A DNA stretch of 64,000 nt from a bacterium (lineage in GTDB: Bacteria > Actinomycetota > Acidimicrobiia > Acidimicrobiales > CATQHL01), in NCBI GenBank assembly GCA_026708055.1, contig JAPOVS010000075.1, positions 1 through 64,000 on the forward strand, given 5' to 3'. Shown piece by piece: positions 1 to 64,000 of the stretch (position 1 is its first letter; each line of letters opens with the position of its first letter). Both the position numbers and the translations under genes were made by a program. The notes below the pieces were generated by a model. The model saw nothing but the letters and a program-made list of their open reading frames with translations, had not been told where the DNA came from and did not search any database.

Positions 1-81
1 GGCCGCGGCCACTCGTGCGCGCTGGACCGCGACGGCGCCATCACCTGCTGGGGCGTCCTTTTAGCGCCGGCCGCCGGGTAG
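1..81 (+). CDS. C-terminal fragment of an RCC1-repeat protein
   Basis: Frame 1 is open from the window edge to a TAG at 79-81. The first residues read GHSCALDRDGAITCWG, the diagnostic core of an RCC1 (regulator of chromosome condensation) propeller repeat. The frame then adds only about eight residues (VLLAPAAG) before stopping. RCC1-repeat proteins in actinobacteria are mostly secreted beta-propellers of unknown role. The stop falls directly after a repeat core, so this could be a natural C-terminus or a copy cut short by rearrangement. The sequence to the left is needed to tell. Confidence 0.6.
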   Translation, partial: GRGHSCALDRDGAITCWGVLLAPAAG

Positions 82-423
82 GAACCCGAGCCGACCGAAG
101 TGCCGGCCTGCTTGTGGCCGCGGCCCGCCAGCGAAGCGCGAGCGGGCGGTCGTCCGCTCGCAGGAGGACCCTCGCACGGCCACCAGCACCTACGACTCGC
201 CAGCGGTCCGCAAGGAGGCGGTCGTGCGTGCGCCGCGTGGCCCGGGATCGCCCGTTCGGCGCGCCCGACAGGACCGCTTGCGAAGTCCTGTCTATCACAC
301 GCTCTACTTGTCTAAAGAATTCTCGTAGACACTGATAGACTTTCTAGCGTAGATCCCGTCCAGAACCCGTACTCCCCCGGCGCCGGGCAGCGGCCACCCG
401 AACTGGCCGGCCGCGAGTCCGAG
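82..423. other. Non-coding stretch upstream of the AAA ATPase, with a possible -10 box
   Basis: No convincing gene was seen here. The short open frames on both strands are Arg/Ala-rich GC shadows. From about 295 the DNA becomes AT-richer, and TAGCGT at 345-350 could be a -10 box. Seven bases after it, codon 358 (GTC) begins a frame that is continuous with the ATPase and encodes its conserved N-terminal residues. Confidence 0.4.
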
Positions 424-1527
424 TTGGCCATGTTCGAGGTGGTGCTCGATCGGATTGCCGCGGGACGCGCTGAGCGTGGTGTCCTCCTGACGGGACTGCG
501 AGGCGTCGGCAAGACCGTGCTGTTGGAGGAGTTCCGCTCGTCTGCCGACCGGCGCGGCTGGGTGTCGGCCTTCATCGAGGCCGACTCGGACCGACCGTTT
601 CGCCTCCTGGCGAGCAAGGCATTGACGAGTTCGCTCCGCGCCACGTCGCTGCGGCACCGAACCTCCGCTCGACTCCGAAGCGCCCTCCGGGCGTTCAAGT
701 CATTCTCGTTGCAGGCGTCGGCCGACGGCTCGATCGGCATAGGCATCGATGTTGATCCGCTGGACGGGCGCGCCGACTCGGGCGACCTCGAGCTGGATCT
801 TTCCGAACTGCTGACCGACCTGGGCGAAGCTGCAGCCGACTTCGGCGCCGGTGTGCTGTTGCTCGTCGATGAGCTTCAGGAAGTCCCTCGATCCGATATC
901 GCCGCGTTGGCGGGGGCCGCGCACCGCACGGATCGTCTCCGGCTCCCCGTGGCTGTCTGCGGCGCCGGCCTTCCCAACCTGCCTGCCCTGCTCACCGAGG
1001 CCAAGACGTACGCGGAGAGGCTGTTCGCCTACCGCAGAATCGGGACGCTCACTCGATCGGAGGCCGCAGACGCGCTCCGGCTCCCTGCTGAGGCTCTGGC
1101 CGTCACCTGGCAGCCCGACGGGCTCGATCACGCCGTCGACGCCGCCGAGGGCTACCCGTACTTCCTGCAAGTCTTCGGGAAACAGATCTGGGACGGTGCT
1201 CCGGGCCCCAACGTGATCGCCGACGACGACGCCCGCGTCGGCGTCCTGGCGGCGCAGGGCGAACTCCGGGACAGCTTCTACGGGCCGCGATGGGAACGGG
1301 CCACCCCGGCCCAGAAGGCCTACCTCAGTGCGATGGCCGCCGAGGAGACAGCCGACGGCACGGTGCCGAGCGGGCACGTCGCCGCCCGGGTCGGCAAGTC
1401 GCACAGGGAATTGAGCACCAGCCGCGACCACCTGATCCGTCGCGGCCTCGTCTATGCCCCCGCACGCGGCCTCGTGGCCTTCACCGTTCCCGGGATGGCT
1501 TCATTCATCAGAGACAACACAAGGTGA
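424..1527 (+). CDS. AAA ATPase with C-terminal winged-helix-like region
   Basis: This is a P-loop ATPase of the Orc1/Cdc6-like AAA type that is common as a single gene in actinobacteria. The Walker A motif is GLRGVGKT and a Walker B-like LLLVDELQEVP follows. The C-terminal third resembles a winged helix. TTG at 424 is the first canonical start, but the same frame upstream (361-423) encodes PYSPGAGQRPPELAGRESEL, the N-terminal signature normally present in this family. There is no ATG, GTG or TTG between the upstream stop (313-315) and 424. Codon 358 is GTC, exactly where a leaderless start would sit after TAGCGT. The gene may therefore have lost its start codon or use an unusual one. Its 3' end overlaps the Phd remnant on the other strand. 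The cellular role is unknown. Confidence 0.75.
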   Translation: MAMFEVVLDRIAAGRAERGVLLTGLRGVGKTVLLEEFRSSADRRGWVSAFIEADSDRPFRLLASKALTSSLRATSLRHRTSARLRSALRAFKSFSLQASADGSIGIGIDVDPLDGRADSGDLELDLSELLTDLGEAAADFGAGVLLLVDELQEVPRSDIAALAGAAHRTDRLRLPVAVCGAGLPNLPALLTEAKTYAERLFAYRRIGTLTRSEAADALRLPAEALAVTWQPDGLDHAVDAAEGYPYFLQVFGKQIWDGAPGPNVIADDDARVGVLAAQGELRDSFYGPRWERATPAQKAYLSAMAAEETADGTVPSGHVAARVGKSHRELSTSRDHLIRRGLVYAPARGLVAFTVPGMASFIRDNTR

Positions 1528-1699
1528 CCCAGCGACCCTCCGCGACGAGACGCGCCAGCGTGTCGCCCGGTTCAGGAAGCGGTGACAGGTAGGCCACCGG
1601 CACGCCCCGGACCGTGACCCTGTACGTCTCGCCCTGCGCGACCAGCCGCAGCCACCGGCTGGCGTGCTGGCGAAGTTCGCGCACACCGATCGACTCCAT
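1508..1699 (-). CDS. Phd/YefM-family antitoxin, orphan and probably C-terminally truncated
   Basis: The 63-residue product begins MESIGVRELRQHASRWLRLV and has the Phd/YefM N-terminal DNA-binding fold (ELRQHAS, then VRGVPVAYLSP). In type II modules such a protein represses its own promoter and neutralises a PIN or Doc toxin encoded just downstream. Here the frame ends in RWVTLCCL, where family members usually have a longer toxin-binding tail. Downstream on its strand there is no toxin, only the 3' end of the ATPase gene, which it overlaps by 20 bases. This looks like a recombination junction that removed the toxin and the antitoxin tail. Confidence 0.7.
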   Translation of the reverse strand: MESIGVRELRQHASRWLRLVAQGETYRVTVRGVPVAYLSPLPEPGDTLARLVAEGRWVTLCCL

Positions 1700-1803
1700 G
1701 AGCTACACGATGGCATCAAGGTGAGGCCGCCCGGGGCCTGTCTCCCCCTTGGCAGACCGAAGTCCCCGCTCGTCGGCGGAGGACACCACTGCCGTGGGGC
1801 ACT

Positions 1804-2547
1804 TCAGTGGATGGTGCGGCCGCCGTCGACGGGTAGGGCCTGACCCGTGATGAACGAGGCGTCGTCGCTGGCCAGATAGGCGATGGCGGCGGCGATCTCG
1901 GCGGGTTCTCCGAGCCGCTCGATCAGGTAGCCCTCGATCGTTCGCGCCCGGCGCGCCTCGGGGTCGTCGGAGGCGGCCACCACTGCGGCGATCATCGGGG
2001 TGTTCACCGATCCGGGGCACACGGCGTTGACCCGGATGCCGTCTGTGGCGTGGTCCTTGGCCAGCGACTGCGTGAGGGTGATGACGCCACCCTTGGAGGT
2101 GGCGTAGGACACCATGCCGACGAGGCCGCGCAGTCCGGCGAAGGAGCTGAGGTTCACGATCGCCCCGCCGCCTCTGCGGCGCATGTGGGGAATGGCGGCG
2201 CGGCAACCCAGGAACACGCCGGTGAGGTTCACGTCCAGCACGCGGTGCCACTGCTCGAGGCTGGTGTCCACGGCGTTGCCGATTCCCAGGATCCCGGCAC
2301 TGTTGACGAGCACGTCGAGGCGCCCGGAGGTCTCGACGATGGTGTCCAACGCGGCGGTCCAGTGCGCCTCGACGGTCACGTCCACCTCGACGGCCGGGTG
2401 GCCGGCCGGCGGCTCCAGCCCCGGCAGCACGGCGGACCAGACAGTCGCCCCCTCGGCCGCCAGCCGCGCCACCGTGGCGCCGCCGATGCCGCCCTCGGCA
2501 CCGCTCACGACGGCCACCTTCCCCTCGAACCTGCGCATCCCCGTCAT
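1804..2547 (-). CDS. SDR-family NAD(P)-dependent oxidoreductase
   Basis: A classical short-chain dehydrogenase of 247 residues. It has a Gly-rich cofactor loop GAEGGIGGAT near residue 17, NSAG in the central fold, a catalytic Ser in NLSSFAG and the YATSK (Tyr-x3-Lys) active site. The C-terminus DGGRTIH is typical of FabG-like members. The start could be the first ATG or MRRFEGK three codons later. It lies 49 bases downstream of a second SDR on the same strand, so the two are probably co-transcribed and may act on related hydroxy/keto substrates. The substrate cannot be read from the sequence. Confidence 0.85.
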   Translation of the reverse strand: MTGMRRFEGKVAVVSGAEGGIGGATVARLAAEGATVWSAVLPGLEPPAGHPAVEVDVTVEAHWTAALDTIVETSGRLDVLVNSAGILGIGNAVDTSLEQWHRVLDVNLTGVFLGCRAAIPHMRRRGGGAIVNLSSFAGLRGLVGMVSYATSKGGVITLTQSLAKDHATDGIRVNAVCPGSVNTPMIAAVVAASDDPEARRARTIEGYLIERLGEPAEIAAAIAYLASDDASFITGQALPVDGGRTIH

Positions 2548-2596
2548 CCCGCAGACGCTAGCGACGCGGCTCGGAGGTGCGGCTCAAAGGGGCTGC

Positions 2597-3364
2597 TCAG
2601 TGCAGGGCGATGCCGCCGGTGATGTCGAACTCGGCGCCCGTGGCGTAGCTGCTGGCGTCGCTGAGCAGCCAGACGATGATCTCCGCCACCTCCTGCGGCT
2701 CGCCGAGACGGCCCAGCGGGATCATCTCACGCTCGGCCACCTCGATGAGCGCCGGGTCGGTCTGCTCGGTGAGCATGCGGGTGCGCATCGCTCCGGGGCA
2801 GACCGTGTTGACGAGGATCCCGTCGGCCGCCCCGAAGTTGGCGAACATCTTGGTCATCACCGCCACAGCCCCCTTGGTGGTCTCGTACAGCAGCGAGGTG
2901 GTGGTGAACCCGCCCTCGTAGACGCCGGTGGAGGTGACGTTCACGACCCGCCCCCAGCCGCGGGTGGCCATGTCGGCCATGGCGGCGCGCATCAGCAGCA
3001 GCGGCGCCCGGGCGTTGATGTGGTACACGAAGTCGAACCGCTCGCCGGTGATCTCCTCCAGCGGCGTGCGGAACAGCACGGCGGCGGCGTTCACCAATGC
3101 GTCCACCCGCCCGAAGTGCGCCACCGCCTGCGGCACCACGGACTCCACCTGATCGGCGTCACCCAGGTCCACGACGATGCCGTGCGCCTCGGCGCCCAGC
3201 GCCCGCACATCGCTCAGCGTCCCCTCCAGGGCGTCGGTGCGATTGTCCACCAGGGCGAGCCGGTAGCCGCCCCGCTCGGCCAGGATGCGGGCCGCGGCGC
3301 CGGCCAGACCGCCGCCCGCCCCGGTGAGGAGCGCCACCCGCTCGGGTCCACTCGAGTCGCTCAT
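2597..3364 (-). CDS. SDR-family oxidoreductase
   Basis: A 255-residue classical SDR with cofactor loop TGAGGGLAGAAA, the NAAAV segment, a Ser/Thr-rich strand (VTSTGVYEGG) and the active-site YETTK. The frame is open much further upstream, but ATG 3364 is preceded by a strong AGGAGG six bases away, so translation starts there and the longer frame is spurious. Position and strand make it the first gene of a two-gene unit with the SDR at 1804-2547. The pair may be sequential or alternative dehydrogenases in a degradative pathway. The substrate is unknown. Confidence 0.88.
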   Translation of the reverse strand: MSDSSGPERVALLTGAGGGLAGAAARILAERGGYRLALVDNRTDALEGTLSDVRALGAEAHGIVVDLGDADQVESVVPQAVAHFGRVDALVNAAAVLFRTPLEEITGERFDFVYHINARAPLLLMRAAMADMATRGWGRVVNVTSTGVYEGGFTTTSLLYETTKGAVAVMTKMFANFGAADGILVNTVCPGAMRTRMLTEQTDPALIEVAEREMIPLGRLGEPQEVAEIIVWLLSDASSYATGAEFDITGGIALH

Positions 3365-3710
3365 CGTTGCCTCCTGTTCGGTCGTTCTAAGCAGCCCCGG
3401 CTCGGCACGGTCGGCCCACCGGTCCAGAGCGGGCGCTCTCTCACTCGAGAACTCATCCTCGCCGCGTTCCTTCCTCGAACTCGGACCGTGCAAGCTTCGC
3501 ACGGGTAGCGGCGACGGCTTCGGCGTCAATCGCGCCTCCGGTATTCGGGAGTTGCGCTCGCCGCCGCACCGCGAGGCCGGTGTGGAAGACTGCTGAGGTT
3601 CGACGTCGACCCTGGGGCCGCGGAAGCGACATGACGATCTCTGGTGTCTCGAGTCGGCTCGGCACCATAACGCGGCCTCGTTGTGTCGGTTGTGGCGGAG
3701 GGGTCGGGGC
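3365..3710. other. Intergenic region between divergent SDR and defence operons
   Basis: This 346-base divergent spacer should hold promoters for both sides. I see no strong -35/-10 pair. A short inverted repeat (CCGTGC and GCACGG around AAGCTT) lies near 3487-3505. No gene is supported. A GGAGGGG at 3697-3703 is the ribosome-binding site for the helicase. Confidence 0.35.
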
Positions 3711-6700
3711 ATGGTCGGGATGGTGAGGCAGGCTGTCGCCGCCGAGGGGCTCGCGCGGGGCCAGCGGCTCGTGTTGCCGGGCGAGGCAGGGGTCGTCGTG
3801 CTTCGAGGGATCGAACGGCGAGCTGACGGTGTGGACCTGTTCGTCGCTGACGGCGACGCTGTTCGCGAAGTGTCGCTCACACAGGCTCGCGTCGAACAGA
3901 TCCGGGTGGTCACCCAGGACGGTGCAGCGGCACCCGAGGTGGTACTGGCTGGGTTGTGGAACGAGTGGATGCTGAGCGCGGTCCGCTCGGCCGGCTCTAC
4001 GGTGCTGGCGTCCACCACGTTGCGGCCGTTGCCGCATCAGATGGCGGCAGTGTACGGAAAGATGATCACCCAGCCGCTGCTGCGGTTCCTGCTGGCCGAT
4101 GAGCCCGGCACAGGCAAGACCGTCATGTCTGGACTGTGGCTGCGGGAGGCGCAGCGCAAGGGCCTGGTAAAGCGGGCCCTGGTGGTCTGCCCGGCGCATC
4201 TGGCGATCAAGTGGAGGGCCGACTTCGAGAGGTTCTTCGGCGGAGGGCTGAGGGAGGTGACCGCGGAGACCGTCCGCCAGCGAGCCCTGTCGGTGCCGGG
4301 CGAGGACCTGTGGGTAGTGTCGCTGAACCTGGCCGCGGTGAATCCGACGGTGCGCGAGGCGCTGCATCCCGACAAGGCGGGATGGGACGCCATCATCTTT
4401 GACGAGGCGCACCGTATGACGCCAACAGCCGAGACGCTTTACAGGGTGGGCAGGGAGCTGTCCGCGAAGGTTCCCCACGCGGTGTTCCTGACCGCGACTC
4501 CCCATCGGGGTGACGAGTGGTACTTCCGGGAGTTGCTGCACCTTGTCGACCCCGACGTGTTCCCGACGAGCCGGGCACCTGACAGCGGCCTGCCCAAGCG
4601 TCCGCGCCCTGACAGCGGCCTGCCCAAGCGTCCGCGCCCTGACAGCGGCAAGCCCCGGGCCGGCGCGCCGTTGAAGCCGGGGCCGCTGCATTTCCTGAGA
4701 CGCATGAAGGAGGAGCTAGTCGACTACGACTCGCGCAGCCTGCTGTTCAAGGCACGCGAGGCGCAGAACATCAGGGTGCCGATGAACTCCGACGAGCAGC
4801 GCTTCTATGACTGGGCGCAGGAGTTGGTGGCCGAGTACTTCCATGAGCGTGGCCGTGCCCTCGCCGCCATGGTGTACGGCAAGCGGTCCGCTTCCTCGTT
4901 GTATGCGCTGAGAGAGACACTGCGGCGACGCTTGGCCAAGATGGGCACCGCGGACGTGCTCGGCGGTGAGGACGATCCCGACGATGAAGACGAGCGAGAG
5001 GAGCGGGTCGTTGCCGCAGGCTCGGTCAACGCCCGCGAGGAGAAGAAAGCCATCGACTCGCTGTTGGCTGAACTGCAACCGCTGCTCGGGTCCGGCTCCG
5101 GGCAGTTGACGCTCGGCGACCTGGACGTCTCCAAGTGGGCACCGATGCTGAAGTGCCTGCGCGGCAACGGCGTCGCTGCCGGCTCAGGTCAGCAACTCGT
5201 GGTGTTCACCGAGTACGCGGACACCGCCAAGTGGCTGGTGCGCATGTTCATTGCTGAGGGCTTCGCCGCCGAGGAGTATTCCGGCACCTTGGACCACGCC
5301 GAGCGGGCGGCTATCCAGGCGCGGTTCATGGACGGCGGTTTCGAGGTGATCGTCTCCACCGACGCCGGCAACGAGGGAATCGACCTGCAGGCCGCGCACG
5401 TGCTCGTGAACTGGGACATCCCGTGGTCGCTGGTGCGCCTGGAGCAGCGGATGGGCCGCATCCACCGCATCGGCCAGCAGCACAAGGTCAACCTCTACAA
5501 CCTCGTCGCGCTCGGCACCCGAGAGGGACAGGCTCACGAGAAGCTGCTGGATCGGCTCATAGAGGCAGCCAACGAACTCGACGGCAAGATGTTCGACAGC
5601 CTCAACGCCATCATGGAGCGCATCCGCACCGGCGCCGGCGCCTACGAGCCCGAGAGACTGCTTCGGCTCTTCTACGATACCGACTCCGGCGCATCGGTCG
5701 GCGGAGACTGGCCGACGCTGGAGCAGATACGGCAGGCCCGTGACGACTACTACGCCGAGGTGCGTGCGCTGAGCACCAGAGTCGACGAAGCAGCCGCCAA
5801 TGCCGCCTGCCACGACGACCACACCGCCCGCGTGAATCCGATCATCGTCGAGCTCTTCCTAGTCCGCATCGCAGACGGCGGACTGCTGCGACGCAGCCGC
5901 GCTCCCGTAGACGACGAGGGCTTCTACTACCTGACGGCCTCACAAGCTGAGCACGGCTGGCAACTCCCCGAAGCGCTGCACCCCAGCGACGGCAGCGCCC
6001 TTGTCGCCACCCGAGCCGACACCCGCCACAAGGCGATCGCCGGCGGCCGCAAGCGCGCCGCGGACGCGGTGATGCTCGGACCGAGCGACCCTGGACTTGC
6101 AGCGCTCATCGGTAGCCTGCGCGAACGGGTCAACCCGGAGATGTGGCAGGGCGCGACCCTCTACGACGAGAGCGCCCGCGATGACTGCACTCTGTTCGTC
6201 TACGAATGCGACATCGCCGAGGGCTCCGACAGCACGGACCCCCGGCACCGTGAACGCACCAGCACGGCGTCATGGCTCATACGCGTCGACGGCACCGGCT
6301 CGGCGCGTCCGGTGTCATGGGACACGCTGCCAAACCTCGCCGCTGCGCCCGACCTGGCACCCGTCCCGCTCTCAATCGAGACCGCCGAGACCGCCGAGAC
6401 CGCGGCCGTCCGAGCGGCCGACGCCGAACGCGACCGGCGCGCCACCATGCTTGACGGCTGGGTCAAGCAACTCTCCAACCAACTGCGGCGCCTGCCGAAC
6501 GACCTCACCGACCAGATCCCCGACGCCAAGCGCAGGACAACAGCCCGAGCACGCATCGAATCGACCATCCGCCACCGACTGAACGACGCCAAGACCGCCG
6601 CGCGAGTCACACGAGGTGAGCCTCGGCGCGTCGGATGGGCACACATCGTCGCCTCCGCCGCACGCGACGAACCCGAAGAGGCCGCGGACGAACAAGCTGC

Positions 6701-7088
6701 CAGCGAAGCGGTGTCGATGCGCCTGGTCGCAGACCTCCTCGAGGGCGACAGCTGGCACGTCGAAGACGTGCACACCCAAGGCCGCGGCTACGACCTACAC
6801 GCCGTGCGAGGGGCCGAGCAGAGATGCGTCGAGGTCAAAGGGCGCGCAGGTCGAGCGTCCGCCACCGGCATCGCCCTCACCGGAGGCGAACTCGCGCAGG
6901 CCGCACAACTCGGAGACGATTACTGGCTGTATGTGGTGGACCAATGCGCCGACGGCACCGGAAACCTCTACGGCGCGTGGCAGAACCCGATCCAGACGTT
7001 CCAAGGAGGCTTCACCGGCGTCCGGCTGTGGCGACTGCCCGGCAGCGAACTCAAAGCCGCCCTCGGCAAGCAGGGCGACATCTCGTGA
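3711..7088 (+). CDS. SNF2/DEAH-type helicase with C-terminal DUF3883-like domain (defence)
   Basis: A 1125-residue superfamily 2 translocase. Domain order: an N-terminal region, a DEAH ATPase core (Walker A DEPGTGKT at about 130-137, DEAH at 231-234, TATPHRGD motif III), a spacer containing a 10-residue tandem repeat, and a helicase C-terminal domain (VVFTEYAD, then the Arg-finger region RMGRIHRIGQ at about 580-590). A long variable part follows, then a DUF3883-like domain at about 1000-1090 with HTQGRGYDLHA and CVEVKGR, a nuclease-like fold often fused to defence helicases. ATG 3711 is chosen because GGAGGGG lies seven bases upstream; TTG 3681 in the same frame lacks one. It opens the run of same-strand genes to 15650. 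SNF2 enzymes of this kind translocate on DNA in DISARM-like defence. That role is inferred here from its DUF1156/DUF499 partners. Confidence 0.88.
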   Translation: MVGMVRQAVAAEGLARGQRLVLPGEAGVVVLRGIERRADGVDLFVADGDAVREVSLTQARVEQIRVVTQDGAAAPEVVLAGLWNEWMLSAVRSAGSTVLASTTLRPLPHQMAAVYGKMITQPLLRFLLADEPGTGKTVMSGLWLREAQRKGLVKRALVVCPAHLAIKWRADFERFFGGGLREVTAETVRQRALSVPGEDLWVVSLNLAAVNPTVREALHPDKAGWDAIIFDEAHRMTPTAETLYRVGRELSAKVPHAVFLTATPHRGDEWYFRELLHLVDPDVFPTSRAPDSGLPKRPRPDSGLPKRPRPDSGKPRAGAPLKPGPLHFLRRMKEELVDYDSRSLLFKAREAQNIRVPMNSDEQRFYDWAQELVAEYFHERGRALAAMVYGKRSASSLYALRETLRRRLAKMGTADVLGGEDDPDDEDEREERVVAAGSVNAREEKKAIDSLLAELQPLLGSGSGQLTLGDLDVSKWAPMLKCLRGNGVAAGSGQQLVVFTEYADTAKWLVRMFIAEGFAAEEYSGTLDHAERAAIQARFMDGGFEVIVSTDAGNEGIDLQAAHVLVNWDIPWSLVRLEQRMGRIHRIGQQHKVNLYNLVALGTREGQAHEKLLDRLIEAANELDGKMFDSLNAIMERIRTGAGAYEPERLLRLFYDTDSGASVGGDWPTLEQIRQARDDYYAEVRALSTRVDEAAANAACHDDHTARVNPIIVELFLVRIADGGLLRRSRAPVDDEGFYYLTASQAEHGWQLPEALHPSDGSALVATRADTRHKAIAGGRKRAADAVMLGPSDPGLAALIGSLRERVNPEMWQGATLYDESARDDCTLFVYECDIAEGSDSTDPRHRERTSTASWLIRVDGTGSARPVSWDTLPNLAAAPDLAPVPLSIETAETAETAAVRAADAERDRRATMLDGWVKQLSNQLRRLPNDLTDQIPDAKRRTTARARIESTIRHRLNDAKTAARVTRGEPRRVGWAHIVASAARDEPEEAADEQAASEAVSMRLVADLLEGDSWHVEDVHTQGRGYDLHAVRGAEQRCVEVKGRAGRASATGIALTGGELAQAAQLGDDYWLYVVDQCADGTGNLYGAWQNPIQTFQGGFTGVRLWRLPGSELKAALGKQGDIS
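4581..4649 (+). repeat. 30-bp in-frame tandem repeat inside the helicase gene
   Basis: Two exact 30-base units (4581-4610 and 4611-4640) plus a 9-base partial third copy encode DSGLPKRPRP twice and then DSG. It lies between the two RecA-like lobes, in a basic Pro-rich linker, so copy-number change would keep the reading frame and alter only linker length. Confidence 0.9.
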
Positions 7089-7121
7089 TCAGGTTCCCGC
7101 AGCCTTCACGCTTGCGCCTGC

Positions 7122-7134
7122 TACAGTCGTCTCG
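7122..7134 (+). promoter_or_regulatory. Possible leaderless promoter for the TIGR04255-like gene
   Basis: TACAGT at 7122-7127 is followed by seven bases and then GTG 7135. This is the spacing expected when transcription starts on the first base of the start codon. No good -35 is visible. It suggests the genes from 7135 on can also be expressed separately from the helicase. Confidence 0.4.
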
Positions 7135-8016
7135 GTGACGCAAGGGCATCAGAGGATGCAGGCGGCACTGCCCAGCTTTCGACGCCCGCCCGTTGTCGAG
7201 ATGGTGATCGGCGCGCAGATGGTCGGCGCGGTGCCTCACTCACTTCAGGCCTTGGGCAAGTTCGCGGCCGCCCTCGCGGCTGAGGGTCTGTCGGTGCAGG
7301 AGGCGATGCCCGCTGTGAAGGTTCGCCCCGAGCGCGCCGACCCTGCTGAGACGCCTGTCGGAGCCTCGCTGGATGTTTTGCTCGGCTCAGGGGCTCCGCC
7401 TGTGCGACACATGATGCGCAACGCTGCGGGCGACGAGATGGTGCAGGTGCAAACAGACTGGATCGCGGTCAACTGGCGCAAGGCGTCCCAAGACGCGGAG
7501 TATCCGCGCTGGCCGCGCCGCTGGGACACGTTCGAGCGCCGTGCTCGGCTCGCGGAGACTTGTTTCGGCGGCGGCGACTTCCGGTTCGGGGGCGTCGAGG
7601 TCACCTACCTGAACCACATCGAGTTGGACGACGCTGCGGCGCTGCACAGACACCCCGCTCGGGCGCTGTCGTTCCTGGCCGCGGACGATGAGTTCACTGA
7701 CGGCTTTCTGGGCCCCGCCGAGCGTTGTCACGCCGGTCTGGACTTTCGAATCGGCCAGTCCGGATGCGACACACCAGCAGGCTGGCTGAGCGTTTCGGCC
7801 AGTCCCGCGTGGCACGAGAAGCGCCTGCATCCGCTCTTGGTTCTGACGCTGACGGCGAGAGGCAACCCGAGGTCGCCTTCGTTGGAGGGCGTTCGAGAGT
7901 TCGCCCATCTCGCGCGGGAGTGGATCGTGCGCGCCTTCGCGGATCTGACCACGCTGGAGATGCACGCCGAATGGGAACGCGAGGACGGAGAGTCCGACAA
8001 GGGAGCCGCACCGTGA
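7135..8016 (+). CDS. TIGR04255-family-like protein of unknown function
   Basis: A 293-residue protein. Its N-terminus (LPSFRRPPVVEMVIGAQM) matches the TIGR04255 signature of a Pro-Pro-Val-Val-Glu strand soon after the start, and a Trp/Tyr/Pro-rich middle (YPRWPRRW) is also typical. The family has no established biochemical role and is often annotated near mobile or defence genes. GTG 7135 is preferred over ATG 7156 because of the leaderless -10 spacing. ATG 7156 has AGAGG directly abutting it, which is too close to act as a ribosome-binding site. It begins 46 bases after the helicase and overlaps the next gene by 4 bases (GTGA). Confidence 0.7.
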   Translation: MTQGHQRMQAALPSFRRPPVVEMVIGAQMVGAVPHSLQALGKFAAALAAEGLSVQEAMPAVKVRPERADPAETPVGASLDVLLGSGAPPVRHMMRNAAGDEMVQVQTDWIAVNWRKASQDAEYPRWPRRWDTFERRARLAETCFGGGDFRFGGVEVTYLNHIELDDAAALHRHPARALSFLAADDEFTDGFLGPAERCHAGLDFRIGQSGCDTPAGWLSVSASPAWHEKRLHPLLVLTLTARGNPRSPSLEGVREFAHLAREWIVRAFADLTTLEMHAEWEREDGESDKGAAP

Positions 8017-8537
8017 CGATCGCAGAGTCGCATTCTGGAAGCCGTCTGCTGAGTACGAGTTGGCCAGTCACAGCAGCTTACGGGCCGACATCGGGATTCT
8101 TGGCCGACGAGGCCCTGCATTTCGCGAACGGCCCGGCCCTCACTCGGGTCGCCGCGGCCCCGGAGCGACCGCAACCGCCCGTGCTGTCGGCCGGCTGGGC
8201 ATACGGCACGCTGCGTGAGATGGAGTCGCTGGGCGACGACTGGGACGGTCATGGCGCCCTGGCACCTTCTGGCGAGGCGTTGACTCGCGCCCACGAGTTC
8301 CTCGTCACCGTGGAGACTTGGCCTCCTCGCGCGCTGCGCCCGGACGTGATGGCTTCGACGGAAGGGGGAGTCCTGGTCGAGTGGGACGCGGACGGCGCCG
8401 AGATCATCATCGAGTTCCCTTCCCGGGGCTGCGTGAACGTGTACCTCAAGACGGCCCGGATCGAGGCAGAGGGACCGGTCCGAGATCACCTCGCCGACTT
8501 GTCCGAGGCGCTGTCCCACATTGTCCGCCTGACCTGA
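8013..8537 (+). CDS. Unrecognised 174-residue protein (WDGHGA motif)
   Basis: The start GTG 8013 overlaps the upstream stop (GTGA), implying translational coupling. The product has no signal peptide or membrane segment. Its clearest feature is LGDDWDGHGALAPSGEAL near residue 70, followed by an alternating hydrophobic beta-rich stretch (GGVLVEWDADGAEIIIEF). I recognise the general Trp-Asp-Gly-x-Gly-Ala pattern from small uncharacterised proteins but can name no function. Its tight coupling to the TIGR04255-like gene and the gene at 8551 suggests that the three products act together. Confidence 0.65.
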   Translation: MTIAESHSGSRLLSTSWPVTAAYGPTSGFLADEALHFANGPALTRVAAAPERPQPPVLSAGWAYGTLREMESLGDDWDGHGALAPSGEALTRAHEFLVTVETWPPRALRPDVMASTEGGVLVEWDADGAEIIIEFPSRGCVNVYLKTARIEAEGPVRDHLADLSEALSHIVRLT

Positions 8538-8550
8538 TGCAACTGCTGGC

Positions 8551-9018
8551 GTGCTGCAAGACCCCTGTGATGTCTTCGAAGACGATCCGACCGTTCTTGA
8601 CTCCGACGTCCTGTACCGGATGGTTCGCTACGACACCGTTCATTGGGATGGCGAGACCGCGGTGCGGGCGCGGACGAATGCGTTCCAGGATCAGCCTCCT
8701 TTACGGGCACAGCAAATGGGATACCCGGCCGTAGCGCTCTCGGTGTATCTCGGTTCGGTCCTCCAGCGCGACGGAATCGATCCGGCGAGTTTGGTGGAGG
8801 ACGGCCGCTGGCGGGGCGGATACGGAGTCGCGAGCATCACCGCAGGGCAAGCCCGCCTCGAAGGCCAGGGCGTGGCACGAGATCCACTGCCGGACAGCCC
8901 CGCCCACTGCCTCGTGTTCGCACGGTCAGGCCGCAAGAAGACGAACGGTCAGAGCAAGGCACTCGCTCGCCATTCGGTCATCGTGGTGCCGCCTCCCCGA
9001 TCAGCGAGCGCAAGGTGA
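8551..9018 (+). CDS. Unrecognised 155-residue protein (SITAGQARxxGQ, PAHCLV motifs)
   Basis: GTG 8551 begins 13 bases after the previous stop. The frame ends at 9018, 55 bases before the methyltransferase gene. Distinct motifs are VRARTNAFQDQ near residue 40, GYGVASITAGQARLEGQGVA near 90 and DPLPDSPAHCLVFARSG near 110. The acidic, His and Cys residues in the last block could be functional, but no known enzyme signature is complete. It is cytosolic by appearance. It is probably the third member of a small cassette (7135-9018) inserted between the helicase and methyltransferase. Confidence 0.6.
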   Translation: MLQDPCDVFEDDPTVLDSDVLYRMVRYDTVHWDGETAVRARTNAFQDQPPLRAQQMGYPAVALSVYLGSVLQRDGIDPASLVEDGRWRGGYGVASITAGQARLEGQGVARDPLPDSPAHCLVFARSGRKKTNGQSKALARHSVIVVPPPRSASAR

Positions 9019-9073
9019 CTCGGCGCGCTTGCCGTGTGAGCAGGCGGAAAGGCCGAGACGACGGAGCCGTCTC

Positions 9074-11815
9074 ATGACCACACGGATGATCGAACGATGG
9101 TTCCCCTGCGGCGAGGTGTCTTATCAGTGCGCTGGAAGGGGCTGGGGTAGCGGGTTCGCCGAGAAGAGCCTGTTCACCTGGTTCGCGTCGCGCCCGCTGG
9201 CTCAGGCGAAAGCGGCCGTCGTGTGCTCGCTGCTGCCCTGGCCCGACGACGAGCACAAGGACGAGCAGGAGCGTCTGAAGCGCCTGGTTCGCGGAGCGAT
9301 GCAGGGCTACGACGCCAGCAACAGCGAGCTGCGCAAGGAGCTGGCGAAGCACTACCCGGACGGTGCCAGTATGTGTGATCCGTTCTCGGGACGGGCCATG
9401 ATCCCCCTTGAAGCCGCCCGGCTCGGCGTGCGGTCGTGGGGCATCGACTACTCGCCGGTGGCGACCCTCGCGGGCAAGCTGCTGGCCGAGTATCCGCTGC
9501 GCGACTGGGACTGCGAGCCCGGCCTGCCCTTTGACGGCTACCCAGACCACGAAGCTCGACATTTCACCGAGCCGCGGCTGCTTCGCGACGTGCGCTTCGT
9601 GCTCGACCTAGTGGGGCAGCGCTACGAGGACGCGATGGGCGAGTTCTACCCGGTCGTGAACGGCAAACGCCCTTGGGGTTACGTGTGGGCGGTCACGCTG
9701 CCCTGCACCAACTGCGGCAACCGGTTCCCGCTCACCGGCAGCCTCGAACTTCGCAGACCCAGACCCGCCAAGGCCGGCAGACACCCAAAGCCCGCCGATC
9801 CAGGCCAGTCCTATCGGATCGTCGCAGATGCGTCAACGGGTCGGTTCCACACCGAGGTTCACGACGGGCCGCCTGAGGGCGCGCCGACGCTTGTCAAGAC
9901 CCCCGGCCGCAGGGGCAAGACCGGCGTTTGCTGCTTCTGCTCCAACCCTCATCCCCTCGACACCCTCAAGCGGATGATGCGCGACGGCCTGAAGGACGAC
10001 GCCATGCTCGCGGTCGCCGACTGCGACGACTCCGTCGGCAAGGGCTACCGGGCGCCAGCAGCGGCCGATCTCGACGCCATTGTGCCGGTAGCGGCTGCGT
10101 TGGCAACAGAACCTCCCTTCGGACGCGGTTTGCCCGCAGTCCCGACCGAGCGACTCGATCCCGGCCTGTCGGCGTTCATCGGCCCGGCCGGTTACGGCTA
10201 CCGATCCTGGGGCGAGTTGTGCAACGCCCGCCAGACGCTCGGGTTCGTGCGGTTGGCCCGCATCATCGACGGCCTGCACGGGGAGCTAGTGGCGGGAGGA
10301 GCAAGCATCGAGTACGCCGCGGCGCTCGCCAGCTATGGGAGCTCCAATCTCGCAAGGCGCATGAAATACAGCAGTCGGAGCGCGACACTTCAGATACCGG
10401 AGCAAGCAGTTGGCCATATTTTCTTCAATGACTCTGGGATTTCGCACAGCTTCGACTATTTCGAGACTGGCTGCGGGAAGGGTCCTGGTACGTGGGCTTC
10501 CTTCGCCACGCAGACGGTTCGCTACATGGGGAGACAGGTCGCGCGAAACGCAGGACGTAGCGCCACGATCCAGCGCGGCACAGCAACCGAGTTGCCGCTG
10601 CCGGACGGCTCTCTTGATGCGGTGATGACCGACCCGCCCTACGACGCCATGATCAACTACTGCGACTCGTCGGACTTGATGTATGTCTGGCTGAAGCGGG
10701 CACTGCGGTCAGCGCATCCCTGGTTCGGGGCCACGACCGATCCTCACGGCCTGCAGGAGAAGACCGAGGAGGCGGTCATCAGGTTCGGCTCGGTCGGAGA
10801 CGACCACCGCAGCGAGGCCAACTACCGGTCGTGCATTACCAAGGCATTCGAGCAGGCGCGCCGAAAGGTCACTGCTGACGGGGTGGTGACCATCGTGTTC
10901 GGCCACGGCGACCCCGACGCATGGGCGAGGGTGCTGACAGCGGTCTCCGACGCGGGCCTGGTGCTTACGGGGTCGTGGCCGTGCAGCACCGAGAAGGGAG
11001 GCAAGCAGACCGGCGAGTACATCGACAACACGATCGTGATGGCTTGCCGCGCCGGTGCCGCGGACCGCCCTGTGGGCGATGTGCGATACGTGGACGACGC
11101 GGTGCGGGCGGAGATCGCGAATCGTGTGCCGGCATGGACCGCAGACGGGCTGGCCGACTCGGACCAGCGGATGGCGGCGATTGCCCCGGCGATGGAGGTT
11201 GTGGGCCGCTACTGCGAGGTACGCGACTTCACGGGCGCCCCGGTGCCGATACAGCACTTCCTGGGGTTGGCGCACAAGGCCGTGGAGGAGGCCGCCGATG
11301 TGCGCATTGACAAGTTCCGTCTCGCCGACTTCGATGAGCGCACCCGCTTCGCGCTGTCTTGGGCGCGCCAGCACGGCAGGCGGGTGGCAGCGGGCTCCGA
11401 GGCGCGGTGGCAGCGGCTGTCATACGACATGACCGAGAAGGATGTGGGCGGCATCATCCAAAAGGTCAAGGGCGGGCCGAGGCTGGCCTTCGGGGATGAG
11501 ATCGCCGACAAGCTTGACCTGCATGCCAACAGCGCCGTCGTAGACATCGCGCTAGCGGTAGCAGCCGAGGGCCGCGCCCTGGCGGAGATCGCCGAGGCGT
11601 TGCATGCGCTGGACCGCGAGAACGACGAGATGCTGTGGGCGGCGATGGCGGCACTGGCCCGCGCCGTCGGCGAAGGCGACCGCGACGGGCAGACCTGGAC
11701 GTGGGTGGTGCGGCAACGAAACCTCATCTGTGACCGTGCGCTGCGCGCCCGCGACGCGCAGGAGCGAGAACGGGAGCGCATGACCTCAGAGGCGGCGCAA
11801 GGCACGATCTTCTAG
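9074..11815 (+). CDS. DUF1156-domain DNA methyltransferase (adenine-specific type)
   Basis: A 913-residue protein. The N-terminal IERWFPCGEVS segment is the DUF1156 hallmark. The SAM-binding motif DPFSGRAMIPLEAA is at 102-115, and DPPY at 520-523 is the catalytic motif of amino-methyltransferases. Between them lie paired cysteines (CTNC at 212-215 and CCFC at 286-289) that suggest a Zn ribbon. This matches the COG1743 family of Zn-ribbon adenine-specific methylases. It probably marks self DNA. ATG 9074 is chosen over the earlier in-frame codons because GGAG lies seven bases upstream. The stretch at about 10360-10500 is noticeably AT-richer than its surroundings. It lies before DPPY and may be a swapped recognition segment. 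Confidence 0.88.
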   Translation: MTTRMIERWFPCGEVSYQCAGRGWGSGFAEKSLFTWFASRPLAQAKAAVVCSLLPWPDDEHKDEQERLKRLVRGAMQGYDASNSELRKELAKHYPDGASMCDPFSGRAMIPLEAARLGVRSWGIDYSPVATLAGKLLAEYPLRDWDCEPGLPFDGYPDHEARHFTEPRLLRDVRFVLDLVGQRYEDAMGEFYPVVNGKRPWGYVWAVTLPCTNCGNRFPLTGSLELRRPRPAKAGRHPKPADPGQSYRIVADASTGRFHTEVHDGPPEGAPTLVKTPGRRGKTGVCCFCSNPHPLDTLKRMMRDGLKDDAMLAVADCDDSVGKGYRAPAAADLDAIVPVAAALATEPPFGRGLPAVPTERLDPGLSAFIGPAGYGYRSWGELCNARQTLGFVRLARIIDGLHGELVAGGASIEYAAALASYGSSNLARRMKYSSRSATLQIPEQAVGHIFFNDSGISHSFDYFETGCGKGPGTWASFATQTVRYMGRQVARNAGRSATIQRGTATELPLPDGSLDAVMTDPPYDAMINYCDSSDLMYVWLKRALRSAHPWFGATTDPHGLQEKTEEAVIRFGSVGDDHRSEANYRSCITKAFEQARRKVTADGVVTIVFGHGDPDAWARVLTAVSDAGLVLTGSWPCSTEKGGKQTGEYIDNTIVMACRAGAADRPVGDVRYVDDAVRAEIANRVPAWTADGLADSDQRMAAIAPAMEVVGRYCEVRDFTGAPVPIQHFLGLAHKAVEEAADVRIDKFRLADFDERTRFALSWARQHGRRVAAGSEARWQRLSYDMTEKDVGGIIQKVKGGPRLAFGDEIADKLDLHANSAVVDIALAVAAEGRALAEIAEALHALDRENDEMLWAAMAALARAVGEGDRDGQTWTWVVRQRNLICDRALRARDAQERERERMTSEAAQGTIF

Positions 11816-11833
11816 CAGAGAGAGGACGAGTCC

Positions 11834-14791
11834 ATGTCCAGCACAAGCGCGCCGTGGTGGGAAGTCATCGCACTACGCGACGAGGTCACAGCCAGCGACG
11901 GCGCAATCGACGATGTGCAGATGTCGCTTCACGACGCCGTGTTCGGCAGGCAGGGAGTCGGTGCGGGGCGCACCCCTTACGCCGACGCCAGCTACTACGG
12001 CGACATAACCCATCCGACGGGGAACCTTGTGGAATTGATGGCGCGTGTCGCGGTGCGCCTCGGAGTGCCGGGCTCGACTCGGACGAGCGCCATGTGGCGG
12101 CTGAACCAGGCGATGGGCGGCGGCAAGTCGCACGGTCTCATCGGCTTATGGCATCTCGCCGCGCACCCCGAGACGCTGGCTCTCTGCGACCTCGGCAGGA
12201 AGGTGATGTCGTCTGCGGAGGACATCGCCGGGCGGGGACAGGTGCGCGCCGACCTCGGCAACCCGATTTGCGTTGTTCTGGACTGCGACAACACCACCGC
12301 CGCCGAGGAAGACTTTGGACCGGCCAACCGGCTCGGGGAGCGGTTCCTGTGGCGTCTCTTCGACAAAGACGGACACCGCTACGACAAGTTCAAGGCGCAC
12401 ATCACCAGCAAGGCCAAGATGGCCGAGGCGCTGAGCAGCGTCGACCGACCCGTGCTGGTGTTGATCGACGAGATCATGGACTACGTCAGGGTCACCGCGG
12501 CCGCAAACCCCGACGGCGCGGTGCTGGACATGGCCTTCCTGAGGGTGCTGCTCGATGTGGTCAACGATGTGCCCAACTGCGTCGCGGTGGTGGTGATGAT
12601 CGCCTCGGACAAAGACGACATGGCCATGAACCGCGAGGGCGAGAAGCACCGCGCCGAGATGGAGGCCCTGCTGACCCGCAACGCTCGCACCACCTCTGTC
12701 ACCGGTGGAGGCGACTTCGCGGAGATAATCCGACGCCGCCTGTTCGCCACCCGAGCGCCGGTGGACGCCGCGCGCGCCACAGCGGAACGGTTCCTCACTG
12801 GCATGAGCGCCTCATGGCAGGCCAAGGTGATCAAGAAGCTCCGCGGCTACAGCGACTCGGAGTTCCGCCGGCGCGTCGAGCGCTGCTACCCGTTCCACCC
12901 CGACCTCATGGCGCTGGCCGAGGACGAATGGGCACAGCACGCCGGGTTCCAGCGGGTGCGTTCCATCATCAGGGTCTTCGCATCCGCGGCGCACGAGCAG
13001 GCGAGCCGTGCCACCGCGGGCGAGTGGGCACCCGAACTCATCGACACCGGTGACCTGCCGTTGCAGTCCAACCTGCTGCGGGAGTCGCTGCTCAGCTCGG
13101 GCCTTGTCGCCGACGACAAGACCCAGGCGAACCTGCGCGAGGTCGCCAGCGTGGACATCATCGACCCGCACAACCCCGAGCGGGGAGCGGCCCGCCGCCT
13201 CGACACAGTCCGGGACGAAAGTTGGACGCTGCACAACCCAAGGCCAGCTGAGCGTATGGCCACCGCGCTGTTCCTTCGGTCGCTCTGCCCCCGCGCCAAC
13301 GGCGCGCGCGGTGCCGCCGAGCCGGAGCTGCTAGCCGCTTCGTTCGTTCCTGGAGGCAGCTACGGTCCCGGTGATGCCGAGGCAGTAGCCACTCAGCTTC
13401 TTGAGACCGACGACGGTCTGGCGTCGGTTGACGTGCTGCCCGGCCGCGGCGGCGCTGCGAGGCGGTGGGTGTTCGAGACACGCAAGACCCTCGCGATGCT
13501 CACCCGCGCCGAGAAGAAGACTGTAAGCGAAGCCGACCGCGATGCGGCAGTCACCGAGCGAGCCTTCGAAATCGCCGCCTCGGGGCCCTTCGACAAGATC
13601 GTGACGGTGGCTGGCGGCGCGATCCAAGCCGACGAAGTCACCACAGAAGACTGCCGCGGGGTGCTCGAGCAGGCAGGCGTTGACGACAAGCATCAGACCA
13701 GGCTAGTGGTGCTCGACTCCCGCTGGTTCTCCCTGTTCAACGGCAACGACTCCGCCACCCGCGAGTCTCTGCAGTCAGCGATGGGCGTCGGCCCAGATCC
13801 GATGAGCGTTCAATGGGCATCATCAGCGGTTTTCGCGTGCTCCCACACCGCGGTGCGGCAACAGGCCCGAGGCCTTGCAGCCGAATGGCTGGCCCGTGAA
13901 CGAGTCGCCTCGCTTCCCGCGGTTCAAGCCGACGACGACATGGGAAAGCGGGCACGCGAAGAAGCCGATGAAGCCAAGAAGCGCCTCGACAAGATGGTGC
14001 GCCAGTGCTATAAGCACATCGTCTATCTCGCCCCAAAGGGCGAACATCAACGCGACATTGCCTTCCTGCGGCTCCGCAAGGACACCCAGAGCGCCCTCAG
14101 CGGGGCAGACGTCTGGGGCGAACTGCGCGAAGAGCGCAAGGCGTTCCGCGAAGGCGAGTTCGACCGCGGTGTGCTGCTGCACAACTTCAAAGACAACGAC
14201 TACGGCCGACCATTGTCAGAGATGCGCGACAGCTTCTGGTCGAGCCCCCACAAGCCGCTACTGTTCTCCGGAGCCGGCGAACTGCGCGACGCCCTCTTCG
14301 ACGCCATCAAGAGCGGAGACTTGGAACTCATCGGACCGAGCGGCGAGCTCCATGAGGTCCACACCGGCGGCGACATCAACCTCTCGTCGTACAGCATCAG
14401 AATCCACAGGGCCACCTGCCCCGCCTGCGGCAAGCCCTCACGAGAATGCGAGGGTCATCCCACCTGCCAGGAATGCCAACGGCCCGTAGACGCCTGTATC
14501 TGCGTCGAGCCCGGGCCAGAGCCGAAACCCCCACCTTTAGCGGCCCCGACGGCCCCGGCCAAGAGGCACTGGCAGATCACCCTCAACATCAATACCGCGC
14601 TCCACCCCGACGCCGCCTCCGAAGAGTTCGTCCATCTCCTGCGCGAACTCACCAACCGCATCGACGACGGCATCGTCGAACACATCACCCAGACGACCAT
14701 GGTCACCATCACCGGCGAACAAGCCGACGCCGATAGGCTCGAAGCCCTCGCCAAAGAAGCCGGAACCAGTGTAAACGTCACCCCCATATGA
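11834..14791 (+). CDS. DUF499-domain ATPase (defence)
   Basis: A 985-residue AAA+ ATPase of the DUF499/COG1483 type. It has a Walker A-like NQAMGGGKSHGL at about 91-102 and a Walker B LVLIDEIMDYV with D212-E213. A helical middle region follows. A C-terminal cysteine cluster at about 862-890 (CPAC, CQEC, CIC) suggests a Zn ribbon. The final 70 residues form a separate alpha/beta domain. It starts 18 bases after the DUF1156 gene with a GAGAGAGGAC ribosome-binding region. DUF499 and DUF1156 proteins are known as co-occurring components of predicted phage-defence arrays, so this is the expected partner, probably an NTP-driven DNA-binding machine. Confidence 0.88.
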   Translation: MSSTSAPWWEVIALRDEVTASDGAIDDVQMSLHDAVFGRQGVGAGRTPYADASYYGDITHPTGNLVELMARVAVRLGVPGSTRTSAMWRLNQAMGGGKSHGLIGLWHLAAHPETLALCDLGRKVMSSAEDIAGRGQVRADLGNPICVVLDCDNTTAAEEDFGPANRLGERFLWRLFDKDGHRYDKFKAHITSKAKMAEALSSVDRPVLVLIDEIMDYVRVTAAANPDGAVLDMAFLRVLLDVVNDVPNCVAVVVMIASDKDDMAMNREGEKHRAEMEALLTRNARTTSVTGGGDFAEIIRRRLFATRAPVDAARATAERFLTGMSASWQAKVIKKLRGYSDSEFRRRVERCYPFHPDLMALAEDEWAQHAGFQRVRSIIRVFASAAHEQASRATAGEWAPELIDTGDLPLQSNLLRESLLSSGLVADDKTQANLREVASVDIIDPHNPERGAARRLDTVRDESWTLHNPRPAERMATALFLRSLCPRANGARGAAEPELLAASFVPGGSYGPGDAEAVATQLLETDDGLASVDVLPGRGGAARRWVFETRKTLAMLTRAEKKTVSEADRDAAVTERAFEIAASGPFDKIVTVAGGAIQADEVTTEDCRGVLEQAGVDDKHQTRLVVLDSRWFSLFNGNDSATRESLQSAMGVGPDPMSVQWASSAVFACSHTAVRQQARGLAAEWLARERVASLPAVQADDDMGKRAREEADEAKKRLDKMVRQCYKHIVYLAPKGEHQRDIAFLRLRKDTQSALSGADVWGELREERKAFREGEFDRGVLLHNFKDNDYGRPLSEMRDSFWSSPHKPLLFSGAGELRDALFDAIKSGDLELIGPSGELHEVHTGGDINLSSYSIRIHRATCPACGKPSRECEGHPTCQECQRPVDACICVEPGPEPKPPPLAAPTAPAKRHWQITLNINTALHPDAASEEFVHLLRELTNRIDDGIVEHITQTTMVTITGEQADADRLEALAKEAGTSVNVTPI

Positions 14792-14798
14792 GGCGCAG

Positions 14799-15650
14799 AT
14801 GACTCCAAGGCCGCCTTGGTCGCGGCGAAAGAACCCTGAGAGTCTGGAGAGATTCTTCGCTCTGCGAGCGGGAATACCTAATGGGCTACTGAACTCCCTG
14901 CTGGACTTTGTGGCGCAATATTTTACAATCGATTATTCCGTAAGGATTGAACGCACAGAGCACCTGGCACGCTTGACTGAGCGCACGCTTCCACGAGACT
15001 GTTCGAGTCTATTGAACTTGTTCTGCCAGGACGAGGAACTCCTTCTGGACGCGATCGATCATGCGCTACGCTATCCCGACGTGCGGCAACGGGATACCTA
15101 CATCGAGCACAACCCCCACGATTCAGCGCGAACGCTGAAGTCTCACTTGGCCGATGCCCGCAGTGTCTACGATGTGTTTCACATCAAGGACCTTGAATAC
15201 GAACTCGGTTACCGTCAGCCGTCAGAAATCACAACCCTAATCGAGGATGTTGTATCCAGTCGCACAAGAGCGGCTGAACACCTGCAGCGAGCTTGGTCAC
15301 TGGCCTTCTCACGCGACCCCGAACTTAACTCTGCATGTGTGGAGGCCGCAAAAGCTATCGAAGCAGCTGCCAGAGACACAATTGAACCAAACAATTCGAG
15401 AGCGACTCTTGGCACAATGATTGCGGCAATGAAAGCCAAGCCCATGAAATGGACCACAGATCTGACCTCCCCAGACCTCGATGGGATAGAAATAGTCATC
15501 AACCTGATGACTACAGTCTGGAAGGGCCATCTCCGACACGGAAACCCCAATGAACCGCTTGACGTAACAGGACAACGATGCGAGATGATCGTTCATACGG
15601 CGGCACTCCTCGTCCACTGGTTCTCGTCGGGGCGAGTGAAGCAGGCGTGA
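14799..15650 (+). CDS. Abi/HEPN-like protein, putative effector of the defence operon
   Basis: A 283-residue protein starting seven bases after the DUF499 stop, so it belongs to the operon. The C-terminal 120 residues (AWSLAFSRDPELNSAC, then GHLRHGNPNEPLDVTG and a helical tail) resemble abortive-infection C-terminal/HEPN domains, helical bundles that often act as ribonucleases or toxin modules. The RHG/N cluster is where HEPN RNases carry their Arg/His residues. No membrane segment is seen. The codon use is clearly AT-richer than in the adjoining genes (many AAT, GAT, ATA and ACA codons), which points to separate recent acquisition. The domain call rests on pattern only. Confidence 0.6.
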   Translation: MTPRPPWSRRKNPESLERFFALRAGIPNGLLNSLLDFVAQYFTIDYSVRIERTEHLARLTERTLPRDCSSLLNLFCQDEELLLDAIDHALRYPDVRQRDTYIEHNPHDSARTLKSHLADARSVYDVFHIKDLEYELGYRQPSEITTLIEDVVSSRTRAAEHLQRAWSLAFSRDPELNSACVEAAKAIEAAARDTIEPNNSRATLGTMIAAMKAKPMKWTTDLTSPDLDGIEIVINLMTTVWKGHLRHGNPNEPLDVTGQRCEMIVHTAALLVHWFSSGRVKQA

Positions 15651-15846
15651 AACCGGAGCTTCGGTTCTCAGCGATGAGTGATTCCGGCGAGAGGCACCCC
15701 GTTGGATGAGCTTCCGGGCGATGCTGTTGGCAATAGACGGTTGGCAATTCTCTACCAACACGCTCGGTTCACCCCTCCAGAGCGGACTACGTCAGCCCAA
15801 GAGATCATCCTCTCCAGAGTGCTCCCACGGCTCTGGGGACGGCCGG

Positions 15847-16857
15847 TCAGCCCCAAGGGGCGGGGATGGGCAGGTCGGTGACCGACAGCAGGCCCGGGCG
15901 CGCGGCCACGACGTGGGGGATGAGGTTGACCAGCACGGCCATCGTGGTGGCCTGGGGGTTGAAGCCGGGGCGGACGACGGCGTGCAGGTTCGGGTCGCCG
16001 ATGACATTGTAGGAGTCCTCGGGGGCCAGGCCGATGGAGGCCAAGTCGACGTGGCCGAGGAACGTGGCCTGGAACCACGGCTCGTCGCCGTCGACGGTGT
16101 AGCCCGAGGTGACCTGCTTGAATCCCGCGGACTGGCCCGGGGCGATCGGCACGGCCACGGTGTCGATGGCTTCGGTCGCCGGGATCGGATCGATCGTCTC
16201 ACCGAAGCGATCCACGCTGGTGTCGAAGCGCCGGGCGAAGGTACGCATGGTGTGCGGGTAGCCGATGTGGCCGTAGATGCGCCCGGCCGCCACGCCGGCG
16301 GCGTGCTCGTCGGGGTCGAAGCCGAGCCCGAGGCGCCGCTGCACCGTGTGGCTGAAGCCCGACAGGTCCACCACCCGGCGCACCTCGATACGGTCCACGC
16401 GGCAGGCCGCGCCAGTCAGCGCCAAGCCCAGCACTTCGTAGATGTAGCCGGGGTTGGCCCCGGCGCCTATGACGGTGACGCCGGCCGCGCGGGCTCTGGC
16501 GTCGATGTCGGCGGAGAAGTCGGGATCGATCGCCCAGGCGTAGCCCATCTCCTCGGCGGTGCACATGACGTTCAGCCCGGCGTCCACCCCGGCGGCGATC
16601 TCGTCGGCGACCTCGGCGACGAACGAGGTCGTGGCGATGAGCAGCACGTCGGCGGGCACCGCCAGCGCCGTCTCCCGATCGGTCACGGTCACGCCGATCG
16701 GCTCCCCGGTCGCCAACTCGCCGATGTCGGATCCCACCAGGGCGGGATTGCGGCTGCAGGCCGCCACCACGTCCCCGCCATGCCGGCCGAGGACCAGCCG
16801 GGCGACGTTCCGCCCCACGCCGCCGACGCCGCACAACACGAGTCGGATCTCACTCAT
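15847..16857 (-). CDS. DapB/diaminopentanoate-dehydrogenase-like NAD(P)-dependent oxidoreductase
   Basis: A 337-residue protein with an N-terminal Rossmann fold (LVLCGVGGVGRNVARL) and the general layout of dihydrodipicolinate reductase relatives. Instead of the canonical DapB catalytic signature it carries GAGANPGYIYEVL near residue 130, as seen in 2,4-diaminopentanoate dehydrogenase-like proteins. It is therefore probably a catabolic amino-acid or opine-like dehydrogenase, not lysine biosynthesis. ATG 16857 has a GAGGT ribosome-binding site upstream, and the frame beyond it is not used. It stands alone on the minus strand, convergent with the defence operon. Confidence 0.75.
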   Translation of the reverse strand: MSEIRLVLCGVGGVGRNVARLVLGRHGGDVVAACSRNPALVGSDIGELATGEPIGVTVTDRETALAVPADVLLIATTSFVAEVADEIAAGVDAGLNVMCTAEEMGYAWAIDPDFSADIDARARAAGVTVIGAGANPGYIYEVLGLALTGAACRVDRIEVRRVVDLSGFSHTVQRRLGLGFDPDEHAAGVAAGRIYGHIGYPHTMRTFARRFDTSVDRFGETIDPIPATEAIDTVAVPIAPGQSAGFKQVTSGYTVDGDEPWFQATFLGHVDLASIGLAPEDSYNVIGDPNLHAVVRPGFNPQATTMAVLVNLIPHVVAARPGLLSVTDLPIPAPWG

Positions 16858-17036
16858 CGCGCACCTCGCAACCACTCCGGGCAGGGAGTCGCCGCTACAG
16901 CTGCAGCGAACCCGGCACCATGTCCCGACCGCGTCCCCGCGACACTAACCCCGCCGCGATGAGGCGTCGACGAAACACCCTGCCCCGAGCCGCCGGTCGG
17001 GAGCTGAGTGCCGGGCTCAGCGACCGACTCTCCCGC

Positions 17037-17714
17037 TCAGTGTCCCTCGACCAGTTCCAGGAAGTCCTCGCAGGAGAGCACAGGTATGTCGTACTCGCGG
17101 GCCTTGCGGGCCTTGGTCGACTGCGAGAGCGGGTCGGCAGCGACAAGGAGAGCGCACTTGCGGGTCACGCCAGCGACCGGCACCAGCCCGGCAGCGGAGG
17201 CGGCGCCCTCGAGCGCATCCCGCGCGATCACCCTGCCGTCGATTCTGCCAGTGCCGGTGAAGCAGACGCGCTGTCCGGGCACGAGCCCACGACGGGCGGA
17301 CCGGTTGTCGGGAGACTCAGATCCTCGAACGCAAGATCGAGCGAACGGGCGACTCTTCTCGCCAGGTCGGCCTCAGTCGAAGGCCGCTCCGATCCGCTCG
17401 AACTCACCTCTCAGCATCCTGAGATCGAAGTGAATGTTGTGGGCCACGATGACCGAGCCGTTCAGCCGCGCTGCGATATCCCGTGCCAGATCCGCGAACC
17501 GCGGCGCCGCCTGCAGCATGGCCGGAGTGATCCCGTGGACATGCACTGGTCCGGGATCCCGACCGGGCTGCACGAGCGTGTCGAACTCGTCCACCACCTC
17601 ACCGGCGACGACGGTCAGAAGAGCGATCTCGACGATCCTGTCCGACCGGGCGAAGCCGGTGGTCTCGGTGTCGAGAACGGCGAAACGCTCCATCCGGGCA
17701 CCCGGTTTGATCAT
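17037..17714 (-). pseudogene. Broken DnaQ-like 3'-5' exonuclease with BRCT domain
   Basis: The first part (17714-17373) encodes MIKPGARMERFAVLDTETTG with ExoI motif DTET and ExoII motif HNIHFDLRML, then ends at an in-frame TGA. The expected ExoIII motif (His, then Asp four or five residues on) is absent. After the stop, and 30 codons later in the same frame, a BRCT domain follows (GQRVCFTGTGRIDGRVIARD through LSCEDFLELVEGH). Between them the +1-shifted frame reads coding-like (TEADLARRVARSLDLAFEDL). This pattern suggests an internal deletion plus frameshift in a longer exonuclease-BRCT protein. Its ATG overlaps the ion-channel stop by four bases. The BRCT part could still be translated alone from GTG 17282. 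Confidence 0.7.
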
Positions 17715-18475
17715 TCTCCGTCCTCGCTTCCGGGATTGGGTTGCTTGGCGAGCGCGGAGGCCATGAGGCCCGAAGGCACCGCGACGATGCCCAGGCCGAA
17801 CAACACGAGCACCATCGCTAGGAGCTTGCCGCCTACGGTCGTCGGCGCGTAGCCCTCGGCGCCGGAGGTCATGGAGGCCACCGCCCAATAGGTGCATTCG
17901 AAGATGTTGCCGTAGTGGGGATTCACCTCGTGCTCGAACTCGTAGATGCCGTAGGAGGCGAGAAAGGTCAGCACCGCGGTGGCGCCCATATAGATGGTCA
18001 GCTCGTCGCGGATGTCGGTGAACGCCGCCTTGAAGCGGTCGATGGCGCTGCTGAGCCGCACCAGCTTGAGGACGCGCACGGCCCGCAGGATCCGCAGAAT
18101 CTTGACTGAGCGAAGCCCCACGAGGCCCGGAGCCCCTGCCAGCACGGCCAGCAGGTCCACCAGCCCGAAGAACGAGAACATGTATCTGCGCCGCGGCCGA
18201 GCGGCGACCAGCCGAGCCGCGTACTCCAGGCAGAACACCACCCAGATCGCCAAATCCGCCGTCCGGAGCCAATGGAAGGCAGTCGAGGAGCGATCGACAG
18301 TGGTCTCGGCCACCAGAACTCCGATGGAGGCCAGGACCACCAGCGCCAGCCCGCCCTCGACGAGGCGCCCGCGGCGCGTGGCGATGTCGAACGGATCCCG
18401 GAGAATCCGCCCGGACATCAAGCCGGATCCCCAGGCGCCTGCACGGCGCGCCAAAGTAGCAGGGGGTTGTGACAC
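17711..18475 (-). CDS. Voltage-gated-type cation channel with atypical selectivity filter
   Basis: A 254-residue membrane protein with the six-segment layout of small ion-transport-family channels. An S4-like basic helix (RSVKILRILRAVRVLKLVRL) is followed by S5, a pore loop and S6 (MVLVLFGLGIVAVPSGLMAS). S6 resembles prokaryotic potassium channels. The pore loop reads ASMTSGAEGYAPTTVGGK, where potassium channels have TVGYGD between a Thr run and the Pro-Thr/Gly-Gly turn, so ion selectivity is uncertain. It is co-transcribed with the broken exonuclease by a 4-base ATGA overlap. Confidence 0.8.
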   Translation of the reverse strand: MSQPPATLARRAGAWGSGLMSGRILRDPFDIATRRGRLVEGGLALVVLASIGVLVAETTVDRSSTAFHWLRTADLAIWVVFCLEYAARLVAARPRRRYMFSFFGLVDLLAVLAGAPGLVGLRSVKILRILRAVRVLKLVRLSSAIDRFKAAFTDIRDELTIYMGATAVLTFLASYGIYEFEHEVNPHYGNIFECTYWAVASMTSGAEGYAPTTVGGKLLAMVLVLFGLGIVAVPSGLMASALAKQPNPGSEDGE

Positions 18476-18952
18476 TCCTCTGGGCGAAAGCGCCCCAGGG
18501 AGACGGGCACACAGATCAGTCCGACGACAGAACCTTGCGTGAATTGCTGGCGTTGTGCGCGAGCAGACTGCTCAAGAATGCCGCGGACGCCCCGAGCCGA
18601 ATGTCATTCAGGGGAAGGCATTTCCCGGACCCCGTCCCGGTGCCTGCCCCAAACTCAATCCGGTGTCGGGGTCCGGGACTCGATCACGCGATCGGCGTGG
18701 ACCGTGGATCATTCAGCAGTCTCGGTGGGCACGTCCTGGCTTCGGCGGCCGACAGCAGCAGGTGCACTGACGAGCCGCGGTGCCTGCGATCGGTCCGCCC
18801 GCCCGGCAATGTCCACCGCCGACCGGGCCTTTCTCCCCTCGGATTCCCCAAGACTGTCACACCACTCGTGTAGGTTGCACACAGGCGCTGACCGGGAGAT
18901 TTCCGCAGTTCCCCTTGGTCGGCCGGCACTTCGGGACCGTCTGGGAGGCAGC
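18476..18952. other. Divergent intergenic region between channel and methyltransferase genes
   Basis: No gene is supported in these 477 bases. Open frames on both strands are GC shadows. A small hairpin (CTGGGCG, loop AAAG, CGCCCCAG) lies at about 18483-18498, just upstream of the channel start. The methyltransferase ribosome-binding site GGGAGG is at 18943-18948. No clear -35/-10 pair was found. Confidence 0.3.
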
Positions 18953-20755
18953 GTGAGCACACCGGCGAAGCGCGGGAGCACCGCTACGTCCACCTTCGGG
19001 GTGGGTCGGCGGGAGGCGCATGACTCCTCCGCCTTCTACAGCCGCTTCCCCGTGCCGGAGACCAGCGAGGATGCAGACATCGCCCGTCCCAGCTGCGTCG
19101 ACCGGCTCTGGGTGGGCGACGCCCGCGACATGGACCGCTACGGCGACATCGCCGACTCTTCGGTGGCGCTGGTCGTCACCTCCCCGCCGTACTACGCCGG
19201 CAAGGAGTACGAGGAGGCCGTCGGCGAAGGCCACATTCCCGCCAGCTACCTGGACTACCTGGAGATGCTGCACGACGTCTTCGCGGAGTGCGTGCGCAAG
19301 CTGGAGCCCGGCGGGCGGATCGCCGTCAACGTCGCCAACCTGGGGCGCAAGCCGTACCGGTCGCTGTCCGCCGACGTGATCGACATCCTGCAGAACCGCC
19401 TCAAGCTGTTGCTGCGCGGCGAGGTCATCTGGCAGAAGGCCCGCGGCTCCACCGGCAGTTGCGCCTGGGGCTCGTTCCAGCGGCCGGGCTCGCCCGCCCT
19501 GCGAGACCTCACCGAGCGCGTGGTCATCGCCTCGAAAGGCCGCTTCGACCGAGCAAGATCGCTTGACGCGCGAGCAGCCGCCGGCCTGCCCGCCACGGGC
19601 TCGGCCACGGCCGACGAGTTCATGGAGGCAACGACCGACGTATGGGAGATTCGGCCGGCCTCGGCGACGCGGGTCGGGCACCCCGCTCCGTTTCCCATCG
19701 AGTTGCCGCAACGGCTGATGGATCTGTACACGTACCGTGGCGACCTCGTCCTGGATCCGTTCATGGGCGCGGGGACGACAGCGGTCGCCGCCGTGCGGAC
19801 CGGTCGCCACTATGTCGGCTTTGAGACCGACGCCGGCTACGTCACCCTGGCCGAGCAGCGCGTCGAGACCGAGCGGGCGTGCGGTGGGAAGCATGATGGG
19901 TTCCGGCGCTGGGAGGTATCGATCCCGGCGAAGTCCGAACCACCCCACCCCAGCGACACGGATCCGCAGATTCGGGCGCTGGCCGAGGGGCGGAGCGCGA
20001 CTCAGATCGCGCGTCTCCTGATTCGGGAATCCGGTTTCAGGGACATTCGACGACATGTGAGTTGTGGTAATAACGTTACAATTACTTACACTGCAATAGA
20101 TGAACGACATACTCGCTGGCGCTTCGACGTATCTGGAGGATTCACTCAGGTGTCCCAATCTGGACTGGGCCCGCATGAGTCGCTGTGGAAGGCGATAGGG
20201 AAGTCGACCATGCTGCATGTGGCCAATCCCGCGCCCCTGGTTCTCCTGACCACCGCCCTGCCGCCGGTCGGAAGCGCCGGCAGTGAAGCACTGGCGGCCG
20301 TGACCGGTCTCGGCCGGCCGGTCGCGGCGGTCATCGACTTGGGCGAGCCGGGCGGGATCAAGCGCCTCGCCGCCCTAGCGAGGGGCGACCCCGAGGCGAT
20401 GAGTGACCTGATCGACTGGGAGCGGAAACGCCCTCGAGTCGCCTTCGCCCAGATCTACCGACCCGGTGATCCGGGCCGGGTGCTGATCGCGGACGACGAG
20501 GAGAGCATCGGTCAGGCAATTGCGCTGCACGTCATTGCGAGGACATCGCCGCGCGAACTCGGCTCGAGCATCGGCGAGATCCGCGGAGCGCTTCTGGAGC
20601 GCCGTTGGGCGGACGCCGTGGTCGCCTGGATGGGTGCCACCGGCCACGTCGTCGACTGCTACCCCGATGAGCCGGTCTGGGGATCCGCCCCTGACGACCG
20701 GCCGATCGAATTCGAACTCCAATTCACGCCACTGTTCGAAGAGGCAGGTGGCTGA
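18953..20755 (+). CDS. Site-specific DNA methyltransferase with fused C-terminal domain
   Basis: A 600-residue enzyme with the motif order of beta-class amino-methyltransferases: catalytic TSPPYY at about residues 79-84, then the SAM site DPFMGAGTTAVAA. This order is typical of N4-cytosine or N6-adenine modification. Residues beyond about 300 form an extra domain (WRFDVSGGFT, GLGPHESLWKAIGKS) that could help recognition or be nuclease-like. GTG 18953 is chosen because GGGAGG ends four bases upstream; the longer frame to 18539 lacks a site. An AT-rich patch at about 20050-20110 marks the junction of the two parts. It overlaps the next gene by eight bases, as expected for a modification/restriction pair. 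Confidence 0.85.
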   Translation: MSTPAKRGSTATSTFGVGRREAHDSSAFYSRFPVPETSEDADIARPSCVDRLWVGDARDMDRYGDIADSSVALVVTSPPYYAGKEYEEAVGEGHIPASYLDYLEMLHDVFAECVRKLEPGGRIAVNVANLGRKPYRSLSADVIDILQNRLKLLLRGEVIWQKARGSTGSCAWGSFQRPGSPALRDLTERVVIASKGRFDRARSLDARAAAGLPATGSATADEFMEATTDVWEIRPASATRVGHPAPFPIELPQRLMDLYTYRGDLVLDPFMGAGTTAVAAVRTGRHYVGFETDAGYVTLAEQRVETERACGGKHDGFRRWEVSIPAKSEPPHPSDTDPQIRALAEGRSATQIARLLIRESGFRDIRRHVSCGNNVTITYTAIDERHTRWRFDVSGGFTQVSQSGLGPHESLWKAIGKSTMLHVANPAPLVLLTTALPPVGSAGSEALAAVTGLGRPVAAVIDLGEPGGIKRLAALARGDPEAMSDLIDWERKRPRVAFAQIYRPGDPGRVLIADDEESIGQAIALHVIARTSPRELGSSIGEIRGALLERRWADAVVAWMGATGHVVDCYPDEPVWGSAPDDRPIEFELQFTPLFEEAGG

Positions 20756-21815
20756 CGACCGGACCACCATCACCGAGTTGGCAACCGGACTGGGAACGAC
20801 CGGTGCCGACTCGCTGCAGGAGACGATGGCCGAACGTCCCGGCAACCTGGCCATCAGCGACGAGTCCTGGGAGCGACTCGAGCGGATCCTTGCAGTCGGA
20901 AAGTACTCGGCCATGGCTCTGGCGGCGTTCGCCAACGGGGCATTCTTCGCCCGCCACCCGGCGGGGCTCGACGGGCGGGCGCCGCGGCTGATCGAGTGGA
21001 GCGGCGACAGGCGCATCCCCGGCGACCAGGCCGTCCCGGCCGACCTGCTGATCGACCGGGTCTACATGGTCAGTTGCAAGTACCTGTCGCAGATCCTGCA
21101 CAACACGGCCCCAGCGCGGCTCTTCGACGAAATCCTCGCCCCCTCATCACAGGCGAGACACCCCGACTGGTTCGCCACGGTGGCGTCCCGGGAGCACCTG
21201 GCGCTCTACCGCAACGCGATAAAGCTGCTCGGCCTCGACGGCATGCCGGACACGCCCGGTTGGCTGGACGCGGCGCAGCGGAGGCGGCTCCGGGACGCCT
21301 TCCGAGAACACGGCAGCCGGGGGATGCCCGGCGAACTCCGCGCGCCGTACGACGCCCTCATCACCGCCGTGAGCAAACAGTCAGCCGAGCGCTGGCAGGA
21401 GGCGCTGCGAGAGCCCGCCCAGCAGGAGCGCATGCTGTGGCGGTTGCTGCGCACGTACTCGGCCACCTACTACATCCTGGGCATCGACCGGCGGCGGACG
21501 ATGCGGCTGCGGGTGATGACGCCCTGGGAGTGGCGGCAGGCGTTCGAGTTCCGGTCGTTCGCGGCAGCACCCGACGGTCGCGGCCAGCCGCGGGTCAACT
21601 GGACGGCCCGCTATCGGGACCGGCCGAGCGGGGAGCGCCGCGAGGTGCGCGGGCATGTGGAGATCCGCTGGAGCCATCGGCCCTTCTGCGGCCCGCCGGA
21701 GGCGAAGATCTACCTGGACACCCACCACGACGAGGTGCCGGGCTACGTCCCGCTGGACGGGCGCGGCCGCGGCCCCGGACACGAGCAACTGAGCTTCCCG
21801 CTGAACGGCGGCTGA
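20748..21815 (+). CDS. Probable restriction endonuclease or other partner of the upstream methyltransferase
   Basis: A 355-residue soluble protein whose GTG start overlaps the methyltransferase by eight bases (GAAGAGG just upstream), implying coupled translation. Conserved-looking blocks are VSCKYLSQILHNTAPARLFD near residue 105, WSHRPFCGPPEAKIYLDTHH near 320 and a C-terminal DEVPGYVPL. I do not recognise a named endonuclease family. Lys, Asp and Glu residues are present, but no complete PD-(D/E)XK motif can be assigned with confidence. The restriction role is inferred from position directly after a solitary methyltransferase. Confidence 0.6.
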   Translation: MADDRTTITELATGLGTTGADSLQETMAERPGNLAISDESWERLERILAVGKYSAMALAAFANGAFFARHPAGLDGRAPRLIEWSGDRRIPGDQAVPADLLIDRVYMVSCKYLSQILHNTAPARLFDEILAPSSQARHPDWFATVASREHLALYRNAIKLLGLDGMPDTPGWLDAAQRRRLRDAFREHGSRGMPGELRAPYDALITAVSKQSAERWQEALREPAQQERMLWRLLRTYSATYYILGIDRRRTMRLRVMTPWEWRQAFEFRSFAAAPDGRGQPRVNWTARYRDRPSGERREVRGHVEIRWSHRPFCGPPEAKIYLDTHHDEVPGYVPLDGRGRGPGHEQLSFPLNGG

Positions 21816-21956
21816 GCGGGCGAAAATGTCGCGCGGCGCGGCGGGTCGGTCGCGTCGACACGCCAGCGCAGGGCCCGTCCCGAACCCCGATCCGGGATCA
21901 GAATCCACCACCGAGGGGCACCGAACCTCTTCTTCCGCTGACCGGTGTCCAGTCGC

Positions 21957-22697
21957 CTACGGGCAGGCGGTGCGCTGGGGCAGTTCCGCGACCTGCGCCA
22001 AGAGGCCCCGGACCTCGACGGCGCGCACGGCGTAGCCCACGTCCTCCCGGAACCGCGACGTGGCGAAGACCATGCCCACGACGGTGCCGCCCGCATCCAA
22101 CACCGCGGCCCCGGAGTCGCCGTAGGCACCGTCGAAGCTCAGTTCGAGAGCGCGGCGGCTGGCCCGGCTCGCGAGGTAGATGTCGTCGATGTTGGCCCGA
22201 ATCCGGCGGGTCACTCGAACCGGCTTCGCCACGAACTCGCCCTCCTCGGGCGCTGTCGCCACGGCACCGGTGCTCCCGGGCGAGGCCAACTCCGGCTCGT
22301 CGCCGTCAGCGAGCGCGACCGGTTCGGCGCCGAGCCCCGGCACCCGCACAGCGGCGATGTCCTGCACCGGATCCAGCGCCACCACGAAGCCGTTCCGGCT
22401 ACGCCCGGTGCTGTCCGTGACCGCCACCTGGCGGCGCCCCGCCACAGGGTGGGCCGCGGTCACGACCAGATCGTCCGCCACGGCGAACCCGCTGGCGACA
22501 GACCGACCGCCACAACCGGTCGACGTCACCGACACGAACGACCCGACCGGCGGCGCCTCCCCGAGCACCCCCCACAGCGTCAACCCCAACGCCAGCCCCA
22601 CAGCAGCCACCACCGCCCACCGTGCCGTTCGCAGGCGCTCTCGATCACCCCCTTCATCCCCGACGACGGCGGTCGCCGCTCCCGCTTCGTCGAACAT
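21957..22697 (-). CDS. Membrane-anchored trypsin-like serine protease
   Basis: A 246-residue protein with a short cytosolic N-terminus, one membrane segment (WAVVAAVGLALGLTLWGVL) and an extracytoplasmic trypsin-like domain. The catalytic triad can be seen: His in VVTAAHPV, Asp in LDPVQDIAAV and Ser in YGDSGAAV. It resembles the protease part of MarP-type actinobacterial proteases, which respond to acid or oxidative stress, but it lacks their multi-helix N-terminal domain. Two adjacent starts exist (GTG 22700 and ATG 22697). ATG is preferred because it lies seven bases after a TAGGGT -10 box. No operon partner was seen. Confidence 0.85.
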   Translation of the reverse strand: MFDEAGAATAVVGDEGGDRERLRTARWAVVAAVGLALGLTLWGVLGEAPPVGSFVSVTSTGCGGRSVASGFAVADDLVVTAAHPVAGRRQVAVTDSTGRSRNGFVVALDPVQDIAAVRVPGLGAEPVALADGDEPELASPGSTGAVATAPEEGEFVAKPVRVTRRIRANIDDIYLASRASRRALELSFDGAYGDSGAAVLDAGGTVVGMVFATSRFREDVGYAVRAVEVRGLLAQVAELPQRTACP

Positions 22698-22704
22698 CAC
22701 AGTT

Positions 22705-22710
22705 ACCCTA
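22705..22710 (-). promoter_or_regulatory. Likely leaderless -10 box of the serine protease gene
   Basis: TAGGGT on the minus strand is followed by AACTGTG and then ATG 22697, the spacing of a leaderless transcript. An overlapping TAAATA is also present. The surrounding 40 bases are AT-richer than the genes on either side. Confidence 0.45.
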
Positions 22711-22895
22711 TTTAGTGCTTAAGGATCCGTTTGCACCACCCATCGTGGACGACAAGATGACAGCCGTGGGCACATCACCCTGCTGCGGTCGCGAACCCCG
22801 AACCGACTTCGCCGGATGAACGGCGTGATTGCTGTCCTCGGCTGGAGCCACCGGCCTGTCTACGATGAACTATGAGGCGAGCAGGAGGTTGGGCC

Positions 22896-23600
22896 GTGAG
22901 CGACCCTCGGTTCGGCAGGCGCCTATACACAGTGACCGGAGCTGCCCGCTACGTCGGTATGCCCCCTTCGACATTGGAGACGTGGGCACGCGGCTACGAG
23001 AGGCGACCTCAGGGGCGGCCGGTCGTCAGGCAAGGCCCTGTGATCACCTCGCTGGGGACAGCCGACGGTGACCGGCGGACAATCCCCTTCATCGGGCTCG
23101 TGGAAGCCGCCGTCGTACAGGCATTCCGACAGACCGGCCTTCCCCTGCAGCGGATCCGCCGGGCTCTCGAGGTCTTGGTCAACCAAGGTGAACTCGAACA
23201 TGCGCTGGCCTCGACGAAGCTCTTCAGCGACGGCGCAAACGTCCTGTACGACTACGCCGCCAGCGAGAACGACCTCCAGTTGCGTCTGTTGACTGTGGTG
23301 AGTTCGGGCCAGCGGGTCTTCCACGAGGTCATCCAGCAGTACTTGACGCGCATCACCTTCGGCGACGACTGGGCCACCGAACTGATCCTGCCTGTCACGG
23401 AGCGCCCGTTGCTTCGGGTGGTTGCCGACGTGGCAGGAGGTGACCCGGTGTTCATGCACGGGGGTGCCCCACTCTCAGCCGTGCACTCACGGATCGCGGG
23501 AGGCGAGCCCATGGAATCGGTCGCCGCCGACTACGAGGTTCCGATCGACGACATCGCCGAATCCCTCCATGCGATCTGGCCCAAAGCAAGAGCAGCCTGA
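22896..23600 (+). CDS. DUF433-containing antitoxin (VapB45-like)
   Basis: A 234-residue protein. The N-terminus (YTVTGAARYVGMPPSTLETWARG) looks like a MerR-type helix-turn-helix. The C-terminus (GGDPVFMHGGAPLSAVHSRI, then SVAADYEVPIDDI) is a DUF433 domain. Two-domain proteins of this type pair with PIN-like toxins of the VapC45 group. GTG 22896 is chosen for its strong AGGAGG seven bases upstream; the ATG 24 bases earlier (22872) follows a TACGAT -10-like box and is an alternative. The 3' end overlaps the start of the damaged toxin gene by 32 bases. Expected role: toxin neutralisation and autorepression. Confidence 0.75.
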   Translation: MSDPRFGRRLYTVTGAARYVGMPPSTLETWARGYERRPQGRPVVRQGPVITSLGTADGDRRTIPFIGLVEAAVVQAFRQTGLPLQRIRRALEVLVNQGELEHALASTKLFSDGANVLYDYAASENDLQLRLLTVVSSGQRVFHEVIQQYLTRITFGDDWATELILPVTERPLLRVVADVAGGDPVFMHGGAPLSAVHSRIAGGEPMESVAADYEVPIDDIAESLHAIWPKARAA

Positions 23601-23990
23601 TCCGAATAAGCCGGTCTTCTTCCTCGACCGCGGTTGGGGCGGCACATGATCGCTGACGCGATACGCGCGAAGGGCTACGAGGCATGGGCCATGGCCGACG
23701 TGTACACCGACGGTCGAGATCTGCGCCTCCCGGACTCCGACTGGATACGGCGCGCAGGCCGAGAGGGCTGGGTCGCAATCAGCAAGGACAACCAGATTCC
23801 GCGCGACCATGCAGACACGCTGAACGCCACCACCCTCCGGCTGTTCCTGATTCCCAACTCCAACATGACAGGCACCGAGATCGTCAGGCGACTGATGGAC
23901 AATTGGGACGCCATCCTTCGCGGCACAGAAACCAGCGGCCCGTACGCCTACGCGATCCTGCCCGACCGGTTGGAGAAGCGCTGGCCGTAG
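23569..23990 (+). pseudogene. PIN-like toxin (VapC45-like) with a frameshift
   Basis: From ATG 23569 the frame reads NKPVFFLDRGWGGT and stops at TGA 23647. The expected family start (FFLDRGLGRHMIADALR) resumes in another frame at 23634 (LGRHMIADAIRAKGYEAW) and continues cleanly to TAG 23990. One missing base around 23632-23636 explains the break. The downstream half keeps PIN-like features (DSDWIRRAGREGWVAISKDN). Without a complete N-terminal acidic motif linked to the rest, the ribonuclease should be inactive. The antitoxin upstream is intact. A sequencing or assembly error is the main alternative. Confidence 0.75.
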
Positions 23991-24232
23991 CGACTGAGAA
24001 TCGAACGGGTTCCAGGCGGGTGGTCGATCCATCGCACTCCTCCCGGCCGTCCCGGCACCGGTGAGCGACGAAACGACACTGTCATCCGGCCGTCGCCGGC
24101 CACCGACTGGCACCGTCGGGGCGTCGCCGGTTACGCCGATCCACTGACCTCGGCACCGTCAGAGATCGAGGACGGTCCGGCGACACAGTGAACGCCTGAC
24201 CGCGATCGGTCGGTGATTCGAGGCCGTTGGTT

Positions 24233-24262
24233 CGTCATACGATATATAGTCTTCGTATGACG
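24233..24262 (+). promoter_or_regulatory. Leaderless promoter and operator of the RHH-MazF module
   Basis: A perfect 9-base inverted repeat, CGTCATACG at 24233-24241 and CGTATGACG at 24254-24262, flanks TATAGT (24245-24250). That -10 box lies six bases before ATG 24257. The repeat overlaps both promoter and start codon, as expected for a site bound by the ribbon-helix-helix antitoxin for autorepression. Confidence 0.7.
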
Positions 24263-24511
24263 CTAATGCTCAGTTTCCGGACCGACGAGGAGCAGGTCGC
24301 CGGGGCCACCCGCTGGGCGGCAACCCTCGGCATCGACCGGTCAGAGCTCCTGCGTGAGGCACTCCGTCGGCACCTCCAGCAACTGGAGGCGGACCAGGAC
24401 GTTCTGATCTACGAGGAGACGCCCTTGACGGAGGACGAGTTGGCCCTCGAAGAGATCGCCTACTGGCACCCGAACGAAGACTGGAGCGACTGGGCCGATG
24501 CAACGGGGTGA
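24257..24511 (+). CDS. Ribbon-helix-helix antitoxin of a MazEF-type module
   Basis: An 84-residue protein. The N-terminal half (MLSFRTDEEQVAGATRWAATL then IDRSELLREALRRHL) is a typical ribbon-helix-helix DNA-binding fold. The acidic C-terminal tail (YEETPLTEDELALEEIAYWH) would wrap the toxin. The ATG lies six bases after a -10 box and inside the operator repeat, so the transcript is probably leaderless. It overlaps the toxin gene by 14 bases, securing coupled expression. The longer frame upstream to 24227 is discounted because it crosses the promoter. Confidence 0.85.
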   Translation: MTLMLSFRTDEEQVAGATRWAATLGIDRSELLREALRRHLQQLEADQDVLIYEETPLTEDELALEEIAYWHPNEDWSDWADATG

Positions 24512-24806
24512 GATTTGGTTCGCCCGCACACCCGGCGGAGATCGGCCCGTTCTGGTGCTCACCCGTGACCCAGTCGCCGACCGGATCGGCGCGGTGGTAT
24601 CCGCCGCTCTGACGCGCACGCAGCGGGGAACCGCCGCCGAGTTGACGCTGACGACACGCCGCGACGGCGTGCCGCGGGACTGTGTCGTCAACTTCGACAC
24701 CATCTACACGATCCGACGAGATCACTTTCGCCGCCGTGTCACGACACTCTCGCCGGGACGCATGGCCGATGCTTGCCGGGCACTCATGGCAGCCACCGGC
24801 TGCTGA
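24498..24806 (+). CDS. mazF: MazF/PemK-family endoribonuclease toxin
   Basis: A 102-residue toxin beginning MQRGEIWFARTPGGDRPVLVLTRD, the N-terminal signature of MazF/PemK (RGEIW, then RPVLV). The family cuts mRNA at short specific sequences. Conserved features include the TRTQRGTAAELTL strand and the VNFDTIYTI segment, where MazF carries its Asn/Asp-rich dimer and substrate region. The length is normal and no lesion is seen, so this module looks functional, unlike several neighbours. It overlaps its antitoxin gene by 14 bases. Confidence 0.88.
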   Translation: MQRGEIWFARTPGGDRPVLVLTRDPVADRIGAVVSAALTRTQRGTAAELTLTTRRDGVPRDCVVNFDTIYTIRRDHFRRRVTTLSPGRMADACRALMAATGC

Positions 24807-24843
24807 GATTGGCTGAAGCGCCCGGGGTTTGCAATCGGAAGTA

Positions 24844-24872
24844 TTGCACATATATTGAAACCTCACTAATAG
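24844..24872 (+). promoter_or_regulatory. Sigma-70-like promoter
   Basis: TTGCAC (24844-24849), a 17-base spacer and TAATAG (24867-24872) lie in an AT-rich pocket just after mazF. They should drive the small membrane protein at 24923, with a leader of about 45 bases. Confidence 0.55.
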
Positions 24873-24922
24873 TGTGACCAGTCATCCAGGTGACGGTCGA
24901 CTCATTCAGGAGGTGGAGTGCT

Positions 24923-25291
24923 GTGGCGCAGCCAGCGATGATCGCGATGTTTGCGTGGTTCGGACTTGCGAGTTTCGGCCTGGGGCTGCTCGTCCCGGTC
25001 ATGAGGAACGGCTGGTACCGCCGAAGATTGGAGCGCGGGCGGGCCGGCCGCGGCGTGGCCGGGGCCGTCACCAGGGATGACATCCGCGGGGAGTTGTGCC
25101 GCGATCCGATGGCCATGAGCATGTTCATGGACGACGACACTCCGGAGGACGTTCAGCGGTACCTGTTCTTGGAAGCCGAGCGCAGGGCGATCCTGCGAAA
25201 GCGCAAGCAACTCGCCGACAACGAGAACGACTTCTTCGCCCCACCCCGCCGCCCCGGCCCCGATCCGGGCTTCAGCGGCTGCCGAAGCTAG
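24923..25291 (+). CDS. Small single-pass membrane protein of unknown function
   Basis: A 122-residue product. It has an N-terminal membrane segment (MIAMFAWFGLASFGLGLLV) followed by a basic cluster (RRRLERGRAGR) and a charged, helical cytosolic tail. GTG 24923 is preceded at six bases by AGGAGGTGG, a near-perfect ribosome-binding site, so it is preferred over GTG 24890 in the same frame. It has its own promoter and no clear partner. Nothing in the tail identifies a role. Confidence 0.65.
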   Translation: MAQPAMIAMFAWFGLASFGLGLLVPVMRNGWYRRRLERGRAGRGVAGAVTRDDIRGELCRDPMAMSMFMDDDTPEDVQRYLFLEAERRAILRKRKQLADNENDFFAPPRRPGPDPGFSGCRS

Positions 25292-25437
25292 CTGACCTGG
25301 GGATTCGCTATCGGACCGGCGGAGCTGCCCTTCATTCGCCCGCAAATGCCCTCCTGAACGGCAGGTAGTTGGAAGGCGGGCACCGGATGCCGGCCGCTAG
25401 CTTGTGGCGGATTCCGTCGCCCATCCGGGGGAGAGCC

Positions 25438-26403
25438 ATGCGATCCGGCCCGATCGACATCCACGCGCACGTCCTGCCCGAGAACTGCCTCGCCATCCCC
25501 ACCGCCACCGGTGAACTGCAGCTGCGCGAGGTGAACGGCGAACTGCACTTGGGGAACCTGTCGCTGTCGATCCGGACGGTGACGATGTACGACATGGACA
25601 TGATCCTGGCCGACATGGACACCTACGGGCTGGCGGTGCGGGCCATGTCGCCGCCGCCGTTCACGTTCGCCCTCGACGCCCCCGCCGACCGGGCCGCCGC
25701 CTTCGTGACCTCGGTGAACGACGGGCTCGTGGCGATGTGCGAGCAGGCGCCCGACCGGCTGCGGGGGCTGGGGTCGCTGCCGCTGGCCGACCTGGACGCC
25801 GCCATGGTGGAGTTGCGGCGCTTGGCGGAGATCGACTGGGTGCGCGGCGTCACGGTGCCGCCGCTGGTGTGCGGCGTCTCCTTCGAGGCCGACCCGCTGC
25901 GCAGCGTCCTCATCGAGGCCCACCGGCTGGGGATGTGCATGATCGTGCACCCGATGCAGCTCCCCGGCCCCGGACTGGGGCACCACTACCTCATCAACCT
26001 GTTGGGCAACCCCACCGAGACGGCGGCGGCCATCGGGGCGGTGATCCTCTCGGGACTCGCCGACGAGCTCGACGGGCTGCGGCTGGCGTTCCTGCACGGC
26101 GCCGGCTGCGCGCCCGGCGTGCTGGGACGATGGGATCACGGTTGGGGCGCCCGCCCCGACGTGTCCGCCGACTGCACCCGGCCACCCAGCGAGGTGTTCC
26201 GGGACCGCATCTGGGCAGACAACCTCACCCACAGCGCCGACCACCTCCGCTTCCTGGCCTCGGTGGCCGGCGCCGAGCGCTTGGCCCTCGGCTCTGACTA
26301 CCCGTTCGACATGGCCGCCAAAGACCCGGTCGGCGCGGCTGAGGCCGCTGGCCTCGACGTGGAGCAACTCACGCGCAACGCCCTGCGGTTCCTGGGCTAT
26401 TGA
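25438..26403 (+). CDS. Amidohydrolase-family metal-dependent hydrolase (ACMSD-like)
   Basis: A 321-residue TIM-barrel hydrolase of the amidohydrolase_2 type. Metal-binding residues are visible in order: DIHAHV at residues 6-11 (HxH), IVHPMQ in the middle, FLHGAG, and GSDYPF with the C-terminal Asp. This pattern matches aminocarboxymuconate-semialdehyde decarboxylase relatives, which perform non-oxidative decarboxylation or hydrolysis of aromatic-derived acids. ATG 25438 has a GGGGGAG site. It overlaps the MFS transporter by 4 bases (TTGA), suggesting uptake and breakdown of one substrate, which is not identifiable here. Confidence 0.85.
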   Translation: MRSGPIDIHAHVLPENCLAIPTATGELQLREVNGELHLGNLSLSIRTVTMYDMDMILADMDTYGLAVRAMSPPPFTFALDAPADRAAAFVTSVNDGLVAMCEQAPDRLRGLGSLPLADLDAAMVELRRLAEIDWVRGVTVPPLVCGVSFEADPLRSVLIEAHRLGMCMIVHPMQLPGPGLGHHYLINLLGNPTETAAAIGAVILSGLADELDGLRLAFLHGAGCAPGVLGRWDHGWGARPDVSADCTRPPSEVFRDRIWADNLTHSADHLRFLASVAGAERLALGSDYPFDMAAKDPVGAAEAAGLDVEQLTRNALRFLGY

Positions 26404-27893
26404 CGGAAGGCGACGGCGACCGGCGAGCTCGGGGGGACAGACCCCGCGGACAGCTCGCGTGCCTGGGCTTGACGGAAGGCGGCGGGGCGGGGACCCCGCC
26501 GCAGGGCATCGAGCCCCGGCCGGCGACCGTCGGGGACACCCCGCAGGAGCATCGCCCGACGCCCGCCGATCAGACGGCAGCACCGGCCACAGCCGCCCGG
26601 GAATCGGCCCCGGCGACCGCAGCGCCGGACCCGCGGCGATGGCTCCTGCTGGCCGGGATCTGGGCGATGTACGTCGCCTTCGGCCTGGTCGTGGCGTCGC
26701 TGGCGCCGGTGCTCACCCCCCTCGGCGAGGATCTGGGGCTCAGCAAGTCCCGCCTCGGCGCCATCCTGGGGACCTGGCCGGCGGTGTTCATCTTCGCCGC
26801 GGTGCCGTGCGGGCGCCTGCTCGACCGCATCGGGCTCCGCTGGGCACTGTTCGCCGGCGGCGTGCTGATGGGTCTCTCGGGCGTGCTGCGCGGGCTGGCG
26901 ACTGGGAGCGTCACGCTGTTCGTTGCCGTGGGGATCTTCGGCCTGGGCGCCCCGATGATCTCCAACGGCGCCCCCAAACTCGTCGTCGGTTGGTTCGGCG
27001 AGGGCGAGCGCGCCAAAGCCACCGGGATTTACGTCACCGGTCCCGTCGTCGGGCAGGCCATCGCCCTGGCGGCGGCCAACAGCGTCATCGTTCCCGTAGC
27101 CGGAGGCAGCTGGCGCAGCGTGCCGCTGGTGTTCGCCGCGGTCACGGGAGCCGTCTGTGTCCTGTGGCTGATACTGACGGCCCGGATCGACTCCTCGACG
27201 CCGCAGGGTGGCCCGGGCCCGACCGGCGGGAACACCGAACGGGCGGGCGTGGCCGCCCTGATGAGCAATCCAGCGATGCGGCTGGTGCTGGCCATGGCCG
27301 TGGCCGTCTTCTTCGTGAACCACGGGCTGAACAACTGGCTGCCGAAGATCATCGAGGACGGCGGGCTGTCGGCCGAGAACGCCGGCTACCTGACGGCGGC
27401 GGCATACGCGGCCGGGTTGCTGGGCCCGCTGACGCTGCCGCGCCTGGGCAACCGCTACCCGCTGGCCGCGCCCGTGGGCGTCTCGCTGGGCCTCGGCGCC
27501 GTCATCGCCATGCTGACGCTGGTCTCGGGCCTCGCCTCGACGCCGTTCCTGATGCTCATCGGCATCTTGCGCTTCGGACTCGCCGGGCTGTGCCTGCTCA
27601 CCCTCATGCGCGTGCCCGGAGTGGACGGCCGCAACATGGGCATAGCCAGCGGGCTGTTCTTCACCGCTGGCGAGATCGGCGGGTTCGGAGGGCCGTTCGC
27701 CGTGGGCGCCATCGGCGACGCCACCGGCGGATTCGACGCCAGCCTGTGGACCCTCACCGCCGCCGCGGTCCTAGTCGCCGCCCTGTTCGCCGTGATCCAC
27801 CGGCGCAGCACCCGCGGCCCGAGCCGAGCCGAGGCGGCAGGCGTGCCCGACGACGGCTCGACCCGGCCCGAACCACCCGGCCCTGTCCTGTAG
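26400..27893 (+). CDS. Major facilitator superfamily transporter
   Basis: A 497-residue membrane protein with about twelve hydrophobic segments beginning at residue 80 (WLLLAGIWAMYVAFGLVV). It has the MFS loop motif after segment 2 (CGRLLDRIGLRWALF). It resembles the CynX/NarK-like part of the family that moves small organic or inorganic anions. The first 79 residues are a Pro/Ala/Gly-rich stretch with no fold signature. Either the TTG start at 26400, which overlaps the hydrolase stop, is real and an N-terminal extension exists, or translation begins later. It is probably co-transcribed with the amidohydrolase. Confidence 0.85.
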   Translation: MTEGDGDRRARGDRPRGQLACLGLTEGGGAGTPPQGIEPRPATVGDTPQEHRPTPADQTAAPATAARESAPATAAPDPRRWLLLAGIWAMYVAFGLVVASLAPVLTPLGEDLGLSKSRLGAILGTWPAVFIFAAVPCGRLLDRIGLRWALFAGGVLMGLSGVLRGLATGSVTLFVAVGIFGLGAPMISNGAPKLVVGWFGEGERAKATGIYVTGPVVGQAIALAAANSVIVPVAGGSWRSVPLVFAAVTGAVCVLWLILTARIDSSTPQGGPGPTGGNTERAGVAALMSNPAMRLVLAMAVAVFFVNHGLNNWLPKIIEDGGLSAENAGYLTAAAYAAGLLGPLTLPRLGNRYPLAAPVGVSLGLGAVIAMLTLVSGLASTPFLMLIGILRFGLAGLCLLTLMRVPGVDGRNMGIASGLFFTAGEIGGFGGPFAVGAIGDATGGFDASLWTLTAAAVLVAALFAVIHRRSTRGPSRAEAAGVPDDGSTRPEPPGPVL

Positions 27894-27990
27894 TCGGCCC
27901 GAGGCGGCAGGCCAGCCGGCACGTTTCACGTCGCTCTCGGCACCACCTCGGGGGCGACCGGTGGACGAGACACCGGTGCGCCGCCCCGGT

Positions 27991-28030
27991 CCGGTATAGA
28001 TGTGAACCTATATCGGTCTAAGACTATACT
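27991..28030 (+). promoter_or_regulatory. Promoter and operator of the HigBA-type locus
   Basis: An imperfect inverted repeat (CCGGTATAG at 27991-27999 and CTATATCGG at 28008-28016) precedes TATACT at 28025-28030. The toxin GTG follows that -10 after eight bases, so the transcript may be leaderless. TGTGAA at 28001-28006 is a possible -35 with an 18-base spacer and would be covered by a repressor bound to the repeat. Confidence 0.5.
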
Positions 28031-28038
28031 TTCGAGAT

Positions 28039-28410
28039 GTGACGTGGGAGATCAACGGCACCGACGAGTTCGCCGCCTAGTACGGAACTCTCGACATCGC
28101 CGAACAGGATGAGGTCATCGCTGTTGTTGAGCTCCTCGCCGAACATGGCCCGGGACTCGACCGGCCACACGCCGACCGGGTCCGGGGCTCGAAGTACCAC
28201 AACATGAAGGAGTTACGGCCCAGAGGCGTGGCCAAGCATTGCCGGGTGCTGTTCATCTTCGATCCCCGTCGTAAAGCGATCCTGCTCCTTGGCGGCGACA
28301 AGAGCGGGCAGTGGGCGAAGTGGTACGCAACGGCCATCCCCCGAGCAGAGCGGCTCTACGAGGACTACCTCGCAGACCTGAAGGCACAGGGCCTCCTTGA
28401 CGACACCTAA
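28039..28410 (+). pseudogene. higB: HigB/Gp49-type toxin interrupted by an amber codon
   Basis: From GTG 28039 the frame reads VTWEINGTDEFAA, then TAG at 28078-28080, then continues for 110 residues (YGTLDIAEQDEVIAVVELL through KELRP and LLLGGDKSGQWAKWY). The family has a Trp at this position (EFxxWF/Y), so a TGG-to-TAG change explains the break. A restart at ATG 28204 would give only 68 residues and lack the first strand and helices. The toxin (a ribosome-dependent mRNA interferase in this family) is probably dead unless the stop is suppressed. The intact HigA-like gene begins 17 bases downstream. Confidence 0.8.
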
Positions 28411-28427
28411 CAGGAAGGGAGCACGAC

Positions 28428-28748
28428 ATGGGACATCGCAGGTTCGCTGACATCGTCGGCGACATCAGCCCTGAACGTCGGGCCCGAATCGATGCCATCA
28501 AGGAAGAAGCGCGCGCTGACGCTGTGGCTTTCAACCTCGCGGAACTCCGTCGACATCGCGAACTCACGCAGGTCGAACTCGCCGAGCGCCTCGAGAAGGC
28601 CCAGGCGTCGATCTCGGCGATGGAGGGCGCCGGCGACAATCTCCTGTCGACATGGCGCTCGGTGGTCGAAAGCATGGGCGGCCGGCTCGAACTCGTCGCC
28701 GTGTTCGACGATGAGCGCATCGCCATTCCGACCGCCGAGCCGGCGTGA
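28428..28748 (+). CDS. higA: HigA-like helix-turn-helix antitoxin
   Basis: A 106-residue XRE-family regulator. The helix-turn-helix is LAELRRHRELTQVELAERLEKAQASISAME at residues 37-66, followed by a short C-terminal beta-like region (RLELVAVFDDERIAI). ATG 28428 has AGGAAGGGAG upstream. Toxin-first order with an XRE antitoxin is the HigBA arrangement. It should repress the operator at 27991-28016. With the toxin broken it may persist as a lone repressor. Confidence 0.82.
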   Translation: MGHRRFADIVGDISPERRARIDAIKEEARADAVAFNLAELRRHRELTQVELAERLEKAQASISAMEGAGDNLLSTWRSVVESMGGRLELVAVFDDERIAIPTAEPA

Positions 28749-28963
28749 ACGTCGGAACACGACGAGCCGTCCGCACGCCGCCCTGTCGTCGTGGCCGTTC
28801 CGCCCCGGCCCGACACCGAGGTCATCACCTGACCGGCGACGTTCCTCTCTCTCACCGCAGCGCGGCGGCGCCCTGGTGCCCCAAGGCGTCAAGGGGCCAG
28901 CCCGTAGCCGGTCCTCGACGCTGAGTGTGCCGAGTGGGTGGGTATGGCCCACAATGTGGCGTC

Positions 28964-31807
28964 ATGGCGGGTGATTCGTTCGACATCCTGACCGCCGAGC
29001 AGCGCGCCCGGGTGGAGATCGACGCGCAGCTCAAGGCGTGTGGCTGGACGGTGCAGGACTACCACCACGCCGCGGTGCGCGAGACCCAAGGGGTGGCGGT
29101 GCGGGAGATGCCCACCACCGCGGGGCGCGCCGACTACGTGCTGTTCGTGAACGGCCAAGCCGTCGGGGTGATCGAGGCGAAGAAGGCCGGCACGACGCTC
29201 ACCGGTGTCGAATGGCAGACCCGCAGGTACCAAACGAGCTTCCCGCACGAACTGCCGGCGTTCCTCGTCGACGAGGCGCTGCCGTTCGGCTACGAATCGA
29301 CCGCCCTCGACACCCGGTTCACCTGCGGACTGGACCCCGACCCGGCATCACGGCGGGTGTTCACGTTCCATCGGCCCGAGACCTTCGCCCGCTGGCAGCA
29401 AGAGCACGCCCGCCTCAAGGACCGGAAGCCCCCCGAGAACTGGGCCACGTTGCGGGGCGGGGTCCGGCGGCTACCCGAGTTGGACCCGGTCGGACTCTGG
29501 TCAGCGCAGGCGGAGGCGATCCGCAACCTCGAGGCATCGTTCTGGGCGAACCGGCCCCGGGCACTGATCCAGATGGCCACCGGATCAGGCAAGACGTTCA
29601 CGGCGGCCAACGCCGTCTACCGGCTCCTCCGCCACGCCGGCGCTGGGCGTGTCCTGTTCCTGGTGGATCGGGCCAACCTGGGCCGCCAGGCGGTCCGGGA
29701 GTTCCAGGGGTTCGAGACGCCCGACGACCGCCGGAAGTTCACAGAGCTCTACAACGTCCGCTTCCTCGAATCCTCCCGGCTCGACATGAGTGACGAGTCG
29801 GCCACGAAGGTGCACGTGTCCACCATCCAGCGCATCTACTCGATCCTGCGGGGCGAGGAACTCGACGAGGGCCTCGATGAGCGGTCCGGCTTCGACATGG
29901 CGCCCCGAGACCCGGTGGAGGTCGTCTACAACCCGGCCGTGCCGATCGAGTCCTACGACGTGATCATCATCGACGAGTGCCACCGGTCGATCTACGGGGT
30001 GTGGCGCCAGGTGCTCGAGTACTTCGACGCCTTCCTCGTCGGGCTGACGGCCACGCCCGGCAAGCAGACGCTCGGCTTCTTCGATCAGAACCTGGTCATG
30101 GAGTACGGCCACGAGCGCGCCGTGGCCGACCGGGTGAACGTGGACTTCGACGTGTTCCGCATCCGCACCGAGGTCAGCGAGGCGGGCGGCACGGTCGACG
30201 CAGGCATGGTCACGGAGTTCAGGGACCGGGAGACCCGCGAGCAGCGATTCGACCGCATGGACGACGACCTCGACTACGACGCCGCCGACCTCGACCGCAA
30301 GGTCGTCGCCCCCGACCAGATCCGGACCGTCATCGCCACGCTGCGCGACTCGATGCCGGCCATGTTCGGGGACCGCATCGTGGCCGAGAACGGCCAGCTG
30401 AAGCACATCCCCAAGACGCTGATCTTCGCCAAGGACGACAGCCACGCCGACGACATCGTCCGGATCGTTCGCGAGGAGTTCGGGCTACCCAACATGGGCG
30501 CCGTGAAGATCACCTACCGGTCGGGCGACAGCGGCCACAAGCCCGAGGACCTGCTCCAACAGTTCCGCACCTCCTACGACACCCGCATCGCCGTGACCGT
30601 CGACATGATCGCCACCGGCACCGACGTGAGGCCCATCGAATGCGTCGTGTTCATGCGCATGGTCCGCAGCCGCAACTTCTACGAGCAGATGAAGGGCCGG
30701 GGCGTGCGGACCATCGACGGCAGCGACCTGCGGATCGTCACGCCCGACGCCACCGCCAAGGATCACTTCGTGATCGTCGACGCCGTCGGCGTCACCGAAG
30801 CCGACCTCAACGACACGGTGCCGCTCGAACGCAACCACAACATCGGCTTCGACAAGCTGCTCAACCTGATCGGTCTCGGATCCACCGACGAAGAGGTGGT
30901 CTCCTCGGTGGCCTCGCGGCTCGCCCGCCTCGACAAGCGCATCACCCAACCCGACCGTCTGGAGGTCGAAGCGGTCGCCGGTGTGAGCCTCACCGGCCTG
31001 GCCGCCCAACTCGTCGACGCCCTCGACCCCGGCCGCCACCTCGACGTCGCCCGTGGCGACACCGGCTCAGCGGATCCCACCGCCGAGCAGATCGCAGCCG
31101 CTCGCGATCGGCTCGTCACCGAAGCGCTCCAGCCCATCGCCGGGAACCCGCAACTCCGGGAAAAGCTCATGGATATCCGCCGCAGTTACGAGCAGGTCAT
31201 CGATGCCGCCTCCGCCGACCGGCTCATCTCCGGGGAGTTCTCCGCCGACGCCGCCGACCGCGCACGGGGAGTGATCGCATCGTTCACCCAGTACATCGAG
31301 GACAACCGTGACGAGATCACAGCGCTGCAGGTCCTCTACAGCCAGCCTTACGGAGGTGGCCTCACCTTCGCCGACGTCCGGGAACTCGCCAACGCCATCG
31401 GGCGCCCGCCGCGCCGGTGGACCCCCAAGACGCTCTGGGCCGCCTACGAAACCCTCGACGCCTCCAAGGTCCGGGGGTCAGGCCACCGCGTCAACACCGA
31501 CCTCGTCAGCCTTGTCCGCTACGCCCTCGGCAACGCTGACGAACTCGTGGCGTACCCCGACCTCGTGAACGAGCGCTTCGACGCCTGGCTACAGGAGCAG
31601 GACAACACCGGCCGTGCCTTCACGGAGGATCAGCTCGCCTACCTCCACCTGATCAAGGACCACATCGCCGCCAGCCTCACCATCGCTCCCCGTGACCTCA
31701 TCGAGACCCCGTTCAGCGAACACGGAGGCCTCGGCCGAGCCCGCCAACTCTTCGGCCCCGATCTCAACCCGCTGCTGGACGAACTCACGCAAGCTCTCGC
31801 CGCATGA
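28964..31807 (+). CDS. hsdR: Type I restriction endonuclease subunit R
   Basis: The 947-residue motor and nuclease subunit of a type I restriction enzyme. The N-terminal nuclease has a PD-(D/E)XK core (D57, then E71-A-K73 in VIEAKKAG). The superfamily 2 motor follows: ATGSGKT at 205-211, DECH at 337-340, LTATPGK and a C-terminal helicase domain ending in QMKGRGVRTI. The tail would dock on the methylase. ATG 28964 fits the family's usual start; the 13 extra in-frame codons upstream are unlikely. It overlaps hsdS by 4 bases (ATGA). It cleaves foreign DNA after ATP-driven translocation when the target is unmethylated. Confidence 0.93.
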   Translation: MAGDSFDILTAEQRARVEIDAQLKACGWTVQDYHHAAVRETQGVAVREMPTTAGRADYVLFVNGQAVGVIEAKKAGTTLTGVEWQTRRYQTSFPHELPAFLVDEALPFGYESTALDTRFTCGLDPDPASRRVFTFHRPETFARWQQEHARLKDRKPPENWATLRGGVRRLPELDPVGLWSAQAEAIRNLEASFWANRPRALIQMATGSGKTFTAANAVYRLLRHAGAGRVLFLVDRANLGRQAVREFQGFETPDDRRKFTELYNVRFLESSRLDMSDESATKVHVSTIQRIYSILRGEELDEGLDERSGFDMAPRDPVEVVYNPAVPIESYDVIIIDECHRSIYGVWRQVLEYFDAFLVGLTATPGKQTLGFFDQNLVMEYGHERAVADRVNVDFDVFRIRTEVSEAGGTVDAGMVTEFRDRETREQRFDRMDDDLDYDAADLDRKVVAPDQIRTVIATLRDSMPAMFGDRIVAENGQLKHIPKTLIFAKDDSHADDIVRIVREEFGLPNMGAVKITYRSGDSGHKPEDLLQQFRTSYDTRIAVTVDMIATGTDVRPIECVVFMRMVRSRNFYEQMKGRGVRTIDGSDLRIVTPDATAKDHFVIVDAVGVTEADLNDTVPLERNHNIGFDKLLNLIGLGSTDEEVVSSVASRLARLDKRITQPDRLEVEAVAGVSLTGLAAQLVDALDPGRHLDVARGDTGSADPTAEQIAAARDRLVTEALQPIAGNPQLREKLMDIRRSYEQVIDAASADRLISGEFSADAADRARGVIASFTQYIEDNRDEITALQVLYSQPYGGGLTFADVRELANAIGRPPRRWTPKTLWAAYETLDASKVRGSGHRVNTDLVSLVRYALGNADELVAYPDLVNERFDAWLQEQDNTGRAFTEDQLAYLHLIKDHIAASLTIAPRDLIETPFSEHGGLGRARQLFGPDLNPLLDELTQALAA

Positions 31808-33141
31808 ACGACGAGATGCCACCTGGATGGGCATGGGCAACGTTCGGAGACGTATCCAACGTCGTTGGAGGCGCGACTCCGAAGACGAAAATCGCCGCGA
31901 ACTGGGGAGATGACGTCTCTTGGATAACCCCAGATGACCTCTCGCATCACAGTGGGATGTACATCGACAGGGGCCGCAGATCACTGACTCGCGAGGGCTA
32001 CGAATCGTGTTCTGCGCAACTGATGCCAGCCGGATCCGTCCTTTTCACCTCTCGCGCCCCGATTGGATATGTCGCGATCTCGTCCGGCCCGGTGTGCACA
32101 AATCAGGGTTTCAAGAGCTTTGTACCACAGAGCGGCCTGAGAAGTGAATACCTGTACTGGTACCTACGCTTTGCTACCCCGAGAATTCGAGCGCTGGGGA
32201 GCGGAACGACGTTCAAGGAGATCTCAAAGGCTGTGGCCGCCTCAATATGGCTACCTGTCCCGCCCAATGCGGAACAGAAGCGGATCGTCGCCGCCATCGA
32301 GGAGCACTTCTCTCGCCTTGACTTCGCGGAAACCGCTCTCGAGGTCACCCGATCCAAGTTGCAGGCGCTGCGGCGATCAGTGCTTGCCGCCGCCTTCGCC
32401 GGCCGCCTCACAAACCCGCCCGCCGCCGCCGACACCGACCTTGGCCAGCTACCAGCAGGCTGGGAACAGGCAACAATCGGGGAAGTCTCTAACGTCGTGG
32501 GAGGTGCGACTCCAAAAACAACCGTCGCCGCGAATTGGGGAGACGGCATCTCCTGGATAACCCCAGACGACCTTTCGAGACACAACGGAATGTACATTGA
32601 GCGAGGCCGCAGATCGCTAACCCGCGAAGGCTACGAATCGTGCTCCGCACAACTGATGCCAGCCGGGTCCGTCCTCTTTTCGTCGCGGGCTCCAATCGGA
32701 TATGTCGCAATCTCCTCCGGCCCCGTATGCACAAATCAAGGCTTCAAGAGCTTTGTGCCCCAGACCGGCTTGATGAGCAAGTATCTGTACTGGTATCTGC
32801 GCTTTGCTACACCCGACATCCAGGCAATGGGTAGCGGCACTACCTTCAAGGAGATTTCCAAGAAGGTCGCTCTCTCGATACCGCTCATACTCCCGCCAAT
32901 AGACGAACAAGAACAGATTGTCATCGCTATCGAGGAGTTCTTCTCGCGCCTTGACGCTGCCGAAGTGGCTCTGGAGATCGTTTGGTCGAAACTGCAAGCC
33001 TTCCGGCGTGCTGTACTGGCTGAGGCGTTCGCGGGCAGGCTCGTCCCCCAGGATTCCGATGATGAACCGGCCGCAGCCCTGCTCGCGCGCATCGCCGCCG
33101 AGCGCCCAGTGCGCCCGACCAGCAGGAAGAGATCCATATGA
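31804..33141 (+). CDS. hsdS: Type I restriction specificity subunit S with duplicated recognition domains
   Basis: A 445-residue HsdS. Layout: recognition domain 1 (about 1-150), conserved helical spacer 1 (EQKRIVAAIEEHFSRLD through AFAGRL, 155-202), recognition domain 2 (about 216-362) and spacer 2 (EQEQIVIAIEEFFSRLD through AFAGRL). The recognition domains are nearly the same: residues 20-142 and 231-353 differ at only about 15 positions by my count. Since each domain reads one half-site and the two are inverted in the complex, the expected target is close to palindromic, such as a half-site, a spacer and its reverse complement. It is coupled to hsdR and hsdM by ATGA overlaps. Confidence 0.93.
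   Translation: MNDEMPPGWAWATFGDVSNVVGGATPKTKIAANWGDDVSWITPDDLSHHSGMYIDRGRRSLTREGYESCSAQLMPAGSVLFTSRAPIGYVAISSGPVCTNQGFKSFVPQSGLRSEYLYWYLRFATPRIRALGSGTTFKEISKAVAASIWLPVPPNAEQKRIVAAIEEHFSRLDFAETALEVTRSKLQALRRSVLAAAFAGRLTNPPAAADTDLGQLPAGWEQATIGEVSNVVGGATPKTTVAANWGDGISWITPDDLSRHNGMYIERGRRSLTREGYESCSAQLMPAGSVLFSSRAPIGYVAISSGPVCTNQGFKSFVPQTGLMSKYLYWYLRFATPDIQAMGSGTTFKEISKKVALSIPLILPPIDEQEQIVIAIEEFFSRLDAAEVALEIVWSKLQAFRRAVLAEAFAGRLVPQDSDDEPAAALLARIAAERPVRPTSRKRSI
31861..32862 (+). repeat. Internal direct duplication of the hsdS recognition domain
   Basis: The segments 31861-32229 and 32494-32862 are in-frame copies 633 bases apart, encoding nearly identical recognition domains. They are diverged at many third positions yet strongly conserved in protein, so the duplication is not brand-new and selection has kept both halves alike. 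Confidence 0.85.
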
Positions 33142-34574
33142 CCAACGATTCCAAGGCTCTCGTTCAGAAGTTGTGGGACTTCTGCGACGTGCTCCGCGAC
33201 GACGGTCTGTCCTACGGCGACTATCTGGAGCAACTCACCTACCTGCTGTTTCTGAAGATGGCCGACGAGCAGTACGAGCTGTTGGGCGAGGACCGGGTGG
33301 TGCCCGAGGGGCTCGACTGGCCGTCACTGATGAGCCGGTCGGGCGCGGCTCTGGAGTCTCACTACAACGAGATCCTCGACGACCTCGGCGTCGGCGCCGA
33401 CATGCTGGGCGTCGTGTTCCGCAAGGCTCGCAACAGGATCCAGAACCCGGCCAAGCTGGAGTTGCTGATCAAGGACCTCATCGACGGACACGAGTGGCTG
33501 AGCCTCGACGCCGACCTGAAGGGCGCCGCGTACGAGGGGCTGATCGAGAAGACCGCCCGCGAGGGCGCCAGGGGTGCAGGCCAATACTTCACACCACGGC
33601 CGCTGATCTCGGCGATCGTCGACGTGATGCAGCCCGGCCCGGCGGATCGGATCTGCGACCCGGCGTGCGGCACCGGCGGGTTCTTCCTCGGCGCCTACCG
33701 GTCAGTGGTCGAGCGCCACTCCCCGCTGGACCCCGACCAGCGTGACCATCTGCGGTCGGGCGCGTTCACGGGCTGGGAGATCGCCGACCTGCCGGCGCGA
33801 CTGTGCGCGATGAACATGCTGCTGCACGGCATCGAGAGCCCCGGGTCCGACTCGCCGGTGCACGTCGACGACGCGCTGAGGGACGACCCCGGCATCCGCT
33901 TCGACATGGTGCTCACCAACCCCCCGTTCGGACGGTCGTCGTCGGACAGCTACGAACGGGAGAGCTTCTGGGCAACCACCAAGAACAAGCAGCTCAACTT
34001 CGTGCAGCACATCGTCGGCCTGCTCAAGGTCGGCGGCTCAGCAGCCGTGGTGGTACCCGACAACGTGCTGTTCGAGGCCGGCGCTGGCGAGACGATCCGC
34101 CGCCGGCTCCTGGGCGACTGCGACGTGCACACGCTGCTGCGCCTGCCGACGGGGATCTTCTACGCCCAAGGCGTCAAGGCCAACGTGCTGTTCTTCGAGC
34201 GCCGAGAGGGCGCCGAGCACCCCTGGACCCGCGACTTGTGGGTGTACGACCTGCGAACCAACAGGCGCTTCACCCTCAAACAGAACCCGATCACCCGAGC
34301 CGACCTCGATGACTTCGTCAACTGCTACCAACCCGGCAACCGCCACCGGCGAGTCGAGTCCGAGAGGTTCAAGAAATACACCTACGACGAACTGATCCAG
34401 CGCGACAAGGTGAGCCTCGACGTCTTCTGGCTCCGCGACGACAGCCTCGAAGACACCGAGAACCTGCCGGCCCCCGGAATCCTCGCCGCCGAAATCGTCG
34501 AAGACCTGCAAGCCGCCCTCGAAGAACTCCAAGCACTCGCCGAGAGCCTCAACGGCGGACAAAAGACATCATGA
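33138..34574 (+). CDS. hsdM: Type I restriction modification subunit M (N6-adenine methyltransferase)
   Basis: A 478-residue HsdM with an N-terminal helical domain (LWDFCDVLRDDGLSYGDYLE), the SAM site DPACGTGGFFLGAY, and the catalytic NPPFG of N6-adenine methylases in VLTNPPFGRSSS. The GQYFTPRPLI segment before the SAM site is diagnostic. The last 70 residues form a helix for HsdS contact. It starts within the hsdS stop (ATGA at 33138-33141). The order R-S-M is less usual than R-M-S or M-S-R. No lesion is seen, so the system appears complete. Confidence 0.93.
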   Translation: MTNDSKALVQKLWDFCDVLRDDGLSYGDYLEQLTYLLFLKMADEQYELLGEDRVVPEGLDWPSLMSRSGAALESHYNEILDDLGVGADMLGVVFRKARNRIQNPAKLELLIKDLIDGHEWLSLDADLKGAAYEGLIEKTAREGARGAGQYFTPRPLISAIVDVMQPGPADRICDPACGTGGFFLGAYRSVVERHSPLDPDQRDHLRSGAFTGWEIADLPARLCAMNMLLHGIESPGSDSPVHVDDALRDDPGIRFDMVLTNPPFGRSSSDSYERESFWATTKNKQLNFVQHIVGLLKVGGSAAVVVPDNVLFEAGAGETIRRRLLGDCDVHTLLRLPTGIFYAQGVKANVLFFERREGAEHPWTRDLWVYDLRTNRRFTLKQNPITRADLDDFVNCYQPGNRHRRVESERFKKYTYDELIQRDKVSLDVFWLRDDSLEDTENLPAPGILAAEIVEDLQAALEELQALAESLNGGQKTS

Positions 34575-34744
34575 CGGTCTCGTCGTGCCAGCTACTGGCC
34601 TGGGTGTTGCCATTTTGAAGCCGTGACTTCACCCGGCCAGTCTTCTGGTAACTCAAGGATCTCGCCAAGGCTCATCCCCTTCTTGATCGGAGTTGAGCAG
34701 GCTGGCGCTGTCGCGGCGCGCGACCGGTATGCGTGAGCAGTGGA

Positions 34745-34761
34745 TATGCTGGCATATATGC
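34745..34761 (+). promoter_or_regulatory. Leaderless promoter and operator of the VapBC module
   Basis: TATGCT (34745-34750) lies seven bases before ATG 34758, fitting a leaderless start. The perfect 10-base palindrome GCATATATGC (34752-34761) covers the start codon and is a likely binding site for the antitoxin. Confidence 0.5.
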
Positions 34762-34979
34762 GGCGGACGACCGTGATGCTTCCCGACGATCTGGATCTGC
34801 GTCTGCGCCGCGAGGCGGCGCGCCGCAACATGACCATCTCCGAAGTCACCCGCGAGGCCATCGAGCAACATGTCGGCGGGCCGCCCCGCCGGTTGCGGGC
34901 CGCTGGAGCCGGTCGCAGCGGGCGCGACGACGTCTCCGAGCGCATCGAGGAGATCCTGGCCGCCGAGGTGACCCCATAG
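34758..34979 (+). CDS. Ribbon-helix-helix antitoxin (VapB-type)
   Basis: A 73-residue protein with a ribbon-helix-helix N-terminus (RRTTVMLPDDLDLRLRREAARR, then TISEVTREAIEQHV). The tail is Gly/Arg-rich and ends with an acidic helix (SERIEEILAAEV) that should contact the toxin. The start ATG 34758 follows a -10 box by seven bases, so the short upstream in-frame extension is not used. The TAG stop (34977-34979) overlaps the presumed ATA start of the PIN toxin. Confidence 0.8.
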   Translation: MRRTTVMLPDDLDLRLRREAARRNMTISEVTREAIEQHVGGPPRRLRAAGAGRSGRDDVSERIEEILAAEVTP

Positions 34980-35389
34980 CCGTCCTCGTCGACGCCGGCC
35001 CGCTGTACGCCTACGTCGACGCCGACGACCGCAACCACCGCGCCGCTCTGGAGCTACTGCGGAGCCATCCCGAGCCGCTGGTGGTGCCCACGCTGGTCAT
35101 AACCGAGGTGGCCTATCTGGTCGGCGCGCGGCTCGGCACCGGCGCCGAGGTCCGGTTCCTGGGAGATCTGGCATCCGATGACTTCATCGTCGAGCCCGTG
35201 GCGGACGATGACTGGCTGCGGATCGCCGAACTGGTCGCCCGCCACGGCGATCTGCCGCTCGGCACCGTGGACGGCTCGATCGTCGCCGCTGCCGAGCGCC
35301 TCGGGATCACGCAGGTGGCGACCTTCGACCGCCGCCACTTCACCGTCGTCCGCCCCGCCCACATCGACGCCCTGGAGATCCTCCCCTGA
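34976..35389 (+). CDS. vapC: PIN-domain VapC toxin with a non-canonical ATA start
   Basis: A 137-residue PIN ribonuclease. Acidic catalytic residues are present: Asp in VLVDAGPLYAYVD, Glu in VITEVAYL, Asp in GTVDGSIVAAAE and Asp in FDRRHF. VapC toxins cut tRNA or rRNA. The frame has no ATG, GTG or TTG near its natural N-terminus. The codon where VapC normally starts (MAVLVDAGPL) is ATA at 34976-34978, overlapping the antitoxin stop. Either ATA is used weakly or the start was lost and expression is impaired. The coding region otherwise shows no damage. Confidence 0.75.
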   Translation: MAVLVDAGPLYAYVDADDRNHRAALELLRSHPEPLVVPTLVITEVAYLVGARLGTGAEVRFLGDLASDDFIVEPVADDDWLRIAELVARHGDLPLGTVDGSIVAAAERLGITQVATFDRRHFTVVRPAHIDALEILP

Positions 35390-35589
35390 GCACAATCCGC
35401 GCCGGCGCGAGCCGTACGCGGCGACGTTCATCGGAATGCTTGCGCGCTAGCCGGATAACTCGGGCCCGAGACGCTCCGGTGCGGCTGACCCAGGAAGTGA
35501 ACCCGCCGGCCAGCAGCAACTAGATTGACCCGGCGCGACGGCCTCGGCACCTGAGCCGCCGCCCGGACCGACGGCTGGAGGGCATCACC

Positions 35590-36825
35590 ATGAAGGAAGC
35601 GTTCGGCGTTCTCAACACCGACTGGCGCGAGGGGATCAACTGGCAAGAGGTCCGGGAGTGGCGGCTGCGGCGCGCCCGGGAGGCCATGGCCCGCCACGAA
35701 CTCGGCGCCATGCTGCTGATGTACGACGAGAACATCCGCTACGTCACCTCCACGCTGACGCCGGGCTGGAACCAGTTGAAGCCCGGTCTGCGCTACGCCG
35801 TGCTCGTGGAGGGGCGCGAGCCCATCATCTACGAGCAGGGCGACATCGGCTACCACCTGCGGGAGCACTCCCCGTGGATCCCCGCCGAGAACGTGCGCTA
35901 CTCCTACGCCTGGATCAAGGGGGCCGCCGGTCCGGCCGCCAGCTCGCAGGTTGCCAAGTTCACCAACGCCCTCATGGGCGACATCGAGGAGGCCGGCGTG
36001 GCCGACAAGCCGCTCGGCGTGGACTTCATGGATCTCAACATGATCCGGGTCTTCGAGGAGCGCGGCATCAACTGGACCGACGGCATGACGCCGATGATGG
36101 AGGCCCGTGCCATCAAGAGCCCCAACGAGCAGAAGGCCATGCGGATGGTCGGCTCCATCTGCGACGTCGTGCACTACCAGTTCAGCCAGTTCCTGCGCCC
36201 CGGGCTGACCGAGAACGAGGTCACCGCCTACGGCATGGAGCAGCTCTACAACATCCCCGGCATGGAGAACGTGGAGGACGTGATCGTGTCGTCGGGCCCG
36301 AACGCCTGGCCCAACTGGCGCAACCACGGCGACCGCATCATCCGACCCGGCGAGCTGGTCATCATCGACCTGGCGGCGCTCACCTGGAACGGCTTCAAGT
36401 CCTGCGTGTACCGCACCTACTGCGTCGGCGGCACCCCCACCGACGAGCACAAGCAGTACTACGACCTGGCACTCAAGTGGCTGAACGACTCCATCGAGGC
36501 CACCCGGCCGGGCGTCACCACCGCCGACATCGCCTCGGTGTGGCCGTCGGCGAAGGAGATCTGGGGCTACGAGGAGGAGGACGAGGCGGCCGCCAACCTG
36601 TGGGGCCACGGCCTGGGGCTGGCGCAGTACGACATCCCGGTGATCTCCAGGATCTGGTCGCTGGACCATCCCGTGGAGATCCAGCCGGGCATGGTCTTCG
36701 CCCTGGAGACCCAGCACGGCAAGCTGCACGAGTTCGGCGTGCGCCTCGAGGAGATGCTGATCGTGAACGACACCGGCATCGAGATGATCTCCACGCCGGC
36801 GCCGGAGATCATCGCCGTCGGCTGA
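35590..36825 (+). CDS. M24-family (creatinase/aminopeptidase P-like) hydrolase
   Basis: A 411-residue two-domain M24 protein with an N-terminal creatinase-like domain and a C-terminal pita-bread fold. Expected metal ligands are Asp (VIIDLAAL), His (WGHGLGLAQYD), Glu (FALETQHG) and Glu (VRLEEMLI). The second Asp, normally three residues before Arg-Thr, is Cys here (KSCVYRTY). Metal binding may therefore be altered, and a non-peptidase activity is possible, since M24 includes creatinase and the DMSP lyase DddP. ATG 35590 has GGAGGG upstream. It begins a same-strand run to 41459, probably a catabolic operon. Confidence 0.8.
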   Translation: MKEAFGVLNTDWREGINWQEVREWRLRRAREAMARHELGAMLLMYDENIRYVTSTLTPGWNQLKPGLRYAVLVEGREPIIYEQGDIGYHLREHSPWIPAENVRYSYAWIKGAAGPAASSQVAKFTNALMGDIEEAGVADKPLGVDFMDLNMIRVFEERGINWTDGMTPMMEARAIKSPNEQKAMRMVGSICDVVHYQFSQFLRPGLTENEVTAYGMEQLYNIPGMENVEDVIVSSGPNAWPNWRNHGDRIIRPGELVIIDLAALTWNGFKSCVYRTYCVGGTPTDEHKQYYDLALKWLNDSIEATRPGVTTADIASVWPSAKEIWGYEEEDEAAANLWGHGLGLAQYDIPVISRIWSLDHPVEIQPGMVFALETQHGKLHEFGVRLEEMLIVNDTGIEMISTPAPEIIAVG

Positions 36826-36865
36826 GCGGGCCGCACGGCACCGATCCTCCATCGGCCCCGCAGCG

Positions 36866-38635
36866 ATGAGGCCGCGGGTCGTCCGGCTGGACGATCCTGA
36901 AGCACTCGACGTCCCGGCCGTCGGGGCCAAGGCGGCCGGCCTGGCCCGGGCGCGCCGAACGGGACTGCCGGCCCTCGACGGTTTCGTCGTCACCCTGGCA
37001 GCCTCGGCCGAGCCGCTGCGGCTGGCCGCCGAGGAGTTGGCCCGGCGAGGCTCGGGCGCGGCCCGGATGGTGCTGCTGCGCAGCGAACTCGACGAGGCGC
37101 TGGCGGCCGAGATCGCCGAAGCTGCCGCCGAGCTGGCCGAACCGCTCATCGCCCGCTCCTCCAGTGCGCTCGAGGGCGAGGGAACCTGGGCGGGGGCGTT
37201 CGCCTCGCTGCCCGAACTGCGCCGGCACGAGGTGCCCAAGGCGCTGCGCAGCGTTTGGTCGGCGATGTTCACGCTGGAGGCGCTGGAGCGATTCGAGGCA
37301 GTCGGCATCGAGCCCGGCAGCGCCGGGATGGGCGTGCTGGTGCAGACCGAACTGGCGCCCGACTGCGGTGGCGCCGCGACCGTCGATGAGATCGGCGCCG
37401 TGAGCATCTCGGCGGTGAAAGGCTCGCCGCGCGACCTGTTGGCGGGCTGGGTGCCGGGCGTGCGGGCAACCGTGGGCCCCGACGGCAGCATCTCGGGCAG
37501 CGAGGCGCTGGAGTTGATCGGTGCCGCAACGCTGGGCGAGGTGGCGGCGCTGGCCCGCCAAGCCGACGCCGAACTGGACTGCAACCTCGTGGAGTGGGCC
37601 GTCACCGGCGGGGCCCCCGTGCTGCTGCAGGTGCAGCGAACCGTGTCGGCGGCTGCGAGCGAGAGCATGGTGCTGCCGGCCGCCCTCGGGCATCCCGAAG
37701 CACGGCGCCTGGCGCGGCTGGTCATGTCCTATCCGGGGGCGTTGGGCGAGGAGTTGGTATTGGGCTGGGCGGCGGCTCGGGTTTCTGCTGACCGGGCCGG
37801 GGGTGGTGGTTTGTCTATTGGTACACGTCCGGCGGGGGATGGGCCGATCGGGGACACCCCCGGCCCTACCCGTTCTCCTGGTCCGGGCGCCGCTGGCCAG
37901 CCCTTTGGTGGGGAGGGGCTGGGGGGCTTGTTGGTTCGGGCTCGGTTGGTCTCTGCTGAGTTGACTGCTTCGGCTTGGGGGCGGCCCGTTGAGGAGGCTT
38001 CGGCTTTGGCCCGGTCGGTTTTGCGGCGGTTGCGGGGGGATCGGCCCAATGAGTCGATCGAGGCTCTGGGGGGGCTGGCGGCGTCTGATCCGGTTGGGGC
38101 CGCGGAGGTGTTGGGGATCATCGAGCGGCTCGGCGATGCCCTGGGCGATCCGCATGGGGTTTGGTATCACTCGGCGGATGAGCTGGCCGAGATCCTCGGC
38201 GGCACCGCCTCGCTGGAGCGGGGGCGCGTGGGGCGGGACCGCTGGGAGCCGTTCCTGGCCGGGGTGGCGGCGCTCGGCGGCGAGGCGCGCAGCGGGATCG
38301 GCGCCTCGGGCGGTGTCGGCGCGGGACGGCTCGTCTGGGTGTCGAGCCCCACGTCGGTGGACCACGTGCGACCCCGGGACGTGATCGTGGTGCAGTACCC
38401 GCTTCCCAACTTCGCTCCCCTGCTTTGGGACGCCGCCGGTCTCGTCGCCCTGGGTGGCGCTCCCTCGGCGCACCTCATGGAGGTGGCCCGATCACTCACC
38501 GTGCCGGCCGTCGTGAGTTGCCCCGTCGACGACCTGTTCGGTACCGGAGCGTCGGGTCGCAGGGGACCGGACACCCCGCTCCACCTCGGCACCGTCGACG
38601 GCGACGAGGGCCGGGTGGCGGTCCTGGAGTTGTGA
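36866..38635 (+). CDS. PEP/pyruvate-binding-type phosphotransferase-like protein
   Basis: A 589-residue protein. The N-terminal half resembles the ATP-grasp PEP/pyruvate-binding domain of pyruvate phosphate dikinases (VGAKAAGLARARRTGLPALDGFVV, LIARSSSALEGEG). The C-terminus resembles the PEP-utilising swivel domain (LVALGGAPSAHLMEVARSLTVPAVV), including the Gly-Gly-x-x-Ser-x-His region of the phosphohistidine. A Gly/Pro-rich insert near residues 310-350 (GTRPAGDGPIGDTPGPTRSP) and the following 80 codons use T-rich third positions unlike the rest. The catalytic substrate is unknown. It overlaps the next gene by one base (TGATG). Confidence 0.75.
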   Translation: MRPRVVRLDDPEALDVPAVGAKAAGLARARRTGLPALDGFVVTLAASAEPLRLAAEELARRGSGAARMVLLRSELDEALAAEIAEAAAELAEPLIARSSSALEGEGTWAGAFASLPELRRHEVPKALRSVWSAMFTLEALERFEAVGIEPGSAGMGVLVQTELAPDCGGAATVDEIGAVSISAVKGSPRDLLAGWVPGVRATVGPDGSISGSEALELIGAATLGEVAALARQADAELDCNLVEWAVTGGAPVLLQVQRTVSAAASESMVLPAALGHPEARRLARLVMSYPGALGEELVLGWAAARVSADRAGGGGLSIGTRPAGDGPIGDTPGPTRSPGPGAAGQPFGGEGLGGLLVRARLVSAELTASAWGRPVEEASALARSVLRRLRGDRPNESIEALGGLAASDPVGAAEVLGIIERLGDALGDPHGVWYHSADELAEILGGTASLERGRVGRDRWEPFLAGVAALGGEARSGIGASGGVGAGRLVWVSSPTSVDHVRPRDVIVVQYPLPNFAPLLWDAAGLVALGGAPSAHLMEVARSLTVPAVVSCPVDDLFGTGASGRRGPDTPLHLGTVDGDEGRVAVLEL

Positions 38636-40503
38636 TGGGCCCGGGCGACGCCGACCGGCGCCGGGTCGGGGTGATCGGCGTGGGGGTCATGGGCGGCGCC
38701 ATGTCGGGGCATCTGGTCGACGCCGGGTTCGAAGTGTGCGGCTACGACGTCGATCCGGCGAAGGTCGCCGCCTCCGCCGCGACGCCGGTCGGCTCGGTGG
38801 CCGAGGTGGCCGCCCGCAGCAACGTCGTGCTGCTCTCGCTGCCATCGGTGAGCGCTCTGGAGGGCGTGTCGGCGGAACTGGCCGACGCCGAGCCGGCCAG
38901 CCTCGTGGCCGTCGAGATGAGCACCCTGCCGCTGGAGGCGAAGCAGCAGGCCCACGACCGCCTCGCCGCGGTGGGCTGCGACCTGCTGGATGCGCCGGTC
39001 AGCGGCACCGGGCTGCAGGCCGCCGACGCCACGCTCGTCGTCTACTCCAGCGGCAGTCGCGCCGGCTTCGAGCGGGCCGCTCCGCTGTTCGACGTCATCG
39101 GCCGCCGCACGTACGACCTCGGCACCTTCAGCAACGGCACCCGCATGAAGTTCGTCGCCAACCTGCTCGTCGCCGTGCACACGCTCGCCGCCGCCGAGGC
39201 GCACGCCCTCGGTGAGGCCGCCGGGCTGGACCCGGCGCTCACCCAGGACGCGGTCTCGAACGGCACGGGAACCTCGTCCATGTTCGACATCCGGGGCCCG
39301 ATGATGGTGGCCGACAGCTTCGACCCCCCGTCGGCGCGGTTGGCGCTCATCCACAAGGACGCCGGCATCATCGCCGCCTACGCCCGGGCGGTCGGCACGG
39401 AGACGCCGCTGCTGGACGCCGCCGTCCCGATGTACGAGCGGGGCCTCGCCGCCGGCCTCGGTGACCTCGACGCCGCCGCCCTGCGTCGCCTCTTCGATTC
39501 CCCGCCGCCGGCCGATTCCCCCACAGGCGAGGATCCCCGGCCCCAGCCGAGGAACCTCGAGGTGCGCCGCGGCGATCGGCCGCGAGTCGGGGTGATCGGC
39601 GTGGGCGTGATGGGCGGTGCCATGGCCGCCAACCTGGTCGCCGCGGGGTTCGAAGTCTGCGGCTACGACGTCGAGTTGGCGAAGGTCGCCGCCTCCGCCG
39701 CCAGCGAGGTCGCCTCGGTGGCCGAGGCGGCTGCCCGCAGCGACATCGTGTTGCTCTCCCTGCCGTCGGCGGACGCCCTCGAGACCGTGTCGGCGGAACT
39801 GGCGGCCGCCGGACCGGAAGGTCTCTTGGCCGTCGAGATGAGCACGCTGCCGCTGGAGGTGAAACAGCGCGCCCACGACCTCCTCGCCGAAGCGGGTTGC
39901 GATCTTCTGGATGCGCCGGTCAGCGGCACCGGACTGCAGGCCGCCGACGCCACGCTCGTCGTGTACGGCAGCGGCAGCCGCGCCGGGCTCGAGGCGGCGT
40001 CGCCGATCTTCGACGTGATCGGGCGCCGCACCTACCACCTCGGGGCGTTCGGCAACGGCACGCGCATGAAGCTCGTCGCCAACCTCCTAGCGGCGGTGCA
40101 CACGCTGGCCGCCGCCGAGGCGCACGCCCTGGGGGCTGCCGCCGGGCTGGACCCCGCCGTGACCCAGGAGGTGATCTCCGCCGGCGTGGGCACCTCGGCC
40201 ACCTTCGACATCCGGGGCCCGATGATGGTCGCGAACAGCTACGAACCCCCGGCCGGACGGCTGGCGATCATCGACAAGGATGTCGGAATCATCGCCACCT
40301 TCGCCCGGGCGGTCGGCGTCGAGACACCGCTGCTCGACGCCACCCGGCCTTTCTACCGGCGGGGTACCGCCGGGGGCCTCAGCGACCTCGACGTCGCCGC
40401 CGTGCGCCGCCTGTTCGAATCTCGGCCGCCGGCCGGATCCCCCACAGGCGGGGCCGCGTCCACCGAGACCGCACCCATCAACACAGAAGGAGCAAAGCCA
40501 TGA
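38635..40503 (+). CDS. Tandem-fused 3-hydroxyisobutyrate dehydrogenase-family protein (two copies)
   Basis: A 622-residue fusion of two complete beta-hydroxyacid dehydrogenase units (about residues 9-297 and 317-603). Each has the Rossmann loop GVIGVGVMGGAM, the substrate-binding block DAPVSGTGLQAADATLVVY and the catalytic Lys in NGTRMK(F/L)VANLL. The joining linker (PPPADSPTGEDPRPQPRNLEV) is Pro-rich and similar to the C-terminal tail, so an in-frame tandem gene duplication with stop loss is likely. Members oxidise or reduce beta-hydroxyacids such as hydroxyisobutyrate or tartronate semialdehyde. It is coupled to its neighbours by TGATG and ATGA overlaps. Confidence 0.88.
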   Translation: MGPGDADRRRVGVIGVGVMGGAMSGHLVDAGFEVCGYDVDPAKVAASAATPVGSVAEVAARSNVVLLSLPSVSALEGVSAELADAEPASLVAVEMSTLPLEAKQQAHDRLAAVGCDLLDAPVSGTGLQAADATLVVYSSGSRAGFERAAPLFDVIGRRTYDLGTFSNGTRMKFVANLLVAVHTLAAAEAHALGEAAGLDPALTQDAVSNGTGTSSMFDIRGPMMVADSFDPPSARLALIHKDAGIIAAYARAVGTETPLLDAAVPMYERGLAAGLGDLDAAALRRLFDSPPPADSPTGEDPRPQPRNLEVRRGDRPRVGVIGVGVMGGAMAANLVAAGFEVCGYDVELAKVAASAASEVASVAEAAARSDIVLLSLPSADALETVSAELAAAGPEGLLAVEMSTLPLEVKQRAHDLLAEAGCDLLDAPVSGTGLQAADATLVVYGSGSRAGLEAASPIFDVIGRRTYHLGAFGNGTRMKLVANLLAAVHTLAAAEAHALGAAAGLDPAVTQEVISAGVGTSATFDIRGPMMVANSYEPPAGRLAIIDKDVGIIATFARAVGVETPLLDATRPFYRRGTAGGLSDLDVAAVRRLFESRPPAGSPTGGAASTETAPINTEGAKP

Positions 40504-41459
40504 CCATCGCCCGCAACGTGCTCACCAAGGAGCTGGTGGAGGAGTACTGCGCCCGGTTCAACAACTGGGGCCGCTGGGGTGACGACGACGAGGTCGGCAC
40601 CCTCAACTTCATCACCCCGGAGAAGATCATCGAGTCCGCCTCGCTGGTGCGGACCGGCAAGGTGTTCTCGCTGGAGCTGCCATTGGACGGCAACGGGCCG
40701 CAGACCGGTGCCTTCGGCCGGGTCAACCCCGTGCACCAGATGGTCGCCACCGGCAGCGACCACGCCGCCGGTCTCCAGAACTGGCCGAAGGACTGGGGCG
40801 TCGCCGACGACACCCTGTTCCTGTTCCTGCAGGGCGGCACCCAGTGGGACGCCCTGTCGCACATCTTCCACAGCGGGAAGATGTACAACGGCTTCGACGC
40901 CAACCTCGTGACCGCCCAGGGGGCCGAGCGCAACGGCATCGAGCACCAGAAGACGGTGGTGTCCCGTGGCGTGCTGCTGGATGTGCCGCGGGCGCTGGGG
41001 CGCGACCACCTCGAGCCGGGCGAGCCGATCGACGGCGACCTGCTCGACGCCACCTGCCGTCACCAGGGCGTGGAGGTCACCACGGGCGACATCGTGCTGA
41101 TCCGCACCGGCGACATGGCCCGGCGTCGCCACCTGCCCGGCTGGGACGGCTACTCCGCCGGCGACTCGCCCGGCCTGTCGCTGCTGTCGGCCCCATGGCT
41201 GGCGGAAAAGGAGATCGCCGCCCTGGCCACCGACACCTGGGGGGCCGAGGTGCGCCCCAACGAGATCCCCGGCACCTTCCAGCCGTTGCATCTGGTGATG
41301 ATCCCCAGCATGGGGCTGTTCGTGGGCGAGATCTGGTACCTGGACGAGTTGGCGGAGGACTGTGCCGACGACGGGGTCTACGAGTTCCAACTCGTGGCGC
41401 CGCCGCTGGTCATCCCCGGCGCCGTGGGCTCGCCGCTGAACCCCCAGGCCATCAAGTAA
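40500..41459 (+). CDS. Cyclase-family (kynurenine formamidase-like) hydrolase
   Basis: A 319-residue member of the cyclase/formamidase-like family. ATG 40500 overlaps the upstream stop (ATGA) and has AGAAGGAGC before it. The metal-binding region HxGTxxDxxxH of the family corresponds to GGTQWDALSHIFH, so the usual first His is replaced by Gly-Gly in this reading while Asp and His are kept. A TGDIVLIRTG strand follows. Its position after dehydrogenases suggests hydrolysis of an amide, ester or lactone intermediate in the same pathway. The end of the operon is here. Confidence 0.8.
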   Translation: MTIARNVLTKELVEEYCARFNNWGRWGDDDEVGTLNFITPEKIIESASLVRTGKVFSLELPLDGNGPQTGAFGRVNPVHQMVATGSDHAAGLQNWPKDWGVADDTLFLFLQGGTQWDALSHIFHSGKMYNGFDANLVTAQGAERNGIEHQKTVVSRGVLLDVPRALGRDHLEPGEPIDGDLLDATCRHQGVEVTTGDIVLIRTGDMARRRHLPGWDGYSAGDSPGLSLLSAPWLAEKEIAALATDTWGAEVRPNEIPGTFQPLHLVMIPSMGLFVGEIWYLDELAEDCADDGVYEFQLVAPPLVIPGAVGSPLNPQAIK

Positions 41460-41592
41460 CGGAACACGCGCCAGGAGCCCACCGAGAGGTGGCCAGCACA
41501 ACGCCGTCCTCCGCCCCGCCCCCCGGCACCGGAGCGCTCTCGGGAGGTACGGCTACGATTACTCGCACGGCCGGTCACGACGGGAGCCGCCG

Positions 41593-42063
41593 ATGGGGCA
41601 TCGCCACTTTCGCTGGCTGCTGTTCCTCACAGGACTGTTCGTCCTGCGCGTGGTAGGCCAACTGGTTCAGGCCATCGGCCCGGTTTCGTTCCTCCCGCCG
41701 TTCGACGCCTTCCAGGGCTCCACCCTGCCGTACGGCGCGCTGCTCGCCGCGCAGGCGGCGATCATTGCCGCGCAAGTGGAGATCCTCCGGCGGGTACGGA
41801 ACGACGCGATCCGCCCCCGAGCCTGGCAGCATCGCGCCTGCTTCTCGCTGGGCGGCGTCTACTTCACGGTCATGGCGTTCCGCCTGGTGGCGGGTACAAC
41901 TTTCCTCGCGGACAACACCTGGTTCTCCAAGAGCATCCCGGCGCTCTTCCATGTGGTGCTCGCATCCTTCCTGCTGACGCTCGGGCACTACCTCCGCAGA
42001 CGGTCGATCGCGGCGCCGGTGCCCACGACGGGCGTCGCGGCACCCCCCGGGGGGTCAGCGTGA
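41593..42063 (+). CDS. Small polytopic membrane protein
   Basis: A 156-residue protein with about four membrane segments (FRWLLFLTGLFVLRVVGQLV, LPYGALLAAQAAIIAAQV, ACFSLGGVYFTVMAFRLV, ALFHVVLASFLLTLGHYL). No catalytic motif is visible. It overlaps the hydroxylase gene by 4 bases (GTGA), so it is translated with it and may be a partner or scaffold in the membrane for the following enzyme. No family was recognised. Confidence 0.7.
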   Translation: MGHRHFRWLLFLTGLFVLRVVGQLVQAIGPVSFLPPFDAFQGSTLPYGALLAAQAAIIAAQVEILRRVRNDAIRPRAWQHRACFSLGGVYFTVMAFRLVAGTTFLADNTWFSKSIPALFHVVLASFLLTLGHYLRRRSIAAPVPTTGVAAPPGGSA

Positions 42064-42953
42064 CCGAAGGCGGCACCGAGAAGCTCGCGGTGAGGTTGAT
42101 CTCCGCTGGCGCCTACCCCGCGGTCATGGCGCTGGGGCTCGTGCTCTACCTGTCGTTCGTGGCGCTGGGATGGCCCGTCGCCGCGGCGTCCTATGTGGCG
42201 GTACTGATCGGCGCGGCGCTCGTCACGGTGCACGAGCTGAAGCTGCCGTACCGGACCGACTGGCGACCGGCCCGGCGAGAGGTGGGTACCGACACCCTGT
42301 TCATGATCGTCGTCCAGGTCGGGCTGCCGTACCTGCTGTCGATCACGCTGGTACTGGCGCTCGCGGATCTCCTGGCGACGAACGGGATCACAGTCTCGGG
42401 CATCTGGCCGCACCGCCTTCCGGTCCTGGCGCAGGCCTTCGTGATGCTGGCGGCCGCCGACTTCCCCCGGTACTGGCTGCACCGGGCCTTTCACAGGTTC
42501 GTCCCCATGTGGCGGTTCCATGCGGTTCATCACTCGCCGCATCGCCTCTACTGGGTGAACGTGGGCCGGTTCCATCCGCTCGAGAAGGCCGTGCAGTATC
42601 TCGTCGACGCGTTGCCTTTCGCTCTGCTGGGCGTCGCACCGGACGTGCTGGCCGCTTACTTCGTCTTCTACGCCCTCAACGGCTTCTACCAGCATTCCAA
42701 CTGCAAGGTCAGGCTCGGGCCGCTGAACTGCATCATCAGCGGACCAGAGCTTCACCGCTGGCATCACTCCGAACTGGTCGGCGAGTCGAACAACAACTAC
42801 GGCAACAACCTGATCATCTGGGACGTGCTGTTCGGCACGCGTTTCCTGCCCGAGGACCGCGACGTCGGCCCCCTCGGCCTGCCGAACAGGCGGTATCCGG
42901 CAGGATTCCTCAGCCAGATGAGAACGCCGTTCGTCGCCGGTCTCGAGAAATGA
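42060..42953 (+). CDS. Sterol desaturase/fatty acid hydroxylase-family membrane enzyme
   Basis: A 297-residue di-iron membrane oxygenase. The histidine boxes are HRAFH near residue 141, HAVHH near 158, and HRWHH near 231, in the order typical of the fatty-acid hydroxylase superfamily. Four or more hydrophobic segments precede and separate them. Such enzymes hydroxylate or desaturate lipid chains, sterols or carotenoids with O2. It is coupled to the upstream membrane protein and to the GH3 gene (ATGA overlap), which places lipid oxidation and adenylation/amide formation in one unit. Confidence 0.88.
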   Translation: MTEGGTEKLAVRLISAGAYPAVMALGLVLYLSFVALGWPVAAASYVAVLIGAALVTVHELKLPYRTDWRPARREVGTDTLFMIVVQVGLPYLLSITLVLALADLLATNGITVSGIWPHRLPVLAQAFVMLAAADFPRYWLHRAFHRFVPMWRFHAVHHSPHRLYWVNVGRFHPLEKAVQYLVDALPFALLGVAPDVLAAYFVFYALNGFYQHSNCKVRLGPLNCIISGPELHRWHHSELVGESNNNYGNNLIIWDVLFGTRFLPEDRDVGPLGLPNRRYPAGFLSQMRTPFVAGLEK

Positions 42954-44614
42954 GCAGGGCCCGGTACGGCCTCCTGACGACGGCCCTCCGCCTCACCCAG
43001 GGCCGCCGCTACAAGCGCCTGCTGAACGACGCCAAGGCGCCCTTGGCCGTCCAGGAGGCGCTGCTGCGGCGCATCCTGGCGCACAACGCCGGCACCGAGT
43101 TCGGGCAGCGTCACGGATTCCACCGGATCACGAACCTCGCCGAGTACCGGCAGGCCGTCCCGCTACAGACCTACGAGGACCTGCGCCCTCTCATAGAACG
43201 TCAGGAGGCGACGGGCGAGCGGTGCCTCACCGCGGCGCAGCCCGTCTACTACAACCGGACCAGCGGGACGGGCGGCGCTCCCAAGAACATCCCGGTCACG
43301 GCGACGAGCCTGCGGCGGCTGAAGAACGACCAGCAGCTCTCGGCGTACATCTGGTCGCTCGGCTCGCGGGTTCTGGAGGGCAGGACGTTCGCCATCAGCG
43401 GCCCGGCGGTGGAGGGACGGATGGCCGGCGGCACGCCGTTCGGTTCCGCGTCCGGGCTGCTCTACCGGAGCCAGTCGAGGTTCGTGCGGTCTCGGTGCGT
43501 GCTGGCGCCCGAACTCTCCGACGTCGAGGACTACGACGCCTGCTACCTGCTGATGGCCATAGGCGGCCTTGCGGAGCCGCGGGTGACCCTGATGGCGACG
43601 GCGAATCCCTCGACGTTCCTGCGGCTGCTGTCGGTCGTGGACCGGAACCTCGACACCATCCTGGAGGCGATTGCGACGGGGCACCCACCTGATGGTCTGG
43701 GGTGCAGCGCCGCGGGGGTCGATGCGCCCGAACCCCGCCCGCGGCGCGCCCGGGAGCTTGCCGAACTGGCCGCTGCCGGCCCGCTCCGCTACGCCGACAT
43801 CTGGCCGGGACTGCGGGGCGTGATGACCTGGACGGGGGGAAGTTGCGGGGTCGCCCTCGGTGGTTTGTCGGATCTGCTTCCCGACGGCGCTCGGATTATC
43901 GAGTTGGGCTACGCCGCGAGCGAGTTCCGCGGAACCATCAACGTCGACGTGCGGCGCAACGTGTGCCTCCCGGTGCTTTCCATCGTCTTCTTCGAGTTCG
44001 CCCGGAGGGCGGAATGGGAGGAGGGGACGGCCGAGCTGTGCGGCCTGGAGGAACTCGAGGAAGGGTGCGAGTACTACGTGTTCGCGACGACGCCGGACGG
44101 GCTCTACCGGTACGACATCAACGACATCGTGCGGGTCACCGGACGGGTACACGAGACGCCGACCCTCGAGTTCGTCCAGAAGGGCGCGGGCGTCACGAAT
44201 ATCACCGGCGAGAAGCTCACCGAGGGCCAAGTGCTGGAGGCGGTGCGCTCGGCACTGCCGGGCCGGGGCGTGCGGCCCGACTTCTTCATCATGATCGCCC
44301 ACGAGGACACGGCCGGATACACGCTCTTCGTCGAGGCCGGCGGGCGCATCGGTGCGGCGGACCTGGCCGAGTCGGTCGACGAGCGCCTTTGCGCGTCGAA
44401 CATCGAGTACCGCGCCAAGCGTCGCAGCGGGCGGCTAGCCCCTGTGGCTCTTCGCCAGCTTCGCAGCGGCACCGGTGACCGCTACCGCGCGAGCTGCGTG
44501 GCGTCGGGCCAGAGGGACGCCCAGTTCAAGTATCTCCATCTCCAGTATGCCCGCGAGTGCCGGTTCGATTTCGCCGGTGCCGTCGTGACGGAGGCCGACG
44601 GTGGGTCCGGGTAG
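42950..44614 (+). CDS. GH3-family acyl-adenylate amide synthetase
   Basis: A 554-residue GH3 protein. The ATP-binding motif is YYNRTSGTGGAPKNIPVT near residue 99. The GYAASEFRG block corresponds to the (Y/F)xxSE motif, and GLYRYDINDIVRV is the hinge leading to the C-terminal lid (FVQKGAGVTNITGEKLTE). GH3 enzymes adenylate a carboxylic acid and pass it to an amine, as in plant auxin-amino acid conjugation; bacterial members make amide products. ATG 42950 is fixed by the ATGA overlap, and the longer frame is a shadow of the previous gene. It is likely to conjugate the product of the hydroxylase. Confidence 0.88.
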   Translation: MSRARYGLLTTALRLTQGRRYKRLLNDAKAPLAVQEALLRRILAHNAGTEFGQRHGFHRITNLAEYRQAVPLQTYEDLRPLIERQEATGERCLTAAQPVYYNRTSGTGGAPKNIPVTATSLRRLKNDQQLSAYIWSLGSRVLEGRTFAISGPAVEGRMAGGTPFGSASGLLYRSQSRFVRSRCVLAPELSDVEDYDACYLLMAIGGLAEPRVTLMATANPSTFLRLLSVVDRNLDTILEAIATGHPPDGLGCSAAGVDAPEPRPRRARELAELAAAGPLRYADIWPGLRGVMTWTGGSCGVALGGLSDLLPDGARIIELGYAASEFRGTINVDVRRNVCLPVLSIVFFEFARRAEWEEGTAELCGLEELEEGCEYYVFATTPDGLYRYDINDIVRVTGRVHETPTLEFVQKGAGVTNITGEKLTEGQVLEAVRSALPGRGVRPDFFIMIAHEDTAGYTLFVEAGGRIGAADLAESVDERLCASNIEYRAKRRSGRLAPVALRQLRSGTGDRYRASCVASGQRDAQFKYLHLQYARECRFDFAGAVVTEADGGSG

Positions 44615-44619
44615 GGCCG

Positions 44620-45735
44620 ATGCGTATTGAGCGTCTCGACGTCTTCGCGTTCCCCGTCCCGTTCAGGGTGGTTTTCCGACACGCCTCTGCCAGCCGGGCC
44701 CGCGCCGAGAACCTGATCATCGCGGCGCGGTCGGACTGCGGCCGCGTCGGCTACGGCGAGGGCTGCCCGAGGTCGTACGTGACCGCCGAGACGGTTCCCG
44801 GCGCGGTCGACTTCGTCCGGGGCGTCACCGAGTCGATCATCGGCGCGGTCACCGACGCCGCGAGCCTCCGGGACTGGGCCGAGGATCATCGCCGCCTCAT
44901 CGACCGGAATCCGGCGGCGTTCTGCGCGGTGGAGTTGGCGATACTCGACCTGATCGGCAACGTGACGCGGCGCCCCGTCGAGGACGTCGTCGGCGCGCCG
45001 CGGCTGTCCGGCTGTTTCTCGTACTCCGCGGTGCTCGGCGACGCGCCCCCTCTCGCCTACCGGTGGCAGTTCCACCGCTATTGGAAACGAGGGTTCCGGG
45101 ACTTCAAGGTGAAGGTCTCCGGCGATCCCGAGCGCGACCGGGCGAAGATGCGCGTGTTCCGCAACAGGAGCGACCCGTCTCTGCGGGTCCGCTTGGACGC
45201 CAACAACCGCTGGACGTCCGTCGAGGAGTGCGTCGGACACATCACGGCCATGGGTCGCGGCATCTCCGCGGTCGAGGAGCCGCTGCAGGCAGGCGACCTG
45301 GACGGGTTCGCACGCGTCGGCGAGGAATGCGGAGCGAGGATCATCCTCGACGAGAGCATCACCCGGGTCGAACAGCTGGAGAGGCTGGACGATCCCGCCC
45401 GGTGGATCGTGAACGTGCGCGTCTCGAAGATGGGCGGGATCATCCGGTCGCTGCACCTGGCCAGCGAGGCCGCCGGTCGGGGCCTCGGGATCATCGTCGG
45501 CGCCCAGGTGGGGGAGACCAGCCTGCTGACCCGCGCGGGGTTGGCGGTCATGAACGCGGTCGGGGATCGCCTCGTCGCCGCCGAAGGAGCCTTCGGCACG
45601 CACCTGCTGCAGCAGGACCTGACCGGGAGTTGCCTGATGTTCGGCGACGGCGGTGTGCTCGATTCCGAGGACGTCGACGCCTGCGCCGCCGGTCTCGGGC
45701 TGCGGGTCCGGGCGGAGCAGCTCGTGGCGGTGTGA
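44620..45735 (+). CDS. Enolase-superfamily enzyme (dipeptide epimerase/muconate cycloisomerase-like)
   Basis: A 371-residue member of the mandelate racemase/muconate lactonizing branch. Visible residues are the Lys-x-Lys base (FKVKV near residue 163), metal ligands Asp (RLDANN), Glu (AVEEPL) and Asp (ILDESI), and the second-base Lys in RVSKMGG. This set fits dipeptide epimerases and o-succinylbenzoate synthase-like or cycloisomerase enzymes. It starts five bases after the GH3 gene, so it should be co-transcribed. An epimerase acting on an amide made by GH3 is an attractive guess but unproven. Confidence 0.85.
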   Translation: MRIERLDVFAFPVPFRVVFRHASASRARAENLIIAARSDCGRVGYGEGCPRSYVTAETVPGAVDFVRGVTESIIGAVTDAASLRDWAEDHRRLIDRNPAAFCAVELAILDLIGNVTRRPVEDVVGAPRLSGCFSYSAVLGDAPPLAYRWQFHRYWKRGFRDFKVKVSGDPERDRAKMRVFRNRSDPSLRVRLDANNRWTSVEECVGHITAMGRGISAVEEPLQAGDLDGFARVGEECGARIILDESITRVEQLERLDDPARWIVNVRVSKMGGIIRSLHLASEAAGRGLGIIVGAQVGETSLLTRAGLAVMNAVGDRLVAAEGAFGTHLLQQDLTGSCLMFGDGGVLDSEDVDACAAGLGLRVRAEQLVAV

Positions 45736-46114
45736 ACCTCGCGTCCTCACACATCCCCGGCGCGCCGGAGGACTGTCACGGCATCCGCCCCTGTACCTCC
45801 CTGTTCACCCGCCCCGGCCCAAACCGGCGAGCCGCCACCGGATGGCTGCACAGCGTCGCCCCCTGCGCAACCGCCGGACCGGCGAAGACCGCACTCGGCC
45901 CCGGCCGTTCAAGCAGTCCGCCGCCGTCGTACGGGCGGAAGCCCACGCCCGACACGTTCACTTACGACCTCGCGGACGCAGGCGGCGAACAAGGCAAGCA
46001 GCACCCCTCGCAGCGGCATGGGTCCGGGAGACAGATTTGCCGACAGGTGAGTTGCGGACAGCGGGCGTAGCGTGACCCGCTGGAGCGCACGCGCAGGTAC
46101 GAAGGGAGACGACC
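45736..46114. other. Intergenic region
   Basis: Nothing gene-like is seen in these 379 bases. The palindrome CCGGCGCGCCGG near 45767-45778 could form a short hairpin after the cluster, but no T-run follows. A GAAGGGAG ribosome-binding site near 46100 serves the dehydrogenase at 46115. Confidence 0.35.
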
Positions 46115-47032
46115 ATGAGCATCGCTGGATGTGACCCGGCGGAGGTGCCGATCGGCTGGATCGGCACCGGCGTCATGGGCGCCTCGATGTGCGGGCACCT
46201 CATGGGCGCCGGCCATCCGGCCACAGTTCACACCCGCACACGCGCCAAGGCCGAGGGACTGCTGGCGCGCGGCGCCGCTTGGGCCGACTCGCCCCGGCAG
46301 GTGGCCGAGGCCGCGGACGTGATCTTCACCATCGTGGGCTACCCGGCTGACGTGCGGGAGGTCATCTTGGGGCCCGACGGCGCTCTGGCGGGCTGCGGCG
46401 GCGGCGAGATCATCGTGGACATGACCACCAGCGAACCGTCGCTCGCCGTCGAGATCGCCGAGGCCGCCGCGGCGCGGGGCGTGGCGGCGGTGGACGCCCC
46501 CGTGTCTGGCGGGGACGTGGGCGCCCGAGGGGGAACCCTGTCGATCATGATCGGCGGCGACGCCGCGGCGGTGGCCTCACTGGAGCCCTTCTGGGAGGCC
46601 ATGGGGCGCACCTGGGTGCACCAAGGCGGACCGGGCGCCGGCCAGCACACCAAGATGGTGAACCAGACGCTCATCGCCGCCGGCATGATCAGCGTCTGCG
46701 AGGGCCTGCTCTACGCCTGGCAGGCCGGACTCGACCTCGAAACGGTGATGGAATCGGTCGCCAGCGGTGCGGCCGGAAGCTGGTCGCTATCGAACCTGGG
46801 CACCCGCATGATCGCCGGCAACTTCGACCCCGGCTTCTTCGTGGCGCACTTCGTGAAGGACATGGGCATCGCCTTGGCCGAGGCTGACCGCATGGGCCTC
46901 CACCTGCCCGGCCTGCGCCTGGCCAGCGAGTTCTACGAACGCCTGATGGGCGCCGACCGCGGCCGCCTCGGCACCCAGTCCCTCATCCTCGCCCTCGCCG
47001 AGCTCTCCGACCTCGACTGGACCGAGCGCTGA
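46115..47032 (+). CDS. 3-hydroxyisobutyrate dehydrogenase-family oxidoreductase
   Basis: A 305-residue single-unit member. It has cofactor loop [35 protein letters not shown] in the active-site block and the catalytic Lys in [11 protein letters not shown]. It most resembles tartronate semialdehyde reductase/hydroxyisobutyrate dehydrogenase. ATG 46115 has GAAGGGAGACG upstream. It differs clearly from the two fused copies at 38635-40503, so it is not a recent third copy. It is a single gene with no operon partner. Confidence 0.88.
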
Positions 47033-47131
47033 GGCAGGCACCCCTCCGCCTCCAGACCCGCGCTGGCCAAACTCCACCCAAGAGGGCCGTCCGTCTGCCG
47101 TCCGGGTCGTGCGACAGGTAACTTCTGGCCC

Positions 47132-48088
47132 GTGGTCGACGCGGCTGTCGCAGGGGTAGATTCAGGGGTGCCGACTGTTGCGGACGCCCGGCGGGCGGCG
47201 GAGGTACTGGCCGACGCCGGGGCGGGCCGCGTGTTGCTGTACGGGTCGGTCGCCCGCGGCGAGCAGACCGCCGACAGCGACATCGATCTCGTGGCCGTCT
47301 TCGACGATCTCGGCGACTACGCCGATCGCTGGCGCCGCAAGGGCGCCCTCGCCGAAGCGGCTCGGAAGGCCTGCGGCTGGCCGGTGCAGGTGCTGGTGAC
47401 CGACCGCCCCGAGTGGCGGACCCGCTCGGAACATCTCCGTTGGACGCTGGAGCGTCGCATTGCACCCGAGGTGGTGCCTCTGGTGGAACGCCCCGAGGTG
47501 GGCGTGGACTGGGGCAAGGAGATCGGCATGGCCGACAGCGACGCCGGCGAGGCTCTCGACCGGCTGCTGAACCTGCGGACGCAGGTCACGCAGATCCTCA
47601 ACGTGATGGATCGAGGCACCGCAGAGGAGGGCGCCATCGCCGACGGCGATGACGAGGCACTGGCCTTCTACCGGCAGGATCGCCTGTGGGCGCTGTGCGG
47701 GGCGGCGCAGCTGTGCGCCGAGAACGCTCTGAAGGCGCTGATCCATGTGATCTGCGGCGACGATCCGCGGCGCATCCACACGATTCCCGAACTCGCCGCG
47801 GAGCTACCGGACCGGCACTGGGCGGAGGTGCGGAGTTGTTTCGACGACGAGACATGGGACACGGTGAGCCGCTGGCGCACCGACGCCGCCTACCCGGCGG
47901 ACCGCCCCGAGCGGTCGTCGCGTGCCACCGGTGCCTACAGCGAGCGCCTCGCCCGCCACGTCCTCGCCGCGGCGATCCTCGCCATCGACGCCTACGAGCA
48001 ACTCTACGGACCCTGCGGCGAGTCCCGCCGGCTGCGCCGCCACGTCACCGACACCGCCGGACGCCTCGAAACCCAGGGCATCGCCTGA
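47132..48088 (+). CDS. Nucleotidyltransferase-HEPN fusion protein (MNT-HEPN-type)
   Basis: A 318-residue single chain with two parts that are usually separate genes. The N-terminal minimal nucleotidyltransferase has GSVARG at 38-43 and D50-x-D52. The C-terminal HEPN-like helical domain (residues about 150-300) has LCAENALKALIHVICGDDPRRIHTIPEL. In MNT/HEPN toxin-antitoxin pairs the nucleotidyltransferase inactivates the HEPN ribonuclease by AMPylation. The HEPN here keeps an Arg-Arg-x-His near 213-216 but not a clear RX4-6H pair, so it may have a small-molecule role instead. The GTG start has no obvious ribosome-binding site. Confidence 0.75.
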   Translation: MVDAAVAGVDSGVPTVADARRAAEVLADAGAGRVLLYGSVARGEQTADSDIDLVAVFDDLGDYADRWRRKGALAEAARKACGWPVQVLVTDRPEWRTRSEHLRWTLERRIAPEVVPLVERPEVGVDWGKEIGMADSDAGEALDRLLNLRTQVTQILNVMDRGTAEEGAIADGDDEALAFYRQDRLWALCGAAQLCAENALKALIHVICGDDPRRIHTIPELAAELPDRHWAEVRSCFDDETWDTVSRWRTDAAYPADRPERSSRATGAYSERLARHVLAAAILAIDAYEQLYGPCGESRRLRRHVTDTAGRLETQGIA

Positions 48089-48159
48089 GCCGCACACCGG
48101 CGAGCACAGGATCGATCAAGAGAACAGCCAGCAGGCCGGCAAGACTCGGCACCGGCCGG

Positions 48160-49710
48160 TCAGTCGCCTTCGTAGAGCCGGTCGAGGTCCACCAACTCCA
48201 CGTCAGGGCGGCTCGCGGCGACCGCGGCGAGTTCCGGGGTGAAACCCTCCAGTGAGAACAGCAGCCGCTTGGACGTGCCCGCCAACGACACCCGCTTCCG
48301 TCCGGCGACCAGATCGGCCCGGTGGTCCAAGCGCTGGAGATCGCCCACCCCCAACCGGGACGCCTTGGCCTCACCGAGCACCTGGAGCGCAGTGCCCTGG
48401 CGAGACTCGCCGCCGACATCGGGCACCGCGGCCGCCACGTCCAACTCGAAGGATCGCCGGCGGTCCCTGTCGTGGACCTGCACGCGCCCGGCAGGAGCAG
48501 CAGGACCACCCAGAGTCTCCTCGCCGGCGTAGCGGTCCACCCACCGCCGGCAGACGGACTCGAAGTGGGGTCCGACCACCTTCGATCGGTAGGTCGCATC
48601 GGCCGCGGCCCACACCTCGCCAGCTCGGCGGTCCTCGAGCAGCGCTCGGTGCCGGCGACTGATCAGATGATGGAAGCGCACGATCGGATCCGCCACCCTG
48701 TACGCGGGCCGGCGGGCCGTCAACAGGTCGTCGGTCCGTTCGACGAACCCGGCGGAGAGCATCACACCGAGGTGGTAGATGATGTCGCCAGGTGCCCGGC
48801 CGACGGCCTCGGCGATCCGACCCTGCGAGGCCCGCCCCGCGGCGATCGCCTGCAACAGGGAGTAGTACGGCGCCTCGACGGTCACGCGGGGGTCCTCCCG
48901 CAGCAGGTACTCGTCCTCCCGGAACAGCGCGTGGGACGGATTCAGCACGGTCGCGGCGAGCCAACCTGCCAGATCCTCCCGGCGGGACGGGATCCCGGCA
49001 ATTCCGGCCAGATCCTTGTAGCCGGCGGCCCCGCCTACCACCGCGTCTACAGCGAAGGCCACCGCCCGATCCTCGATGCCCCAGAACCCGCGGGCCACGC
49101 GATAGTCGAACGACGCCAAGGGCATGTCCAGAGCCGCCCGACCGCGCAGGGGCGAGGTGCCGCTGAGGATCCCGGTCATGGCCGACATGGCCGAGCCGCA
49201 CACGATGACGGTCACCGGCGAGTCCCGCCGCGAGCCCGGATCAGCAGCGGCCTCGTCCATGACGGCCTGCAGTGCCGAATCCAGCTCGGCGCTGCCCCGG
49301 CGCAAGTACGGGTACTCGTCCAGCACGAGCACCTTCGGACCGCCCCGCGCATCGCCGAGCAGGGCGGCGGCATACTCCAGCGCGGTGCGCCAATCGTCGA
49401 AGTGCAGCGGCGGCGACGGCGCCTGATGGCGGCTCAAAGAGTCGGCGAAACGTTCCAGAGCCGACCGGCGTTCCTCCTGCAGGGCCAAGTGATACACCCC
49501 GCCGGTGGCCTCCACCAGGCGCCTCAGCAAGAAGCTCTTGCCGAAACGGCGGCGCCCGTACACGATGCCGAGGCGCAGCCGCGGACCGGGCGCCGAGACG
49601 AAGCCGTTGAGATCCTCCCACTCGACTTCCCGGTCGTACAGACTCTCCGGCTTCCGCAGCACTCCGTTCCCCGAACCTTCCGCTGTTCTAGCCTGATTAT
49701 AAAACTTCAC
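48160..49710 (-). CDS. DUF234-type AAA ATPase with C-terminal nuclease-like domain
   Basis: A 516-residue ATPase of the archaeal-type ATPase/DUF234 group. Walker A is GRRRFGKS at 52-59, Walker B is VLVLDEYPYL, and a sensor-like VIVCGSAMSAM follows. The middle is a winged helix (GRIAEAVGRAPGDIIYHLGVM). The C-terminal part contains FELDVAAAVP and QVLGEAKASRL, an Asp then Glu-x-Lys pattern of restriction-endonuclease-like domains. These proteins have no settled role. The GTG start at 49710 is uncertain: a TATAAT at 49701-49696 suggests transcription begins inside it, and GTG 49662 with GGGAACGGA upstream is an alternative start. Confidence 0.78.
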   Translation of the reverse strand: MKFYNQARTAEGSGNGVLRKPESLYDREVEWEDLNGFVSAPGPRLRLGIVYGRRRFGKSFLLRRLVEATGGVYHLALQEERRSALERFADSLSRHQAPSPPLHFDDWRTALEYAAALLGDARGGPKVLVLDEYPYLRRGSAELDSALQAVMDEAAADPGSRRDSPVTVIVCGSAMSAMTGILSGTSPLRGRAALDMPLASFDYRVARGFWGIEDRAVAFAVDAVVGGAAGYKDLAGIAGIPSRREDLAGWLAATVLNPSHALFREDEYLLREDPRVTVEAPYYSLLQAIAAGRASQGRIAEAVGRAPGDIIYHLGVMLSAGFVERTDDLLTARRPAYRVADPIVRFHHLISRRHRALLEDRRAGEVWAAADATYRSKVVGPHFESVCRRWVDRYAGEETLGGPAAPAGRVQVHDRDRRRSFELDVAAAVPDVGGESRQGTALQVLGEAKASRLGVGDLQRLDHRADLVAGRKRVSLAGTSKRLLFSLEGFTPELAAVAASRPDVELVDLDRLYEGD

Positions 49711-49922
49711 TTATACGAAACGGGATCATACTTGTGTGCCGAATCAGCCGCGGCCGACACCGCGGTCGCACGGCGATTCTGCGACGCCCCGACGGTCACC
49801 TGTCACAGCAGTCGGGTAAGTTGATCGGCCGTGCTTCGGGAAGACCTTTGTCGGCGGGGCAGCGGACCACCCGAGTCACCGACCGGCCGCAGGCGGGTGC
49901 CGGTGCCAGCCGGAGGCTCGCC

Positions 49923-52268
49923 ATGAGCTACCAGCTCGTCGAGGCGGAGTCGTACTGGGACTGCCTCAGCTCGCTGCGCCGGAACGACCCCTACAAGGCC
50001 GACCTGGTGGACACGCTCTTGGAGCTGCGCCGTCAGCCGTTCCGCAATCCGAGGCTGACCACGCACGACATCGGCGTCGCCGGCAACGGCTCCAAGCTGT
50101 TCTCCTCCGATGTCGGCGGCCGAGCCTCGGACCGTCGGCTCATATGGCAGATCTTCAATCGAACGATCGTGGTGCTCCTTTACGGCTCGCACAAAGTCCA
50201 AGACCGCGCCAAGCGTATGCGCTTGGCCTACGACGAGACCGACCGGATCGTTCAGATTTACGAACAGGCGCCCGACGGCGCCACCGAGCGCACCTACCGT
50301 GAGCACCGCAACCAGATCGGGAAGCTCTTCATGGCGTGGACGGACGCGGAACTAGCCGAGCGGGGCCTCCCCGGCCCGGCCATCGCCCATCTGCGCCGCC
50401 TGGACAACGTGGACGAGCTGTTCGCGTTGGAACCGCACCTCGGCGAGCGGCATCTGGGACTGGCGTTCAACTTGGCGGCCGGGGACGCGGCGGGCCGCCC
50501 CGCAGAGAGTCGGACGCCACCGGTGCCGAGAGCGACGTCGGCACCGGACGGATCCGCCGCCGCGGCCGAGACGCCCGCAGGGTCCACCGGGTCGACCGCC
50601 GCGGGCGACGCCGACGATGCCACCGGGGGATCGCACGCCCCGCAAGCCCTCGCAGCCGCCGAGCCCGTCGCCGACGACTCCGACCGGCTTCTGGAGCACT
50701 TACTGAACGACGAGGCCGCCGGATCGCTGTTCACGCGGACCGAGCCCGAGTACATGGCCGAGGTGGTCGGCCGACCCATTGAGGACTGGATGGTCTTCCT
50801 GCACCCCGACCAGCGCGGTGCCGCAACACGGCGCTACCAGGGCCCGGCCCGGGTACGCGGCGCGGCCGGCACCGGCAAGACCGTCGTGGGCCTGCACCGT
50901 GCGTCCGAGTTGGCGCTGCGCAACCGTGCCCTCGTCGCCGAGCGAGAGCAGGACGGCGGCGAAGCCGCCACGGTGCCGCCGGTGCTGTTCACGACCTACA
51001 TCAGGTCGTTGCCCGCGGTGTTCGAGTCACTCTATGACCGGCTGCCGGGCACCCGAGCCGGTGAAGTGGAGTTCATCAACGTCGACCGGCTCGCCCGGCG
51101 GATCTGCGACGAGGCGGGTGACAGCGCTTTCGTCAACCCCAACAAGGTCACCAAGGCCTACAACGAAGCCTTCAAGCAGACCGTCGTGGCCGAAACGCCG
51201 CTGCACCGCGGCTTCACCTCGCAGTACCTGCGGGACGAGATCACGAAGATGATCAAGGGGCGGGCCATCGAGACGCTCGAGGAGTATCTCGAAGTTCCCC
51301 GCACCGGGCGGCGAGCACGGCTGGGGCACCTGCAGAGAACCCAGGTGTGGGAACTCATGGAGTGCTGGGACGCGCACATGGCCCGCCACGGAACCATCGA
51401 CTTCTGCGACGTGATCCTGCGGGCGCTGGCCCACGCCCGCGGGCGCAGCAGCCCCGCCTACTCGGCGGTCATCGTGGACGAGGCACAGGACCTCACCCTG
51501 GCGGGACTGCAACTCCTGCGGGCGCTCGTCAACGCGCCGACCGTCGAGGGGGATCGACCCGACGGCCTCTTCATCCTGGGCGATGCCGCGCAGCGCATCT
51601 ATCCCGGCGGGTTCACGCTCCGCCAGGCCGGCGTCGAGGTGCGGGGCCGCACCACCTTGCTGACCGAGAACTACCGTAACACCGCCGAGATCATCGGGGC
51701 GGCGATGGCGGTCGCCGGCGACCACCGCGTCGAGGACCTCGGTGAGGACGTCCGTCGCGGGGACGAGCCGATCGCGACGGTCAGGAGCGGACCCCGCCCG
51801 GTCGTCGTGCAGATCAGCGGGCTCGACGCCCAGACCGACGAGATCGCCCGCAGAATCGAGGCTCTCGAGCGTTGCGACGCGGGCATCGGCCCCGGCGACG
51901 TGGCCGTGCTGGCACCGTTCAACACCTCTGCCAACAGCGTCCGTGCGCGCCTGCGGAGCCACGGACTCGAGGTGCAGTCGTTGGAGGACTACGACGGGCG
52001 GCCCAACGACGCGGTGAAGGTGGGCACCTACCACCGCGCCAAGGGGCTCGAGTTCAAGGCGGTGTTCCTGCCCCACCTCGGTCGGTTCCCGCCGCAGGCG
52101 AAGAAGGGCTCGAGTGCCGAGGAGGCCGCCGAGAACCACGAGTTGGCCGTCTCGCAGCTGTTCGTGGCAATGACGAGGGCCCGCGACCTCGTAGTGATCC
52201 TCCACGGAAGCAGGCTCAGCCCCGTGATCAGCCCCGCCGAGGACCACTTCGAACGAATCGAACCGTAG
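49923..52268 (+). CDS. RelE-like domain fused to UvrD/Rep-type DNA helicase
   Basis: A 781-residue protein. Residues 1-105 resemble a RelE/ParE-superfamily toxin fold (MSYQLVEAESYWDCLSSLRR, then DRRLIWQIFNRTIVVLLYGSHKVQDRAKR). A Pro/Ala-rich linker at about 195-250 follows. Next comes a superfamily 1 helicase with Walker A GAAGTGKTVVG at about 313-323, DEAQDL at about 519-524, YHRAKGLEFKAVFLPH and the final VAMTRARD motif. ATG 49923 has CCGGAGG six bases upstream; the longer frame is not used. Helicase proteins with toxin-like N-termini are plausible defence or stress factors. It is divergent from the DUF234 ATPase. Confidence 0.8.
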   Translation: MSYQLVEAESYWDCLSSLRRNDPYKADLVDTLLELRRQPFRNPRLTTHDIGVAGNGSKLFSSDVGGRASDRRLIWQIFNRTIVVLLYGSHKVQDRAKRMRLAYDETDRIVQIYEQAPDGATERTYREHRNQIGKLFMAWTDAELAERGLPGPAIAHLRRLDNVDELFALEPHLGERHLGLAFNLAAGDAAGRPAESRTPPVPRATSAPDGSAAAAETPAGSTGSTAAGDADDATGGSHAPQALAAAEPVADDSDRLLEHLLNDEAAGSLFTRTEPEYMAEVVGRPIEDWMVFLHPDQRGAATRRYQGPARVRGAAGTGKTVVGLHRASELALRNRALVAEREQDGGEAATVPPVLFTTYIRSLPAVFESLYDRLPGTRAGEVEFINVDRLARRICDEAGDSAFVNPNKVTKAYNEAFKQTVVAETPLHRGFTSQYLRDEITKMIKGRAIETLEEYLEVPRTGRRARLGHLQRTQVWELMECWDAHMARHGTIDFCDVILRALAHARGRSSPAYSAVIVDEAQDLTLAGLQLLRALVNAPTVEGDRPDGLFILGDAAQRIYPGGFTLRQAGVEVRGRTTLLTENYRNTAEIIGAAMAVAGDHRVEDLGEDVRRGDEPIATVRSGPRPVVVQISGLDAQTDEIARRIEALERCDAGIGPGDVAVLAPFNTSANSVRARLRSHGLEVQSLEDYDGRPNDAVKVGTYHRAKGLEFKAVFLPHLGRFPPQAKKGSSAEEAAENHELAVSQLFVAMTRARDLVVILHGSRLSPVISPAEDHFERIEP

Positions 52269-52309
52269 GTGTGACACCACCCGCCGTGTTCGCGGGACGT
52301 CTCGTTGTT

Positions 52310-52329
52310 GTGGCCGTATAGTGGCCGTA
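52310..52329 (+). promoter_or_regulatory. Promoter with direct repeats before tacAT
   Basis: Two copies of GTGGCCGTA (52310-52318 and 52321-52329) surround TATAGT at 52317-52322, a good -10 box. The paired repeats over the promoter are a likely binding site for the TacA-type antitoxin. A leader of about 30 bases precedes ATG 52359. Confidence 0.5.
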
Positions 52330-52358
52330 CGGACTTGTTGGATGCCGAGGGGAGCAAC

Positions 52359-52646
52359 ATGGAGCAGCACAAGGGTCGGACTCGTAGTGCGCGCCTGGAG
52401 GTCCGGACGACCCCGGAGGATCGGAGGCTGATCGACAAGGCAGTCGCCGCCTGCGGAGTTGGCCTGACCGAGTTCGTCGTATCCAACCTAACGACGGCGG
52501 CGCGTCAGGTACTGGCGGACCGCACCGAGTTCGTTCTCGATCCCGAGGCGCAGGAGGCCTGGGAGGAGTTGAACCGACGCCCCGCGCGTGACCTGCCGGG
52601 GCTCCGCGAGTTCATGGCCCGCCCATCACCCTTTGCCGACGAGTGA
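52359..52646 (+). CDS. tacA: DUF1778/TacA-type antitoxin
   Basis: A 95-residue ribbon-helix-helix protein of the DUF1778 family (RLEVRTTPEDRRLIDKAVAA, then LTEFVVSNLTTAARQVL). The C-terminal segment (FVLDPEAQEAWEELNRRPA) is the conserved toxin-blocking tail of TacA proteins. ATG 52359 has GAGGGGAG upstream; the short extension to 52305 crosses the promoter and is rejected. It overlaps the acetyltransferase toxin gene by 4 bases (GTGA), so the pair is co-translated. Confidence 0.88.
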   Translation: MEQHKGRTRSARLEVRTTPEDRRLIDKAVAACGVGLTEFVVSNLTTAARQVLADRTEFVLDPEAQEAWEELNRRPARDLPGLREFMARPSPFADE

Positions 52647-53161
52647 CCGGCCGATACCCGCCGCCGCGCCTGCTGGCGCCCGGCGACGATCTCGACGGCT
52701 TCGAGTGCCGCTCCGAGACACAGACCCAGTGGCTCCACCGGCACGCCCGGCAGGCGCACGGCACCGGTACGACAAGGGTGTTCGTCGTCACCGCGCCGCC
52801 CGGCTCGAGGGTCGTGGCCTACTACGCATGGTGCATGGCGGCCATCGCAACCCCGGACGCCCCCGAGCGACTGAGGCGCGGGGCCGGCCGGTACCCCCAG
52901 CCCGTCGCCCTTCTCGCCCGCCTCGGCGTATCGATACAGCACGAGGGGCGGGGCCTCGGTGCCGGACTGCTGCGCGACGTCATCCGCCGGACGGCCCGGG
53001 CAGGCCAAGAGATCGGGTGCCGTGGCCTGCTGGTCCACGCCGAGACCACCGACGCCCGATCCTTCTACCTCCGAGCGGTCCCGGAATTCGAATCATCACC
53101 CACCGACCGGCTCCATCTCGTGCTGCTGATGAAGGACATCCACCGACTGTTCCGGGACTGA
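52643..53161 (+). CDS. tacT: GNAT acetyltransferase toxin (TacT-type)
   Basis: A 172-residue GNAT-fold enzyme. The acetyl-CoA-binding region is VSIQHEGRGLGAGLLRDVIRR (Gly-Arg-Gly-Leu-Gly-x-Gly), and the YYAWCMAAI strand and the final FYLRAVPEFESSP block complete the fold. TacT toxins acetylate the amino group of charged tRNAs and stop translation. It starts within the antitoxin stop (GTGA). The normal length and intact motifs suggest an active module. Confidence 0.88.
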   Translation: MTGRYPPPRLLAPGDDLDGFECRSETQTQWLHRHARQAHGTGTTRVFVVTAPPGSRVVAYYAWCMAAIATPDAPERLRRGAGRYPQPVALLARLGVSIQHEGRGLGAGLLRDVIRRTARAGQEIGCRGLLVHAETTDARSFYLRAVPEFESSPTDRLHLVLLMKDIHRLFRD

Positions 53162-53260
53162 CTCCGCAGGCAGCCCTCCATCGCAGTGTCGCGGAGGGAG
53201 CGTTCTCGGAATCATCCGTCCAAGCGCAGCGAGGCGGTCTGACCGGGTACGGTCGGCGGC

Positions 53261-54412
53261 GTGGATTCGCTCGATCGAGTTGTGCCGCCGTCGGGGCGGC
53301 ATGGCGGTGACGGGCCGGCGGTGGCGCGGGCGCTGGGGTTGGATCCGGGATCGCTGCTGGACCTGTCGCAGAACCTGAACCCCTTCGCCCCCGACGTGGC
53401 GACGCTGGCGGCATTGCATTTGGGGGAGTTGCGGCGCTATCCCGATCCGGCGGCGGCCAGCCGGCTGCTGGCCGGGGCGATGGGGGTGGATCCCGCCCGG
53501 CTGGTGCTCACGAACGGAGCCGCCGAGGCAATCGGGCTCGTGGCGGGCGAGATCGGTGGGCGTGTTCAATCCGAGCCGGAGTTCGGGCTGCATCCCCGTG
53601 GCGACGCGGGGCCGGTCTGGCGCAGCGACCCGCACAACGTGGCGCTGCGCGTCTTGCCGCCCCGGGTGCGCCGCGACGCGGGGCCGGTCTGGCGCAGCGA
53701 CCCGCACAACCCCTCCGGGCGCCTGGCCGGGTCGGACGACGCGGCCGACGTATGGGACGAAGCGTTCTACGCCCTGGCCACCGGGCGCTGGACGGCCGGG
53801 CGCGACGGCGTCGTGGTGGGCTCGCTGACCAAGACGTTCGCCTGCCCGGGGCTGCGGCTGGGCTACCTCATCGCCGACGACGTGGCCCGGTTCGCGCACC
53901 GGCAACCGCAATGGTCGGTGGGCTCGCTGGCGCTTGCGTTGCTTGCGGATCTGCTGGAGCGCGCCGACCCGGTGGGCTGGGCGACGGCCGTCGCCGGGGC
54001 GCGCCGTGACCTGGTGGAACTCCTCGAGACACGGGGTCTCACGGTGCAGGCCGCCGACGCTCCCTGGGTACTGGTGCAGGCCCCTGGCTTGCGGGAGGCC
54101 CTCGCCCCGCACGGCGTCCTGGTACGGGACTGCGCCGGCTTCGGACTGCGCGGGACGGCGCGGATCGCCGTCGGCGACGCCGGTGATCTGGCACGCCTGG
54201 CGGCGGCACTGGACCGTGCCGGCTTCACCGACGAGGCCGCCGACACAGGACTCGGCGCGGCGCCCGGCGCTGCCGGCAACGGCGCCGGGACCGGGCGGAG
54301 GCCCGACATCGCGGCCACCGTGTCCGACGCGGGCGACTCGGCCGTCGGCGGGCGCGCCGCAGACGGCGGTGGTCGGAGCCGCCGAGAGCCGGTCGAGCGC
54401 TTCCTGGGCTAG
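53261..54412 (+). CDS. cobC: Threonine-phosphate decarboxylase-like aminotransferase of cobalamin assembly
   Basis: A 383-residue PLP-dependent class I/II aminotransferase-fold protein of the CobC/CobD type, which supplies aminopropanol phosphate for the lower axial arm. It has LSQNLNPFAPD near the start, LTNGAAEAIGLVAG, DEAFYAL and the PLP Lys in GSLTKTFACPGLRLGY. An in-frame insertion is seen: a 38-base segment encoding DAGPVWRSDPHN occurs twice (53601-53638 and 53673-53710), adding 24 residues before the expected NPSG position. The protein may still fold, since this is a loop. The last 60 residues are Gly/Ala-rich. GTG 53261 is the start. It lies just upstream of the riboswitch-controlled genes. 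Confidence 0.8.
   Translation: MDSLDRVVPPSGRHGGDGPAVARALGLDPGSLLDLSQNLNPFAPDVATLAALHLGELRRYPDPAAASRLLAGAMGVDPARLVLTNGAAEAIGLVAGEIGGRVQSEPEFGLHPRGDAGPVWRSDPHNVALRVLPPRVRRDAGPVWRSDPHNPSGRLAGSDDAADVWDEAFYALATGRWTAGRDGVVVGSLTKTFACPGLRLGYLIADDVARFAHRQPQWSVGSLALALLADLLERADPVGWATAVAGARRDLVELLETRGLTVQAADAPWVLVQAPGLREALAPHGVLVRDCAGFGLRGTARIAVGDAGDLARLAAALDRAGFTDEAADTGLGAAPGAAGNGAGTGRRPDIAATVSDAGDSAVGGRAADGGGRSRREPVERFLG
53601..53710 (+). repeat. 38-bp exact direct repeat inside cobC
   Basis: The copies are 53601-53638 and 53673-53710, 72 bases apart, so the frame is kept. The 34-base spacer is unlike the flanks, so this is not a simple slipped tandem duplication. Confidence 0.9.
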
Positions 54413-54459
54413 GAGGCAAGGGCCGGGCCGGCGGCGACAGTTCGACCGGCCGGTCGGGG

Positions 54460-54580
54460 CCTAGACTGCGACTCGGCTCGGAGACGAAGTCCGGTTGGAA
54501 TCCGGCACTGTCCCGCAACGGTGAAGCGACTCCTGTCGCTGAGTCCGGTCGAACCTCGGGCCGATGCAAACCACATGGCC
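54460..54580 (+). promoter_or_regulatory. Cobalamin riboswitch
   Basis: The core CTGTCCCGCAACGGTGA (54508-54524) is the classic cobalamin riboswitch signature, preceded by GGTTGGAATCCGG. A B12-box-like segment (GAGTCCGGTCGAACCTC, about 54541-54557) follows. It lies in the leader of the btuF gene and should switch the uptake and salvage genes off when adenosylcobalamin is abundant. Confidence 0.9.
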
Positions 54581-54610
54581 CTCGAGGATCAGGGTTGGTT
54601 TGGCCGGCAG

Positions 54611-54649
54611 CCTCTGTCGATCGAGCTTCCGTCCTCGACCGACAGGAGG
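54611..54649 (+). promoter_or_regulatory. Shine-Dalgarno-sequestering hairpin of the cobalamin riboswitch
   Basis: CCTCTGTCGATCGAG (54611-54625) pairs with CTCGACCGACAGGAGG (54634-54649) across an 8-base loop, giving 14 base pairs with one mismatch and one bulge. The 3' arm contains the btuF ribosome-binding site AGGAGG, so this hairpin blocks translation initiation. It is the likely expression platform of the riboswitch. Confidence 0.75.
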
Positions 54650-54655
54650 TACCGG

Positions 54656-55837
54656 ATGTTCCGACACCGCCTCGTTCTCATTCTCGTCTCGATCCTGGCG
54701 CTGGGAGGGCTACTCGCCGCAGCGTGCAGCGGCAGCGACGAGTCACCGACCACGGCAGCAACCGCACCGGCAGCCGAACCCGTCCCGGCTCCCGAACCGG
54801 CCCCCGCACCGCCGGAGGCTCCCGAACCTGCGCCTGCAACACCCGAGCCGGCACCCGCACCACCCGAGCCGTCCGAGGACGAGCCACCGCCGGACACCAC
54901 GGCCACCGAGGAGCCGGCACCGGCGACCGTCGGCGACGAACCCGCGGAGGACACCGAAGCGGAATCGCCGGCCAAGGACAGCGCGACCGGCGAGCCGGAG
55001 GCGGAGTCCGCCGAGGCCCTGTCATTCCCCGTCACGATCACCTCCGACGGGGGAACCTGGACACTCGAGTCGCAGCCCCAGCGCATCGTGTCGCTGTCAC
55101 CGACGGCGACGGAGATCCTCTTCACCATCGGGGCGGGACCGCAGGTGGTGGCGGTGGACAACTGGTCCGCCTACCCGCCCGAGGCACCGACCACCGACCT
55201 GTCGGGCTTCGATCCGAACATCGAGGCCATCACCGCCTACGAACCCGACCTGGTGGTTATCGCCAACGACAGCAACGAACTGGTCGCCGGCCTCACGGCG
55301 CTGGACATCCCGGTGCTGATCAGCCCGAGCCCGTTCGACATCGAGGGAGGCTACGCGTCGGTGGAGACACTCGGACTCGCCACGGGTTACGCCAGCGAGG
55401 CGGCCGAGGTCAGCGGGTGGATGCGTTCGGAGATCGCGGCCGCCCTCGCCGACGCACCGGTCGTGCCCATCCGCATCTACCACGAACTGGACGACACACA
55501 CTTCTCAGTCAGCTCCAACAGCTTCCTCGGGGCCGTCTACGCGGCGCTCGGCACGGTGAACATCGCCGACCCGGCCGACACCGACGGCTACGGATACCCG
55601 CAGCTCACCGAGGAGTACATCATCGAGGCCGATCCCGAGTTGATCATCATCACCGACCTGCTGGCCTACGGCGCGGAGGACGTGGCCGCCCGGCCGGGCT
55701 GGGAGACGGTGACCGCGGTCCGCGACGGCAACATCCTGGTGGTAGACGCCGACATCGCCTCCCGATGGGGCCCTCGCCTGCCGCAGTTCATCGGCGCCGT
55801 CGCCGAAGCGCTGGCGACGATCGCCGCGGCGTCCTAG
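54656..55837 (+). CDS. btuF: Cobalamin ABC transporter substrate-binding lipoprotein
   Basis: A 393-residue lipoprotein. The signal peptide runs to a lipobox-like LLAAAC with Cys24, then a long Pro/Ala/Glu-rich linker (about 33-120). The binding domain follows (PQRIVSLSPTATEILFTIGAG near residue 143, and ITAYEPDLVVIANDSNELV). This is the class III fold of iron/cobalamin binders. ATG 54656 is fixed by ACAGGAGGT and the upstream riboswitch hairpin. The riboswitch and BtuCD context indicate cobalamin or other corrinoids as cargo. Confidence 0.9.
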   Translation: MFRHRLVLILVSILALGGLLAAACSGSDESPTTAATAPAAEPVPAPEPAPAPPEAPEPAPATPEPAPAPPEPSEDEPPPDTTATEEPAPATVGDEPAEDTEAESPAKDSATGEPEAESAEALSFPVTITSDGGTWTLESQPQRIVSLSPTATEILFTIGAGPQVVAVDNWSAYPPEAPTTDLSGFDPNIEAITAYEPDLVVIANDSNELVAGLTALDIPVLISPSPFDIEGGYASVETLGLATGYASEAAEVSGWMRSEIAAALADAPVVPIRIYHELDDTHFSVSSNSFLGAVYAALGTVNIADPADTDGYGYPQLTEEYIIEADPELIIITDLLAYGAEDVAARPGWETVTAVRDGNILVVDADIASRWGPRLPQFIGAVAEALATIAAAS

Positions 55838-55859
55838 GCGGCACGGAGCCGCAGGCACA

Positions 55860-56939
55860 ATGGCCAGACCGCCCGCGCCGGACAGCGCCGAGCGGGCCAC
55901 CGGGCGCGCCTTCCGGCTGCCCCCGCTGGCCGCCGCGGGCACGCTGGTGGCCCTAGCGGCGGTGGCGCTACTCAGCGCCACGACCGGTGCGGCAGGTCTG
56001 GCGTTCGGCGACGTGCTGGCCAGCCTCGTGGACCGCTTGCCGCTCGTCGACGTGGACTCACCACTCAGCAGCCGCCAGGAGGGCATCCTGTTCCAGATTC
56101 GCCTGCCCCGGCTGGTGCTGGGCATGCTCGTGGGCGGCTCGCTGGCCATGGCAGGAGCCGCCTACCAGGGGGTGTTCCGCAACCCGCTGGCGGATCCGTA
56201 CCTGCTGGGCGTCTCGGCAGGCGCCGGGTTCGGGGCGGTCCTAGCGCTGGGTTTCGGCCTCGACGTGGGCTGGGGGCCATTCGATGCCCTGCCGGCGGCG
56301 GCGTTCCTGGGAGCCCTGGTCGCGGTGACGGCTTCGGCGGCCATCGCCCGGGGCGCCTGGCGCTCACCGGCCACCCTGCTGCTCGGGGGCATCGCCATGG
56401 CGGCGTTCTTCTCGGCGGCGCAGACCTACGCCATCGGCCGGCTCAGCGAGACGCGCACCCGCGAGGTGCTGTCGTGGCTGTTCGGCCAACTCAGCACGAG
56501 CGGCTGGAGACAGGTTTGGATCCTGCTGCCCTACGTGGTGGTCTGCGGGATGATCGTGCTGCTGCACCGCCGGCACCTCGACGTGCTTCGGGTCGGCGAC
56601 GATGAAGCGCGCTCGCTGGGCCTGAACCCCGGCAGGGCGCGACTCGTGGTGATCGCCTCGGCGTCGCTGCTGACGGCTGCGGCGGTGTCGGTCAGCGGCC
56701 TCATCGCCTTCGTCGGCCTCGTCGTGCCGCATATCGTCCGGCTGCTGGTGAGCCACAGCTACCGGGTGATCGTGCCGCTCTCGGCGCTCGGGGGGGCGGC
56801 CTTCCTGGCGCTCGTGGACACTGGCGCCCGCACGCTGACCGCCCCCGCCGAGTTGCCGGTCGGTGTGATCACCGCGTTCGTGGGCGCCCCGTTCTTCGCC
56901 CTGGTGCTGTGGCGCGGCGTCCGGAAAGTGGCGGCATGA
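55860..56939 (+). CDS. btuC: Cobalamin ABC transporter permease
   Basis: A 359-residue FecCD-family permease with about ten membrane segments. Conserved blocks are RLPRLVLGMLVGGSLAMAGAAYQGVFRNPLADPYLLG near residue 80 and VSGLIAFVGLVVPHIVRLLVSH near residue 280, the coupling-helix region. It starts 22 bases after btuF and overlaps the ATPase gene by ATGA. It forms the channel for imported corrinoids. No defect is visible. Confidence 0.92.
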   Translation: MARPPAPDSAERATGRAFRLPPLAAAGTLVALAAVALLSATTGAAGLAFGDVLASLVDRLPLVDVDSPLSSRQEGILFQIRLPRLVLGMLVGGSLAMAGAAYQGVFRNPLADPYLLGVSAGAGFGAVLALGFGLDVGWGPFDALPAAAFLGALVAVTASAAIARGAWRSPATLLLGGIAMAAFFSAAQTYAIGRLSETRTREVLSWLFGQLSTSGWRQVWILLPYVVVCGMIVLLHRRHLDVLRVGDDEARSLGLNPGRARLVVIASASLLTAAAVSVSGLIAFVGLVVPHIVRLLVSHSYRVIVPLSALGGAAFLALVDTGARTLTAPAELPVGVITAFVGAPFFALVLWRGVRKVAA

Positions 56940-57757
56940 CCTCGGCGGCAGCGGCCTCGACCATAGCGACCGAGCCGGCCGGCGCCCACGCCCTCACCTG
57001 CCGCGGCGTGCGCGTGACGTTCGGCGAGACCGAGGCGCTGCGCGGCGTGGACCTGCACCTGGCAGCCGGGGAGTGGCTCGGCCTGATCGGCCCCAACGGC
57101 GCCGGAAAGTCCACACTGCTGCGGGCCATCGCCGGGCTGGTGACCCACGACGGCACCGTGGCGCTGGACTGCGGCCGGCGGCCCGAAGGGACCGACGTGG
57201 CCCTCGTGCCGCAGATCCCGATCCTGCCCGAGGGCATGTCAGTGGCCGAGTACGCCCTGCTGGGGCGCAGCCCTCATCTGGGCTGGCTGGCGGTCGAGTC
57301 GCGCCGTGATCGCCGCATCGTGGCGTCGGTGCTGGAGCGCCTCGACCTGCAGCAGTTCGCCGACCGCCCCGTGACGCACCTATCCGGCGGGGAGACCCAG
57401 CGGGTCGTCCTCGCCCGAGCGCTCACCCAGCAGGCCCCGATCCTGCTGCTGGACGAACCCACCAGCGCCCTGGACTTGGGCCACCGGGACGCCGTGCTGG
57501 AGTTGATCGACGACCTGCGATGCAACGACGGGATCTCGGTCGTCGCCGCCATGCACGACCTCGGCACGGCCGCCCGCTTCGCCGACCGGCTGGCCCTGAT
57601 CGACCGGGGCCGCATCGTCGCCGACGGCCCGCCCCAGAGCGTGCTTGTACCGGGCAGACTCTCCGATGTCTACGCCACGCCGCTCAGCGTCCACACCGTG
57701 GCCGGTGAGATCGTCGTCTTACCTGCACCCCGCACGCGACAGGAGCACCTCCCGTGA
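56936..57757 (+). CDS. btuD: Cobalamin ABC transporter ATPase
   Basis: A 273-residue ABC ATPase with Walker A GPNGAGKSTLL, signature LSGGETQRV, Walker B ILLLDEPTSALDL and the switch His in AAMHDLGTAARF. It belongs to the FepC/BtuD group. It overlaps btuC by ATGA and cobO by GTGA. The longer frame starting 27 bases earlier lies inside btuC and is rejected. It powers BtuC-mediated import. Confidence 0.92.
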   Translation: MTSAAAASTIATEPAGAHALTCRGVRVTFGETEALRGVDLHLAAGEWLGLIGPNGAGKSTLLRAIAGLVTHDGTVALDCGRRPEGTDVALVPQIPILPEGMSVAEYALLGRSPHLGWLAVESRRDRRIVASVLERLDLQQFADRPVTHLSGGETQRVVLARALTQQAPILLLDEPTSALDLGHRDAVLELIDDLRCNDGISVVAAMHDLGTAARFADRLALIDRGRIVADGPPQSVLVPGRLSDVYATPLSVHTVAGEIVVLPAPRTRQEHLP

Positions 57758-58329
57758 CCAGCGACGAAGCCCCCCTTACCGACCGCCCCTACGAGCAGCG
57801 CCAACTGCGCTCGGCGCCCTCGCTGGTGCTGGTCAACACCGGCGACGGCAAGGGCAAGTCCACGGCCGCGTTCGGCACGATCCTGCGGGCCCTCGCCCAG
57901 GGTTGGCCGGTGGCGGTGGTGCAGTTCCTCAAGAGCGGCGACTGGAACACCGGCGAGGAGAAGACCTGCCGCGGCCTGGGCGTGGAGTGGTACTCGGCCG
58001 GTGACGGCTTCACCTGGGACTCCGAGGACCTCGACGAGACCAAGGCGAAGGCGGTGGCGGCTTGGGAGTTCTCAGCAGGGCTGGTGGCGGCCGGCACCCA
58101 CCGGCTGGTGGTACTGGACGAGATCAGCTACGCCATGACCTGGGGATGGATCGCCGCAGACGAGGTGGCGGCGGCATTGGCCGGGCGCCCCGAGCAGGTC
58201 AGCGTGATCCTGACCGGCCGCGACATGGCGGCGGAGGTCGTCGAGGCAGCCGACACGGTCACCGAGATGGTGAGCGTGAAGCACGCCTTCGACGGCGGCA
58301 TCCGGGCCAAGAAGGGGATCGACTACTGA
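57754..58329 (+). CDS. cobO: Cob(I)yrinic acid a,c-diamide adenosyltransferase
   Basis: A 191-residue CobO/BtuR-family enzyme with P-loop LVNTGDGKGKSTAAFG near residue 31 and the LVVLDEISYAMTWGWI block. It attaches the 5'-deoxyadenosyl group of ATP to reduced corrinoids, including cobinamide. GTG 57754 overlaps btuD. The length is standard. Imported corrinoid is adenosylated here before amidohydrolase or kinase steps. Confidence 0.92.
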   Translation: MTSDEAPLTDRPYEQRQLRSAPSLVLVNTGDGKGKSTAAFGTILRALAQGWPVAVVQFLKSGDWNTGEEKTCRGLGVEWYSAGDGFTWDSEDLDETKAKAVAAWEFSAGLVAAGTHRLVVLDEISYAMTWGWIAADEVAAALAGRPEQVSVILTGRDMAAEVVEAADTVTEMVSVKHAFDGGIRAKKGIDY

Positions 58330-58441
58330 GCGCGGCGGGCACAGGGAGCGGCACGGCCACGGCGGCGGCCGGATCCGGCCGCCGCGGCGGCCCCCGACAC
58401 TCCCCGACTGCGGCACCGGCCAACAGTGCCGGCGGGCACCC

Positions 58442-59128
58442 ATGACAGTGCCGGTCGAGCCGGTCCTGCGCGTGGCGGACGCGGCGCCGCGTGGCGTGCT
58501 GGTCTGGCGCTGGCCGGCGACCGTCGGCGCGATCTCCTCTGCAGCTGTGGGGGGCGGATCGAGCCGGCCCGGCTGGGTGATCAACGTGGGCGTGGACTCG
58601 GGCTACGGGCGCACCGACCTGGCCGGCCACGCCGCCGAGGTCGCCACCGGGCTCGACCTCCCGGGCCGGGGCGTGGCGCTCTTCACCGCCGCAAGCGTGA
58701 ACCGACCCGCTCGCAGCGCTGCCGGCGGCGTCACCGTGCACGCCACCGTCGGCGTCAGCCACCCCACCTGGGCCGCGGCTCCTGAGGCCGGCAACGGATC
58801 CGCCGAAGTTCTGATTCCTGAGGGGTCGCGGCCGGGCCCGGGGCCCGCCGTCCCGCCGACGCCCGGGACTATCAATCTCGTCATCCAGGTCCCGGTGTCG
58901 CTGGCCGGGGGCGCGGCCGTGAACGCCGTGATCACGGCAACGGAGGCCAAGACCCAGGCGCTGGTCGAGGCGGGCGTCGACGGCACCGGTACCGCCACCG
59001 ACGCGGTCGTGGTGGCGTGGCCGTCCTCGACAGGACACTCCGAGCACTTCGCCGGCCCTCGCTCGCCTTGGGGAGAACGAATCGCGCGCTGCGTGCATGC
59101 GGCGGTGCGAGAGGGACTCGCGACATGA
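58442..59128 (+). CDS. cbiZ: Adenosylcobinamide amidohydrolase
   Basis: A 228-residue CbiZ-type protein. The N-terminal VLVWRWPATVGAISSAAVGGG and central VGVSHPTWAAA segments, together with the operon context, support this. CbiZ removes the aminopropanol arm of adenosylcobinamide to give adenosylcobyric acid, which CbiB can rebuild with its own linker. This lets the cell remodel corrinoids made by others. ATG 58442 follows a 112-base GC-rich spacer without an evident gene. It overlaps cobU by ATGA. Confidence 0.82.
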   Translation: MTVPVEPVLRVADAAPRGVLVWRWPATVGAISSAAVGGGSSRPGWVINVGVDSGYGRTDLAGHAAEVATGLDLPGRGVALFTAASVNRPARSAAGGVTVHATVGVSHPTWAAAPEAGNGSAEVLIPEGSRPGPGPAVPPTPGTINLVIQVPVSLAGGAAVNAVITATEAKTQALVEAGVDGTGTATDAVVVAWPSSTGHSEHFAGPRSPWGERIARCVHAAVREGLAT

Positions 59129-59646
59129 TCGCGCTGGTGCTCGGTGGAGCCAGCTCCGGCAAGTCACTCGTGGCCGAGGAGCTCGCCGGATCCCTCGGTG
59201 GCGCCGTCACGTACGTGGCCACCGCCGTGCCGGACCCTGGAGACGCCGACCATCTGGCACGAATCGCCGCCCACCGGACGCGCCGCCCGGCCGACTGGGT
59301 GACGGTGGAGTGCGCCGCTGCGGCCGACCTGGCGGGCCATCTTCGGCGGCTCGACGGCGTGGCGCTGGTGGACTCGCTCGGCACCTGGATCGCCCTGAAG
59401 CCAGGCTTCGACGTGGCAGAGGAGACCGCCGACCTGCTGGCAGCCGTCGCGCAGCGAGATGCCCCGACCGTGCTGGTCTCCGAGGAGGTGGGCCTCGCCG
59501 TGCACCCGCCGAGCGAAGCGGGGCGGCGCTACGTGGAAGCCGTCGGGGCACTCAACCAGCGGATCGCTGCAGTCGCCGACACGGTGCTGCTGGTCGTGGC
59601 CGGTCGGGCCTTGGAGTTGCCGTCACCGCAGGGCGGGTCGTGCTGA
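59125..59646 (+). CDS. cobU: Adenosylcobinamide kinase/adenosylcobinamide-phosphate guanylyltransferase
   Basis: A 173-residue CobU/CobP enzyme. P-loop GGASSGKSLVAEEL sits near residue 8, and the VTYVATAVPDPGDADHLARI block and LVSEEVGLAVHPPSEAGRRY are family hallmarks. It phosphorylates adenosylcobinamide and adds GMP, making the activated precursor for CobS. ATG 59125 overlaps the cbiZ stop; the longer frame upstream is a shadow. It overlaps cobS by seven bases. Confidence 0.92.
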   Translation: MIALVLGGASSGKSLVAEELAGSLGGAVTYVATAVPDPGDADHLARIAAHRTRRPADWVTVECAAAADLAGHLRRLDGVALVDSLGTWIALKPGFDVAEETADLLAAVAQRDAPTVLVSEEVGLAVHPPSEAGRRYVEAVGALNQRIAAVADTVLLVVAGRALELPSPQGGSC

Positions 59647-60338
59647 GCGCGCTGTCGTTCCTGACGATCTTCGGGCGGCCGATTCCGCCGAGTCGGCACA
59701 CGTTCCGGTGGTTCGCCGTCGTAGGTGGCGGGATCGGGGCAGCCGTCGGGGGCGTCCACTGGGGGGCCCACCTGCTGTGGCCGCCGCTCGTTGCCGCTGC
59801 CGTCGTCCTGGCCGCGGACCTGCTGCTGACGGGAGCGCTGCACCTGGACGGCCTGGCCGACTCGGCCGACGGGCTGGGGGCGCAGGTGGACCGGGCCCGA
59901 CGCCTGGAGTTGATGACCGAGCCCGGGATCGGCGCCTTCGCCCTCGCTGCGGGCAGCGTCGTGCTCGTGGCCCGCTGGGCGCTGCTCGCGGAGGGGGAGA
60001 TCGAGTTCCTGGCGTTCGTGTGCGTCTGGGCGACGAGCCGCGTCCTCGCCGCGACAGTGCCGGCCTTCGTCGGCTACGCCAGGCCCGGCGGGCTGGCCGA
60101 GGCGTTCTGCGCCGGTTCCGGGCGCTGGTTGCTTGCGTGGCCGGCGCCCGCGGCGGTGGGGCTCTACTTCGTGAGTGGCCCGCTCGGTCCGATCGCGGCG
60201 GGCTCCGCCGTCATGACCTGCATCGGGATCGCCGTCCTCGCCAAGCGGCGACTCGGCGGATTCACCGGAGACATCCTCGGCGCGGTGATCATGCTGAGCG
60301 AGACGGCCGCATTGCTGACCCTCGTGGCCGCGCCGTGA
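59640..60338 (+). CDS. cobS: Cobalamin synthase
   Basis: A 232-residue integral membrane enzyme with hydrophobic segments throughout. The conserved ALHLDGLADSADGLG sits near residue 67 and an RLELMTEPGIGAF block follows. It joins GDP-cobinamide to alpha-ribazole phosphate. GTG 59640 overlaps cobU by seven bases and fits the usual short N-terminus (LSFLTIFGRPIP). The frame upstream of it is the shadow of cobU. The function is clear. Confidence 0.92.
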   Translation: MLSALSFLTIFGRPIPPSRHTFRWFAVVGGGIGAAVGGVHWGAHLLWPPLVAAAVVLAADLLLTGALHLDGLADSADGLGAQVDRARRLELMTEPGIGAFALAAGSVVLVARWALLAEGEIEFLAFVCVWATSRVLAATVPAFVGYARPGGLAEAFCAGSGRWLLAWPAPAAVGLYFVSGPLGPIAAGSAVMTCIGIAVLAKRRLGGFTGDILGAVIMLSETAALLTLVAAP

Positions 60339-60432
60339 ACCGCCGGCCAGGTGACTGCGACCGAGCCGACCCTCGTGGCCGCGCGCTCGCCGGCAAGCCC
60401 GGGCTCCCCTCGAGCCCAGCACCGGGAAGCCG

Positions 60433-61386
60433 GTGCGGTTGGGGGTTGCGCCCGTGAGCGCGCTCGCCGGGCGCTGCGGGGCGGTTGCGGCCGGCCTGCT
60501 ACTGGACCGCCTCGCCGGGGAGCCGCCCGCCGAGGCGCACCCGGTGGCGTGGTTCGGGCACCTCATGGAATGGCTCGAGGAGCGGATCTGGGCAGACAGC
60601 CGGCGGCGCGGGATCGCATACGCCGCCGTGGGCGTCGCGGTGGGCATCCTGGCGGGCCGACTGCTGCGCTCGGTGACAACAGCCGTGGCGTTCAGCGTTG
60701 CCGGACGGGAACTCCGACGTGTCGCGGCCGGAGTCGGCGAGGCCGCCGCGCGGGGGGATCTCGAGCGAGCCAGAGCGGAACTCCCGGCGCTCGTCGGGCG
60801 GAATCCCGGCGATCTGGGCACCTCGGGCGTGGCGGCCGCCGTCATCGAGTCAGTGGCCGAGAACAGCGTCGACGCCGTGGTCGCTCCCGCCTTCTGGGCG
60901 GTTGTGTCCGGTGCGCCCGGCGTCCTCGCCTACCGGGCGATCAACACGATGGACGCCATGGTCGGCCACCGCAACGAGCACTACCGCAGGTTCGGCTGGG
61001 CGGCCGCCCGCCTCGACGACCTCGCCAACTACGTGCCGGCCAGGATCTTCGCCGCGCTGGTCGCCGCCGTCGTCCCCGAGCGAGCGCGGGAGGTCCTCGC
61101 CGCGGTGCGCCGTGACGCTCCGGCCCACCCGTCGCCGAACGCGGGGGTCGCCGAGGCGGCCGTGGCCGGTGCCCTCGGCCGGGAACTCGGCGGTCCGCTG
61201 CGTTACGGCCCGATCCTCGAGAACCGCGCCCCGCTGGGGACCGGTCCACGCCCCACTCCCGCCGACGTGCCCCGTGCCGTCGACATCGCCGACCGCGTCG
61301 AGCGAGTGCTGCTGGCCGTGCTGGGGCTCGCCTGGCTGCTGGGTGCCGGCCGGCGAGCACCGAGTGCGGGGAGACTCGGCCCGTGA
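60433..61386 (+). CDS. cbiB: Adenosylcobinamide-phosphate synthase
   Basis: A 317-residue CbiB/CobD-type membrane enzyme. It has LLLDRLAGEPPAEAHPVAWFGHL near residue 22, then ESVAENSVDAVVAPAFWAVV and AYRAINTMDAMVGHRNEHYRRFGWAAARLDD, the family hallmarks. It condenses adenosylcobyric acid with aminopropanol phosphate. It reattaches the arm that CbiZ removes. GTG 60433 follows a 94-base spacer after cobS, and the gene overlaps cobT by GTGA. Confidence 0.92.
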   Translation: MRLGVAPVSALAGRCGAVAAGLLLDRLAGEPPAEAHPVAWFGHLMEWLEERIWADSRRRGIAYAAVGVAVGILAGRLLRSVTTAVAFSVAGRELRRVAAGVGEAAARGDLERARAELPALVGRNPGDLGTSGVAAAVIESVAENSVDAVVAPAFWAVVSGAPGVLAYRAINTMDAMVGHRNEHYRRFGWAAARLDDLANYVPARIFAALVAAVVPERAREVLAAVRRDAPAHPSPNAGVAEAAVAGALGRELGGPLRYGPILENRAPLGTGPRPTPADVPRAVDIADRVERVLLAVLGLAWLLGAGRRAPSAGRLGP

Positions 61387-62426
61387 GCGCCGCTCTGTTT
61401 CCCGCGGTGCCACCGCTGGACGCCGGGGCCATGGAGGCGGCTCGCCGGCGTTGGGCCACCCGGGCGGAGCCGCCCGGCGCACTCGGACGCCTGGAGGATC
61501 TGGCCGTCCATCTCGCAGGGGTGGCCGGCCGCTGCCCCCCACCGGTGCCGTCGGCCCCGGCCGTGGCGGTATTCGCCGGTGACCACGGCGTCGTCGCGGA
61601 CGGGGCGAGCGCCTGGCCGTCAGCGGTCACCGCGGCGATGGTGGAGACCATGAGCGCAGGCGGCGCCGCGATCTGCGTGCTCGCCGGCACCGTCGGGGCG
61701 TCGCTCACCGTGGTGGACGTCGGTGTGGCGTCTCCTCTGGAGCATCTGGTGAACGTGCGCCACGAGCGGGTACGCCCCGGCACCGCCAGCATCGCCCGCG
61801 GCCCGGCCATGACCGTCACCGAGGCCGCTGCCGCTGTGGAGGTGGGAAGTCGTATCGCCGGCGAACTCGTCGAATCCGGCGCCGACTGCCTCATCGGGGG
61901 AGACATGGGAATCGGCAACACGACAGCCGCCGCTGCGCTCATCGGCGTCGCCTGCGGGCGAGCCGCCGAGGACGTCATGGGCTCGGGTGCCGGCATCCCG
62001 GCTCTCGGCCGGGAGCACAAGCAGCGACTGATCGCCGCCGCCATGCGGCAGACCGAGGGGTGTGCCGACCCGCTGGAATTGCTCGCCCGCCTCGGCGGAC
62101 TGGAGATCGCCGCCCTCGCCGGCTTCTATATCACCGCTACCGGGCGTCGCACACCCTTCATCGTCGACGGCGCCATCGCCTGCTCGGCGCTCTGCGCGGC
62201 CGACCTGCTGAGCCCCGGCACGGCACGCCATGCCATCGCCGGGCATCTCTCCGCCGAGCCCGCGGCGGCCATAGCCCTGGAACATCTGGGGCTGCGGCCG
62301 CTCCTGGACCTCGATCTCCGCCTCGGCGAGGGAACGGGCGCCTGCCTCGCCTTCCCGCTGGTGAGGGCGGCCGCAGCAGCTCTGGGGCAGATGGCGGAAC
62401 TGCCCACCGAGGGACCCGCGGCGTAG
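61383..62426 (+). CDS. cobT: Nicotinate-nucleotide-dimethylbenzimidazole phosphoribosyltransferase
   Basis: A 347-residue CobT. It has PPGALGRLEDLA near residue 30, FAGDHGVVADGASAWP, GGDMGIGNTTAAAAL in the phosphate-binding loop and the C-terminal catalytic Glu in RLGEGTGACLAF. It makes alpha-ribazole phosphate, which CobS joins to GDP-cobinamide. GTG 61383 overlaps cbiB. It is the last gene of the operon; no terminator with a T-run is evident after 62426. Confidence 0.93.
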   Translation: MSAALFPAVPPLDAGAMEAARRRWATRAEPPGALGRLEDLAVHLAGVAGRCPPPVPSAPAVAVFAGDHGVVADGASAWPSAVTAAMVETMSAGGAAICVLAGTVGASLTVVDVGVASPLEHLVNVRHERVRPGTASIARGPAMTVTEAAAAVEVGSRIAGELVESGADCLIGGDMGIGNTTAAAALIGVACGRAAEDVMGSGAGIPALGREHKQRLIAAAMRQTEGCADPLELLARLGGLEIAALAGFYITATGRRTPFIVDGAIACSALCAADLLSPGTARHAIAGHLSAEPAAAIALEHLGLRPLLDLDLRLGEGTGACLAFPLVRAAAAALGQMAELPTEGPAA

Positions 62427-62487
62427 ACCGGACGTGCCTCAGATCGCCGCGGGCCCGCGCCCCGCCGATCTGCTGGCCATGCACTAA

Positions 62488-62516
62488 TTCAATCTTTCAA
62501 TAGGTGCTATTACTAT
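62488..62516 (+). promoter_or_regulatory. Sigma-70-like promoter
   Basis: TTCAAT (62488-62493), a 17-base spacer and TACTAT (62511-62516) lie in an AT-rich pocket between cobT and the gene at 62576, giving a leader of about 50 bases. Confidence 0.5.
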
Positions 62517-62575
62517 TCGTAGCTCGTGGAGTGGTTCCACTTCAGTCCCGTTGCGGTTGCATAGGCTGCGGTCCC

Positions 62576-64000
62576 GTGAACCGGCCTCCCCAACGGGCCC
62601 CGCGGCATCGCCGGGATTCGCGGAGGAGTCCTTGGGGACGGTACGTGGCCGTCGGGGCCGCGCTGCTGATGGTCGTGGTGGTCGCGGGATGGGGCCAGGC
62701 AGCGGCGCAGACCGGGGGACCGGAGGGGCTTCTGGACGACGCCACGGAGATCCCGGAGGACACCCCCGAGGACACCCCCGAAGACACCCCCGAAGACACC
62801 CCCGAAGACACCCCCGAAGACGCCGCCGGAGAGATCCCGGAGGACACCGAGGAGCAGGTTCCGGAGGAGGTCCCGCCCCCGGCGCCGGCCGGCGCGTTCG
62901 AGGGTTGCGTGACGGCGCAGCGCCTCGCCGACGGGCGGATCGAGGTGGCCGTGCAGCCGAGTTCGCCGGGCGGCGCCTGCGGGGAGCGCCTGCTGCCGCG
63001 GCGCCGCTTCCTGCCCGCCCAGGCGGTGGCCGGGCGGTGGCTGGTGACCGCGCCGCTGCGGATCGACGACGTCGTGCTGCGGGTCGCGGCGCGGCACCTG
63101 GCCGGCGGGGCCGTCGAGGTGGCCGTGCAACTGCGCTCGACGGGGGACGGCACCTGGGGCCCGCGCCTGCTGCCGCGGCGCCGCTTCCTGCCCGCCGCCG
63201 CCGAGGCGGACCGCTGGCTGTCGTCGTCGCCGGTGAACGCTCTGGTGCCGACGTACAACTCGGTGCTGGAGCGTGCCCAGCTCGTCACCTTGTACGGGTA
63301 CCCCAATACCCCGCCGATGGGGATCCTGGGCCGCGGCAGCCCCGAGCAGGTGGCCGATCAGGCAGCCGAGTTCGCGGCCGACTACGACCGGTTGAACGGC
63401 GACCGCGAGGTGATCCCCGCGTTCCACCTGATCACCGGCGTGGCCCAGGCCCATCCCACCCCCGACGGCACCTGGATCTCCCGGATGCCTCCCGAACTCA
63501 TCTCCGAGTACGTGGAGTTGGCCCGCGAGCGCGGCATGCACGTGTTTCTCGACGAGCAGATCGGCTGGAGTGACCCGCTCACCGAGGTGAGGAAGCTGGA
63601 GCCGTTCCTGCGGGAGCCGTTCGTGCACGTGGCCATCGACCCCGAGTTCGCCACCAAGCGCTTGGAGCGCCGGCCGGGGCTGGCGATCGGCGGGGTCACC
63701 GGCGCCGAGATCAACGAGGTCCAGCGCTATCTGGCAAGCATCGTGGCCACCGAGGGCATCCCACCGAAGATCCTCATGGTGCACCAGTTCACGCCCTGGA
63801 TGGTGACCGACCGTGCCGACATCGTGGACGTCTTCGAGGTCGACCTGTCGATCGACATGGACGGATTCGGGGGGATCGGCATCAAGTTGCAGCACTACGA
63901 CCTGTTCGCGGTACCCGAGCCTTCGGAGCGGCCGGCCATCAAGGTGTTCCTCCGGTACGACACGCCGGTCCTGACCCCCGAGCAGATCCAAGTGCTCGAC
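62576..64000 (+). CDS. Exported protein with DTPE repeat linker and probable TIM-barrel-like domain (partial)
   Basis: This frame runs from GTG 62576 to the window edge, 475 residues, without a stop. The N-terminus is basic (RPPQRAPRHRRDSRR), then a membrane segment (YVAVGAALLMVVVVAGWG), so it is secreted or anchored. Next come the acidic (DTPE)n linker, two similar beta-rich repeats (EVAVQ..., then RLLPRRRFLPA twice, about residues 140 and 200), and a larger domain starting LVTLYGYPNTPPMGILG that contains AFHLITGVAQ, HVFLDEQIGW and VHVAIDPEFA. The alternating strand-helix pattern suggests a TIM barrel such as a glycosidase or phosphodiesterase. I do not recognise the family. Confidence 0.75.
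   Translation, partial: MNRPPQRAPRHRRDSRRSPWGRYVAVGAALLMVVVVAGWGQAAAQTGGPEGLLDDATEIPEDTPEDTPEDTPEDTPEDTPEDAAGEIPEDTEEQVPEEVPPPAPAGAFEGCVTAQRLADGRIEVAVQPSSPGGACGERLLPRRRFLPAQAVAGRWLVTAPLRIDDVVLRVAARHLAGGAVEVAVQLRSTGDGTWGPRLLPRRRFLPAAAEADRWLSSSPVNALVPTYNSVLERAQLVTLYGYPNTPPMGILGRGSPEQVADQAAEFAADYDRLNGDREVIPAFHLITGVAQAHPTPDGTWISRMPPELISEYVELARERGMHVFLDEQIGWSDPLTEVRKLEPFLREPFVHVAIDPEFATKRLERRPGLAIGGVTGAEINEVQRYLASIVATEGIPPKILMVHQFTPWMVTDRADIVDVFEVDLSIDMDGFGGIGIKLQHYDLFAVPEPSERPAIKVFLRYDTPVLTPEQIQVLD
62759..62818 (+). repeat. 12-bp tandem repeat encoding (Asp-Thr-Pro-Glu)5
   Basis: Five copies of GACACCCCCGA(A/G), four of them identical, form an acidic extended linker in the exported protein. Copy number can vary without breaking the frame. 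Confidence 0.9.

Follow-up and report, generated by a model that had tools for sequence, protein, structure and literature searches.

Organisation of the locus

The window, that is, the whole stretch of 64,000 nucleotides analysed here from a genome of the order Acidimicrobiales, carries hsdR, hsdS and hsdM in this order on the forward strand (table 1). The ATG of hsdS overlaps the stop codon of hsdR (ATGA) and the TGA of hsdS overlaps the ATG of hsdM; given these overlaps at both ends of hsdS, the three genes look like one overlapping Type I operon. HsdS contains two Methylase_S domains in one chain, with a 44-residue helix after each target recognition domain (TRD), and its best PDB sequence match is 1yf2 (5.9e-55). 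The catalytic motifs of the two linked subunits are intact, both in HsdR (Walker A GSGKT at 208, DECH at 338, TATP at 363, GRGVR at 579 and the nuclease motif EAKK at 72) and in HsdM (DPACGTGG at 174 and NPPF at 261).

Table 1. Features of the Type I locus (positions in the window; residues refer to HsdS)
Feature	Position	Strand	Description
hsdR	28961..31807	+	948 aa; alternative GTG start at 28925; Pfam HSDR_N, ResIII, Helicase_C, EcoEI_R_C
hsdS	31804..33141	+	445 aa; PF01420 in two stretches (5.3e-52); PADLOC Specificity_I
TRD1	31825..32253	+	residues 8-150; PF01420 match 31825-32325
CR1, 44-residue spacer helix	32266..32397	+	residues 155-198; typical slot-1 sequence EQKRIVAAIEEHFSRLD; AlphaFold2 secondary structure, slot-specific comparison
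TRD2	32458..32886	+	residues 219-361; PF01420 match 32452-32946
CR2, 44-residue spacer helix	32899..33030	+	residues 366-409; slot-1 type in its first part (QIVIAIEEFFSRLDAAE) and slot-2 type at its end; AlphaFold2, slot-specific comparison
C-terminal tail with short helix	33043..33138	+	residues 414-445; absent after the first half
hsdM	33138..34574	+	478 aa; Pfam N6_Mtase (1e-62) and HsdM_N; single N6-adenine methyltransferase subunit

The surroundings of the system include a toxin-antitoxin-like pair upstream (24227-24806; a CopG-type RHH protein and a PemK/MazF-like protein) and a PIN-domain protein, also toxin-antitoxin-like, directly downstream of hsdM (34733-35389). A second protein with an internal duplication is encoded at 38425-40503, where an ORF of 692 aa consists of two tandem 3-hydroxyisobutyrate-dehydrogenase-like units that are 72.4% identical over 319 columns.

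Internal repeat and predicted fold of HsdS

Residues 4-202 of HsdS align with residues 215-413 without a gap and with a constant offset of 211 residues, and over these 199 aa the two halves are 79.9% identical. The initial annotation had described two near-identical recognition domains at 31861-32862 (residues 20 to 353 of HsdS) with about 108 matches, and this description holds: 109 of the 123 residues are identical between positions 20-142 and 231-353. TRD1 and TRD2 are 85.3% identical to each other, and the part following the TRD is 68% identical. The symmetry of the protein is imperfect, because the C-terminal tail has no counterpart after the first half.

The tree places TRD1 and TRD2 as sisters (support 0.97), and each is the closest sampled relative of the other; the next relative, in the HsdS of locus L001, is 62% identical, and the second TRD of that protein is a different one. 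The TRD type of the window is found in slot 1 of 52 and in slot 2 of 26 other HsdS proteins, which come from distant species and are not alleles of one locus. Judged from these comparisons, the two TRDs can be assigned to one TRD type, although their 85% identity stays short of the within-type level of >92% in group A streptococci (GAS).

The AlphaFold2 model of HsdS (pLDDT 88.9, pTM 0.72) consists of two units with the same order of elements, again at an offset of 211, each with its 44-residue helix. The first Foldseek matches of the model are HsdS structures, with 5ybb as the best overall (TM 0.71/0.80). The TRD fold is common to the nearest structures, 1yf2 and TRD2 of EcoR124 (recognising RTCG), but the sequence identity to them is low; a literature search on the M. 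jannaschii methylome returned nothing useful for the bases of the half-site.

The targets of Type I systems are nearly always asymmetric. HsdS is rotationally pseudo-symmetric, and equal TRDs read inverted half-sites (PMC3874165); since the antiparallel helices invert the second TRD, a palindromic target would be expected for the window protein, and since there is one HsdM only, both half-sites would be expected to be methylated at adenine. The almost palindromic target proposed from the sequence is in this way backed, by analogy, by the pseudo-symmetry of HsdS and by the precedent of identical TRDs in Helicobacter pylori discussed below.

Age and constraint of the pair

The 199 aligned codons comprise 80 identical, 79 synonymous and 40 nonsynonymous pairs, and the nucleotide identity of the halves is 74%. 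By NG86, dN is 0.143 and dS 1.49 for the halves, and 0.098 and 1.40 for the TRD part only; these dS values are close to saturation and hence imprecise, and they are used for their order of magnitude alone. The dN/dS ratio between the copies is about 0.07-0.1, and 43 of 73 fourfold-degenerate sites differ. Synonymous differences are scattered over the entire repeat, and the longest run without a difference measures 17 nt; a recent conversion tract is therefore absent. Recent duplication and gene conversion were considered as sources of the likeness and were ruled out by the near saturation of synonymous sites and by the shortness of that run. The likeness of the TRDs is old and is kept by constraint at the protein level, not by recent copying or conversion, since the fourfold sites have diverged to this extent and dS is about 1.4-1.5 where dN is about 0.10-0.14.

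The 21 differences between the TRDs lie where the family as a whole varies (mean entropy 2.79 vs 1.64, p 1e-6). They include changes of charge, such as R127D and E115K, and the block of 54 residues from 56 to 109 contains a single difference, T82S. This pattern is the one expected from purifying selection acting on each copy; it is not in itself evidence of selection for symmetry. The proposal that the domains were kept similar by selection can therefore be retained for the sequence of each TRD, but not for selection in favour of symmetry as such. The GC3 of TRD1 and TRD2 is 0.64 and 0.66, compared with 0.89-0.91 in hsdM and hsdR, and the divergence of the pair may predate its arrival in the present genome.

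Survey of HsdS proteins with two TRDs

HsdS ORFs of at least 330 aa with an open frame were collected from order-wide and phylum-wide Methylase_S searches and from the surroundings of relatives of the window HsdM in the order, and the two halves of each of the resulting 150 distinct two-TRD proteins were compared. The half-versus-half score exceeds 600 in three of them, namely the window HsdS (826), a second HsdS from the same genome (contig G000:C23, 710) and the HsdS of G073 (854), whereas the best score among the 123 HsdS outside the window HsdM subfamily is 296. The likeness of the halves of the window HsdS is thus far above chance and above the usual pseudo-repeat similarity of HsdS, and near-identical TRDs in one HsdS are uncommon (3/150) in the one order and phylum surveyed. 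All three proteins accompany one HsdM subfamily (3/27 vs 0/123, Fisher p 0.005), an association that is indicative only, as p was computed post hoc and two of the three cases come from the same genome. Their TRDs are of three different types. None of the 75 HsdS taken from genome contigs, a sample biased towards the query, scores above 600, and a search of viral contigs and plasmids for close relatives of the window gave distant ones only (below 60%).

Related symmetric genes and probable route of origin

The second symmetric HsdS of the same genome (C23; L145, 5975-7327) has TRD parts that are 75% identical, with a dN of 0.16 and a dS of 2.3. The HsdS of G073 (L147, 4764-6035) contains a perfect internal direct repeat of 478 bp that spans both TRDs. 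Identity between the copies sets in within ELPTGW, directly past the start codon, and breaks off in the helix behind EEQFS, the next residues being RLDAAEA in one copy and ILDSLFA in the other. The G073 gene is therefore best read as a recent case of a slot-1 TRD copied into slot 2, with the junction lying in the spacer helix, and it illustrates a route by which genes of this kind can come about.

The spacer helices are slot-specific in the HsdM subfamily, and the controls were assigned correctly (17/17 and 15/15). CR2 of G073 begins with slot-1 sequence and continues with slot-2 sequence, whereas CR2 of C23 is clearly of slot-2 type (48 vs 90). CR2 of the window is ambiguous, with a median score of 89 against CR1s and 84 against CR2s, although ordinary CR2s are clearly assigned to CR2. 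The flanks resembling LP.GW and IVAAIEE are only partly shared among the three symmetric genes, and the helix motif is specific to slot 1 in ordinary members. The simplest reading of all three genes, as far as their sequences go, is that TRD1 was copied into slot 2 with junctions at differing points. The origin by duplication that the initial annotation had assumed for the window gene agrees with its sister TRDs, with the partly slot-1 type of the helix after TRD2 and with the fresh 478-bp copy in a relative. A broader view, in which palindromic HsdS with the same TRD twice would be a recurrent state in this HsdM subfamily, long held by selection, would count the three symmetric genes, which differ in TRD type and in divergence age and two of which lie in one genome, as independent cases, and we regard it as improbable.

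Several observations concern the neighbourhoods of these relatives. The HsdR of C23 (L145, 3870-5978) has 702 aa, about 245 aa fewer than the window HsdR; since Walker A, DECH and TATP are absent from it, the C23 system is probably modification-only. Between hsdS and hsdM of C23 (7660-8586) lies an ORF of 308 aa in which a unit of about 70 aa is repeated nearly perfectly (DNIRRARSYRKEAALRRPGPNRDALNRLADALEATDD...), and a Pfam search of this ORF gave no match. An HsdM that is 98% identical to that of the window (96% at the DNA level) is encoded at G200:C44:1-1407 (L148), in a genome from another family of the order, which suggests recent horizontal transfer; an HsdS beside it was sought, but the contig starts at hsdM and no other contig matched.

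Comparison with known systems

Natural HsdS proteins in which one TRD type fills both positions have been described. In group A streptococci TRD_F occupies both positions (F/F) in four emm types, and these proteins resemble the window HsdS in being natural, full-length, two-TRD subunits of a Type I system with a single hsdS (PMC8597746). They differ from it in age: identity within types is >92% and generally 99-100% in GAS, as befits recent allele shuffling (PMC8597746), whereas the window TRDs are 85% identical with nearly saturated synonymous sites. The JHP1422/JHP1423 system of H. pylori (M.Hpy99XV) also carries the same TRD twice: the identical TRD2 and TRD3 of JHP1422 methylate the palindromic AAGN5CTT in a two-TRD construct, and the authors of that work state that palindromic sites arising from S subunits with identical TRDs were commonly accepted (PMC3936762). 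Unlike the window HsdS, the native H. pylori protein has three TRDs, its copies are perfect, and it has an additional asymmetric target (PMC3936762). The S subunit of BstXI is similar to the window protein in that its two TRDs are alike but not identical, both read CCA, and the target is symmetric overall (PMC3874165).

Palindromic Type I targets read by two equal TRDs are also known from NgoAV, EcoR124I delta50, truncations of EcoDXXI and an engineered half-HsdS of S. aureus CC398 (PMC3874165, PMC6158711). The symmetry of these systems comes from two half-length S chains, whereas the window protein joins both copies within a single chain of 445 aa, so that it is not a single-TRD subunit of the NgoAV kind. 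In domain movement (DoMo), flanking repeats allow TRDs to pass between slots 1 and 2, and in one allele both slots hold the same TRD (PMC3077401). This allele is part of a Type IIG system of H. pylori (PMC3077401), while the conserved sequences flanking the window TRDs are mostly slot-specific helices; among relatives, a single TRD type occurs in both slots here too, as expected under such movement, across distant species. The same-TRD arrangement is therefore already known in nature, and the unusual point of the window gene is the age of the pair. The rarity implied by the initial annotation is borne out within our survey, but the literature already provides examples in GAS, H. pylori and BstXI.

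Proposed origin and alternatives

What, then, is the most plausible account of this gene? We consider it very likely that the locus encodes an intact Type I system in which HsdS acquired TRDs of the same type by an ancient copy from slot 1 to slot 2, with a palindromic bipartite target as the predicted outcome. The TRD and most of the following helix would have been copied long ago, and in the folded protein two antiparallel helices of 44 residues would keep the TRDs inverted relative to each other. On either strand of a palindromic bipartite target X-N(n)-X', M2S would thus modify the same half-site at its adenine, and DNA without that methylation would be cut by R2M2S. Purifying selection has preserved both TRD sequences while synonymous sites became nearly saturated. 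Of this account, the sequence identity, the tree, the constraint, the operon, the conserved motifs and the predicted fold come directly from the analysis; that the two half-sites are equal, that copying ran from slot 1 to slot 2 and that the system is active are inferred.

The same palindromic target would result without duplication in the gene if separate recombinations with different donors had supplied slots 1 and 2 with TRDs of one type and one specificity. On the one hand, the foreign-like GC3 of both TRDs relative to hsdM and hsdR and the high synonymous divergence between the copies are compatible with this, and the GC3 of hsdS is consistently below that of the adjacent hsdM across the order (mean 0.62 vs 0.77; 21 loci), as expected if TRDs move horizontally. 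On the other hand, the two TRDs are far closer to each other than to any other sampled TRD (85% vs 62%), slot 2 holds helix sequence of slot-1 type, and direct copying is visible in G073. Separate capture is therefore less likely than duplication, and on the whole unlikely.

Another reading accepts the common type of the TRDs and assumes that the half-sites have come to differ by a base despite the 85% identity, making the target nearly but not exactly palindromic. TRD specificity depends on few loop residues (PMC9613975), and the 21 substitutions, some of which alter charge, could leave one half-site relaxed or differing by a base. Nevertheless, the differences lie at family-variable positions, the block 56-109 contains one conservative change, and 85% is far nearer to the same-type than to the different-type level in GAS, where different types typically share 15% or less (PMC8597746); we therefore hold such a shift to be quite unlikely. 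That the repeat is an assembly artefact or the gene decayed is hardly credible: the assembly, with 87 contigs, is a draft (completeness 96.4%, contamination 2.75%), but 26% of nucleotides differ between the halves, the reading frame is open with start and stop overlapping the neighbours, the motifs of HsdR and HsdM are intact, and dN/dS is low.

Significance

The ancient copy from slot 1 to slot 2 proposed for the window gene belongs to a natural series of HsdS proteins, which extends from the perfect 478-bp repeat to the pairs that are 85% and 75% identical. This series shows how TRD copying can yield palindromic specificities, and it suggests that such specificities can persist. HsdS proteins with the same TRD twice are also clean material for the decoding of TRDs, as they offer one domain and one half-site in two reads.
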